Shown here: positions 1 to 64,000 of the stretch, piece after piece
How the letters are laid out: each line of letters starts with the position of its first letter
Position numbering within the stretch: position 1 is the first letter of the stretch
Assembly (NCBI RefSeq): GCF_964355755.1
Contig: NC_092673.1
Span: 22,511,001 to 22,575,000 of the forward strand
Direction: 5' to 3'
DNA length: 64,000 bases
From: Antedon mediterranea
Lineage: Eukaryota; Echinodermata; Crinoidea; Comatulida; Antedonidae
Notes under the pieces: generated by a model
Seen by the model: only the letters and a program-made list of their open reading frames with translations
Told to the model about the DNA's origin: nothing
Databases searched by the model: none
Position numbers and translations under genes: made by a program

Positions 1-1780
1 CAGGCTTTTACAGAAGCAGGCTTTTACAGTTCAAGGCATAACCATTCTTTAAGGGACCTAAATTGTTTATTAGGGAAACGCTTTATTTGTGATGATCAAG
101 GACCTTAGGCCTACACATATTATGTCATTGATCATCGTTTTGTTCTAGAATCCAGCAAAACTGTTAATGAATCAAGTGTCTCATTGCCCTCTTCTCTGCA
201 TCTTGAATGTTACAAAATATTTATCATGTACTAATAGTCATGCTAAAGCATGGTTCCCACTAGAACGTAACGCAAGGACGTAAACGCAAACGTTTTAACC
301 AATGACAAGCAAAGTTATAGACAGTTAGCAATCACAAGCGAATAAGTCATCGTTTGTGATTGGTCAATTCACTTGCGTTGCGTTACGTCCTTGCGCTGCG
401 TCGCTAGTGGGAACCACGCTTAAAAGGTTTGGCCCTTTGGCTTGTATGTTATTGTTAGCGGATAATAATTATTATAATCATTTCATCCTAATGATTCATT
501 TCAGTGGTAAAAATGTCCGGATAAAGATGAGATTGCATTTTACTGTTTTTCTAATATTAATAATTTTGTTGCCAGTTTTAAATTATATACCTGTACAGTA
601 TTTTAAAATCTTAATATTATTATCATCATATTTCCTTGAAATTTGTAAACAATGTAAACTTTATATTTACTTTCTATTGACAATTAAAAATGTTTCACTT
701 TTAGATCTTAAGAAGTCTTTTAAGACAAATGATTTGTTTGCATGTACTGTAATTACTATTGGTACCACCATCTTAAATTAATCCGATTTAGAACTTGTAA
801 TCTGAACTAAAGGAACTCTAATCAAAGCACAATTAATTTATTTGAGCAAAAAGGGGTGGGTTTTACATTTAATTTCTTTGAGATTTTCTGATATAAAAAG
901 TTTAAAAACAAGATTGTTTCTGCTGAATAACCAAATATACTATAAGCAGTTTTCATACAAAACATACATTTTCTGCTGCAAGTGTTATCAGTGTGTGATG
1001 ATAAAAAAAAGATGAATTTTAAAAACAGACAGTAACTTTATCTACAAAGTTAAACAACTCCACTGTGCAAATTGGGACTGGACCGTTTTAGAGGTGTTTA
1101 CCACCTGTTGGTCCAGATCCTTCACTAACTGAGTTAGTGAGAAGTCGAATAAATAAAAATAAATAAAATTTAAAAAAACTCAGGTTTTCTTATATATTAT
1201 ATTATTAATAATATGAAAATATTGGCTTAATTATTACATTATTAAAATAACTGTATGAATCTACTGATATCGGACACATTCATACACGGCCAATTAAACA
1301 GAAGATATGCTGAACTTGCAATGGAACTAATCCCTTTGAATAACTGCATAAATCCATTAATCCAATCCTTTTATCTATTTTGTGTCAAGTGTAAACAATT
1401 AAATCAGATTTATTATTAGTCATTTAGAACGTCAAATTGTTTAAAATTCAACTGGGCATCTCGAAACGAAGCCCATTTCGAAAAGATTCCACACAAGAGT
1501 CCTAAAAAACAAGGTTTTATGGTACAATCAATATTTTCTTTCCACTTGTGTGGACCACTTTGAAGTATTAAATGACATACATAAAGATTCATAAAATACA
1601 CACTTATAATCTGAATGATTGGGCTAATCATCCTATTTCTGTTTAAAATTTAAATGAGTTTAGTCTAGTAATTATCTTGGGAGTAAATCTATAAATTATA
1701 AAAATATTCTTTTCATTAATTTATGTTATTTACTGTACATGAATTACAGTAGGCTAATCTAAAATTCAAGTAGAATGACT
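1..1780. other. Gene-free stretch, probably intron of the leftmost gene
   Basis: No exon is supported here. The stretch is AT-rich and lies downstream, in the minus-strand sense, of the coding exon at 3019-3580, so it is probably part of that gene's first intron. It contains one small inverted-repeat element (listed separately at 239-427). A 71-codon minus-strand frame at 1416-1631 has no recognisable motif and no convincing splice sites, and I do not call it. Confidence 0.5.
239..427. mobile_element. MITE-like inverted-repeat element (GGTTCCCACTAG family), copy 1
   Basis: The two ends are inverted copies. The left end reads GGTTCCCACTAG followed by an AACGTAACGCAAGGACGTAA-like arm, and the right end carries its reverse complement ending CTAGTGGGAACCACGCTT. 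A diverged second copy lies at 9045-9167, and a lone end fragment lies near 9503-9520. There is no coding capacity. This is the structure of a small non-autonomous DNA transposon; the superfamily is not assigned. Confidence 0.75.
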
Positions 1781-2645
1781 CAGCCACGAAATAAGAATTT
1801 GCTTAATCCAATAATTTAATGAATATTCTCATAGGATTATAGATTGATCAAATAATTTAATGAATATTCAATAAGGTATTTTAATAATACCCAAGATAAG
1901 TAGCCTGATCTAATAATTTAATGAATTTTCAATAGGATATTTTAATAATTCCCAAGATTAGTAGATTGATCTTAATTTAATGAATATTCAGAAGGGCATT
2001 TTAAAAATAATTCCTAAGATTAATAGCTTGATCTAATAATTAAGTGAATATTCTGTAGTATATTTTAATTTAATGAATATTCAGTTAGGATATGTTAATA
2101 ATTCCCAAGATTAATAACTTGATCTAATAATTAAATGAATATTCAGTAGTATATTTTAATTTAATGAATATTCAGTTAGGATTGTTAATGATTCCCAAGA
2201 TTAATGCTTGATGTAATAATTCAATGAATATTCAGTAGTATATTTTAATAATTCCCACGATAATTAGCCTGATATAAAAATTTAATGAATATTTAGTAGG
2301 GTATTTTAATAATTCCCAAGATTAATGCTTGATGTAATAATGTAATGAATATTTAGTAGGGTATTTTAATAATTCCCAAGATAATTAGCTTGATGTAATA
2401 ATTTAATGAATATTTAGTAGGGTATTTTAATAATTCCCAAGATAATTAGCTTGATGTAAAAATTTAATGAATATTTAGTAGGGTATTTTAATAATTCCCA
2501 AGATAATTAGCTTGATGTAATAATGTAATGAATATTCAGTAGGGTATTTTAATAATTCCCAAGATTAATGCTTGATGTAATAATGTAATGAATATTCAGT
2601 AGGATATTTTAATCATTCCCTTTAGATTAATTATTTGATCTCTCT
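1781..2645. repeat. AT-rich minisatellite, unit about 60-65 bp
   Basis: About fourteen imperfect head-to-tail copies of a unit containing AATTTAATGAATATTCAGTA, then GGTATTTTAATAATTCCCAA, then a GATTAATAGCTTGATCTAAT-like segment. Units differ by substitutions and short indels. Copies from about 2270 to 2600 are the most alike, which suggests recent amplification at that end. It lies in the presumed first intron of the leftmost gene. Confidence 0.9.
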
Positions 2646-3018
2646 TTTGGCATGAATATTCAGACTATTATTATTAATTGTTTATGATTATTTTTACTGC
2701 ACAAATTATAATGTATAAAAAAGTATCAATTAATACACATTAGATACTGATAATATGATGATAATGCATGGAATGAACAAAGAACTTGAACATGCAGTGT
2801 GCGTATGATTAAAAACATGACTTAAACCTTATTCCGCAACATATGGGATAAAACCCTATTGACAATATTTTATAAGGTAGCAAAATTGTGTCATGATAGA
2901 AAGATTTTCACGTTTCTAATTCTAACTGTACTCCCTTGAAATTTGTTAGAGGTACACCGTACAGTTAATTAAATGGCTATCTGTTGCGGAACAGTGTTAA
3001 CAACAAACATTTACTCAC
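2646..3018. other. Intron start, no other feature seen
   Basis: AT-rich sequence between the minisatellite and the coding exon. It begins, on the minus strand, with the GTGAGT donor at 3018-3013. I see nothing else in it. Confidence 0.5.
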
Positions 3019-3580
3019 AACAACTGTAAGTGTTAGTATCCACCACCTGAGGTAACCAAACATCATCATTACATGTAATCATACCTGGCTGGAACTGAGG
3101 CCTGTCACTTGAAGAGTTCATACGAATCTTGAAGACATTATCAACATCATCATTCGGCCTATCTTTTCTCTCCTCACTAGCAGCAACGTTTTTATCACCT
3201 ATTTGGTCCACTTTGGCCGCTGGATTATCAAACGATTGATTACGTTGTATATGCTCTGAGTCTTCGTTTTTATCTTGAACTTTGTCTTCATCTTTAATTG
3301 CGTTTTCATTTGTCTTTAAACTACCATCCTCTATAGCTGCTTTACTCTCTTCTGTAGTTGCCGTTTCTTCTCCGGATGATTGGGCTTGGTCTTTGAGTAC
3401 CTCTGCTAGGTTTTCGGTCAAGTCATCCATGTTGCCGTTACCAGCAATCTTTAGTCCTTCTTGTGTTCCACTACTGGAAACGCTTTGTGAGTTTGGTGAT
3501 CGGTCACCTGGTGATACTACTTCGAATTCTTCACTTGGAGCAAAGGAATCAGTCGAACTTCTACTCACAGTCTCTTCCAT
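3019..3580 (-). CDS. First coding exon of an unrecognised acidic, disordered protein (partial)
   Basis: The minus-strand frame opens with ATG at 3580-3578 and encodes about 187 residues before a good donor (GTTGTT|GTGAGT); the exon ends in phase 1. The protein is very rich in Ser, Glu, Asp, Lys and Asn. It starts MEETVSRSSTDSFAPSEEFE and has several acidic or casein-kinase-2-like stretches, but no signal peptide or membrane segment. Only the last 35 residues or so look potentially folded: they contain Trp, Pro, Val and two Cys (WLPQVVDTNTYSC). The overlapping plus-strand frame is a shadow. Composition, clean start and donor argue for a real exon rather than chance. I do not recognise the family. 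Remaining exons are not visible in 1-3000, so the gene must continue off the left edge. The GGCCGAGTTGAC minisatellite element starts only about 60 bp upstream of the ATG. Confidence 0.65.
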
Positions 3581-3614
3581 TTATTGATCTAAAAAATATT
3601 TTAGGTATAACTTA

Positions 3615-3985
3615 ATGTGCCATGTATTTATTCGGTTTCGATCCAACTCGGCCCTAAACCGTCTCGGCCAAAGTCAAGTCGGCCCCACGTCAAGTCGGCC
3701 CCAAGTCAACTCGGCCCCACGTCACCTCGGCCCCACATCAACTCGGCCCCACGTCAACTCGGCCTCAAGTCAACTCGGCCAAAAACTAATCCGGCAACTC
3801 GGCCTCTAAAAACTATGAAACGCAAAAAGTGCTAATATAGTAGTTAATATTATAATGGCAGAATATAGTACGGTTATGCCTACATAATAGACGAAATACA
3901 ACGTAAAATTCAATATAAATGATTATATAATATTAATTGATAGGTAGTATTTATTTATATTGTTTGAAACAAACAAATATTTCTT
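3615..3985. repeat. Inverted-repeat arm carrying a 15-16 bp GGCCGAGTTGAC-type minisatellite (left copy)
   Basis: The first part (3645-3800) is a tandem array of ACTCGGCCCCACGTCA-like units. It is followed by a unique-looking flank up to about 3985. The whole block recurs in reverse orientation at 5300-5720, including the same edge sequences, for example AGTGCTAATATAGTAGTT and ATAATAGACGAAATA. The array and its flank therefore moved or duplicated together. Short frames in this block that read Ser-Arg-Pro repeats are translations of the satellite, not genes. Confidence 0.85.
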
Positions 3986-5299
3986 CACATTTTGTATACA
4001 GGAATCTGTCGAAGAAGACATTTAAAAAAATAATATTTAAACAATATACTTCGGTCTACAACTGTATATACATCAATATAAAAAGAATAAAATGACATTA
4101 AAATCAAAACAAATCAAAAGGCAAGAAAACAAATTGCATAAGCATTATGGGTATAGGTTACATGCACACACACCCCAGACATGAATGTGCATTATTTTCA
4201 AATAGGCCTTACGGTTTTTTTTGTATGACATTTTTATTTTCATTTCGTTTAGTACTTCATAATTATTCATAATTAATACAGTACACCATGGGAAGAGAGA
4301 AATTTGCTTCCATAACAGTCCATAGGGAAGTTATTGTGATTTTATTGTATTTAATTATGGATTCATGGAATTTGTCATGGTGTGTGTTGTTATACTATCA
4401 TCGGGAATCTTGTGTCCCGTTTTGTAATATCATCTTTAATTAAACTAAAAAGAAAAATTTCTTCCTCACTATCATCCGATGATCATCCAGAAACGGCTGC
4501 TATTTTAACGTCACGTCACAAAACGGAACAGGTGTGAATGTTTAAAACGGAACGGTGAACGGGCGCACGTCACGTTGAAAAAACGGCGCCGTCCGCGAAA
4601 CGGAACAGGTACGGACGGTGGGAATGCCCCTTTAGGTGATCAATTTTATTGAACAATACAGGGCGCGGTGGGTGTTAAAAAACAGATGAGAATGCAAAGG
4701 CAATATTATGTTGTTTAGGAATTCCGTTGTTTTGGAATCAAACAATATGTTTTAGTTTTTGCTTGACAAAATAAAAATACGCCATTTTTTCATGATGATT
4801 TCTTCAGTGTGTTTTAGATTAGTTTTTATGCTTGACAAAATAAAAATACACCATTTATTCATGATGATTTCTTCAGTGTGTTTTAGATTAATTTCCCATA
4901 AATGTATTCATTGGATTCTCCATTATAATCAAATAACAAAAGTAATAAAAACAATTTGAATAGCGCACAATTGCAATAGAAATTTAACATGACAGAACAT
5001 TCCGAATTTGTTTCCATAATCTCTTCGGTAGTTTGATTGACATCGTCAATAAATGTGTGAAAAGATTTTGTTACTGTAATATACCATTTTAATGTCACAT
5101 TAGGCCTATAGTTATTCACTTTGACCGTGACATATTGCTAATAATTTGAGAGAGAATATATACAAAAAAAACCCATTTTTATTTTACTGTATTAATCTAA
5201 TAATATCTATATAATATATAGGCCTTCTAAGAATATTTGCGATTATTTCTGGGAACATCCTCAAAATAGATCTAACAAACACATTACTGAGGGTTCTTA
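3986..5299. other. Spacer between the inverted arms
   Basis: No gene seen. It includes a GC-richer patch at about 4490-4640 with repeated AAACGGAAC and ACGTCACGTCAC words, which is of unknown meaning. A two-copy tandem duplication of about 71 bp lies at 4752-4894 (unit contains GCTTGACAAAATAAAAATAC and CTTCAGTGTGTTTTAGATTA). Confidence 0.5.
4752..4894. repeat. Two-copy tandem duplication, about 71 bp
   Basis: Two nearly identical neighbouring copies, each containing GCTTGACAAAATAAAAATAC, CATGATGATTTCTTCAGTGT and GTTTTAGATTA. A short frame across it simply reads the duplicated sequence twice. Confidence 0.85.
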
Positions 5300-5720
5300 C
5301 TGAGACAAACCAACCAACAATATAAATAAAAATTACCTATCAATTAAACGAAAAACGATCAGCCAGTGTGTTATAATTTACATTGAAATTTCCGTTTTAT
5401 TTCGTCTATTATATAGGCCTAACCGTACATGCCATTGTAATAAATGAACTACTATATTAGCACTTTTTGCATTCCATACTTTTTAAAGGCCGAGTTGACG
5501 GATTAGTTTTTGGCCGAGTTGACTTTAGGCCGAGTTGACTTGAGGCCGAGTTGACGTGAGGCCGAATTGACTTGAGGCCGAGTTGACTTGAGGCCGACTT
5601 GACTTGGGGCCGACTTGACTTGGGGCCGACTTGACTTGGGGCCGACTTGACGTGGGGCCGACTTGACTTTGGCCGAGACGGTTTAGGGCCGAGTTGACCT
5701 GCACCCATTTATTCTCCCCA
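5300..5720. repeat. Inverted-repeat arm with GGCCGAGTTGAC minisatellite (right copy)
   Basis: Reverse-oriented partner of 3615-3985. The satellite occupies about 5490-5700 with units such as GGCCGAGTTGACTTGA and GGCCGACTTGACTTGG. The flank at 5340-5480 matches the left arm with scattered mismatches and small indels. The array here is longer than in the left copy. Confidence 0.85.
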
Positions 5721-7433
5721 TGTATAGTTAGTAGTAATTAATTGCATAATCATTGTCATATGAGACCCAAAAATATGCAAGCAAGCAAGCTAGGCCTAGC
5801 TTAGCTAGTTAGTGGATTTATTTTATAAAAACCATAACATTTAAAAAACATTTAACAATAGGCCTAGGCCTAGCTAGTAGTACTAGCTAGGCCTAGGCCT
5901 AGTAGGACCTGCTAGCCTCTAGGCATCAATATTCCATCTTAAAATACAGAACTCTCCCCCATATTCTCGCTTAACGGTTGACTGATTTCACTCCAGGCTA
6001 CTAGGTTGCTTACTCTAGGCAATAGTTTGCCTTTTCGATTAATACAGACCTCAGACCTTTCGGCCCCACGATGGTGCACCAACTTCATTCAGGTGGTGAG
6101 CCTAGCAAACTAGCTAGCTAGGCTAGTCTAGAGGCTAGGCCTAGCCTAGCCCAAAAATTTAGCAGCAAATGCACTGCACTAAAGTTCTCAAAAACACAAA
6201 AGCTGTAAAAATCATTCTATATATACCTGATAATTTTACTATCTTTGTAAACCAATTTTACAAATAATCAAGGATAAAACATCATATAAATTCTAGGCCT
6301 ACAGATACTCTCACTCCCTTTTTGATTTTAATGTTGATGTTTTTTTCAAGGCGGAAATGAGAGAGCGACACCAAACGTCAAACTTGTCAATAATAAATAT
6401 GCGCGCGTGCAAAGTGTATAACTACCGAACTTTTGAATTATGAAACTTGAATTTGGTTTTTAATATAGCTGTGGTCATTTAGAATAAAATGATCACATAT
6501 CATAATTATTGTATTGTTATTGTATAACAATTGTATTGTTATTGTATGGAATCTTTATTATTATTCTTCTTTATTTCTTAATTCTGTTAAAAAATGTTGT
6601 GTATAGCCTAAAACCTTCAAAGTAGTTCAATATCACCAAAACTTTTACAATATCTTTCAAAATAATTTATCCTTCATTTTATTTGAAAAACCTATTCTGA
6701 TAATAAATCTAAAAATTATTAAGATCTGGCCCAATTCATGGATCTAAAAAATGATTATGATCTGTCCACCACTCAACAATTTTTGAAAGCAAATTAGGCC
6801 TGAATATTAAGTTCTAAATAGCAATAAATATTATTTTAAAAATCATATTTCTTCAACCATGGTGCACGTAGGACTGAGGTGGTGGACACTTTTACACTTC
6901 CACTGAAATCTGCCGAGTGTACTTAGATTATCTTGTTTGATACATTTTGTTTGGTCTGCTCAACTATTTGAATCCTCATCATAAAATGCTAAGTGGGTCC
7001 GGATCGCTTATAGACATGACTTAATTTATCGAATGTTTCATGTTTACTGTTCAGTTAATCAATTACAGTATCGAACTACTTAACAACATTCAAGGAGGAT
7101 CAAAGTTTGCACTGAAGCAGGTGCAGTGTATTTTTACATTAGTATAGGCCTATCCATTCAGTGCTGCTCATTTGTTAAGTAAGTTTTCGGATTATCTATA
7201 GAAATACCTGCTCATGAACAGTAGGCAAATCATTTTTATTTATTACTTATAGTCATTTTATTGAGTAATGAATTCTTTAGAGTCGGAAAGGTGATTCTGC
7301 GAGCCGTGAATATATATTTTTCAAAGCAAGCTTTTTAGATATCAATTGTCTACTTGCTGCATATTTAGGCCTCTATGAATGTAGAAAGCAGCGCATTTCA
7401 AAATTGTTTATAACTAGACTATGTTCTACTAGC
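5721..7433. other. Intergenic spacer with GGCCTAG-rich patch; probable 5' region of the sialyltransferase gene
   Basis: At 5785-6150 there are many overlapping palindromic words such as TAGGCCTAGGCCTAG and CTAGCTAG. Similar islands occur at 43540-43860 and 44235-44460. The rest is AT-rich without a supported exon. The spacer separates the minus-strand leftmost gene from the plus-strand sialyltransferase, so it may hold both promoters; I cannot place a transcription start. Confidence 0.45.
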
Positions 7434-10400
7434 ATGAGTAAAGGACGAATGCTGATAGCACTTCTTGCATCTGTGACAGTACACGTGCTTACGACGTCTT
7501 ATTATTTATTGACAAAGGAAGAGCATCCCGTGGAAGAAAGCCGTTACATGAATTGTAAATGTGACATGTGAGTAATGTATAACAAGTAACTGCCACGTCA
7601 GAGATAGAATACCTCACCCAGACGGGCTAAATAATACACACAGACAAAATTAAAACCAATCTAATTGGTTTAGGGAATGCAAACAAGACACACTAGAAAG
7701 TTTCCAACATTTTTGGGAATTATCTTGTAGGTACATGCATTTTTTTCTCATCTCCCACGGAGATAAGATTACATATTTTTCACATGCGAATTTGTAGCAA
7801 AATTAATGATTTTTTTATTTAGAAATGTCACGCAATCCCAACCGTTTTAGAATGTTTATGTGACCCGAAAACTAGACCAATTTAGATTTCGCCCATGCTG
7901 TAGTACCCTTTTAGCAAGACTAATTAGTAACACTAAGTCGGTTTGAGAACCGGTATTTGTTTAGGCCTGTAAGATTTTGGTGGGTATAGTTCAACCCTGA
8001 GAATAAACTACAGAATTTTCTTACAGACTCAATCACCATTCTCCGTCTCAAAATGAAGTCGTAAAGTGGTATAACAGCAGCTTGTTCCAGAAAAAAAATG
8101 TAACCAATGACACCTTCCTTATGACAAATGAAAATCGGTTTCCGCTGGAGAAGGTAGTCAAACTACTCCAGAAGCCATGGACGCCAAATAAAGCAAATAG
8201 AGACAAGTTGTTTATGTAAGACTCTGTCTACACTATCAAACTAGTTTGACAAAAATGTGTGATATGCTCAAATATGGTAGTAATTTTCCCAAATACGACA
8301 GTGATATGACATCAGCATGTCCACATGGGCACATCACATTTTTAAGAGCTTAACAGAGAGTTTCTACATTTATAAGCCATTCTTCTGAGACTCCCTTTCC
8401 TTTATTTTTGTGTTATAGCCTATGTTATTGAATGAAAAGGTACCATATTGATTTTGATCTTATTTAGTTAATTTGATATTATTTTTAATTATTATTGTTG
8501 TTGCAGTGATAGTTTATCAAAGAAGTTGTTATCTTTTCAATTCGTAACAAAGACAACTGTATCTAAAAACCGTAAAGTCCGAATTATCAACTCAAATAAA
8601 ACAGTTATTTTACCTGGTGACATTTACAAGAATTTGCCAGCTGTAAGTATGTAGTGCTGGATCCTTAGAAGTTGTGTGGGTGATGTGTCCTGAGAAATAA
8701 ATTCGCAATTGACAACATACGAGCATAAAACATAACCAAATACATTTGTGTACACATGTGCTATAGATCTGACAACAAATATGATATCTATTTAACTTGT
8801 CAGACATGGCCTACTTGAAGTTGATGGAAAATTAAATTGAAACTTATAAAGAAACTCATTCTTCTTCACACAGACACACCAATATAGTGAAAGGCAGTTT
8901 AAGACGTGCAGTGTAGTTGGCAGTAGTGGTATCCTCAACGGCAGCTGCTGTGGTTCTCAAATAGACTCCGCGGATTTCATTGTAAGGTAAACCTAAAATC
9001 GCAGAGGAAGATAAATGTTTTTTTAATATTCTTGTAATAAAAAGTTTGTTGGACGCAACGCAAGAAAGCGCAACGCAACTGTATTTTGACCATTTACAAG
9101 AAATGTCGCTTGCGTTGCCTCTACGTTCCTCCTTGCGTCGAGTCCTAGTGGGAACCAATCTTAACATTGTTACAAAATAAAACCAGCTTTATAGACGGAG
9201 AAACGTACTTCACTGCAACTACCGTTGTTACCACAACGTTGCAATGTGAATGGCCGTTTACTACACAACTTTGCGCAGTAAAATGTCATCACTGTTTTGT
9301 ACGGTAATTGACAGTACACTCATAATTGCTAACACGACTGTACATATTAATACTTTTTTTAAATGCAATATTTTATTTCTATAGATTTAATACGCCGCAT
9401 TTAAACGGTTTTACGAAAGATGTGGGTTCTCACACGAATTTAGTAACTATTAACCCATCACAAATAAGTTTACAGTAAGTCAGATATTTACATGCACGCT
9501 TTTAAGCGTGGTTTCCACTAGAAAAAGAAAATGCACCTTGTTTTTGTAGTCTTACATGAACAATTTAAAACATATGCTGTTGTTAGTGTTATAAACGTCA
9601 CCCATATAAAGGAAATCAAAATCGAATAAGCAGTGAAAGTTAAATCACAGGGGCCTACAGATAGTGTACCCGGGCCTGCCGTATGATAAAAGAAGAATGC
9701 GCTGCATTGAAAATTGGGTAGTATTTATAGACCTTATTAGTTCGTTAGTTGGTTCAGTTTGTGCTGTAGGGCCTATTCCTCAGCCTCTTTTTATTTTCAA
9801 AAACATCATAAATCTTTTTATATTAATTTAGGTATAATGAACTACAAAACAAGAAAGATAAATCAAAGTTTATCGCTTATATTAAGCAATATCAAAGTTA
9901 CTTATGGATTTCTGGATTCACCTCCCTAAAGAGTTTTGAGTACACCAAGCTGGCCATGCGTACTATCAGAAGAAGTGACATGAAGCTAAAGATACTATTA
10001 TTAGGCCATCCAACACACTGGTATGCGATGAGCAAGTTCTTGTCTAATCGAGGCCTTAATGCTTCATATGCATCAACTGGTTAGTGTTTTTTTATGTGAT
10101 TTGTTTTAAACTGAACTCTAAGTAAGTTCAACAATCAAGTCTATTAGATATGGCATTGGCAGCCAAAACACAAACAGTATAGTAATGTGTGGCCACACGA
10201 CGACAGCATTTGTGCAAAACGGCTCTTGTCGCGTAAAATAACTAAACTTTGAGGACGGAATGATTTTGTAATTGTTGCAAAGTTTCTATTGTTGAGCTCC
10301 AGATATTTTGCTTTTCTTCCTGTCTCTTGTAATATTTATATTGATTGACTGTTTTGAATTGAAAAAAAAACCCGTAAAATAGTAGGCCTATTTCAAACAA

Positions 10401-10682
10401 ATTTTATTGCATGCGAACTGTAAAATATTTATGTAATTGTTTATAGGTGCATATTGGCTTAGTTCAGCATTGACGATGTGTGATAAAGTAAATCTTTATG
10501 GATTTTGGCCGTTCAGCACTGACCAGAATGGAAAGCCACTAAATTACCATTATTATGAAAATAGTGCACCGCTTGTAGAGAAGATTATTAAAGTGCATCG
10601 CTTCGATCAAGAATTTTCTATTATCATAGACTTACATATGAAAGGAATTATACAATTACATGTCGATAAATGTAAATGTTGA
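7434..10682 (+). CDS. ST8Sia-like alpha-2,8-sialyltransferase, complete (7 coding exons)
   Basis: Exons: 7434-7567, 8027-8215, 8507-8642, 8874-8986, 9385-9474, 9832-10079, 10447-10682. All junctions are GT-AG and phase-consistent, giving 381 residues, the usual size of the family. It is a type II Golgi protein by family: short cytoplasmic end, then a hydrophobic anchor at about residues 5-25. Sialyl motif L starts at Cys165 ([20 protein letters not shown]). Motif S runs through ASTGAYWL and the diagnostic VNLYGFWPF near residue 322. Motif III is HYYE at 338-341. Motif VS is HRFDQE with likely catalytic His354. The family moves sialic acid from CMP-sialic acid onto sialylated glycans in the Golgi. 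GFWPF with HYY points to the ST8 group, but the exact member and linkage cannot be told. The motif L residue that is usually Asn (VVGNSG/VVGNGG) is Ser here. AATAAA lies at 11327. Confidence 0.93.
8222..8362. mobile_element. MITE (CTCTGTCTACACTATCAAA family), copy 1
   Basis: The left end ACTCTGTCTACACTATCAAA begins within 7 bp of the exon 2 donor of the sialyltransferase gene; the diverged right end is near 8345-8362. The interior has family words such as AAATATGGTAGT and GGGCACATCACATTTTT. Other copies are listed at 11533, 12361, 42773, 50845, 55212 and 57030. Confidence 0.8.
9045..9167. mobile_element. MITE-like element (GGTTCCCACTAG family), copy 2
   Basis: The right end CCTAGTGGGAACCAATCTTA and the arms GACGCAACGCAAG / CCTTGCGTCGAG match the inverted arms of the element at 239-427. 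It lies in intron 4 of the sialyltransferase gene. The minus-strand frame covering it is not a gene. Confidence 0.7.
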
Positions 10683-10689
10683 ACATATT

Positions 10690-11335
10690 TCATTTGATAA
10701 TGAATATGGGTAAAATCAAACGTTAAATAAGTAATGTCGTAGTTAGTAAAGTTATTCACCTCTTATTTATTTTTATTTATTTAACAACATCTTTATACAG
10801 GATTACACGATCAGGTTAAAAAAACAAATGAGATCAATATCTAGCTTTAAATAATGAAGCAATTGATGCGAAATATTTAATCTCAGTTGGTAGCTTATTC
10901 CATATTTGTAACCAAAAACCTTAGACTTCCAGACAATTTGACATTTTAAAATAGACAACATTTAATTTAGTATTATTATGACGGTTGAACGAAGTGGGAA
11001 GACGGTTTTGTATACTCTTCACTTTAAGTAAATGATATTTTCATGAGTTTTCAAGTTTTTAAAAGTGTCATAATCATCTAGAAAAACAAATTAAGATCTA
11101 TGATATCGGAATATGCACTTTATACGGCAGCTTATTCTCACCCTATGCAATTATCTTTTTTTAAGTATATATACATGTATAGTATATATAATAGGGCCTA
11201 TTCATTCCAAGCATTATCCGAATATAGTCGATTTCCAATATTCAAATATCAATTCAATGCCTCAGCCCAACCAGCCACCTCACTTCCAAAATCTTTAAAT
11301 GTGTGTATGCTTTACGATTAACGTACAATAAATAA
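10690..11335. other. Probable 3' untranslated region of the sialyltransferase gene
   Basis: It runs from the TGA at 10680-10682 to an AATAAA at 11327-11332. It contains the LINE remnant listed next. There is no conserved frame; two short overlapping frames at 11100-11321 look like chance. Confidence 0.4.
10815..11035 (-). pseudogene. LINE reverse-transcriptase C-terminal remnant
   Basis: On the minus strand one frame reads QNRLPTSFNRHNNTKLNVVY and, after an in-frame stop, IWNKLPTEIKYFASIASLFK. The 'W-N-x-L-P-x-x-I' block followed by a spaced 'F-K' is typical of the end of non-LTR retrotransposon ORF2 proteins. The in-frame TAA and the lack of upstream domains mean it is a dead 5'-truncated copy. 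The clade is not assignable from this piece. Confidence 0.7.
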
Positions 11336-11532
11336 AAGTATTAATTATTTGTATTAATATATTATGATTAATTTTAATTATGAGCACTATTAATCATACA
11401 AGTAAATAAATAAATAAATTGTTTTATAGATTTATTAATGTTTATTTCCCAAAAAGGGCAGGCTTCATATTGTAGGATTTTTTTTTGGACACAAGATGTA
11501 CAAAATTTACAATCAAGACATTATAGTCTGTT

Positions 11533-11664
11533 AAAGCTCGGTCTACCCTACCAAATGTTATGTGACAAAAAAATGTAATGTGTCCATATTTGAACATGAT
11601 GATGTCATATCATTACCAGATTTTGTTTTTGTCAAACTAATTTGATAGTGTGGACAGAGCCTAA
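11533..11664. mobile_element. MITE (CTCTGTCTACACTATCAAA family), copy 2
   Basis: The left end AAAGCTCGGTCTACCCTACC and the right end TTTGATAGTGTGGACAGAGC are inverted copies. The interior holds ATGTGTCCATATTTGAACAT and a GATGTCATATCA motif shared with other members. Confidence 0.8.
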
Positions 11665-12360
11665 GACTATTTATATTACATAAGCAAAATCAAAGATCAT
11701 CACACAATCTACATGTTCAATAACATAACTACTGTATTAAGTTGCCTATTTGACTATGGTAAAAAAGATAGTCTATATATTCTATAGGCTAAATTAACAT
11801 CATGGCAAATATTTTAATTTAAAAATCACAATCAAAATAATTAAAACATTTATACAATATTATAATTTGTACAATTTCTATATTACGATTTTAGGCATGA
11901 TTTGGATTCTTTTTCCACAATTTATTTATTTTCTACATTTACATTCTCACTATACACTAATTATACAAATTATTATCAAACATTAACACAATCGTATCTC
12001 TATTTTATCAGGTATATTTGCACAGTCCCGATAGACGGAGCCGAAGGCACCAATTATCAATCTGAGAATAATATATAAATCTCTATGATAAAATTTACTT
12101 GAAAATATCAAGTTTTTATATTTATATTTTAAATATCTATATACAATAGGAAACATTTTCTCCAGTGTAGCATCTATCAAGGGCAATATCTGCATAAACA
12201 GACAACACCATATAGATAATATACCCGATAAAAAACAATCGCATATTTTTAATAAAAGTTTACATACTAATTGTTGGTTTGGAAAAAACAACATTTCTAA
12301 TAATGTCCCCTATAGTTTGTGTGTGATATGTTTCTACGAAAATGTCTGAGTTCATTGTTC

Positions 12361-12490
12361 TTAAGCTCTGTCTACACTACAACATTATTAGTTTATTTTT
12401 TTATACTGGGTACCCATATACATGGTAGTGATATGATATCATCATGTCCATATATGGGCACATCACTTCTTTTTTTTCACAGACAGTACT
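12361..12490. mobile_element. MITE (CTCTGTCTACACTATCAAA family), copy 3, right end lost
   Basis: It has a clear left end (AAGCTCTGTCTACACTACAA) and family interior (CATGTCCATATATGGGCACA). The right inverted end is not recognisable except for ACAGACAGTAC near 12480. Confidence 0.7.
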
Positions 12491-13854
12491 TTATATAATG
12501 AAATTATCAAATAAAAATGGATTTAAAAACAGTAATAGGGAGATTTCAATTTGAGATGACCAATGACTAAACTAGGTCAGGTCAATCGATGTGTTGTCGG
12601 TCATTGTCAGGTTCTAGAAATCACCAAAACTTTGTCAAAGTGACCTGAAGCGAGGGAACAAGTCCCACTGTCTTCACACTTTGGTTTTCTGTTGTACGTT
12701 GCAAATCAAAAGCTCTGTAATATATCCTTACAGATTATCGATCTTAAAGATTACTATTTTTTCTTGCGATCAACACACTACTTAACTCCTTGCGGTTACA
12801 GCACTGAATGTCGCTAAAACAATTCTTAAGAATTTCTGTTCCTTTAAGAATTGAAAAAACATAATTAAGTATGAATGATACTACTTGAACAACACCTACA
12901 TGTTGACATATCTATAGAACTAACTAACTATTAAAGAACAATTTGTTTAATTAAGAAATAATTATTAGGAGTATCAGCAGACCTATGATAAAATAGGTCA
13001 TTTGCACAATAATACATCACCATGGAAACTAATGCAGAATCCATAGTAATACCGACATCATAAACACAACAACTATTTTATCATCACAGAATTTTCAGTG
13101 GGTGGAAAATTAAGATATTAATGAGAGTTACAATACCGGTATCAAAAACAAAGAATAATTATGGATATAATAATTATTAAGAATAAATATAACTGGATGG
13201 AAAACATGATATGATTAAATATATGTCAGAATTACACAAAATACTGATAAAGTACTGTAAATGTTTTTAAAATAGCCACATTATAATTATTTTCTTTAAT
13301 TTCTATTAAAATCAATGAGTTTCATTTATTTGGTAATTCTATTAGCGCCTAAGAAATTACTTTTATGCGACATACAGTATTCAAAATATGCCAAATGTGA
13401 CCCGTAGAAAATGTTGATACCAAAACATTTCTGGTTTTCAGAGATTATTGTTTCAGGAAAATTACTGTACTCTACTTGTACAATATATTCATAAAATATT
13501 CAGCCTTACTTTTACTGTTTAGCATTTTTTTTTTATATATAGAACAAATACCATAACAACTGTGCATTATGTTGGTTTTATATAAAAAATCTTTCATGTT
13601 TCATAAAATGATATTAGAAAATTACATATTTCTAAACACACTGTACCTGTATCTCTAAGAAATTAGACTATACCCTGTAAAATCATTAAGTATTTTCTAA
13701 AAAAAGTTTATTTTTAATAAATATAAAAAGAGTTCGAAAGATTGTAAATATAAAACTGACTAGCCACATCAAATAGTCTAATGGTATGCTTATGTGACCT
13801 TTAAACTGAAAGAAAATTCAACTCAACTGAAAGGTACTAGTTTTTGTGCAAGAG

Positions 13855-14075
13855 CGTTTTATGGTGGCGCTTATGTCGACTTTCGAGCACTGAACGGAAC
13901 TGATTGCTACTAGTTGCGGTTAACAATACCTCATGTGTGACAAGCTTCAAACTTTTCAGTTTCATAAAAGTAGAACATGATCAACACAACTCAACTGCGA
14001 TTATGACATATTTTGTGCGATAACTATGGTCAGTTGCTCAGAGCATTATGTCGACACAGCTGAGCTGCATTGAGT
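13855..14075. repeat. Imperfect inverted repeat around TTATGTCGAC
   Basis: GCGCTTATGTCGACTTTCGA with GAGCACTGAACGGAACTGA on the left, and TTGCTCAGAGCATTATGTCG with ACACAGCTGAGCTGCATTG on the right. A related TTATGTCGACACAGAAATGG word occurs at 58427. Possibly a small decayed DNA element. Confidence 0.4.
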
Positions 14076-14761
14076 CCAATGTAAAATAAGCCCATTTTAC
14101 ATTTTACATCTTCATACACTGTAACAAATAAGTACACTAACTAGTAAATGACTGTTCGATAATGTTTACCTATCATCTAAACTTTGTATAGAATCTAGTA
14201 AGAGATTATATATATATATAATACTAAAGTTGGAATCATTGCCCGATTCATTATGAAGTCACAACTGAAACAAATGGTATATTTATGCTGAATATCCTCC
14301 ATCCAAAACTTGTTTTATGATTCTTCTGCGAATCTCATCATAAAAACAACAATGTTTGCCAGAGTACATTTGAATTTAAAGGTTTGAACATTGTCCCATT
14401 GTTTAACTAAATTTTCTTCATTGTAGTGTTTAACATAAACTGGCAAATCTGGTAGTTTAACATCGCAAAGCAAACTAAATGGCATTCAGAGTGTAGAAAG
14501 CATTCTCTGGTACGGCAGTAAAACAAATGACTTGAAGGTACCTGCACGTGTCTTGTAAGGAGTGTACAGAATTTTAACATGGTCTATGTTGATGATGAGG
14601 AAGAAGACCAATGAACTGTATTTCAAGGAGAGGGGCATCTTGGATCTTGCACATGTCCTATTAACATATCTTCTATAAACACAGTATGAGTCAAACTCAC
14701 ATCTTCTTGTTGCAGACACTTTACACATTATGTAATTATCCTTCTATAAATACTGCCTTCA

Positions 14762-17700
14762 TCAGCTTCTAGCGGACAGTGGAAGAATTTTAATTATCAG
14801 TCTCTCATTTTCTAAAATGATATCATAGACAGCATCAATTGATTTACCGGAAACCGCAACATCGTTTATCGATAGTATTTCATCTCCTACATGAATTAAA
14901 CCAAGCAAGATTTTCTCTGGATGGCCATCACTTAATCTTGTGACAAAAACACCTGAAAAATCAAAGTTAAAACGTTAATAACAAGATACAGAGCGTTGCA
15001 AACTCCAGAACGGGTAAAATGAGAAAACGGATCAAGAATTGTGATTCAAGTCCGAATCCTGTAAAAAATTAAACAAAAACAGACAAATAAACCAACATAT
15101 TGGTAGAGGTGATAAATACAATGAAGAACACCAGAGAGGATTTGAACCAAAGACATGGGATTGGTAGGATGGATAAACTATTTTATATTGTATCGTGCTT
15201 ATAAACTAAGTCTCATTTGAGGCTTAGAGAGTGGAGTTGAAAAACTTACACTAGGTCAAGATTGAACCCTGGACCTTGGGATTGGAGACAAGCATGTTAA
15301 CCATCAAGCAACAGCTCAACTACATAATATTGTTAACTGTTCTTACCAGCTTCAGAATTACATTTTCCTTTTGCTATATAGAATCCAAACGGTCCACTTG
15401 GCGGTTTTACCAGCTCAATTACTTGGGTACCATCTTCATTAAGTTGTAATAAACGCCCAACCTTTCGTAAATGAGTGGGGACCGTGACATCTGTCTCAAA
15501 GGTTGATCGTCGCGGTCGGGTATAACTTGAGGTAGATGAAAAACTTGTGACACTACCAGACCTAAAGATTGTAAGTCAGAAAAAAATACATTAAACAATA
15601 ATTTGTATAGATTTACTGGATTTTACAATATAATACAGTTCAAAATCCTTGTAGCATATGATATAATAATAGTCATTTATATGAAAAGGCAAATTCCTGA
15701 AGAAAATGTTGTGTACGATAGTAGCTGGAACTAAGTAAGCAAACAGCTATCAAATCTAGTTCTTATACAAGAAGACTTGTTCAAGCACTAGAACCATGTA
15801 GAAGGATAGCCATTAAGCAACGAAGGGGCTAATGGGTGTAGTGATTGACCTTTGACTAACTCGTATTCCTGACATTGAGGATAGGACACCTTAGTCATGG
15901 GCAACCTTAGACTTGTATTGCTAGATATCTCTGTGCAATTTATGTTTGTATGTTAGGTAAGGTAGGTAAGTAGGATAAAAAGAATGCGTTCTGAAAGAAG
16001 TAGTCTACAGATATATAATTCATCTACTGTACACATCAGACACAGATGGTTGTCAGCCATCAGTAAATGGTAGCAGAATTTAAACATGGCAAACATCAAA
16101 ATGTGCATGATCTAATTAGAATACATTAAAATAAAACTAATTGACACCCTGAATATAATTTAAGACACTTCATGGACTATACCATTTGTGGAGAGGGATG
16201 TTTTTACGAACATTTCTACTTTTTGAGTCATATCTCTATTGTCGGTTTATCCAGGTAAGCTAGGCAAGAAATAGACTGGAACTGACCTTTCTCTGGAGAA
16301 TACATCACTACTTGAAGCTGACCTTTTAAACTTCTTTCCAATAGATGTTGTTATTGATCTAAGTGAAGGTGATTTTCTCATCTGAAATAAGCACATAGAG
16401 ATAATAAAATCAAAGTAATGTTATAAAATAGCATCCTTATTATATAGAGCTTGTTATCACAATGGCCTTGCTGTTAACACTTTCACCGCCAGGCATTCAA
16501 TAAAGGAAGTACCCCTCACCGCCAGCCATTTTAGATAAATTTACCTGTTTTTCAAAGCTCATAGCAAAGGTGTTTGTAATCAGAATAACATGCAATATAC
16601 ACTCAAATAATGAGATAGAAATAAACTTTCCAATGGCACAAACACTTTATTGAAATAAAACTGTAATACCACATAATTGTACAAAGAACTTGGCTCACTT
16701 TTAGCACTTTAGGCTCAATCGGAGAACAAAGCAGAGATAATGAGGTTTTTAGCCTGGCTGCACTGTCTGTCAGTGTCACGTTTCTCAACCTATTCTACAA
16801 ACTAGCCTAGGCTAGGCTAGCTAAATTATCTCCAATTATTTATTACATTTTATAAACCAGATTTAGGTACAAATATACCTTCATCATCTGGGGATAATAA
16901 ATACTCATTTTCAGAGTCAGAGTCGGCAAATATTTCTGCAATTGCTTCGTCTGCAGTAAAGCACATTATGTTGTTGGATACGAATAGGACGCGATGTAGG
17001 CCAGCTGGGTTAATGGCACTAGGGGTTAATAAAGTATCAAAATATTTACAGTCCAGATCGATTTGGATGTTGAAATTTCTCCATGCGGTCCATATATACC
17101 TGATCTAACAAATTGTGCAATAAAAAGTCAAAGACGAAAATTTCCGTCTTTGGCGGTCTGGCGCTAGGCATCGAAAGACGGAGATTTCCGTCTTTGGCGG
17201 TGAAAGTGTTAAGGCAGATACGCTGTAATGCAAAGCTGGAAAAGGTGTGTGGGAGGGAGTTTTGGTTAGCAACATAAGGTATGGTTCTAAAAGTTCTCCG
17301 TACACTATTTTCCTATGTGCACAACTGTCATTGTAGGCTACGCAGTGTACCGCAAATGGCAAAGGCCCATGGTTTAGCACTCTAAGGAGCCCTCCAACGC
17401 TGGTTAGTTGCGTTAGGCCGCTCATGCTCCGAGTAGGTTTAGCCAGTAAGCACCCCAGACCTAGTTCACATTGACCCTGCCAAGAAAATGACTTGACCCT
17501 TTGGAGAGGAGCATTTTATTGAAAATGATTGAATCCACCTACTGTATAAGTCAATTGAAAAATATAAATTTAAAAATCAATAATTATTATACATATTGGT
17601 TTAAAATTTATTACTAATACAGTTAGTATTAAATGGTGTCACCTTACCTTAGGTGGTTCATCTACTGTATTGGGTTTATCAAGACGATCTAAACTCAAGG

Positions 17701-20700
17701 CTCTTCGCATCGATGAGAACTTCTTCTTGGTAGCACGTCCTAAACTGGACACCTTCTCCGAGAGAGAAGCACGTGAAGCAAGTGAAGAACGAGAACCGCT
17801 CAAATTACTCTGACGACTTAAGTCACTATGGAGATAAAAAAATGTTAACCTGATTAAAATATTTTCTTTCACTTCTTTTTTCAACATACACCTATTATAA
17901 TTTTACAAGGATAGGAGGTGCCTGAGAAGGCTGAGATTCAAATCCATTAGTTGGAACTCTGGTTAGCAACGATTACAGTACTGCATTACAGAGTACACTT
18001 ACATTTTTTCCCTTTTCTTGATCTTATTTTCATAGCACTTCAAAAGTTTTCCACTAACCATTATTATTTTGTTTATTATTCAATATATTTAATTTTAAAG
18101 TTAGAATCCCATCAACAGAGTAGTAGTATTATTTTTCTAGTAAAAATAATATTCATACATATAGCTCTATACAGTATAATGCTATAAAAAAACAAAAGAA
18201 ATACAGATGCTCTAAAGCACCTAATCCCATATCGCCTGTAACCATTACTATTAACTTAATGGAAATAATACCAAATGTATAGCAATTAACATGATGTCTA
18301 GTGGCTATTAAATTACCATTTATACATTAGTAAGTAGAACATTTCTGTACAGTAATGTCTGTAAGGCATAACAAACTACAAGAAAATATTGTCAAATAAT
18401 ATTCAAAGGATTCATTCTCTAGATCACCAAAATAAGAATTAGTTATATTGGATCTGCACACCCTGTACATTCTGCATAACTACCCACTTGAAAATTACTC
18501 TCCAGAAAACTATCCTATTAAGTCTATGAGTTATTAAATACCAGTTTCAATGTGATAGAACATACATTTATATATATATAGCTACAAAGTGATAACCAAT
18601 TTAAAATTGTGTCTTTCCAACATACATGTTAAATAAAACACTATTGTAAGTGAGATATTGCAAGCAAATAATAATGTATTTATAAGGTAACATCTTCCAG
18701 AAAAAAAGTAGCAGAACAAATTTGTTATCTGATAGGACAGTGATTAATTCACTATTGGTAATCCTTGGCCACATTGCCTAAAGACATAAAATAATAAATA
18801 AATAAATAAACTGAAAAGTGAAAACAAAAAAAATTATATCATACAATTTTCATTAAAAAATTACTACAAATAGTATTAGCATTCAATCTGCTGATAATTA
18901 GAAATTTATGAAATTTGAACTTAAAACCTACAAATAATTCAAGTTTATCAGTTAGTGAGTTCCATGTTTTTGGACTTGAAGTTATCATGCTTGCCAACTC
19001 CAGCAATTCATAAATATAATCAGATTTGTTTCTGGTTTAAAATTATGAACTGAAATAAAAGTTTGACAATATATATCATATCAATTAATTAGATTATTTC
19101 TGATTTTGTTTTGTTACTTTTTTAAAAAATTATGGTGTTTTTTTTTATGGCATTAGAAATCTTAATTCAAATTTTAAGTATATCATAAAATATTTAAATA
19201 GCTTTTCCAACTAATTTCTGATAGTATGACCTTGTGTCTACTTTCATTATAATTGTACTATCAATTTTAAACTTTATATGACCCTAACTTAAAATTAGAA
19301 ATATGAACACAACAGTCGGCGCTTCTGTACTACATTTATCTTCAGGCAATAATGAAGATCAAACAATTACTATACTCTTTCTAGTTATTTTAACTATTTA
19401 TAAATTAACTGTTTGTATCATTCCAAAATACAAAATATCATATAACCACAGTGAATGTTGTGTGAAAATGAACATTGTATCATGTTTAGATAAAAAAGTA
19501 AAGAAACAACAATGATGATGAATATTATGATTTAAAGATGACGATAACAACCAATGATGATGAATATTATGATTTAAAGATGACGATAACAACAATGATG
19601 ATGAATATTATGATTTAAAGATGATAATAATAACCAATGATGATAATAATATGATAACGACGATGATGATGATGATGAATATTATGATTTAAAGATGATA
19701 ATAACAACCAATGATGATGAATATTATGATGAATAATATGATTTAAAGATGATAATAACAACCAATGATGATAATAATATGATAATGACGATGATGATAA
19801 TGATTATGAGTTGATGGTGACAATGATAATGATGATGATAATGAGGTGATGACAATGATGATGAAATGATGATGATAATGAGATGATGATAATAATGATG
19901 ATGAGATAATGATGAACAACAGTCCTCAGTAATGGTCATATATATATTTGTAGTAAAAATGTAACTTTATTAAAGTACACTATGACACAAACAAAGTTGA
20001 TTCCCACTAAAGAAAAAACAATTATGATTAAAGATGATATAATGATGATGATGAGACAATTATAATTGACAACAGCAATAATGACAGTGATTATATCATG
20101 GTTAGATAAAAATGTAATTTCTAGAATAAAAGTAATTTCCTTTTCTTTTAAAACAGCTAAAAATTGAAAAACTTAAATAATAAATTGTGGTATAATAATG
20201 CCTCTATAAAATAAATGTATTCCAATATGGATATTACTTAAGAATAAAACAAAAAGCAGCACAAACTAGCATGAGAAATTTACAATAAAATAAAAATCTC
20301 AACATCTGAATAAATTATATGCATACTCCAAGTAAAAGACGACGTCACAGCCGGCCGGCATTTCTAAGACACGTCTGACGACCATCATTCAGAAATGCTG
20401 CACATTATTAACCTACTTTATAAAAAATAATTACGATACCTAAGCACAGACCGATAACGAATCCTTAAAGTCCTCCTGACGTCTCTCGTATTTCTCTGTA
20501 TAAGCTCCATCATATTAAATATGATGATAAAATACAATGAGGGAACATAAAAACATATGTCTACGCTATATACAACATTGTTGACACCTCGGGTACAGCA
20601 AAACCATATGCATCTGTTTTCCGCCCCTTTCTTTTGATGAATAAAAATTCAGGAAAACCTGTCTACTGATCAATATATAAACAGTGGAGGTATTATCAAG

Positions 20701-23700
20701 CTGAAATTACCATGCTCATGGATATTCATGAGCCTGTACAATACAAGGAATGTAACAGATGAGCTCTGTTACGCATGAGTGACTCTGAATATTAGATCTG
20801 CTACACGAGAGACGTGAAAATGAGCTAAATTATAAATATCCTGAAATTCACCACTTTGAAGCCGTAAACAATTATCAGACGTGACCATGCATCATTTAAA
20901 TTTAGTTTCTCAACATATTTATAAATTGATACATTATATATTTGTATTGTTTTTAAACGCCCATTATACTATAGGAATAACCTCTTTACAGTGAGTCATA
21001 CTAATCAATACATAATTATCGAATGTTATTCAGAAGCTCTATTTTAGTTTAAAATATATTTAAACAGAACTAATTAGTTTTTAATTAACAAATGGTTATA
21101 ATGACCTGGTATTAAGTTTGCATTAGAATGTTTAAGACAATTTGCTAGCCTATTAATTATGTATACCAGTCATCCATGCATGCTACAGACAATGCCATAT
21201 ATAGGTAACATTCTTGGATGGGAAGCTTGCTATTGTCTGCTGTTAATATTATTACACAGGGAATATATTCTGCTGGAGCAAGGCAATTGATATGCATAAT
21301 AACTGGAAGGTTAATTTACGCCAACTCCTGTTTGGTGTTAATGAAACGGAAATAAATTTTTGGGGTTCATTTCTATTTAAAGGCTAATATTACAGTGGTT
21401 GTATGATAATACTTTTAGTGAATAAATAATTCATCAAAATTATTTTTACATAAAAACTTCAATATTTTTTATACATGGTACAAATACAGCATTTATACTA
21501 AATATCTAACAAATTCATATATACTCCCATCTTTGTATAATTACTATTATCTGCATAATTAATAGTTTTTGGAAGACATTGACTGTCCTGTATTTATGTA
21601 AAAAAGAAAGCCTATAGTTCAGATTTTTATAAACCCTTACAGTTCTATTTCGTCAGTGTACAGAAGATAGTGGAGGCATGGACCTACAGGACTATTAGGT
21701 CCATGGTGAAGTTTAATCAAAACATTTTTACAATTATTGTTACTTTTGGTTCAATTAATTAATTTATTAACAATTAATAGAAATTTGAATGCAACTTTTA
21801 CCTACTACACAATCAATTAAAGTAGAATTTAAGTAGTTAATAAATAGTTAATTAATGGATATATTTTATGCATCCCGTAACTGGAGAGTTTGTGCACACG
21901 CTTTTCGATGCGTATGAAATTAAAAAAAATGTTGTGTTTTGTACTACTGTATTTTATTTTTTAAAGATGAATAGTAAACATTTCTGATAGAAATGACAGA
22001 CAGACAACCATCATCGCAAATGAATGTATATAATATTATGAATAATCAAATGTGTTATGAAAATTATCAATGTGTATGGAGATTTGAATTGCATGGGAGT
22101 GCAATGTAATTCTCCTAAAATAAACGATCTAATTCTTGAACTAATTGCTGTTACAGAAATAATCACCTGACACATTAAATAATTCTCCAATATTTAATAG
22201 TTCTATCTGCAGTCAAGTTTTAGAATGCTTGTTAAGGAAGCCAATGCATCTGATAAAATCTGCTCAAATGAAAACCAGTTATCAGAATGTCCAATGAGAT
22301 GGATAAGAAGCGGAAACAAAATGTAGGTAGAGCACCTGCACTACTTTAATTGATGTCTGAATTGTGATGATAGATTGATCCATTTACATTCAATCAGTGG
22401 GGTTATGCCTTTCAATTGGACATTATGCATTTCATTATAAAGAAAAACAACTTCAGGCTGACCTATTGAGTTAGATTGATATGCATAACATTGGAGTGAA
22501 ATCGTTGAACCTAAATTTGTTTTAATCGCCAATAACTAATTATCTAACTCAATTTAATTAGTAAACAGGGTTACAATTACATCAGGTGGTTAAAATCAGT
22601 ACCGAAAGTACGAACCAACTTTATATACCATCGAGTAAAAATTGTGCAATATACGTAACTTACATAAATTTATATATAGATAACTAATTAATTAAAATTG
22701 CATAATTTTATTCCATAAACTATTATTCTTTGAGAAGCATTTAAACTTTTTAATTGCATCAAAATTAATTCTAGTAAAACAAAGAGTTACTGAGAGGTTA
22801 TTTCATGTGTAAGAGGGCGATATTTTAATAATTTGGGAAAATGTCCTCTGGCAGTGTAAATGCATGAAACTTGTGTCAATCCCTGGGCTATTTAATTGAA
22901 AAGTTTGATTAGCAATAATTGATAATCAAATAATCATAATTTTGTAAAACTGCACTTTTTGCTTTATCATCAATCAAGTATACAAGATACAGTACCTAGA
23001 CATTACATGGGATTGTTTTTAGCTCCAGCTGTCAGTGTCAGAATGAAACCTGAATAAGAATGTCGGAGATGAGAGAAAAGGATTCATACCATTTACTAGT
23101 TCCCCTTGCATTTTTAGCCAGCCATATATTACAAAAGAATGGAAATATTTTACCTGTCTACCCAAGAATCACGATCCCAGCTACTTTCTTCACAGGCATT
23201 CAAAAGTCCATCATCAAATACATCATTAAGACACGGATTACTTGAAATAGACCAGCTATCCTGGCCGACCATCTGCCGTGAGGGAGTTAAACGTCGTTCC
23301 GGGGGTTGAGATGATGACCTGTGTTTGCGTGACTTGTCAACTTTGGAGTAAATTGGTTCAGCCGGCGGTTTTGCACTTATTCTTGATAGTGAATCTAAAA
23401 ACAAATGAATAAACAGTTTTCTATCATATTGGTTACCAACCACCCATGTGTGAGTTGATGCAGGGTGACCCACACCTTAATTTTATCTTTGTACAAGATA
23501 CATATATTCTGTATATCCTTACAACTCCCAAAGAATTGTAACAAGACTTTATTTATTTGTTTATGTAGAGTATCTTGTGTATATGTTTGTTAAAAGGATA
23601 GTGAATGAATTCGCTTATGGTTATCCTTGGCAATTTGTAATATATAAAAACAAACAAAAATCAAAAGTCTGTGACAAAACAAAAGAATGTAATGTAATTA

Positions 23701-26700
23701 TTACCTCTAATTGATGTGCCACTGTTGCTGTTGGATCTGTTTTTTCTCCCTCTGTCTAGACTAGATGATCGCCCTCTGTGAGAACTTTTGTTTGCCAAAT
23801 ACAACGACTTATCATCACTATCCTGACGAGAAAGACTAGATCGACCTGAGTGATTTGAACCCTTCTTTTTATGTGTTTTTGAATCAGTTTTACCATTGTT
23901 TAGGTCACAAACAGGGTTACTGTAGGAATTATAAGAACTATGTCTCCGTGGATGTGGATTTAATGATGGTGCAGTTCTTTTGGGTTCGCCTGGTTCTTTC
24001 AAAATAGATCCATTGTGAGAGGAAGTCCGCGAACGTGGCCGGCTGGTACACCCATCAGAATCTGTGTCCTCAAATCTGACAGAGCGACATGGTGATTCAG
24101 TTCTGTTTGATTTACTATTTTGGCGCCCTCTGTAGGCTGGGTTACTATAGTCTGAAGTATCGGAGAGAGATTCATTTATATCTGTGTTCATTGAGTCTTT
24201 ATTGTGTTTTGAATGTGCGTTACTTCTTATAGGTGTATCCTGAAAATATTCATGTCTCACAGTTTCTGATTCCATTGTCAATGATTCTGTTGAACTGGAA
24301 TGTTTTGGTCTTGCACCTTGTTCAAGCCATGAATCTACAAAATTTTCATTTTGAGACCTGCGAAAAAAAGAACACATTGAAGTCATATGCTTAGCTTATT
24401 TAGGCGGATTGCCACCACCTAAAATTTAACAGCCATTTCTTTTTGAAAAAGCAGCAGCTGATATAAACTACTTTAAAAAGAATGACTATTTATATTTTTC
24501 TTTTTTATCATTTAATATATAATGCTTGATCCGCCCCTGGAAGAGCCATACATATCTTCGTACCATGACTCGACAAAGTGAATGCAGACAATGATATAAT
24601 ATATACCACCAACAACTTATCTTTTAAATAATACTAGAACTTACTCATCCGACTTGACGTATGGCTGTATGTTATGGTCTGCTTTCATTGGTCCCATAAC
24701 TGGTTTCTTCACGGAGCCACTCTGTGATCCATGGGAATCTCGTCTTTTCTGAAGCATACGTAATGCCTCTCTCGAGGGCGCCAACTGTTTATGCTGTGAT
24801 GATTCCCGCCTGTGAAGAGAGCAATGTTGGTACTACTCTAAATACTGTGTTTTTGAAGTTACAATATTTAAACAAAGTATATACACAGTAAAATATAATA
24901 TTTGTAAACAGTGAACAAACTGTAATAATTACAACATTAATTGAATTGTGGGATGTTCCCACTTGAGGTTTGTGGACTGTACCATTTAGAGAGAGGGGTG
25001 TTCAATGAATTTTCTACTTTTCGAGTATATCTCGCTCTTCGAGGAGAAATATGGCATTTATCGGTTTATCCAGGTAAGCTAGGCACGAAATAGACTACAA
25101 CATTAATTCAGTGAAAAATGATTACAAATAAAACATTTAAACAAAGAAATAATAAATAGTTTTGAAAAAGCAAATGTCACGTCAACAAAATTTATTTATT
25201 TCTTTAATGTAAAAGGTTCAATTATAATAAGTAATTAATTATTATTGAACTAGAACTTGGCAATGACTGACAGGACTGTAACAAGTGTTATCAATATCAC
25301 AATATACCACAAATATAAACTTCTAAATTGCTTGTTTTGGCTTGACCAAACAAAGCAAAATTACAGTATCATATCATACTAACTATTGATCTGAACTACG
25401 AAAAGAATTTTAAAGTAAACTTCCCACAACAACACAATCTTCAGTTGAAAATTCAAGAGGTACCAAGGTACTGTAAGCATTGACACTGCAATTTTGACCA
25501 CTCTATGTCCAACTAATTAAATTGCCCTATGACCAGATATTTACCCAGACCTGTGACAGCGCGTGTAAAGGACTTCCGTTTGTTTCAATTTAGCATTATT
25601 AAGTATGAATTACCTACAGTTACCATGATAATTGATATGCAACCTTGCTTAAATGAACCTACTGTGTATCTCCATCAGGATAAACGGTCTACGTCTATTA
25701 TACTTACAGTACAGTACCAGACTTACACATTTGATATAAAAATAAACGACGAACATCTGCCTGCATTCATTCTAAGACCTGCACAAGTGATCCATCACAT
25801 CATAAACACATCAAATACTGGTATCAAGATCGTTGCTGACCAAATATTTTCCGCCAGGAAATCCATGGATTTAATCCAACAACCAATTAGTCATCACCAT
25901 ACAGATGGAAGACACCAATTTATATTCCATGTTGACAATATTCCAGCATCCTTTATATTCCCAACGGAATCGAAAACTGAACACAGCTTTCTAAAAGCAT
26001 ATGGGGTTTTACACTAATTGCTGAATAAAAACATGGAATGTGCTAATGGCTCATCATTAACAAGTTCACAATGTTAAAAGAAATTATCTTGACATTTTCA
26101 AACACATCCTCAATCCATCCAGAACAATATGTTCAAATACTCAGCTTGTTGTCCACAAAATATCATAAACGTCTCAAATCTACATTTTATTTCCCAAAGG
26201 AAATGCATTCAATAAACAACTACCAGCTCATAATTAGATGTCCCTAAAAAGTAATTATCCATGAGATCAACATCATCAACAACGTTGTAATGACCAGTTA
26301 TACTACTGTCTCTAATAATATCAAGACTTCTGTTTTAATAGCTGGTACTCCGATAATTCAATGAAAGAATATTACGTTTTTTATGAATGACACTCAACTG
26401 AATGAAAAGTTGTTTTCAACAATGATTTTAACAATCTTTAATCCTTTGAGTGGCATACTGCAGTCAGTAAAGACAAATTTGAATATTGTACTTGAGAGTA
26501 TTGAACAAAGTGTCCATAATCAACTTCTGCTATCAATATCCATGTAAAATCAGTTTTTAAATAATTCCAATTTACAGGAATCTTTTCCCAGAGCCCAATA
26601 AGCATAAATAGCTTCAATAGATTAGTTCCACTGACATACTGTACATATAATAAGTTGCAGAGAATTCATACTCTTTAAGACTTAAAAATAGAAACGTTGA

Positions 26701-29700
26701 CATTCCTTTTAAAATATTTTATGACCTAATTACCAATCTATTATATAGACACAATCTACCTAGATTTCTGAACTCTATAAGAACGGGATTAACTTTTATT
26801 GTATTTTACAAATTTAACAGGTTGATCGGTGACCTTATATTGCTAGAAAATGCTGATTGTTTATAATGCCAGTTGGGTCCAACCGGTCAACACATTATAT
26901 TAGAAATCACCATGTATTAGCACATCAGGCCAGTTTTGAATAGGAGTATTTAATCTTGGCTTGAATTTGGTCAGACTAAGATGTCAAGCGTTACCCGCTA
27001 CGTCCACATATGTCAATCTAGGCTTATATTAAAACAAAATATATTCAGGCACGCACATCAAAGAATCGCAGAAACAAAAAACAATTTGGTAGTTAATTTA
27101 TTTTAAATTGAACTACAAAATATACCTGTTGCTGGTACCGTGCCAAGAGTTATCGCTCCTACTAATTCCAGAGTCTGTGTCACTGTCAGCTGTGTGATAA
27201 CCTACAAAATAATTATAATAGTGTTTCATAAATTATGCACTTGTTAAAAAAATTAAAAAATAAGGTACATACTATTGATATGTGTCACAGAAGAACAGAC
27301 ACAGAGCATACAGTACCGAACACGGTTATAGTACTCTTGTACTCTGTACTATTGAGTATTTTTTTGTAAACCAAATCAGTATTGTCCCAAAGACTCAAAC
27401 GAGATGACATTGGTTTCAACTCCGGCTGTTTCACACAAAAATTTGAATAAAAAAATATAGGTAACTTCGCACCAGACATCATTGTTGTGTGAAAATTAGG
27501 TTTGTTTCTGCCAACAATTGTACTTCTATTTGAGATAAATATTGGGTCGTTTTGTACACCCATCTTCGACAAATCCAAGAACTATCTGATAATTATCTGA
27601 GGAAACAATACTAAATCACAAACTATAGTCTATTGCTACTGTAATCCTGAAGAACAACTTCCTGTCAGACTATTCAATTCAAAATGTTTCATTGAAATAA
27701 ATAATAAACAATAAAGTCTGTGACTTCTGGGACTGCTGATACAGATTAATTGATAACACTTTGTAATTAAACAATGGCCTACTTGATTGACATATTAGTA
27801 AAAAATGTTTTAGCCTTCATTTTATTGGAAGTCCATAGAAGTGCAGATTAGATAAAAATAGTAAAAATTAATAGTTGAACAATTCCCAAAAAATAATCTA
27901 CAATTCAGCAAACCAGTTAAACAATACAAGCTCTCTAATTAATCTGCAATTAACCTGTCTGAATTAGTAAACGATTAAAACATTAACATGAACATTTTGA
28001 TGATTTTATTTTTGCTAAACCACTGTAGGATATCCTTTTATGGGCAGTAATAATATATTTAAACTATTTTATGATCGTTTTTGACGACACATTTCCTTTG
28101 AATTGGGAAAAATAATGATACTGTATTTAGAGGAAAATCATATGAAGGATATCTAACCTTATTGAGGAAATTTATCAGGAAATATTAAAATAAACAATTA
28201 TCTGTGTACAATACAATCATTAATCATCTTTACATAAACAAATCTTCATATTAATATTTCATACATTCTTCCTTCCATTTTTTTATATCACTAAATGTAT
28301 ATTTAAATTAATTGGTGATTTGTTGTGTTCTAATTGTACTTTGTTACATAGAAAGCAAAATTGTGTAAAATCAAATTATTTTTAATATCTCATTGAACAC
28401 AAACTTAACTAAGTTGAGTATTATATGGATTAAGAAAACAGGTGTAGCTTATGTGTTGGGCCTTAAAGTAGTTAAAAATGTGGAGTGACCAAACCGCTGA
28501 AAGATATGAAGAATAAAAGCCACAAAACAAAGGCAGAAAAGAGCTTAGATGGACCATTCAAACAATCTGTATGGTACTGTTACAATGGCCATTGTATGAA
28601 AATTTGAAATCTTTTGTTAACGTATTGCCAACAAATCAAATACATTGCAAGGGAGGTACCAAGATTTAAACTTATATATTAACTACTGAATTTTAAATAA
28701 GTTATTATAGATTTTGATTGGTAGAATAAATGTCTGTATACTAGGTTAAAATGGGAGGAAACAGACGCATCAAATATTCTAGCTTATGTGTATTTTCAAA
28801 TAGATTATTGAATAGATAATGGATGGTAGAATAAATGCCTGTATAGGAAATATAATGCAACACATTTTATTTTTAACGGCTTAGGATAATTTTCTGTCCG
28901 AACGTACTTAATTTACTTGCTAACACTGTACTGTTTGGTAATTAAATCATGCACGAGTTGCACTTCATACCAGGTTATTGTATTTTGAATTAACTGCACA
29001 CAATTAATATTCACTGCTTTTGTCAAGTGTTTTGAACTGCACAATTTCTTTGCATGTTTCTACTTTAACACAGACTATAAACATTCAGAAACAACAATTT
29101 ACCTTTCTTACCTCTACTACTAACAGCTTCCCTATTCTTTTTATTCCTTGACTCCACAAGACATCCACCACTAGCATGTCTTCTAAGTTGGTAGCTGCCA
29201 ACATCTCTTTCACCAACCGATCGACAGCTATCAACTGATCTACTGGTTGATTGGCCAGTACCATCAATACCACTGTCTGACACATTATCAAATCCTGAAT
29301 GTCCGGACATAATTTGCTTTAATTTATCAATGTTGGCTACCTCTTTATGAATCCCATTTGTTGGCTTATCTTTGTCGGATGGATTTTCTGCCATTTTATC
29401 TTTTTCCTTGTCTTTATATTTTCCAAAAGTTGGACTTTGTAAAAGTTGTTTCATTCTTTCTTTATTCTCTCTCAGTCTATCCTTAACAGAGTTTGGACTT
29501 TCCGTCACTGACTTCTCTCCTTCGGATTCTGTACTGGACAAATTCTGTCTGCTTTGATTCAAAAGCAAACGCGCTGCTTCACGCAGACTTCTTGAATTGC
29601 GTGTAATACTACGTGGACTTTCGTTAGGTGGACGGGGTAAATATCGTGGAGACATATCATTGCATTTGCTTTGACCATTTTCTTCGGTCTCTGCAGTGGA

Positions 29701-32700
29701 CGGACTCATGTCTTTAGCAGACTTTGTTGGACTTGTATCAGTACTAGTTTGATTTTTAAAGGCCTTTGGGAATTTTTGACGTAAATCCTCATAAAATTTT
29801 GATTTTAGTCTTGGATAGTCCGATGAAACAGTGGTTTTTTGCTGAACATCTTGGAGTTCATTTGGTTGTTGGTAGCTCACCTCTTGGTCATCCAGCAATT
29901 GTTGTTGGTATAGGTGCGATAATGTGGAATGACCATTTACCTGTTTAAAAATAAATTAATTATAGTTTATCTACAACAGCAAAATAATTATCAAAAAGAT
30001 TATAATACTTACCAATATCAATTATCACTACTTTCATCTTATGTACCAGTGAAGAAAAATATTAAAAGGTTTAATAAGGTAGTGTACAAGTTATTTTTAG
30101 CTATAGTACGACTATAAAAACCAGTATGTTGGTAAATGTCAGCCAAGAGCTTCAGTTTCCATTTTACCTGTACAACCTTAAACACTGTAGTTTCCACATT
30201 GATGCAATTTCATTTCTCACATTATTAATTCCAATGCCTTAGTGAAATCAATAAATAATCTCGCTGAGTTGGATTGTAAATCAACACTTATTCAATAGCA
30301 AGGCTTTACACCATCCAGTAGCTGATTTGATGAAAAAAAATCCTTTATAAATGTACGATGTACAGCAATCAAGTTAAAATTCATCAATAATTCACTAAAA
30401 ATAAAGTTTTCCCAGTGGCTTTCAACACGCAATATATATGTCCACATTTCCATACGACGTACTACTGTAAATTGTACAGTAAGATACAGAGTAGCATCAT
30501 ACCGCTCTTGATAATCGCTTCAATTATTTCTAATAAAAAACATTTTAATTATTAGGAAACGCTAAAGCCGGTGTCAGATTATCTGTAAAATATGCTTCTA
30601 CGATCTCGATTTATGTTGCAGAATTAGTTAGGAGGTTTCCATTACTTTTTATAAATGATGCAATTTATACCCTGCATACTCCATTTCAATATCCCTATTA
30701 CTCTAGTAGCTAGATCAACTTTCGTATGCACTTTGAGGTCCAGAGAATTTGACTTCAGAAATTGGTTTAGGGTGGTCAAACAATCATATTTGGCTTGGTT
30801 ACACATTTTGAAAATGTGGCGAAAGGTCAAAAGGTCAAGGTGAAAGGTCATAAGACCAAACATAAATATGTCCTTAAATCTCAACAACCACTGGTCACAA
30901 CGAGGTAATTTTGGTCTTAAATTAACCGGAAGGTATACATTTATATTCAGTCTAATGGGACATTTTAGTAAAAAATGACCGGAAATGCCATTTCTGACCT
31001 TTGACCCACAACCCAGGGCATGTATGTATCTCCGTAACTACTGGTCGTAGACACTTGAATTTGGTTTTAAATTCTCCGAAATATATATTGTGTTATTTGT
31101 TACACATTTTGAAAAATGTTACAAAAGGTCAAAGGGTCAAGGTCAAGGGTTATTTGAACAAATAAAAAAAGGTACTTGTATCTCGGCAACCACTGGTCAC
31201 AGCAAGTCAATTTTGGTCTCAAAATGTTCAGAAGGCATGCATTTATATTCCATCTAATGGGGCATTTTAGTCAAAAATGATCAGAAATGCCATTTCTGAC
31301 CTTTGACCCACATACCAGGGCATCTTCATATCTCTGTAAGTACAGGTCGTAGAAACTTAAATTTGGTATCAAATTGTTCGAAATATACATATTTACATTC
31401 AATGTAATAGAAAATGTGGTTAAAAGATGAACAGAAATACTATTACTAATGTTTCAAACAAAAAACATATCTACACAACTTATCCTTAGACAGTAATGTT
31501 ATGCAATAACTGATACTTTAAATTGTTTTAATTTCAAGTACTAGTTATTGCTGTCCCCGAGGACATTTTGATAGAAACGAATGCTAGAAGTAACTTGCCA
31601 TATGTATCCGATTAAACGCCCCAGGCATTTATTGTTCAAAAGGGTTTTTAGGGGGAAAGGAGGCATCTTTATTTGGGGTATAATATGGTAACATGTATAA
31701 TCAAATAAATACCACCTAGATGTAAACAAATACTGCACAATTAATATAAAAAAGTGATAAAATTATGTCAAAATGCTTGGTAAATTGTAGATTATGGTAG
31801 TTAATGAAATGTGTTGATGTGATACAATTATTGAAATGCATGTGGCGGGGCGTTTATTCCACATGGTGTTCTATTGGAGGGAATGGTGGCGTTTATTTGA
31901 AGGAATACTCTAATTTTAATAATTGTATTTTGTTTCTCAACTGATAAAAGGTACTTAATACATGATTCGTTTTCCTCTTTATGCTTTTTAACGAAATGTT
32001 TCTGTCTTTTAAAATAAAAGTGATAGATTCCATTAAATGAATCTTCTCCTCCAGGTGCCAGTATAATGATATAAAACAATGACACATCATTATCCTGACA
32101 CGATTGCACTCATAATGGATCTTCATTCTATAATCTATTTGTTTGTAACTACAAATTTGACAACAATCTTTTGCATAGTTTTAAATGCCAATACATAGTT
32201 TCATTAATATTGTACAATATGTCCAGCTTTCCTGAAAACACCCTTGTGTACTGTAGTACAGTGTTGTAGTATGATTTTATCATGATAAACTTCTGATGCT
32301 TTTATTGTCAATGCATTCAGTACCTAAAACATGTCAAAGTTTCTAGTGGTATTGATAATAAATCTCCAGAAATATATATTGTTTTATTATCTACACTGGG
32401 AACAGACGTGTATATGTATAAGTTTTGTCGTTGACATTCAAAACTATTATGCAACAGTGTTACGTAATAATGACAATGACTTGGTCTATTATTGTGGTCT
32501 CCGATACCTTTTATTATATGATTGTACTTCCACCAGGATAGAATGAGGTTTAATCTCGTTATTATTTTTATTATATATATATATTTTTTTCATATATATA
32601 TCTGGGGTGTATTTATTAGATTATACATGTTACTATTATTACACCCAACAAAATAAACGCCTTCCCTGAATAAATAAATGCCCGAGGCTTTTATTCGGGT

Positions 32701-35700
32701 AACTACAGTAAATTACTTTTAGCATTCTCAAAATGTTTGAACGTTCGGGGGTCAACAATACTTTCTAGCATTATTATAAGCAAAAGTACAATTATTACAA
32801 ACAGTAAAGGATTTGTTTTAATTCCTATAATGAAATTATTAAGCATCAATTATTGCATAACATTACTGTCTAATGATAAGTTGGGTAGATATGTTTTTCA
32901 TTTAAAAGATTAGTAATTAATAGTATTTCTGATCATCTTTTATCCAAATTTTCTGTTAGAATGAATGTAAATATGTGTATTTCTAACAATTTGATACTAA
33001 ATTTAAGTTTCTACGACCTGTACTTACAGAGATAAGAAGATGCCCTGGTATGTATGTCAAAGGTCAGAAATGTCATTTTCGGTCATTTTCGACTAAAATG
33101 TTTCATTAGACTGAATATTAATGTATACCTTCTGAACATTTTGAGACCAAAATTTACTCGCTGTGACCAGTGGTTGCCGAGATACAAATACCTATTTGTG
33201 TTTATTCATATAACCCCTGCCTTGACCTTTTGACCTTTTGTAACATTGTTCAAAATGTGTAACAAATAACTAAATGTATATTTCGAACAATTTGAGCCCA
33301 AATTCAAGTCTCTACGGCCAATAGTTACGGAGATACAGACATGCCCTGGTTTATAGGTCAAAGGTCAGAAATGGCATTTTCGGTCATTTTCGACTAAAAT
33401 GTTTCATTAGACTGAATATGAATGTAAACCTTCTGATCAATTTGAGACCAAAATTACCTCGCTGTGACCAGTGGTTGTTGAGATTTAAGGACATAATGGT
33501 GTTTGATCTTATAACCTTTGACCCTGACCTTTTGACCTTTCGCCACATTTTCAAAATGTGTAACCAAGCCAAAAATGATTGTTTGACCACCCTAAACCAA
33601 TTTCTGAAGTCAAATTCTCTGGACCTCAAAGTGCATACGAAAGTTGATCTAGCTACTAGAGTATATGTTTACTTGCAACTTGATAGTCAATCAGCTAATA
33701 TACTCACAGTGCAACAGATGTTTTGAAATGAGATTATAATGATATGCAATATCAAAACTATTGTATTGTACTTCAGTTGTCTATTGAACAGTCAAGTACT
33801 AAGGGTTTGGAAAATAAGACCAGGGAAGAGTGAAATTACAATCAGCAGTGACTGTTTACCATTTAGCAAAAACTCTAAAAGGTGACACTGTAGGAATTAA
33901 GAATCTTCACTTTTAATTAAATTATTTATTTTATTAATTTCCACTAGCCAACAGTATACTCAAGGTTCACAAATAACAGGAGGTAATAAGAGGAAAAAAC
34001 ACAAAAAACAAAATCAAAGGCTGCCGTATTGTGTTTTTTTATGGTTGTAATTAAAATTTAATTAACTCAAAATATGATTCTGAATGGAATTTAAAATTAT
34101 CAATGTCTACATCAAGTCAGGTCAAAATATTTCCTTCACTTGACGTATAGTACATAATAATAATCAGGATGATTTAAATTTGTTTTTAATTTATTTTTTT
34201 ACCAAAGGGTTATACAGAAATAAAAATGGTAAGATTAATTTGTCAATGAGCACAAATTCAAAACAAATTTAGCAGTTACAAATTAAATAGTTATGCAATA
34301 TACAGTAGTTGAAAAATGTATTGGAGTTAGATAGCTAATATTAAATTAATTAGTTATTGCTCTTCTCAGAGATACACTATGCATGAAATATGGAAACCAA
34401 CCCACGATTTAAATTATTTACACATTATACTAATACAATAACTACCAAATTAGAACTACAACTTGAAGTTGCTTTTTGGGCTCAGTTTTTTTCCAATTTT
34501 ATATAGTAAACATTTTATTCTAAACATGAAATGACTGCCCTGTGGCAGCTCTCTCAAAACTACCTTGAGATGGATTGCAAAGATTGTTGCTAATTAAATA
34601 TCAAAAGAAAACTTCCTGCTAAATGCTACTAATAATTAGATTGGATTGGGAAAGCATCGTATTACCATGACAATAGGTTCAACAGTGAATGGGCAATAAA
34701 GCTTTGTCATATTCGTTTCTATTGGCATGATTATCATTATGCGATCTACGACACAATTTAACTTTTAAGAATAATATTCCTTTTCTGAAATCTTGTAAAG
34801 ATTTTTACAACACAGTACATGTTTCTAAATTATAAATATAATTAATTACTGATTACAAACTGTTTGAATACAAGATGTTGGAACTTGAATAAAGTATAAA
34901 TAATTTATTTTTTTAATTTATGATACTGTATTCTACAAATTACCATGGCAATGCTATTGATTTTTTGTTCAGAATACAGAATTAGATACATTTTATTTAG
35001 CATATGACTTGTATAGTATTTTCTTTATTACAGTGAGTATTTCTGCTAAATTAACATCTTTTCAGTAATAAAAAGACATATTTTTGTATATCAAAGTACA
35101 GTTTATTAAATAAATAATTAAGTACCATTTTATCCATTAGTTTTAAACACTGAGAAATAAGTTGCATAGTTTAAAACACAAAAGATTTATAAAAAAAACG
35201 TTTGATGGAAAATTAATATCACATTTTACAAACTTTTGAATTTAGATTAACCTGTATGTAGACAGTGAATATACTGATATAATTACTGATATAATTCTGA
35301 TTCCCTTTCACTCCAAATAATGTCTTTCTCATGAAATAAAGTAAATAATGACATACAAAGCAAACAAATGTGAGTCCAAATTTAAATGTTAAAGATGTAT
35401 TGTCCCTTTGACTAATTCAAAAAAAATAAAAAATAACAGATTTCGAAAAAAGGTGGGTCATTTTGAAGTATCATAATAGTTATTAACTATCACCAAAAAT
35501 TTGTTGAAAAAAAAATCATTTAACTGAAATACAGACGTTTTTTTGCTAAAAAAATAACTTTGACTTCCAGTCAAAGTTTTCGATCAAAACATATCCCATA
35601 ATGAAACGCGTTTGTTTGGTTACTCTGTATGCATAATCATAAAACTTCCTCGCGATCTGTGTGAAAATACCTTCTCAACCGTGACGAGTTGTAAACAATC

Positions 35701-37795
35701 CTAATTAGCATCATGCATAATGTGTACTCGTGGTTTGAAATCTTTGTTTACTTTCGCTCGCGACGATTTTCCAGACGAAATGTAATCAAACTAATTTACC
35801 TGTTAATTATGTAAACTTGTTGCTTTTGGCTTGAATTTTCGACTTAAAGTGAATAACTTTAATATTACTTTGATATGGCCAATTTAAATTTAGAATATTT
35901 TGACCTTCATTTTTGTGTGTTTCAAGGGACAATACATCTAAGTATATATTATACAGTATAAGGTCATTTATGGATTGTTGGTACAGGTATGTCTCATTAT
36001 TTTTTTTCAGTGTCTTTTTCTTTCTTTTCCTTTTTATTTCCATTCACATATTAAATCATAAACATACATAAATAATCATAGTATAAAACAAAAGAATGTT
36101 AGCTATCAGAGAATAGATTCATCAGGTTTGTTTGAAATCCAGAGAAGTAATATTAGTTAAATGTCAAAACCAAAACACTTTTTCAAGAAATCTACGACTG
36201 CGAAAGTTTACGGATTTACGTCATAGTTTTGTTTTGACAAACTAATATTACTTCTCTCAATGTTAGCTATGAAAACAATAAAACTGGAATAAAAAACAAT
36301 GGAAAAATAAAATACATTGCAGCATAAATGCTGTATTTGTTTTCCATTTGATATATAAAAGTGCATAGCAGTAACCTATAATAATATTATAATGAATAGG
36401 TTATTAATAGTTTAAAATATGTCTTTGTTTAGAATACTTGTGTGAAGAAACACTAACTCACCAGTCCATAAGTTACAGTGCAGTATGGAAAACTAAACAC
36501 ACAATAAAACCAAAAGTAACTGATAACAGTTAGTATATCAATTGTAAAAGATCCTGTTTTACCCTGTTACTATGGCAATAACTTGCAAGTCATGCGTAAA
36601 CTTTCAAAACAATAGTTTGTAGGAATGCATTGGGTCAAATAAAGCATTAAATCACTGCCAATGGGAACAGTAGAACTTATGGTTCCGCTTTAAAGGTATA
36701 GTGTAGGGATTTTAAGATTTAAATTGTAGAAATAACTTCACTGGTCGTATAATAAATACTATCAAGAACCAATCTGTATTGTTGTCTAATTAATTTTGTA
36801 ATTACTCTGCATAAGAATAATATAAATTGCTTTCATTTAGACCTGCACTAGTGCTTTATATAGATGTATTATTGTTCTCCAAATACATGAAAAATGTAGA
36901 TCAATAAAAAAAGACTATGAATAGGCCATTTCGCAGTTTTAATAAATTTAAATCACATCTGTAGAAAAAAAAAATTCTTAAAAAGACAACATTTATGGAT
37001 AAATTCAACATTTAACCAAAAAAACTTTAAATTACACTTTTTTCAGGTAAATAATTTTTGGTCAAAAGTAAATAAATATGGTGACATTAAAATGACAATA
37101 TTCAACAAAACATTTAAATTAATATATTTTAATATATCTTTAAATGATTAAATATCCATATTTCAGTTGGAAAATATATTTTATGAGATTATTGTTTCCA
37201 CAGACTCTATTCCACCTAATTTTGTTTTAACAAGGAATAGAAGGGCTAACAAATCAATAGTCTGTCAAAAATAGTTCAATTTCTAAAACATGAGTAGCGT
37301 GCACACATGGCACTTCTAGAAGATGAAATGGCACATTAATAAGACATTATTTCCAATATTATTTTAAGTTGATAAAAAAAAACTTAAGCCTACCATCAAG
37401 GTTTTTAATGTTGTTTCATCAACTTTTTTTGTGGACGGATGTTGATTACTATTTTGCATAAAAGTTTCGTTTTGGTAGAATTGTTGACTGCCTACATTGT
37501 CACAATCTAAGTATGGGTTCGTATCGTCAATATCATCATCACTATAGTATTCTCCAGTAGCAAGGGCAGCCCCTATACGGTGCTTACTCATGCTAGGCCC
37601 AGGGACTTGCTGGTAAAGCAACACCACAGGAGCCGTTGCGGCCGCACTGGTGGTAGTCGAAGTGGTAGGATCAAACAGGTGCTGCCTCATCGAAAAGGCG
37701 ATTTCTTCCACGCTAAGATCATAACTTCCAACTTGTTGAGCCACTGGCTGGATGCCCTGAAATGCTGGGGTACTTGAGTACTGCATTGTGTCCAT
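14762..37795 (-). CDS. Large disordered protein with C-terminal PDZ domain, complete (10 coding exons)
   Basis: Exons in transcript order: 37795-37394, 29940-29112, 27201-27126, 24809-24645, 24357-23705, 23394-23154, 17825-17648, 16381-16287, 15561-15347, 14952-14762. All phases agree and the sum is 1015 codons including TGA (1014 aa). Residues 1 to about 880 are Ser/Arg/Asn/Asp-rich and look unstructured, with basic-serine segments (RRALSLDRL, SRSLREAARLLL, SLGRATKKKF). About residues 916-1010 form one PDZ domain: the carboxylate-binding loop is PFGFYIA (937-943), then GVFVTRLSDG, HVGDEILSIN and a DAVYDIILE helix. Such proteins are usually cortical or junctional scaffolds. The order (long disordered part, basic region, terminal PDZ) recalls vertebrate KIAA1614, but that identification is weak. 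The splice chain makes the gene model strong; the function is unknown. Confidence 0.85.
15110..15340 (-). mobile_element. tRNA-derived SINE fragments
   Basis: On the minus strand, GCTGTTGCTTGATGGTTAAC is followed by CCAGGGTTCAATCTTGACC, which resembles an A-box/B-box pair of a tRNA-type promoter. A second B-box-like GGTTCAAATCC lies at 15140-15155. The layout matches the better preserved SINE at 53005-53255. It sits in the last intron of the PDZ gene. Confidence 0.6.
16176..16275. mobile_element. MITE fragment (CCTAGCTTACCTGGATAAAC family)
   Basis: GGTTTATCCAGGTAAGCTAG at 16245-16265 preceded by family interior (GAGAGGGATG, CATTTCTACTTTTTGAG). It is the right end only. It lies directly beside PDZ-gene exon 8. 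Confidence 0.65.
16474..17212 (-). mobile_element. piggyBac-like element remnant flanked by TTAA
   Basis: TTAA at 16474-16477 and 17209-17212 flank an approximately 731-bp insertion. Its ends are inverted: TTAACACTTTCACCGCCA on the left and TGGCGGTGAAAGTGTTAA on the right. TTAA target duplication is the hallmark of piggyBac. On the minus strand a 38-codon frame (16966-16850) begins MCFTADEAIAEIFADSDSEN, the acidic N-terminal style of piggyBac transposases, and stops at TAA. The catalytic DDD domain is absent. The outer parts also contain the repeated GACGGAGATTTCCGTCTTTG-type hairpin (17140-17200). It is a non-autonomous, internally deleted copy in a PDZ-gene intron. Confidence 0.85.
18836..18990 (-). 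pseudogene. LINE reverse-transcriptase C-terminal remnant, second copy
   Basis: The minus-strand frame reads SPKTWNSLTDKLELFVGFKF and then a further FHKFLI, ending at a stop near 18838. 'PKTWNSL' followed by a spaced FK/FHK is the pattern at the end of many LINE ORF2 proteins. Nothing upstream belongs to the domain, so it is a short dead fragment. Confidence 0.6.
19505..19925. repeat. ATGATG-rich compound minisatellite
   Basis: Repeated units of about 50 bp (AATATTATGATTTAAAGATG plus ACGATAACAACCAATGATGA) grade into simple GATGATAAT repeats towards 19925. A weaker continuation lies at 20030-20100. Confidence 0.9.
22495..22690. repeat. Dispersed repeat, reverse-oriented copy of 44765-44975
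   Basis: It shares GTACCGAAAGTACGAACCAA, TTTATATACCATCGAGTAAA, ACATCAGGTGGTTAAAAT and AACCTAAATTTGTTTTAATC with the block in ABHD16A intron 1, in the opposite orientation. The family is not identified. Confidence 0.8.
23515..23645 (+). mobile_element. SINE 3' part
   Basis: The segment with GACTTTATTTATTTGTTTATG, AGGATAGTGAATGAATTCGC and TTATGGTTATCCTTGGCAAT matches the reverse complement of 53005-53130. The tRNA-like head is missing. Shorter fragments of the same tail are at 18735-18785 and 54440-54490. Confidence 0.7.
24957..25095. mobile_element. MITE fragment (CCTAGCTTACCTGGATAAAC family)
   Basis: Right end GGTTTATCCAGGTAAGCTAG at 25066-25085. The interior GAGAGAGGGGTGTTCAATGA and TCTACTTTTCGAGTATATCT is shared with the copies at 16176 and 52186. 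It lies in PDZ-gene intron 3. Confidence 0.65.
25529..26017 (+). other. Open reading frame of 162 codons inside a PDZ-gene intron, function unknown
   Basis: ATG at 25529, TAA at 26015-26017, AATAAA overlapping the next 15 bases. It lies on the strand opposite the host gene, in intron 3. For about 65% AT sequence a 489-nt frame is longer than expected, and the translation has mixed, protein-like composition (for example SIILTVQYQTYTFDIKIN). It shows no motif I know, no splice sites, no signal peptide, and the start context is ordinary. It may be a small intronless gene, a remnant of a mobile element, or chance. Confidence 0.3.
27202..29111. other. Intron 2 of the PDZ gene
   Basis: AT-rich sequence without supported exons or clear repeats. 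The 97-codon minus-strand frame at 27285-27578 shows no motif. Confidence 0.6.
30701..33661. mobile_element. Foldback-type transposon with about 1-kb inverted repeats
   Basis: The left terminus CTCTAGTAGCTAGATCAAC at 30701 is inverted at the right terminus ending 33661, and a TA dinucleotide flanks each end. The inverted arms run about 30701-31740 and 32570-33661 with many substitutions; the loop is about 0.8 kb. Each arm contains internal roughly 300-bp sub-repeats, each with GACCAGTGGTTG-like and TGACCTTTGACC-like words. No frame resembles a transposase, so it is non-autonomous. Mirror-image frames at 30642-30887 and 33418-33726 are the same arm read twice and not genes. Confidence 0.85.
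35389..35942. mobile_element. Non-autonomous DNA element (TTAAAGATGTATTGTCCC family), 554-bp form
   Basis: Ends TTAAAGATGTATTGTCCC and GGGACAATACATCTAAG are inverted. The interior is nearly colinear with 50093-50636, for example ACTTCCAGTCAAAGTTTT, CTCTGTATGCATAATCAT and CAATCCTAATTAGCATCATG. Shorter relatives: 56438-56774, 60701-60989, and decayed ones at about 36900-37150, 48140-48385 and 57825-57895. Confidence 0.9.
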
Positions 37796-39186
37796 AACTA
37801 CCTTAGTTTCATTTTATTGCAGTCATTACTGTACCTATTATTACCGTATTTACCAAATCCATTGGGTAAGAAATCGAAGATCAATTTAAGTTTGAACATG
37901 GCGTCGCGGCATTGTTGCTACTCAACTGAATTACTGTACTTATGCAAATACTAGTCTATCAACCAATCAGAAGCCGTTGATTGGGCTTTTCCCGAAGTTC
38001 TTCGCCATAATGTCAACAAATGTAACGTTAATTGAATTCCAATATAATCGATAAAGTTGATTAATAATACAATATTTCGTTTATTTGTTGAAATGATATA
38101 CTGTATACGTAATATATGTCATTAGAAAAACGAAACAACAAATAATATTACATTTAATTTCTGCGATGCTGTCACTAGAAAATAAATTCTTTAAAATAAA
38201 AACTTTTTAATCTAGTACAGTAAAAAATGAGAATTATATATTTATTTTATTTATATTCAAGATGCATATGGTACATAATTTTATTAGAACGTTTATTTAA
38301 TAGTTGGTTTGAAAGAAGAGCGACCACATCTTCATCTTTTTTTCTAAGTATAATCCCACTCTCTGATTTATTCCATATAAACAAGATCTGGTAAATTCAA
38401 TTTGTATGTAAAATATACTTACTTACAAAACGCTGCTAATTTCTACTTAATCGCACCACTTATTTTTCGCCAAATTTTGGAACCAGGCCCCTGGAACTAT
38501 TATTGGTAAATATATTTATATAGGACAGTTTTTTTTCTTTCTTGCACACCAATAACAATAATAATTGTTGCGCTTATAAGACGTGATCTGCACACACATC
38601 ATTTTGAAATGGCAGCACATTAGATGATTTTGTTCATGGAGTCAAAAAGATGTATCTAAAGACAACTGGTAGCCATTAACTAAAACATTTTAATGATAGA
38701 TTAACCAAGCAGATTGTAAATGGATCAATCAAGGATGTTTCATTTTTGGTACACACACTCTCTTGTTAAGACAACTACCGTACCAATGTTTGTTTGTTCA
38801 TCATTCAACAGACTTTATCAATCTCTCACCTACTTCATACTACTGGTACTGGGGGACAACTTCTTCCCCAACTATCTGTGTTATCCTAAAGATAAGCTCT
38901 CATATATGCCATCAGATCCAAAAATGAAAATATTGACGTAAAAAATCAAAATGTATCATCTTTATTATTGTTTAGCCTGTTATATTGCTTATATTTTATG
39001 TTCTATCATTTTTCTAAAACAGCTTTGAATTAAGTAACTGGTATCTCTGTGGACATTTATCATTGAATTATTTAAGAAAAAGATACATATAAAATCATTA
39101 TACTTTAATATATAATTTTTAACAATTCGACAGATAACACTTCAATTGCTGATTGTAATATGCTGCCCTCTATAAATAGTTGTTTT
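37796..39186. other. Spacer between the PDZ gene (5' side) and the 3' end of QTRT2
   Basis: Both genes are on the minus strand. The spacer therefore holds the 3' UTR of QTRT2 (a minus-strand AATAAA is near 38961) and the promoter of the PDZ gene, about 37800-38050. A 73-codon plus-strand frame at 38720-38941 has no motif. Confidence 0.5.
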
Positions 39187-42100
39187 TTATGATTGGTTTT
39201 CTTTGATTAGGGACTTGAGCGTGTCTAATGAACCATTCCGTATACTTTCTCTCAACTCATGGAAAAATTCAAAATAGTGATGGAAATTATGTCTGTAGAG
39301 AAAAAAACATAAAAATATGCATTTAAAAATATTGTAAAAAACAAATAAAAATCACCACACATATAAGCAATACACATAATATATACAACACGTGGAAAAA
39401 ATCAAAATAGTGATGACAATTTTGTCTGTGGAGAAAAAAGAGCATCAAAAGATGCATTAAAAACATTGTAAGAAAACAAATAAAAATCACCATTTCTTTA
39501 AAAACAGTTCTTTAAATGTGGTCATTAAAAAAAATAAACTTTTTATAAGACAATATACTCAATATTGTTATACTATACTACAATTGTATATTGTGTTGAC
39601 TAAGAAAATGTATGTATTTTTTTACACTTACAACATAAGAAGTAGAGGCCCTAATAGCTCTTTTGTTCTCAGTAGGTGATTGATGTAGGCTCTGGTGTGA
39701 TTCTGGCAAGCGTAGCATTCACATAATTCAATTAATGGTTTGAAATCATCAAAATACCTGAAAATAAATAAAAAATTACTTTTTGTTACATTGCATTATT
39801 TGCTTTTTAGGCAGAGGTCAGTTCCTGCAATCAATGCCAAAGCTGACTCAGTAGCTCTTATGTACATTCTGCAGTTACAACATTTTTGTTCAGACAAGCG
39901 GCCATGAACTTACAGCGCAGGACGGTAACACCAAATTGCTGTTCGCATATTTCAGCCATAGCTGTTTTGGTTTTTCAAATGTGGCCTAGGATAAACTACT
40001 TGTCATGAGATATCTGCCAGGCTTTTTGTAGCAGACTGGCTGTGTAATCACAAGGAATGGTGCATAATCAAAGATCATACAGGAAAAAGTCTTTCGACAG
40101 TAAATATATTTTTAAACTCTACCTTTGTTCTCGCAAGTTTATTTCAAATTCAGTTTTCTCACATGCTTCTGTACTTTTACTATCAAATGGAACACTTCCC
40201 ATGAAGCTCTCAAAAGTGCTTTGTTTACAATCATCAGAGTCGTCTTTGTCATCCTTACTTTCCAAGTCTAGCCCTTCGCGCTTCTTGAAAACAAAGGCGA
40301 AGGCACAACCTCTTTCAGTAACTTCATATGGAAATCTGATACTTTTGACTAAGAAAAACATATGATTAGACTGGTAAAAATAAAAGAATTAAGTGAAAGT
40401 ATGTACAGTAGCATAATAATTTAATACATTGTATCATTAAACCTTGAAAAGAAGCCCACAGGCTTTTTAGGACTTGGCTGGGCTTCTTTTTGAGTCTTCC
40501 CAATGTATTTGTTACTGAATTAATTCATTCTACGAAAAATAAAGGATACGATGAATCGAATATGTCAATCCCTGCTTCAACAGCATTTATGATGTCATCA
40601 GGGCGTCCTATACCATTCACCAATCGTGGCTTTTCCTCTGGTAACTCTTTCTGAAATGAAGGAATGTTTTAAGTTTTAAATGCTCATTTTATTGAATTAA
40701 ACATTTTAATCACTTTTTATAAGAAACTTTTCTATTCAAATCTGCATCACTAAACAACACTCTCAAGATTTGTTCAAACCTGGATGCAATGTAACGATGT
40801 AGGCACAACACAAGCTGACCAATCACAGCAAAAGTTTGGATGGTCTATCACATTATGATTGGTCAAATTACTATTTTTTTCTCTTTTGTAGGGAAACCCC
40901 ACTTTTATTACAATGCATATTTAAATAAATTATATGATATCAATAGCATTAATAGATTATAGATAATACTTTAGTATTGTGTTGAAAATCCCTATGTCTA
41001 AATACGATAAAACAAGGAAGTATTTATATTAAAGAACATTAAAGGTATAAAGATTTCCATTCAGTAGAGTACGTTTAGGTATGATTTGTGGCAAACAAGC
41101 TTTATAAACTTATTTTTCAATTATTGCAATTGATATATTGTTTATCAAAAAATAAAAAAATGAAAACACAGGAATTTTGTTAATCATATTTTAGAAAACA
41201 AAATAAAACAAACCACAATTTGTGACATAAGCTTCCATCTGGCCTCTTCTTGCATCATGGATCTCTGAAATCCATCGAGCACAAAGCCTGCCACTGGACG
41301 TTTTGCAATCTCCCTCGTGCAGTACAACCGATCTTCATGTAAATCTCCTCCCACTAATACACCAAACAATTTGGAGTTTTTCAAATCCTTTAGAAAGAAG
41401 AAACACAAAGTTCTCTTTTAGTTTTTATCAGTGATACTATGGATTCATAAATTTGTTAAAGGATAACAACAGATTGCTTACACAATATGACAAGGCTTAT
41501 AGTTTTGTAAAATCCAGACAAACAGCAGTTGGTGCTATAGTTTAGATTTAAGGCCCATTTACACTAGGGCGATAATAGATAAACATACATTTTTCTTGCA
41601 TAAAACAAAAGACACAGAATCTATGTGGGACAAGCTATGCGGTATTCTGCTTACCATTACCACTTATCTGTGTAAATTGGCCTTGCCCTTAAGCATGCAA
41701 GCGGTCAAGCTACAGTAAACCTCTAATTTATTTTTGAGAAATTTGTTTACTTACATCACTTTCTTCATGAATTTGTAAACACTTGTCAAGAAAGGTTAAA
41801 GTTCGATTGATTGACTTTTGAACTCTCTTCCTACTGCATCCAGGTGGTGTGTCTCCATCATACAATGCGTTGTACCAGTCTGGTTTGAAGGACTTCTGAA
41901 TTGACATATACTTTTCAACTTGTAGCTACAATATACAAATGAAGAAGTCTCTGATATTACACAGTAAAATAAAGACAGTCATACCATAATCTATTGCCTT
42001 TTGAGGCTCACTCGCTCCATATTTCTTCTCGGATAAGGACTATATTAAATTGTAGGTCCAGTATACACAATAATACTTGTGTGCACTTTAAAGAACCAAA

Positions 42101-43217
42101 TACATCTCTCGATGCGAGTAGTGGGTGTACAAGCTCACACATCCACGGTCGTGGACAGACGTAATAGCAATGTTAGTTGACAGCCGGTGACCCTAGGGGA
42201 GAAGAATGGCATTGAAATGGTGTAACATCTAAGCCCACCGTGCCCTGCTATTGTGGATATGCCACCACATAAATCTTCATTATCATGTAAATACAAGAAC
42301 ATGATTGGTCAAAATGGCATCACATGACTTTTAAAACTTTATCATAAAACATTTTGGCTTCATTGTAACTCATACCTTCATCCTTCCAGCTGAAACCCAT
42401 ATTGACACGGATGATTTATCATTATATCCACTTGCTATTTGAACACCAGGGTCGTGTAAGGATAAATAGTGTAATGTGTCTGTATCACCAATGAAATTAC
42501 CTATCCCACCTGGACTCCCATCAACTGCATCTTGACTTTCAGCACTATTACAAACAAAAAGAATATACATTGCTTTCTTAAAACATTTTCTATAAGAAAT
42601 TCTTATGTTTGTTTAAAATATTGCAATACAACAGGACACTCCTTCTAGAATTGTTCCACTGGTGAATATTATTACCAGACTTGTACATAAACAAACACCC
42701 ATCTCTATATTGTGTAACCAACACATGTACAGAGCATGTAACATACACCTGTACAGATACAGTATATGGTATTAAGCTCTGTCTACACTATCAAACTAGT
42801 TTGACAAAAATAAGTGTGATGTGTCCAAATATGGTAGTGATATGACCTCATGTCCATATGGGCACATCACATTTTTTTTTCACATAAAGTTTGATAGTGT
42901 AGACAGAGCTTTAGAAAACTGGTTTTTTTTTTGCATCTGGGAATAAATTAAGCACAAAAATATACTTTATAGTTTTCATAATTAACATTAACGACTAAAC
43001 ATCCTTACACTTACAGAGTTGGTAAGGTCAGTTGAGTAACTGGTGGTAACCTTTTAAGTGTGTTCTTGACATCATGTGTTAAGTGAGGTGGTAGACCGCA
43101 TCTTGTATACAATAGACAACACGGTGTCTCCATAGAAATTTCAGCATGACGACCGACTTCTGTCAACTTTCCTAACCTGCTGCCGCCACTGTTTACTAGA
43201 GATAGAATCAACTTCAT
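39187..43217 (-). CDS. QTRT2: Queuine tRNA-ribosyltransferase accessory subunit 2, complete (8 exons)
   Basis: Exons in transcript order: 43217-43015, 42544-42376, 41925-41755, 41387-41214, 40650-40550, 40335-40123, 39757-39632, 39292-39187; phases agree; 420 residues, close to the human length (about 415). It starts [18 protein letters not shown] and has the family blocks CLLYTRCG with [46 protein letters not shown] and [11 protein letters not shown]. The zinc site is Cys356, Cys358 and Cys361 ([18 protein letters not shown]) plus His387 in the last exon. With QTRT1 it forms the heterodimer that replaces guanine-34 by queuine in tRNAs with GUN anticodons; this subunit is regarded as non-catalytic. 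It is divergent from ABHD16A across 901 bp. The intron before the last exon carries a partial copy of that exon's acceptor. Confidence 0.97.
39261..39492 (-). repeat. Tandem-type duplication covering the acceptor of QTRT2 exon 8
   Basis: Copy A (about 39261-39358) spans the first 32 bases of exon 8, its acceptor and about 65 intron bases. Copy B (about 39393-39492) repeats all of this with roughly 15% changes, including a CACAG acceptor-like site near 39430. Copy B does not contain the rest of the exon. Confidence 0.8.
41997..42245 (+). mobile_element. SINE body fragment (second SINE family)
   Basis: GAGGCTCACTCGCTCCAT, TCTCGGATAAGGACTAT and GTAGGTCCAGTATACACA match the block after the tRNA-like head of the element at 58078-58340. 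The head is missing here. It lies in intron 2 of QTRT2. Confidence 0.6.
42773..42913. mobile_element. MITE (CTCTGTCTACACTATCAAA family), copy 4
   Basis: Ends AAGCTCTGTCTACACTATCA and TTTGATAGTGTAGACAGAGC are near-perfect inverted repeats, the best preserved of the set. The interior is GTGATGTGTCCAAATATGGT and ATGGGCACATCACATTTTT. It is in intron 1 of QTRT2. Confidence 0.9.
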
Positions 43218-44118
43218 GTTTTCTACAATAAAAAAAACAGGTTTGTTTATAGAGAAAATTAAAGATGAACAGGGTGAAAATAAAAGATGTCCCTATCATT
43301 GACAACTGAAATAAGAAAGTCTATGTTCTCATTTAACATGGAATTTCGATTTGGGTGCACAATTGAAGTGTGTCAACATTTTTCTCTTACTTAAATCCTA
43401 ATCCTACTATTATTAGATTTAAAAACCAATTTTAAATCACATATAAATAATTTTGATCATAACTGAAGTGCTGCAGCAAGGCGATGTCACAGAGAAAAAA
43501 TGTACTACCAGTACCGGGATCATAATAGACTATGGGGCCAAATTAGGGCCTAGCCTAGGCCCAGCTAGCATACACTCTATCTAGGCCTACTACTACCCTA
43601 ATAATATTAATAGTATACAAGGCCTAGCTGAACCCTGTCAGTGTTTAAAAACACTGACCACTATACCTAGGCCTAATTAGGCTAGGCTAGCCCCAGCAGT
43701 ATAGTCTAGAGGAGGCCTACCTACTCTAGTAGGCCTAGGCTAGCTGCTAAACTAGCTACTAGAGACTAGTAGTACTAGTAGTAGGCCTAGAAGTAGGCCT
43801 AGCTAGGCTCTAGGCTAGGCCTACTTCTTCGTTGGGCCTGGCCAAGCCTTATATAGAATAGATAGAATGTTTATGATTAATTTCGTAACCATTTCCATAA
43901 AATAAAATGCTTACTTCCTTTATGATGAGTTCTTCTACACTTAAAGAAGAATTTTCATTTTTCTGACCCCAAATTTTCCACGTGTTTTTGTTTATTTTTT
44001 GTTGTTTAAACTAAAGAGGGCGTTTTCTGATTTTGTTGGTGGGAGGTTAAATTTCTGAATTTGCGATTGATTCAATTTTCTTAAAAAATAAATATTAAAT
44101 CAGAGCTAAATTCTAATT
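43218..44118. promoter_or_regulatory. Putative bidirectional promoter region of QTRT2 and ABHD16A
   Basis: The start codons of QTRT2 (minus) and ABHD16A (plus) are 901 bp apart with no gene between them, so both promoters must lie here or in unseen 5' exons. At 43540-43860 there is a dense island of GGCCTAG/CTAGGCC palindromic words. No TATA box or initiator can be assigned with confidence. Confidence 0.55.
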
Positions 44119-47100
44119 ATGGCCAGTTTACGGGGCTGTATATTTGGTCCTAAATTGTATAGAATACACGCCGGTGCTGTCTCATCTCGGGTATGTTGCT
44201 AACAAATTGTATTGAGTAATAAAGACCTTGTCCGCCTAGGCTAGGCCTAGCTACCTAGTAGGTAGCTTTTATATACTACGGCAATCCTAGCCTTGGCCCT
44301 AGTCGATCCTGCAGAGGGGAAATGTAGTACAGCCTAGGCTATACGACGCTAGTTCCATTTCGCACCTGTCTTTTATCTGGACTCCAAATTCTAAGTAACC
44401 TTAGAATTAGGCTTCACAATTTAATTAGGCCTGGCCTAGCCTAGGCCTAGGGCCTAGTACTTTCGGCGCTAATGCAGTTTCGTACCCACCCCTTAAAATT
44501 ACTCAAAATCTTCATCCAACCTACTCACGAGTTGTCTACAGCATTCTGCAATCATAAAATTGTAAAAAATCGAAATTTTTTTATTTAAAACTATTTTTAA
44601 TCAATTAATACTGAGCACCCTTCGGAAATACATCGCCAGCTTAGCTTCGCGAAAATCATCGCTAGGCCTGCCGATAAAAGTACGGAGGCCTCACAGGACA
44701 TTAACTCTATTAATAGAGTAAACAGTTGCGTTCTATAGAGGGCGTAGTTACTAACGTTTAAAGCACGCACCAAATCTATATATAAATTTACGTAAGGGCA
44801 AAAATCGGTAAATCGTGCGTTATTTCTAGAATGTTTACTCGATGGTATATAAAGTTGGTTCGTACTTTCGGTACTAATTTTAACCACCTGATGTAACCCT
44901 GTTTACTAATTAAATTGAGTTCGATAATTAGTTATTGACGATTAGAACGAATTTAGGTTCAACGATTTGCCCCAAATAGGGGTGTTTTCCGATTGTGGTA
45001 TACACTGTCTAATGGATGTCAATTTAAAAAATACCCGCACACAATAATACGAGGACACTTCGCATTTTCCTATCTCCTCCTACAATAATTTTTTTTAATA
45101 GCTGAAAACCGGTTGAACAGTTCGAGTACAGCATCATAATGTTGAAGACAGGCCGTTTTTCTTTAAAAAATGCTATCTTGATACATGTAATATACGTTTT
45201 TACAAATGTATTGATTTGTGATGAATGGAACATTCCAAATTATTTGGTTTAACCATAGAGGTATAGATTTAGATTTATGGGCCCCCTTGGAGAATAAACA
45301 TAAATAGTATTGCAATGCACTTTTGATCGCAATTTGAATCGCAAATTTCTTACTGTGAGTGTTGGTACTGTTAGATATAATATAAACAAATATACAAATA
45401 AACTTTATTACTGTGAGTGTGGGTAGGTCCTACTGTTAGATTATAAACATATAATATACAAATAAATAAACGTTATTACTGACAGTTGCTTCTCAACGTT
45501 TGTATTAATTAATAATTTAAAAATATATAAACGTACGTAGTGGTGTATCGTTACATGTACTTTACTATTTCAATCGACTATGACAGTGAGAGTTTTAACA
45601 AAGTATTAAATCGTAAATGTTTTACTGTATTTAGTGGTATATTATTTATAGGCCTATAAAACATTAAAAACAATATTTCGTTACTGAGTGGATAAGAATA
45701 TATTTTAAAATGTTTCCTCTTTGTACCTATCTTCTTCCCCCATCCCTCAACCCTTAATGTTACATACAAAACACAAATTGGGTTTGTTTAAATGAGTCCA
45801 AATAAAAAAATTTGACTCATTTTGTTTCTCTCTCGGAAGTAATTCCCAGGGTGCTAATTTTAGCTGACTACATAAATCATCGTGTATATTTATTCGTTTC
45901 TGTAAAACGACAATGTATTATAGTCCTGCAGTACGTACATTTGAAATCTCCATTTTTTTCTCGCTTGAAAATACTGTGTATTCGAGAACCATCTGTCGGG
46001 GCACGACCTAGATGGTACGCGAGCGAATCTCCATTTTTTTCTCGCTGGAAAATACTGTGTATTCGAGAACCATCTGTGGGCACGACCTAGATGGTACGCG
46101 AGCGAAGCGAGCGTGCCATCTAGTAATTATAATTTTCATTATTTCCGACATGCGTTTCGTATTTTTAATAAAGAAAAGAAATACTATACAATTGCTGTAT
46201 TCATCATTGTGGGTATCATCATAATTATGTTATGTTTTTAATTTGTTCTTTCATTTTACTATTAGAATTTCACACAGAAAAGAAGATAATAAATATGGAA
46301 CTGCTGACTCTTGAAGATATAAGTACTACTGACCAATTTTCCTCTGTTTTAGTTTATTTTACATTATGGTTTGTAGGTCAAATAAATAAATGAAATGAAT
46401 AAAAAGAATTACAGTACTTCATTCCTGAGTTACATTGTTAATGTTATAACACAATAATCAAGCTATGACGAATTAATTGTTTTAGTATTTGTTATCACTA
46501 GCTATACTAGAAACGCTAATGGTTTCCCTGTTTTAAGATTTTATAGAAGTATATTAATATTAATTAACATTTTTTATGTTTTTAATTTGTTCTTACATGG
46601 AAATAGGAAATGCAACAAAAACAGAAAGATATAATTTATTGAAATGTAATGTACAGTAATACAATAATTATAATAAAAATGTTTTCCATCAATTACTAGA
46701 ATTTATTTTACTTCTGCTGACACTGAATACATCATTTCATGTCTTTCATAACTTCTTTTTTATCTTCTTTCCTGTTGTGTTTATTAAAATAAAATCAAAT
46801 AAAACATTAAATAATGAAGCAACTATTCATTAATTTATTTCAACAATATTTTATGAGGGTGGTCCATCCAGCCGAAGCTGATCATTAGGGACCCTTACAA
46901 AAAATATAATTTGACAAGACAATAACACACAATATTCAAAATAAATAGAATTTCTAAAAATTAACAACATAATTAAACACAAAATATTTCTTTATGAAAA
47001 AAACTTAAAATCCGTTTCACGAGGAACATGTAAAAAATATTTTATTATCGCCATAATATGATCATAACAGCGTCCTCTATAGATCGATGCCCTATGAGGC

Positions 47101-50100
47101 CTCCGTACTTTCATCGGCAGGCCTAGCGATGATTTTCGCGCAGGCCTAGCGATGATTTTCACGAAGCTAAGCTGGCGATGGATTTCTGAAGGGTGCTCAA
47201 TTATTAATTGATTAAAAATAATTATAAATAAGAAATTATCGATATTTTACCATTTTATGCTTGCTGAATGCTGTAGACAACTCGTGAGTAGGCTAGATGA
47301 AGTATTGAAATCATTTTGAGTAATTTTAAGGGGTGGGTACGAAACTGCATTAGCGCCGTACTTTCTTTGCATAAAAAAAATTATCATTTCTGTGAATATA
47401 ATCTAAACAACTTTTTTACTAGGAGGGATATGACTATGTTCCAACATTTACAGAGAGACAAGCAGATAACATTATAACATGGGTAAGAGATTAAGAAAGT
47501 AAATTTCATATTTAATCCTCAATACATTACCATATTACTGTACGAATGAATTGAAACAACAACTGAAAAAAAACCAATACATACAATTGTGTTCATCATT
47601 TTCTACATTTTTACTACAATTTGACATATCAACAGCCATTGTCCAATGTGCATCATACCTTATGAATACACCTGTTTTTCAAAATGTGACTTACCTTCAG
47701 GTGACCATGACATCCATTTTGATGCACTGTGGCCATGTTGTTTATGATATGGTGAGTGGTAAAGTGACGAACATTGACCCACCACATTGTTCATTGACGT
47801 GACGTACCATCTAGATTTTTGACATACAATTGACAAGTGCATTATATACTATAGTGCCTCAAAGCTCCTAAAGCTTCACATTATTATTACCCCGGTCTTT
47901 GGATGAAACACATATGGACAGCTCCCATGATTATGTGGCTAGTACAGTAATAAGAGGAAAGCATTGACCCCTCCCAATACCCATCAAATTAATACTGCAC
48001 TTAAAATATTTTTTTTTTTAGATGAAAGTTTGTTGGTCTGTCATGAAGTACACCTCTCCATTTTCACTTACATATTTATATAGAAATGGTAATAGATTTT
48101 CTTTATTAAATGTTAAATGTTCTTTCAAAAATGTATTCACTTATGTAGAAAAAAAAAAATCATTTTAATTATAAAAAGACAAACGATTAATTTTAACCAA
48201 AAACTCATTGTCTGACAGACAAGTATTTTTTGCTTTAATATTAACAATTACATTTTTTTGCAGGTAAATCTTTTTTTTTTTATCCAGTTTTTGGTCAAAG
48301 TGAATAACTATTTATGTGACATTAAAATGAAATATTAAAACAAAAATAATGTTTAGGGGAACAATATATCTTTAAAATAAAATTAGAAAATATTTAAAAT
48401 GCTCTGTCAGCCAGATCAAGGTATATCACAATATAAAAGAAGGAAAAATGTATTTATATTTTTATATATTTTATATTTTATGTATTTTTATATTACATAG
48501 CCTATGTAAATACGCTAACGTGATTGGTTGAAACTGCATCACATGACTATGTCATTAAACATATAGATTCTCGAGTACGATGATATTGCCTGTGTAATTT
48601 TCGTGTGCCAACACTCGCGTTGCCGATAAATAAACAAAAGTAATCTACTCGATCTTGAACTCGGGTGGAATTGTCACTCCATCGGAAGACAACGCTTCAA
48701 CCGCTGCGCCACTGAACTTGCTCGACGAAATTAATCTTCTAAACTATTTAAGCTATGCATACATAGCGCCCTCATTTGTTATTAGTCCATCCTAAATGTG
48801 ATGAAACACCGTTTGTGATTGGTCAATACTCACGGTGTAGTAACCTAGTAACTAGTACGCGCTGAACATCCGGTGATTCAGCTCCTCGAAGAGAAGTTAA
48901 GAAGACGAATTATTTATTCGGCCTACCTGATTATAATATTATTATTAATAGGCTTATTGATGGAAATTCTTCTGTTAATTTAAACGACCTAGGCCTAAGT
49001 GAATATTTTATTGCCAAGGAATCATTAATTAGTAATTATCTGTATATTATTCTTCGCAAGGTAAGGTGTCTAGTTAGGCTTGTTTAAATACAATACAAAG
49101 GAGGCCTAGCCTAGCTTCACCCAACCCAGCAGACTTGTTCTTGGCTATATAATATAACAGATATTGCCTTTTATATCGGTTAAATATAAGATTTGACATC
49201 CCCTCGGGAATGATATTAAGTTCTCGGGGAATATATATTTCCCTCAGCTGGCGCTTCGGGAAATATATATTCCCTGGAACTTAATATCATTCCCTCGGGG
49301 ATGTCAAATCTTATATTTAACCTCTAAGCAGTCAATATCTGTATAATATTTCTTATCCTTTCTTTTCTAGGATACTTCACAATAGCTGGATTGATCAGCT
49401 GTGGACACTGTACTGGAATTGCCTTGGTTATTTTAATGGGATCGATAATTATGAGAGGTAAATTTGAACAAACTTTCAGGATTTTTTCAGTTTTGTTGTT
49501 AATAACAACACAACTGATAAAAACAAAAACCTGAAGGTAGATTGTCTAGTCCGGTTTGTCTTCCTTCTATAGACAATGTCAAATGCTGCTATACCATTAT
49601 CATTTATTAGAAATTTTTAATAAATTATCTATATTATGCATTCTTGATACAACGCAAAATGTTAAAATGTATCCAAAATTAATTACATTTGTTTCTTACT
49701 GACCTCATACCGTATTCGTAAAAAATGAATACACTTTTTGATATGAAGCAGGGATCAGTTCAAAAGTTTAAAAAATGTAATACAGCCATCTGTTACAAAA
49801 CCAGACTTTTCTGGAAATACCCAAATCCTTTTTTTTATCATTAAAAGACATTCTGAATACCAAGCAAAAACCAGATATATTAGGCCTGCCCAAACGTGCC
49901 TGGTATTGGGATAGCTGACTGTACATAACCTTTTCAATGTTCATAAGATTGAAAAGTCTCCCTATTAATACTTGTTTTCCGAAATGGTGAATAAAGTAAA
50001 TCATCATCAAACTATTACAGGTAGTGGAGACTTCAATGATATTTACTATTATTGTTACTGTCATCATGAGATAACATATTCTAATACATTCATTAAAGAT

Positions 50101-53100
50101 GTATTGACCCTTTGTCAAATTCCAAAAAAATAAAAATAAAAAGATTTCGAAAAAAAGTGGGTCATTTTGAAGTATTATAATAGTTATTAACATTCACCAA
50201 AAAATAGTCGAAAAAAAAATCATTTAACTGAAATACAGACGTTTTTTGGTTCAAAAAATAACTTTGACTTCCAGTCAAAGTTTTTGATCAAAACATATCT
50301 CATAATGCAATGCGCATATTTGGCTACTCTGTATGCATAATCATAAAACTTCCACGCGATCTGTGTGAAAACACATTCTCAACCGTGACAAGTTGTAAAC
50401 AATCCTAATTAGCATCATGCATAATGTATACTCATGGTTTGAAATCTTTGTTTACTTTGTTTTCCAGACGAAATGTAATCAAATTAATGTATCTATTAAT
50501 TACGTAAAATTGTTGTTTTTGTCTCGAATATTCGACTTAAAGTGAATAACTTTAATATTACTTTGATATGGCCAATTAAAATTTAGTATATTTTGACCTT
50601 CATTTTTTTGTGTTTCAAGGGACAATACATCTTTAACATTTTCTTATCTATTGTGCAGGTATTGGACGATCGATGAATCCAGACTATACAAACTTTCTTA
50701 AGTTTTTGCACACTGCTAGAAACAGTGATTTGTATGAAGTAAGGGTATGTATGCAATTGTTCATTTTAAGTTTAAGGTCATTATGTATCAAAGTAACATT
50801 TTTACTTGTAAATCACTTTGTTTTATTGGTCACAGTTTCAGTATAAAGTCCTCTCTACACTATCATATTTTATGTGACAAAAAAGCAATGTGCCCCTATA
50901 TATCATATCACTACTATATATTTGGGCATATCACTACCATATTTGGGCACATCACACTTTTTTCTGTCAAACTAGTTTGATAGTGAAGGCATAGCTTTAA
51001 ACCTGAATCTATTTGTGTATCTTTACAGCATAGGTTGCAATATTTTGATAGTGTAGACAGAGCTTTAAACCTGAATCTATTTGTGTATCTTTACAGCATA
51101 GGTTGCAATATTTTGATAGTGTAGACAGAGCTTTAAACCTGAATCTATTTGTGTATCTTTACAGCATAGGTTGCAATATTTTGATAGTGTAGACAGAGCT
51201 TTAAACCTGAATCTATTTGTGTATCTTTACAGCATAGGTTGCAATATTTTGATAGTGTAGACATAGCTTTAAACCTGAATCTATTTGTGTATCTTTACAG
51301 CATAGGTTGCAATATTTTGATAGTGTAGACAGAGCTTTAAACCTGAATCTATTTGTGTATCTTTACAGCATAGGTTGCAATATTTTGATAGTGTAGACAG
51401 AGCTTTAAACCTGAATCTATTTGTGTATCTTTACAGCATAGGTTGCAATATTTTGATTATGAGTTTACTCATTGGCAGGAAGACTTTGTTGCCAATACAG
51501 ATAAACCGTGAGTACTGTATATAATACCAAATATGGACATAATGATAAATATGGACATTTTATTATCAAATATGACTCATTGTGATCATATATGGGCATA
51601 TAATCACAACATATGGAAACATAATGATAAAATATTGGCATATTAAAATGAAATGACACAATATGGGCACATAATGAACAAGTATGGATATATTATGATC
51701 ATATATGGGCAATAATGACAAAATATAGCACGCATATCTTGGCCACATAAAAGTCTATAATCTGAATCAACAATATCACTTTTTTGTTCTTAGATAAAAT
51801 AATATGTTTAGTTTGTTTATGCTTTTTAACTAAAATGTTATTAATTTTTTTATGATACTTATAATTTTTGCTAAACTTTTTTTGTAGGCCTTTGCGAGTG
51901 AGTCTACGCACAGCAAATAAACCCAAAACTTTACTAAGTAGAATAGTACAATTTCCATGTGATGTAATAAGTTACTGTCTCATCAACACGTTTGGAAGGT
52001 GGCTTGTCTACCCAGGTCACACAGCACTACTTAACGCAGCTGTTGGTTAGTATCATATCCTGATGACAACCCTCTTAGGACAACCCCAAGAGAACAGGCA
52101 GCCTAAGATTACTGTTAGAAAACTACCTCTAAGGAGATTATGTGGGTAGTTACTTTGTTTGGTAGTTGCCTTGTCTATTTCATGCCTAGCTTACCTGGAT
52201 AAACGACAATAGCCCGGTGGTTCGTTCCCACACAAGGGCATGGTTGCATTATGGTACAGGGGTGTTCTAGGAACTTTCTACTTTCGTATCTAAGCCCTCC
52301 CTCTGGAGAGCATGGGCTATTGTCTGTTTATCCAGGTAAGCTAGCACTCATAGACTATTAACACCACTATTGGTTGGTGTAGTTGCCCTGTTGGGTAGTT
52401 GCCCTGTTTTGTAGCTGCCCTTTTGGGTAGTTGCCTGTTTGGTTAGCTGCCCTGTTTGGTAGCTGCCCTGTTTGATAGTTGCCCTGTTTGGTAGCTGCCA
52501 TGTTTTGGTAGTTGCCCTGTTAGGTAATGTAGTTGCCCGGTTTTGGTAGTTGCCCTGTTTGGCAGTTGCCCTGTTTGGTAGTTGCCCTGTTTGGTAGTTG
52601 CTCTTTTTGGTAGTTGCTCTTTTTGGTAGTGCCTTTTTGTTTGTGTCTTTCGATAAAAAATTCCTTTTTTTTAGTACACAAGAGGTGATTTCCCAATTCT
52701 GAGTGATTAGCGATTTTTATAAATACTGGTGGTATGTAATGAGTGAATACATACATACATTATATTGACAATGCTAAAGCTAGCTAATCATTCTGTGCCA
52801 TTTTAGGACCATCACTTCTAGAGGGAAGGAAGAAGCTATTGGAGAAAGACAATGGCATTCGAGCCAAGCTGATAACAAGAGATAATAATCAGATTGACAC
52901 CATGTTTATAGATGCACGAGGAGTGGCACATTCAAATGGGGATAAATTGGTAAGATTGTTTAGGATGGACACATTTTTTTAAATTTTTTTAATTTTTATT
53001 TTATATATTTAGGCAAATTGCCAAGGATAACCATAAGCAAATTCAATCACTATCCTTCTTAAAGGTGGCAATCCGTTCACGAGACAAACATACACACAAT

Positions 53101-56100
53101 GCTCTACATAAACAAAGTCTTTATTACAAGTCTTTGGGAGTGGAGTTGTAAATTGTCATTAGAAAAAATCCTGACATATGACAGGACTTGAACCCAGGAC
53201 CCTTGGATTGGCAGCCAAGCATCATAACCACCAGGCCACAACTCCACTCCAATCCATCCTTCTCCTAAAAGGAAATCTGTATTATATAGAATGTTAATTC
53301 TTATTTATTTAAATTCTTGTTTTAATAATATACTGGACATGCAAGGATGTAATATTATTACTATGCTTGTATGGGCGTTATATTAAGGCCCTCCTCAAAG
53401 CCTAATTTCAACACATCACCCAGGCCACTCATGATACTGTTGTTCCCACCAACCCTTAACTTCCTTGCTCCCATTATCTACACTTCTATAATGTCTCCGG
53501 ATTTGATTTGATCTTGATTTTGATCAATCTCACTACCACTGCAGACTTATTTATTTTTAAATACAAAATGGGAATTTGATTAGGAATATGATGTTAGTTT
53601 GATTTCAAGTTTACATAAATAAACTTTTTTTTTATACCAGGTTATATGTTGTGAAGGCAATGCAGGCTATTATGAAGTGGGATGCATGCCTGCACCTTTA
53701 GAATGTAAGCAACTTCTTAACAATACTTTTTTTTAAAGATAGTATTACTTAAAGTAATATGGTCTTCAGCTGCTTGTCTGCAAATTCTACTTAGTATTTT
53801 AGTAATTAGTAGGGACTATGTAGATGCACAAACGAATGGAATTTCTCTTATGGATTTATTAAATAAAGAAGTGAAATTATATTTGTGAGCATTATATTTT
53901 AAAACATTGAAAATATAGGAAATCAATATTGCTGAATAGTTTGCAGTACACCATGTATATAGTTCTAAAAGAACTGTTAATATTGTTCGACGATTTAATC
54001 CATATACTTTGATCGTCCCCAAAAGTGAGAATGAAACAGTTTGTTTCCAATAAAATTTCAATTTTAAAATCATACTCAATAATTGTTATTTTACTAAATC
54101 ATTTAACAACATTTATTTTTAGCAAAGTATTCAATTTTGGGTTGGAACCATCCAGGCTTTGGAGGCAGTACAGTAAGAATATTTGTTTTATATTTGATAT
54201 TCAGAAATAATGTGAGCACACATCCATGACTTCTCAACATTATTGAGCAAGTTTGTGACCAAAAAGTTTATGGCAGAAGTGCTATAAACCATGTCTGCTT
54301 CATTAACAAGGGTTTAGGGCCAATTCACTCTATGGTTGTTGTGGTAAAACAATTCTTCTCAGGGCTGTAGCTCCAGTGTACTATATTTGTGTGTATGTCC
54401 AGCATAGTGTCAAGTAAAGTAAATGCAATCTGATCCTGATCCTATTTTATGTAGTTATGCATTTGTGGCCAAGGATTACAAATAGTAAATTAATCACTGT
54501 CCTATCATTAAAAATCATCATTTTAAATATCAACTGCTACAATTCTGTTGATACACGGAGAAATCTCAATGGTTGAACTGTGTGTTTGATGTAGGAGGAT
54601 ATACTAAAGAAAAGAAATATAGATATGTAGCACCCTCTAGTGTTTGAGGGGTAATAGGTAATAGGAACCATTATTTTTCCAGCAATGAATGTACTAATAA
54701 ATATCAGACAGGGCATAAAATGTATTTTAACAATTTTAAAATTGTATTAATTCTTTTTAATTTGATTACTAAACCCCTAACTATTATCATTTCTTCCATG
54801 CCATGTTTCCGTTTCTTTCAGGGTTATCCGTTTCCAGAAAATGAGGCAAATGCCATAGAGGTAGTGATGCAGTATGCAACTACAGAGCTAGGATTTCATA
54901 TATCAGATATCATTGTGTACGCTTGGTCTATTGGAGGCTATACAGCTTCAATAGCTGCTATGAACTATCCTAAAATACATGCATTAGTAAGTTGGTTGGT
55001 ACAGTAGTACTTTTGTTGAAAATATTTAATTATTTTAGGTCAAGAGGCCAATATCAATATCTCAGGCTAAACATTGTTGTTTGGCTGGAGCAATATTTTA
55101 AAAGAGTGCATACACCCTGAACAATGTATTTTAGTTTTGTTAACAAAACCTTCAATCCTTGCATGTACAGCACTGTCATTCACCACTTTGACTACTTGTT
55201 GCATGGTTTCTTAAGCTCGGTCTACACTATCAAAAAAGTGTGATATGCCCAAATATGGTAGTGATATGCCCAAATATGGTACTGATATGAAATCATCGTG
55301 TCCATATATGGGCACATCACATTTTATTGTTGCATAAACTTTGATAGTGTAGACAGAGATTGAGAAATTTTATATCTATATGATTGTTTTAAAAGAATTA
55401 TTGTATATAATGTATTCAAATATGATTTATATTTTTAGATTTTGGATGCTACATTCGATGACCTTGTTCCGCTGGCTACAGCCAAAATGCCACAATTTGC
55501 ACGTAAGTATACTCCTTTTTATATTGCCTAGGAAAACATAGATAGTCGGTTTACGCAACTGACATCCCTTTCGATTGTACGATTCACTAGAGGGCAGTCT
55601 TTTATATTAAACATTGCTTTCGTAAGTCTTAATACAAAAAACACATAACATAATGATGTGGGGGATATTTTCACGGTTAGGGATTGATCATTTTAGGAAT
55701 ATGGTTGTTTTTTTAATTTTGTTTTAATTTCTCAGGGCAAAAATTGGAACTATATAGTTGCTATATATTTTGTTATGTTGTATTTTGCTGTTGTATTTTG
55801 TTTCTACAGGTGGCATAATCATTAGAACACTAAGGAATTACATGAACCTTCAAATCTCTGATAATGTATGCAGGTAAAACATTTTCATAAATCTACATAG
55901 TGTGTGCACTATTACTGTACTACAGTACTGATAATAATAAATTTCAGTAGTGCGATATATTTGACTGTTAATTAAATAAATCTGCAGTTTGAACAATAAA
56001 CCTACAAAAGACTAACCTGGGATTTTTCATATAGTGTGCATACCATTAAATTTCTGTAAACCTATTGTATGGAAAATAAATGAATTTATAATAATAAATT

Positions 56101-59100
56101 ACACAGACAAAATCTAAAAACAGATTAACCTATTAAAATAAGGTTAATTTTAAATGTTTTGTTTATTTTATATTTCGTTCCTAAATTGAATGCAATTATT
56201 AGTAGTTTTGTATCTCGATTTGGACGAATGATTTTAATCAAACAAGTTTATTTGTACTATTTTTTGTGCTTTTATTATAAAGTTTTATACTTAAGATCTG
56301 TCTATTTACATTGATAATAATTGTCTTTTTAAGGTATCCAGGTCCAATCAAACTAATTAGGAGAACTCAGGATGAAGTGATTACAACAAGGTATGTCCTG
56401 CCATTTGAATAAAAAGTTACATGAGAAAAAATTAAATGTAAAGATGTATTGTCCTGGCCCCCAAAAACATGAATAATGAAGATTAATTAAATCCGACTTT
56501 GAATGGGTTATTTTGTAGTTAAAAGTTAATCACTTTCGTGGGAAAAAAAATGAAAAAAAAAATGTTTTAACTAATAAAATGACAAAATAAATGGGTAAAT
56601 TCAACCAAAAACCCACTGGCTGGTAGCCAATTTGACTATTTTTTTGCTTTTAATTACTGTTTTTCATGTAAATCATTTTTTTTTCAATCCTATTTTTGTT
56701 TAAAGTGAATAGCTATTATGTGACAGTAAAATGGCATATTAATTATTTTTTCAGGGGGGACAATACACCTTTAACATATTGACTGGGTTTATAAGTATAC
56801 TAATTTAATTTTCAAACCAAGAAATTCACAATGTGATGAGGCCTCGTTCAACAACAACATTTACAATTTACCATAAACTCCTCTCAAAGATTGGAATAGG
56901 AACAATGTAAGTTTTAATTTTTCAGTTTAGTACCAAATGTTCAGTCCAACAGAGGGAATAATCTACTAATTGCAATACTTAAATACAGGTGAGTACTTTG
57001 GACTTTTCTTTATTCAATTTGATTAATCTAAAGCTATGTCTACACTATAAAACTACTACTACTATAAAAAAATTTGATGTGCCCAAATATGGTAGTGATA
57101 TGCCCAAATATGGTAGTGATATGCCCAAATATGGTAGTGATATGCCCAAATATTGTAGTGTTATGACATCATCATGCCCATGGGAACATCACATTTTTGT
57201 CACATAAAGTTTGATAGAGCTGTACAAATCCACTATTACAATTTAGTCCAGTCTTGTGTCTTGGAAGGTTTAGTTGTCTTCTGGGGTTGTAGCATGACAA
57301 GGTATCTCAACTTTATTTCCTTTTTTTAAACACATGGTGCATCGCAAACGTAACTTTCCAAATGTAGTGTTTAATTTCCTTGCAAATCTTTAGACAATAT
57401 TATATTAAAAAAGTGACTATTATAAAGTACACGGTCATCATTGAACATTTAAAAAACCATTGTTTTGTTGTTCTTCTTTCAGATATCCTAACCTTCTAGA
57501 CGAGGAAAGTTGTGCTGTTCTAAATCGTTTTCTCAGCGCTGAATCTGTAATCGACAAACGTATGTTGCTACTTGCTATTAGGATGTTTTCTTTCATACAT
57601 CGATATGTATTCTCATCTGCTTTGTATGCTTTCTAACATAACATCTGTACATTCTCATTTACATAGTATTCTTCTCTTAGAAAAAAACATGTCTGACAAA
57701 ACTCTAATAGTAATACTATGCCATACATAATCAAGTTATTATTTTCATACATCGATACATATTTATTTTGATGTTGTATAAGTGAAAACATTTTTGTTTT
57801 CCTTTTTTTCTATGGAACAGATTTAGAAAATAACATATTCAAAGTCGGAATTAGTTAATCTTTTCATGTTTTTGAAGAATAATACATCTTTAAGTTTTAA
57901 TACTAATTTCCACTTTTTTCAGTTAATGTGCTAACAGAGTATGAAGTAGAAGACTCTGCTTGCACCAGGGACCTTCAACGATATGCTGTAGACAACTCAC
58001 CTCTGTACCCAATGATGATTGGTATGTCATTTTAATATTATAAAAATTATTTGCATTATGACTCGATACTGAGCAAGTGAGTGGCCAAGCAGTTAAGGCA
58101 GTGAGACCGTAATTACGTCGTAGCCATAACATCGGCAAGGATTCAAGGCTCACTCGCTCGATGATTTTGGTGGTAGAACGGTTCTTCTCAGATAAGGACT
58201 ATAAACCCTAGGTCCAGTGTACACATCTAGCTCATAAACCTAGTACGTCTTTCGAGATTAGTAGAAGGTTACCCCGGTATACTATTACATCACAGCCATT
58301 AATCATAACTGGGCCCTCCGGGAGACCAGTCTTAGACTGAAGAGGTCGCCAAGTATAAATGAAATAGTTCGATTCAATATAAATTAGTTTTAATGACATT
58401 GCAATTATGTTCTTAAAGTGTGCTTATGTCGACACAGAAATGGAAGCAACTCGACTGTATCTTTTTGAGCAGCTTAGCTCCCTCAAAATAATCATAGAGA
58501 ATATTTAATGCATCTAATATTTTAAGAATTTTCATAAACATATACACACAGTTACAATGTAAGAATCCTTTTTGTTTTAGGAACTGATTTGAGAGAAGTA
58601 ACTAAAATACAGTTGACTCTATTTCTGGTAAGATCTGGCTTTAGTTTTCAAAGTTATGATATTGAATATAAGGAAACCTATTCAAAAAATGTATTATTGC
58701 TAGAATGGGCAATTTGGCAATGGACGATTTTTAAAATCTGGTTGCTAAAGCTAACACCTGTATTGCAAGTATATGCAAAATTGTGTTATGCTCCAATGCT
58801 TCTTATTAGCAATCTAGACTACGCACCTTTCCGCATACTCATTATGTTTCTGAGCATGTGTAGAAAGATTTTTAGTCAAGTGTTTCTTTCTGAAAATGAA
58901 CGGTTGCTATTATTGGAAGTAGACATTGCGGATTTTCTAATGATTTAATTTACTTTTGAATTATTCTGACGAAATGGATAAGTGAGAGTGCCATCGGAAA
59001 TAAATATTATTTTGGATACTTTTTCTTTATTAACAAATCTTACTTCTTTAACTTGTAGGCTAGTAAGTATATGGTCGACTTTGAAGCAATGCACTGCAAG

Positions 59101-59145
59101 CCACTTCCAAATAGCTACTTTGAAATGCCCTGGCAACTTGAATGA
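44119..59145 (+). CDS. ABHD16A: ABHD16A, phosphatidylserine lipase family, complete (19 exons)
   Basis: Exons: 44119-44190, 47423-47482, 48022-48088, 49371-49457, 50659-50744, 51437-51507, 51888-52045, 52807-52949, 53641-53704, 54123-54172, 54822-54986, 55439-55502, 55810-55873, 56334-56390, 56926-56988, 57483-57559, 57923-58021, 58581-58627, 59059-59145. All phases agree; 526 residues against about 558 in human. It starts MASLRGCIFGPKLYRIHAG, has hydrophobic segments at about residues 50-96, then the alpha/beta-hydrolase core. Nucleophile Ser322 lies in YAWSIGGYTA; Asp397 lies in RRTQDEVITT; the C-terminus is FEMPWQLE. Asn474 occupies the position of the expected catalytic His (human His507; Ser, Asp and His positions all keep an offset of 33). 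In mammals the enzyme sits in the ER membrane and makes lysophosphatidylserine. The array at 51001-51436 multiplies the exon 6 acceptor. Confidence 0.97.
44765..44975. repeat. Dispersed repeat, partner of 22495-22690
   Basis: It holds TTTACTCGATGGTATATAAA, GTTCGTACTTTCGGTACT, CCACCTGATGTAACCCTGTT and GAACGAATTTAGGTTCAACG, all found in reverse orientation in the PDZ-gene intron. The minus-strand frame at 44597-44887 lies across repeats and is not a gene. Confidence 0.8.
45943..46125. repeat. Two-copy tandem duplication ending in a CGAGCGAAGCGAGCG palindrome
   Basis: Two copies of about 78 bp, each with CTCCATTTTTTTCTCGCT, TGTGTATTCGAGAACCATCT and CACGACCTAGATGGTACGCG. The second runs into CGAGCGAAGCGAGCG and then GTGCCATCTAG, so the last 40 bp form a hairpin (CTAGATGGTACGCGAGC with GCGAGCGTGCCATCTAG). 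Probably the end of a small inverted-repeat element. Confidence 0.8.
48640..48725 (-). mobile_element. tRNA-like SINE head, diverged
   Basis: The minus strand reads TTCAGTGGCGCAGCGGTTGA, an A-box-like start, then GGAGTGACAATTCC and CCCGAGTTCAAGATCG, a weak B box. It does not fold into a canonical tRNA and is called as a SINE fragment. It lies in ABHD16A intron 3. Confidence 0.45.
49159..49340. repeat. Long near-perfect hairpin element
   Basis: Inverted arms of about 65 bp meet at 49248: GATTTGACATCCCCTCGGGA, ATGATATTAAGTTC and GGGAATATATATTTCCC on the left are mirrored on the right. A short outer pair, AGATATTG and CAATATCT, closes the element. It ends 30 bp before ABHD16A exon 4. It would form a stable hairpin in the pre-mRNA. 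Confidence 0.9.
50093..50636. mobile_element. Non-autonomous DNA element (TTAAAGATGTATTGTCCC family), 544-bp copy
   Basis: Colinear with 35389-35942 and in the same orientation. It ends GGGACAATACATCTTTAA only 22 bp before ABHD16A exon 5, so the polypyrimidine tract and branch region of that acceptor lie at the element's edge. The minus-strand frame at 49768-50193 partly reads this element. Confidence 0.9.
50845..51000. mobile_element. MITE (CTCTGTCTACACTATCAAA family), copy 5
   Basis: The left end is AAGTCCTCTCTACACTATCA; the right end is TTTGATAGTGAAGGCATAGC, inverted. The interior contains two ATATTTGGGCACATCAC-like segments. Its right end abuts the 68-bp tandem array and is part of the array unit. 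Confidence 0.85.
51001..51475 (+). repeat. 68-bp tandem array, seven copies, containing the exon 6 splice acceptor of ABHD16A
   Basis: Copies start at 51001, 51069, 51137, 51205, 51273, 51341 and 51409, an exact 68-bp period; I noticed only one base change between units (ACATAGC for ACAGAGC). Each unit is ACCTGAATCTATTTGTGTAT, CTTTACAG, the first 20 bases of exon 6 (CATAGGTTGCAATATTTTGA), then the MITE end TAGTGTAGACAGAGC. The seventh copy continues into the real exon. Confidence 0.97.
51525..51735. repeat. Degenerate array of ATATGGGCATAATGA-like units
   Basis: About nine imperfect units of 20-25 bp (AAATATGGACATAATGAT, ATATATGGGCATATAATC and others) in ABHD16A intron 6. Minus-strand frames across it are translations of the repeat. 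Confidence 0.75.
52186..52345. mobile_element. MITE (CCTAGCTTACCTGGATAAAC family), full copy
   Basis: The left end CCTAGCTTACCTGGATAAAC and the right end GTTTATCCAGGTAAGCTAG are inverted and extend inwards to ACAATAGCCC / GGGCTATTGT. The interior has TTCTACTTTCGTATCTAAGC as in the fragments at 16176 and 24957. It lies in intron 7 of ABHD16A. Confidence 0.9.
52378..52632. repeat. GTAGTTGCCCTGTTTG minisatellite
   Basis: About thirteen copies of a 17-19 bp unit alternating GTAGTTGCCCTGTTTG and GTAGCTGCCCTGTTTG, degenerating to GTAGTTGCTCTTTTTG on the right. ABHD16A intron 7. Confidence 0.92.
53005..53255 (-). mobile_element. tRNA-derived SINE, well preserved head
   Basis: On the minus strand the 5' end has an A-box-like TGGCCTGGTGG and a B box GGTTCAAGTCC that fits GGTTCRANNCC. 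The body has CTCCACTCCCAAAGACTTGT and GGATAGTGATTGAATTTGCT, and the tail is AT-rich. Relatives: 15110-15340, 23515-23645. It lies in intron 8 of ABHD16A. Confidence 0.8.
55212..55360. mobile_element. MITE (CTCTGTCTACACTATCAAA family), copy 6
   Basis: Ends TTAAGCTCGGTCTACACTAT and TTTGATAGTGTAGACAGAG are inverted. The interior repeats GCCCAAATATGGTAGTGATAT twice. ABHD16A intron 11. Confidence 0.9.
56438..56774. mobile_element. Short TTAAAGATGTATTGTCCC-family element, 337 bp
   Basis: Ends GTAAAGATGTATTGTCC and GGACAATACACCTTTAA are inverted. The interior differs from the 550-bp form except for weak ACCAAAAACCCACTGGC and AAAGTGAATAGCTATTATGT words shared with 48140-48385. ABHD16A intron 14. Confidence 0.85.
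57030..57220. mobile_element. MITE (CTCTGTCTACACTATCAAA family), copy 7, with internal 21-bp repeats
   Basis: The left end AAGCTATGTCTACACTATAA and the right end ACATAAAGTTTGATAGAGCT are inverted. Inside, a 21-bp unit (GATATGCCCAAATATGGTAGT) is repeated four times, which explains the regular short frame seen there. ABHD16A intron 15. Confidence 0.88.
58078..58340 (+). mobile_element. tRNA-Leu/Ser-like SINE (second family)
   Basis: GAGTGGCCAAGCAGTTAAGG is a good A-box region of Leu/Ser tRNA type; GCAAGGATTCAAGGCTCAC is a weaker B box. The body contains TCTCAGATAAGGACTATAAA and CCTAGGTCCAGTGTACAC, also found at 41997-42245 and partly near 54340-54400. It is too diverged to be a working tRNA gene. 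ABHD16A intron 17. Confidence 0.65.
58628..58948 (+). other. Possible retained-intron C-terminus of ABHD16A
   Basis: Reading through the exon 18 donor keeps the frame open for about 106 more codons to a TAA at 58946-58948, followed by AATAAA at about 58996. The translation is hydrophobic (WAIWQWTIFKIWLLKL). A transcript that keeps this intron would replace the conserved last 28 residues. It may be chance. Confidence 0.3.
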
Positions 59146-62100
59146 TTTGGCCTAAGAAAGAATTAAAACTTTGAGAGTAAATGGATAATAATACAATATT
59201 TCTAAGCCCTTTACAGACAAAAATGATCTATAAATATCATAAAATAACACCCAAAAAAAGAAGAAAAACAGAGGAACCATTTGCATCGTTTTGTTCTCCA
59301 GCACTTTGAAGCTTTCATATAAGAGCTTGCCAGATAAGTAGTCACAGGAGCTCGAGCAAATGAAATATCATCTTTCTGGATATCTGATGCTTTGTTCATA
59401 ATGTGAAAACTGTTGAAGAATAACGAAAGAATGTCTGCTTTAGGAGACTTTTCGTTTTTAGTTGTTCAGTTTTGGAATAGTTTACTGCCCAACGTTTTTG
59501 ACACAAAATAAGAAATATTGCAAAAAGGAGTGCAATGCTATTTCTGAGGAACAACAGGGAATACAGTTTTTAAACTATAATTGAAAAAACCATAAGTGTA
59601 CACCCTTTTGTCTGGTGAAAAAATGTCAGTTTTTGAGAGATTAGGCATGCCAAACATTTTAGCATAATGCCTATGATCCATATATCGCAGCCTTCCTAAT
59701 GCCACGTTCACACTTGTTCTTGTACTTGTTTGTTTCATGGAACGGAAGACGGAAGAAATGTCAATGCAAGAATGTAAGACTGCGGAACTACTTTTTCGAT
59801 TGAGTACTAATATACTATTTTTTTTACATCGCGACTATGCATCTAGCGAGTCTAACAGTTAATTCATACGTATTCCAATAATGACTTTTCAACTCGATAG
59901 CTGCTTAAGTCCTGTGGCGCGTTGTTAAAATGAAAGGTCTAATTTTTCTATCAAGTATACTGTTTTTTTTGCCTTATTTTCATCCGTCTTACTGCTAGGC
60001 CTACTGGTTCAGGTAACCGTATACATAGAGACACCTGGTAGCCATTGACATAGCTATAAGTCTAACAATACCATTTGTGTGGTACTAAGTTATTTATCAA
60101 TGACATTTTAGTAATTTAAATTCATGACAAATATTTTGATACAAAAATTGCTTTAATTCATCCAATAGTTAGAAGATTATACATTATGTTAATTAGAATT
60201 TTAAAACATGATTATTATGTTTTATTAATTTATATAATGCACTTATTTAATTTATGGGTATCATGGACATACGATTTAAATTTTGAATAACATGAATCTA
60301 TTTTGTATCATTAAAAATAACAACATTAGATCGTAAATTATTAGCAACGTGTTTGAACACTTATTGTTGAGACAAAGTTCAATACGTTATTTTATATATT
60401 TATCATGTATAAATTTTAATGTGAAAAGAGATATTGTAAATCGCTCAGTGGTAGTTCTGAATAACAATGTGAAATGATCGAGAAAAACTCAGAGAATTAA
60501 AACAAAAAAATCAATGAATTTGTAATTTATAGTTGTAATTAATCAAAGAAATGACACAGGAGGCTTTTTAACATATCTTTAGTATACTGTAAAATATGAA
60601 TTCATAGCTTCGGTATTATTATTACACCGTAAAGCCCAAGTGTATTAGAAGGCCTTTGATATATTCCCCGCCACCGCTGTGTTTATTTCAATTTTAGAGC
60701 TTAAAGATATATTGTCCCCCTAACATTTTTTTTGTCACAGTTTTTGTTAATATGCCATCGTAGTCACGTAATAGTTATTCATTTTGACCAAAAAAAAGAA
60801 TGATTTCCCTGAAAAAAAAAATGTAATTTAAAGCTAAAAATGGTTTTTGGTTAAAAATGACTGTTTCGTTTGTTTTTGAAATCATTTTTTTAATAAAAGT
60901 TTTAACTTTATTTAAACTGCAAAATGGCCTATTTAAAATCTGATTTTATTAATCTTCATTTTTCATGTTTTTGGACAATACATCTTTAAGTATGTTACAA
61001 CCAAAAAGTTTTAAGCAGCTTAATTTCTGCGCGTATTCGGGCATTTATGATTACAGCATTACTAATATCATATTTATATTATTTATGAGAAAATTGAATA
61101 TACAGGTGGCTAAAAATGTAAAGAGTTATTTTCATTGTCCTGCAATGGACCAAGGCAATCTAACAACAAGACACTGAGCTCGCCTTGCCCAGATATGAAT
61201 TGGCAACAGTCCTTTGATCTTATGCCTGGCTGCGACAAATAGGCCTACCACAGTGCTGTAATTTGTGCATTGTTCTTTTCGGCGCGCGGTGTTTTTAAGG
61301 GCGAGGAACTGATCATGTCGCAGCCACAGATAGCCATTTGCCTTGTATGGAAATCATACGTTCACATAACGCATAGCCGTAAAGTTCTTGAAAATATCGG
61401 CATTTTTTGTAACCACTATGATGTACTGTACAAAATAAAATCAAACGACAAATTACTGAAAAAATTATTGTGTGCACCAATGGCTGAATCTCTATGTAGA
61501 TAATACAAATGAAATAAGCAAAACGATATTTAAAGTAAAATACTCAGAAAGAAATTGCAGAGCGTTCGGTACCACTAACCCTTCCTATGTATAATAGTTA
61601 CCTAAACACTCTTAACTAACCCAAGTGCTTTCTTAAATGTATTATGTAGGCCTATCGATGTTTCAGTGGAATCACGTGATGCTGTTGATGTAATAATTAA
61701 AATCTTCCACGTACCTATTTTGCTCCTGATATGAGTGGATATATGTTATTATTCGTTTTGGGATTCCAATCACAAAAGCCGGGCCAATTTTGTAGTTTAT
61801 GATTTTCATTTAAGACTATTTTGTATTGTACGTATGAATTTGTTTTGTCCCTGCAGGCCTCGCAAGTCCCACCCCAAATTAGCTTATGGTGGTTAAAATA
61901 AGTTATGTTTTAATCTAGGCCTAATATAATGTTACGAGAACTGTTATTTAAATCAAACCTATTTAAACATCTATTGTTTAAAATAAAATATAATCACTTG
62001 CGATACAAATTGTAATAGTATTATTTATTATAACGCAATTTTGGTTTTAGTTAGTACAGTACTGTAGTGAAGTAAAGAGAACATAAATTTAAAGAGAATT

Positions 62101-63179
62101 CTGACGATCTATATTATTATTAATTTTAAAATGTAGCATATTTTCACCATTTTGTTAACTTACACGTCGTAGCCTGTCACTTTTGACGTGCTCGTATAAT
62201 TTTGAGTTGAAAAGTGAATCAAATATGATGATATTATTAAAGAAAGGTTTTAAAACAGAAATTGTGCAAAAAGAGTGCATATTAACGTTTAACGCAAAAA
62301 TCTGCGCACTTTTAAAGGCTTAAAATTGCCTAAAATGTACTCTAATTTCATCGAAAATAAATTTTGACAATTTTGAAAATTTTAAACGTGCGTACGCATG
62401 CGTTATATGCGCTACACACATAATTGTATTGCCATATGATGAAATATGACCTGAAATTTATGAGTACCAAATTTTGTTTTGTTATTGTGATTCATGCTTC
62501 TTGTGAAGATATGATTAGAAAACGTGATATCGTTAAATCGCGCGTAATTTTTGATTGCGCACCGTGAAAACATAACCACATCGATTCCTCTAGCCGGCCA
62601 GAAGGAATATACTCTGAAAAATTGACTTAGCCAGATAAAACCATGGAACTAATATAGTTCCATGATAAAACTGATATCAAGATAATTGACGGACAATATA
62701 GTAAGGAAAGAATAAATAAACAAAGAAAATGACAGAATCAATAATATATCAACATGAACCAATGTTGAACTATTGGTTTTTATTTAAAGAAAAATTAATT
62801 TTGGTTTGTCTAGTCTGGAGAACGCCCCTTTTCTAATCAATGTATACAGAGAGAGATGACGCTGTGTATTGCGCGCATTTAAGAGATATTTAGTTTCCAA
62901 GAGCTAGTAACATAGTGGTATTCAATTGGCTAGTTAGTGCGCTCACCGCGCTTACAATAGAACAGCGCAACCCTTGTTACGTCATCAAATATTCGAAAAT
63001 AACTAACGACTATTCCAAATTTAAGTCGGAATGAACAATTCTTTCAATCGATGAACAGTGATTTCAAATTTCTCTTCATTAAAACGAAATAAAACCGCTT
63101 TTACCGTGCAATTCAGTTTGGAAATACTATAGGCCTACATCTATTTCCTATTACGTTTGCTATACTTACATCATCTGCT
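59146..63179. other. Intergenic spacer right of ABHD16A
   Basis: It contains the ABHD16A 3' UTR at its left end, one 289-bp TTAAAGATGTATTGTCCC element (60701-60989), and a patch at about 62240-62580 rich in GCGCAC and CGTACGCATGCG words. Short frames at 58945-59136, 59211-59738, 60965-61177 and 61270-61503 show no family motif. The last 200 bp should hold the promoter of the gene at 63180. Confidence 0.5.
60701..60989. mobile_element. Short TTAAAGATGTATTGTCCC-family element, 289 bp
   Basis: Ends TTAAAGATATATTGTCCCCC and TTGGACAATACATCTTTAA are inverted, and the AT-rich interior has a GTTTTTGGTTAAAAATGA word. There is no coding capacity. Confidence 0.85.
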
Positions 63180-63694
63180 ATGGCAAAGTTGATATTTAAA
63201 AGAAGATATAATGCTCCTTTAGAAGAAGCCCAGAATGCGGTGAGATCAAATGAATATCCCGCCGCTAAGTACGCTAGGTTCCTCCAGGTGAGGAATAGAA
63301 GGGCTAGGCCTAGAAACAGGGGGTGTCCTTATGTCAGAAGAAACTCTAATGTTAACCCAACTTGTAAGTTACATGAATTAGATACACTTATAAAAACGGA
63401 AAACAAATCAGCTGATATCAATTATTGTCATTTTAATCATGAATTAAATCGGCCTAGGCCTACTAGTGACGACCAAATGTTGTCTCCAAATACAAATGAT
63501 ATGCCTATCATAATAAGTAGTGATAGGAGTAGTGATAGTGAAATCATCATTACTAGCAGCAGTGATAGTGATAGTAGTAGTTGGCCTAGTGAAGACCAAA
63601 TACTGTCTCCAAATACAAATGATATGCCTATCATAATAAGTAGTGATATGAGTAGTGATAGTGACATCATTATTAGTAGCAGCAGTGATAGTGA

Positions 63695-63745
<51 letters not shown>

Positions 63746-64000
63746 CAGCAGCAGCAGCACTATGCCCAATAGCAGTAGTAGCAGTAGTGGTGACAGTGCT
63801 AGTAGTAGTGTTAGTAGCAACAGCAGTGGCAGTAGCAGCATAGGAGAAAAGTCTAGTAGTAGGCCTAATAGTAGCACTGTTGTAGTAATAGGAAATGGTG
63901 ATGTTTTGATTCATTTTCCAGGTAGTGTTGATAACAATTCTAACGACATTTCAAATGAAAATGTTGAACTTGAATCTAATAAAGAATACTTTAATTCATT
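63180..64000 (+). CDS. Start of an unrecognised Ser/Asp-rich protein with SIM-like repeats (partial, runs off the window)
   Basis: ATG at 63180 is the first Met after an in-frame TAA near 63093, in good context (G at -3, G at +4). The frame is open for 273 codons to the window end. Residues 1-60 are basic (MAKLIFKRRYNAPLEEAQNA, then VRNRRARPRNRGCPYVRR). Residues 98-138 and 139-179 are a 41-residue tandem repeat, each with two hydrophobic-acidic motifs: PIIISSD, then EIIITSSSDSD or DIIISSSSDSD. A 21-residue Ser run follows at 173-193, then TVVVIGNGD at 233-241. The Ile-Ile-Ile-Ser-Ser/Asp pattern resembles SUMO-interacting motifs with phosphorylatable flanks. Antisense Leu- or Thr-rich frames over the same bases are shadows. 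Whether it continues as one exon cannot be seen. Confidence 0.7.

Follow-up and report, generated by a model that had tools for sequence, protein, structure and literature searches.

Results

The ABHD16A gene

The DNA analysed here, a stretch of 64 kb (the window), contains an intact gene on the forward strand, whose features are listed in Table 1. In the gene model built from the window, the introns are GT-AG and the exons form one open frame of 526 aa. Pfam detects ABHD16_N (PF22990, 4.6e-35, residues 4-133) and, after it, an alpha/beta hydrolase domain (Abhydrolase_1, PF00561, 3.1e-12, residues 248-395) in the protein. We take the gene to be ABHD16A rather than ABHD16B, judging from its many exons and from what is known of ABHD16A. 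Exon 2 (47423-47482, in phase) was placed by local alignment with a short segment of human ABHD16A as the query. The internal exons are 47-165 nt long and the introns 307-3831 nt. The exon that carries the repeat described below is exon 6, as it had been numbered in the original prediction from this DNA. Genome matches to ABHD16A all fall on this locus, exon by exon (354-Mb assembly, 18 contigs), so no second gene copy or retrocopy was found in the assembly at the sensitivity of the search.

Table 1. Features of the ABHD16A locus (window positions)
Feature	Position	Strand	Remarks
ABHD16A gene	44119..59145	+	19 coding exons, 526 aa, intact; gene model and Pfam
MITE, putatively PIF/Harbinger-like, in intron 5	50846..50996	+	left TIR ~50846-50865; right TIR 50976-50996 = first 21 bp of unit 1
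Seven tandem 68-bp units	50976..51451	+	MITE end (21 bp), intron (32 bp), start of exon 6 (15 bp)
Extra exon 6 sequence predicted with acceptor 1	51029..51436	+	six units, 408 nt
Extra 68 nt predicted with acceptor 6	51369..51436	+	frameshift, stop 14 nt into exon 7
Authentic acceptor CTTTACAG, seventh and last	51429..51436	+	sole copy joining the 526-aa reading frame
Exon 6 proper	51437..51507	+	length 71 nt; entry phase 0, exit phase 2; donor GTGAGT
TTTGAT in exon 6	51452..51457	+	microhomology with MITE end (50976-50981)

A minisatellite across the intron 5/exon 6 boundary

TRF on the window reports an array of period 68 with 7.1 copies and 98% matches at 50976-51457, and its score of 936 is the highest of all TRF arrays in the window. 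This array is a minisatellite that spans the boundary of intron 5 and exon 6, and it is present at one place in the assembly. Seven near-identical tandem copies of a 68-bp unit had been predicted in front of exon 6; TRF and a unit-by-unit comparison bear this out, with the start of the array moved from 51001 to 50976. The exon part of the unit had been given as 20 bases; it measures 15 bp (CATAGGTTGCAATAT), and 21 bp with the shared TTTGAT included. The composition of the unit, i.e., MITE end, intron, acceptor and exon, had been read correctly, whereas the border between MITE and intron had not: about 11 bp that were called intron belong to the MITE, because the MITE end runs to ...GTAGACAGAGCT. 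The remaining intron part is composed of an AG-free stretch, a tract and the AG.

The acceptor CTTTACAG occurs seven times at a spacing of 68 bases, ending at 51028, 51096, 51164, 51232, 51300, 51368 and 51436. The 3' splice site is complete and identical in 7/7 units, so all six decoy AGs are still in place. Each site scores 9.1 bits, a value that is rough in absolute terms because the splice-site matrices were built from ABHD16A alone (17-18 sites). Units 2, 3, 4, 6 and 7 are identical to one another; unit 5 departs from them at one base (G17T) and unit 1 at three (T11A, A14G and G17T). The inner units are thus homogenised and the boundary unit 1 has diverged, with three differences versus one in total across units 2-7. 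All four differences lie inside the 21-bp MITE part of the unit. This placement departs mildly from evenness (0.009 for four independent changes, 0.03 for three) and may be a chance effect.

The probability that such an array arose by chance is negligible. Comparable arrays are frequent in the genome: those with at least five units and a period of 30-150 bp make up 1.4% of sixteen 8-kb stretches taken at fixed positions (128 kb in all) and 2.3% of the window, the ABHD16A array itself included. Since tandem arrays can be miscounted, and a misassembled array of the comparable lancelet type (a mirage, see Discussion) was reported in a draft genome (PMC3087553), the true locus might hold one or few units. 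We regard such an assembly artefact as very unlikely, because the assembly is chromosome-scale, the array is only 476 bp long, and units 1 and 5 can be told apart from the others by their bases.

The MITE end and a probable origin of the array

Inverted ends and a TTA/TAA target duplication are characters of PIF/Harbinger MITEs. For the MITE family in intron 5, the TIR consensus AGCTCTGTCTACACTATCAAA and the target duplication TWA were derived from other copies of the family; several of these, among them L046, L012 and the copy at window 42776, have TTA or TAA on either side. From the TIR and the TWA duplication, the family is classed as PIF/Harbinger-like; the target duplication is not clean at the ABHD16A copy. 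This copy has a decayed left TIR, and the right TIR in unit 1 has three differences from the consensus. Units 2-7 match the consensus TIR, save one base in unit 5. The MITE end within the unit is TTTGATAGTGTAGACAGAGCT (21 bp), and exact matches to the 19-bp MITE end number at least 12,758 genome-wide (6414 + 6344). Further copies of the same family are found at window 42776, 55215 and 57034. The latter two lie within ABHD16A introns and hold 2-4 tandem 21-bp subrepeats (GTGATATGCCCAAATATGGTA).

The sequence upstream of unit 1 is MITE interior, that upstream of units 2-7 is exon sequence, and TTTGAT is common to both at the point of the switch. The predicted junction at this shared TTTGAT is upheld; given the base composition, a random breakpoint would show a match of at least 6 bp with a probability of about 0.002. 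Taken together with the differences among the units, the junction suggests the following route of formation. The MITE would have been inserted 32 bp upstream of the exon 6 acceptor. A tandem duplication guided by microhomology would then have linked the exon to the MITE end via the shared TTTGAT, and the copy number would have risen to seven by slippage or unequal exchange. The inner units would have been homogenised, and the outermost unit 1 would have drifted.

It is conceivable that array formation is actively promoted by the MITE family at its own ends, for instance by transposase cuts, and that ABHD16A is one of many such places. Two other arrays have units composed of a MITE end and neighbouring DNA: a 42-bp unit at C1:410894-412382 (locus L043, C1:410500-412900) and a 92-bp unit at C1:1406561-1410626 (locus L044, C1:1406100-1411200). 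However, of 189 independent MITE ends, only four have a tandem copy no more than 150 bp away, two of the four in long arrays, against a background array share of 1.4-2.3%. The 189 ends are samples from three exact-match listings, hand-counted with ABHD16A excluded, and the two shares come from small samples that are not strictly comparable. Because tandem MITE ends are not above background in this small sample, seeding as a general mechanism was rejected as unproven and is very improbable here; the MITE was more likely a bystander that supplied the microhomology than the cause of the array. In the L043 array, ten bases of the unit (GGTTGAGCAG) are absent from the flank after the array.

Reading frames and predicted products of the decoy acceptors

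Use of acceptor 7 gives an exon 6 of 71 nt and the complete protein, and no other acceptor gives the normal protein, as had been predicted. Acceptor 6 would give an exon of 139 nt and, as also anticipated, a shifted frame; its product of 174 aa keeps the ABHD16_N match in Pfam and lacks the hydrolase domain. Acceptors 1-5 would give exons of 207-479 nt, and the prediction that they read into TAG is correct: the stop lies in the next unit after 31 exon-6 codons, so that the product is 155 aa. With acceptors 1 and 4 the added length is divisible by 3, yet translation would still run into this TAG. Skipping of exon 6 would break the frame and leave 134 aa.

In every predicted decoy product the stop precedes the last junction by 1037-1434 nt. 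By the usual rule, messages with stops that far upstream are substrates of nonsense-mediated decay (NMD), so the decoy products are predicted to be of the NMD type. The best donor-like site in the unit has 0.6 bits, versus 5.7-10.9 bits for ABHD16A's own donors. As the unit has no credible donor, the decoys can only lengthen exon 6. The formation of a second exon or a new intron by the units was rejected for the same reason.

Discussion

The array in ABHD16A is a further case of a known kind, distinguished by its copy number, the near-identity of its units and the transposon end in them; the original prediction overstated its novelty, since arrays of this kind have already been described in lancelets as mirages. 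Mirages are repeats across exon-intron boundaries and, as cited in PMC3087553, were named in lancelet Adh3 (Canestro et al. 2002). Later examples are the globin genes BflGb6 and BflGb9, TnC and PGBD5 (PMC3087553, PMC3902484). Like the ABHD16A array, they consist of head-to-tail minisatellite-like units that span an intron-exon boundary and carry splice signals. In BflGb6 the 3' end of the intron and the 5' part of the exon are repeated in 6 or 3 units depending on the haplotype (PMC3087553). Its inner units are homogenised and the boundary unit is excluded, as in ABHD16A, and RT-PCR suggests regular splicing (PMC3087553). Splice sites are duplicated without aberrant mRNA in the Adh3, globin and TnC mirages (PMC3087553, PMC3902484). 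Mirage units are 10-72 bp in Adh3 and 81-100% identical in BflGb6 (PMC3087553, PMC3902484), whereas those of ABHD16A are near-identical and include a MITE end. Regular splicing is backed by RT-PCR in the lancelet mirages and is a prediction in ABHD16A.

In humans, the variant c.844_845ins68 (844ins68) of CBS is a duplication that takes in 52 bp of intron along with 16 bp of exon (PMC7490669). As in ABHD16A, the acceptor and the first exon bases are duplicated, and the agreement in length (52 + 16 = 68 versus 53 + 15 = 68) is presumably a coincidence. The normal CBS mRNA comes from the acceptor nearer the exon body: the more distal, exon-side site is strongly favoured (PMC2630376, which calls the site a donor; the Romano paper that it cites concerns the 3' splice site), and the other transcript was found only as nuclear traces (PMC1334203). 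The entry for Romano 2010 in the reference list of PMC7490669 links suppression of the upstream site to G runs. CBS has two copies and no transposon end, against seven copies in ABHD16A, and the CBS G runs are absent from the ABHD16A array, in which no GGG was found.

The human ABCA7 intron 18 VNTR is a polymorphic repeat of a 25-bp unit that overlaps a donor, with about 24 copies in the reference (PMC5954066). Its length correlates with altered splicing, and mis-splicing is appreciable (PMC5954066). As in ABHD16A, a multi-copy repeat overlaps a splice site and frameshifted, NMD-prone products are possible; the ABCA7 VNTR is on the donor side and has measured effects on splicing, whereas the ABHD16A array is on the acceptor side. 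Tandem duplication of gene segments with splice signals is also seen in intron gain by tandem genomic duplication, which needs AGGT proto-splice sites that yield a new donor and acceptor (PMC4974935, PMC3443670). The ABHD16A unit differs from this in having no usable donor.

How is exon 6 spliced in the presence of seven acceptors? We consider it probable that the array is a young boundary minisatellite in an intact, single-place ABHD16A gene, that splicing mostly uses the last acceptor and that the decoys are nearly neutral. The six upstream acceptors would be decoys, each with a whole 3' splice site and without a 5' splice site. The last acceptor, beside the exon body and the real donor, would take most of the splicing and yield the normal protein, and any use of a decoy would be a minor leakage into messages fit for NMD. 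Because ABHD16A is intact over 526 aa, with its domains and at one place, productive splicing probably persists. Short exons and long introns are the layout of exon definition, which favours an acceptor close to the donor. Acceptors that give an exon of 71 or 139 nt would therefore be favoured over those that give 207-479 nt; the exon of acceptor 6 is within the normal exon size range, so exon definition does not speak against this acceptor.

Nothing local marks acceptor 7, because the seven acceptors share their local sequence and score. Structural hiding of the decoys was rejected, since the predicted accessibility of the acceptor, 0.39-0.42, is equal in all seven units. Given the short-exon layout and the lack of a local or accessibility difference, mainly normal splicing with some decay products is expected. 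Choice of the last acceptor with a near-neutral effect is the most likely outcome by this analysis; the identity of the acceptors, the lack of GGG and the appreciable mis-splicing at the ABCA7 VNTR are counterweights to it.

A rival idea is that the decoy array lowers or tunes the output of ABHD16A, with substantial use of acceptors 1-6, NMD of the products and expression set by copy number. The acceptors score alike, 6/6 decoy AGs are retained, every decoy product would have its stop over 1,000 nt ahead of the final junction, and the length of the ABCA7 VNTR alters splicing and expression and yields NMD products (PMC5954066). However, lancelet mirages and CBS are spliced mainly in the normal way, and intact decoys are equally expected of an array that is merely young. 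The original prediction that the array could tune splicing or trigger decay is upheld only as a possibility; tuning as the main role seems to us rather unlikely.

A more specific form of control would be a switch by RNA pairing, in which base pairing between the single left MITE arm and any one of seven right arms selects the acceptor. Dscam docking and selector sites are the model for such pairing-based choice. The predicted duplex energies are -25.5 kcal/mol for units 2, 3, 4, 6 and 7, -22.8 for unit 5 and -17.2 for unit 1. However, the predicted ensemble has no preference for unit 7, acceptor accessibility is the same throughout, and such a hairpin would be formed by any MITE with intact arms. 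We therefore give hardly any credence to this switch, and equally little to a docking-selector set in the pre-mRNA that picks the acceptor while the copy number fixes what fraction of the ABHD16A transcripts is degraded.

The locus is a clean natural test of spliceosome choice: the branch region, tract and first exon bases are shared by all seven acceptors, so that position is their only difference, and junction counts at them would directly read the effects of position and exon definition. ABHD16A and its transposon-derived unit join a small published set of boundary-spanning minisatellites. If the host is not a lancelet, the known range of these minisatellites would be widened. Such loci also call for caution in gene annotation and variant calling.

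Other repeats in the window

An array of a 16-bp unit (GTAGTTGCCCTGTTTG, ~15 copies) lies in ABHD16A intron 7 at window 52379-52630, so the boundary array is not the only minisatellite in ABHD16A. At the start of intron 6 (51528-51726) there are degenerate 20-bp repeats (ATATGGGCACATAATGA-like), which resemble the 21-bp subrepeats within the MITE. A direct duplicate of an 81-bp segment, with 96% matches, is found at 45945-46106. Elsewhere in the window, a minisatellite with a 61-bp unit has ~13 copies at 1839-2620. Two 16-bp arrays (GTCAACTCGGCCCCAC and GGCCGAGTTGACTTGA) are located at 3644-3780 and 5512-5677, ~1.8 kb apart; their units are near reverse complements, and the paired arrays could be the ends of a mobile element.
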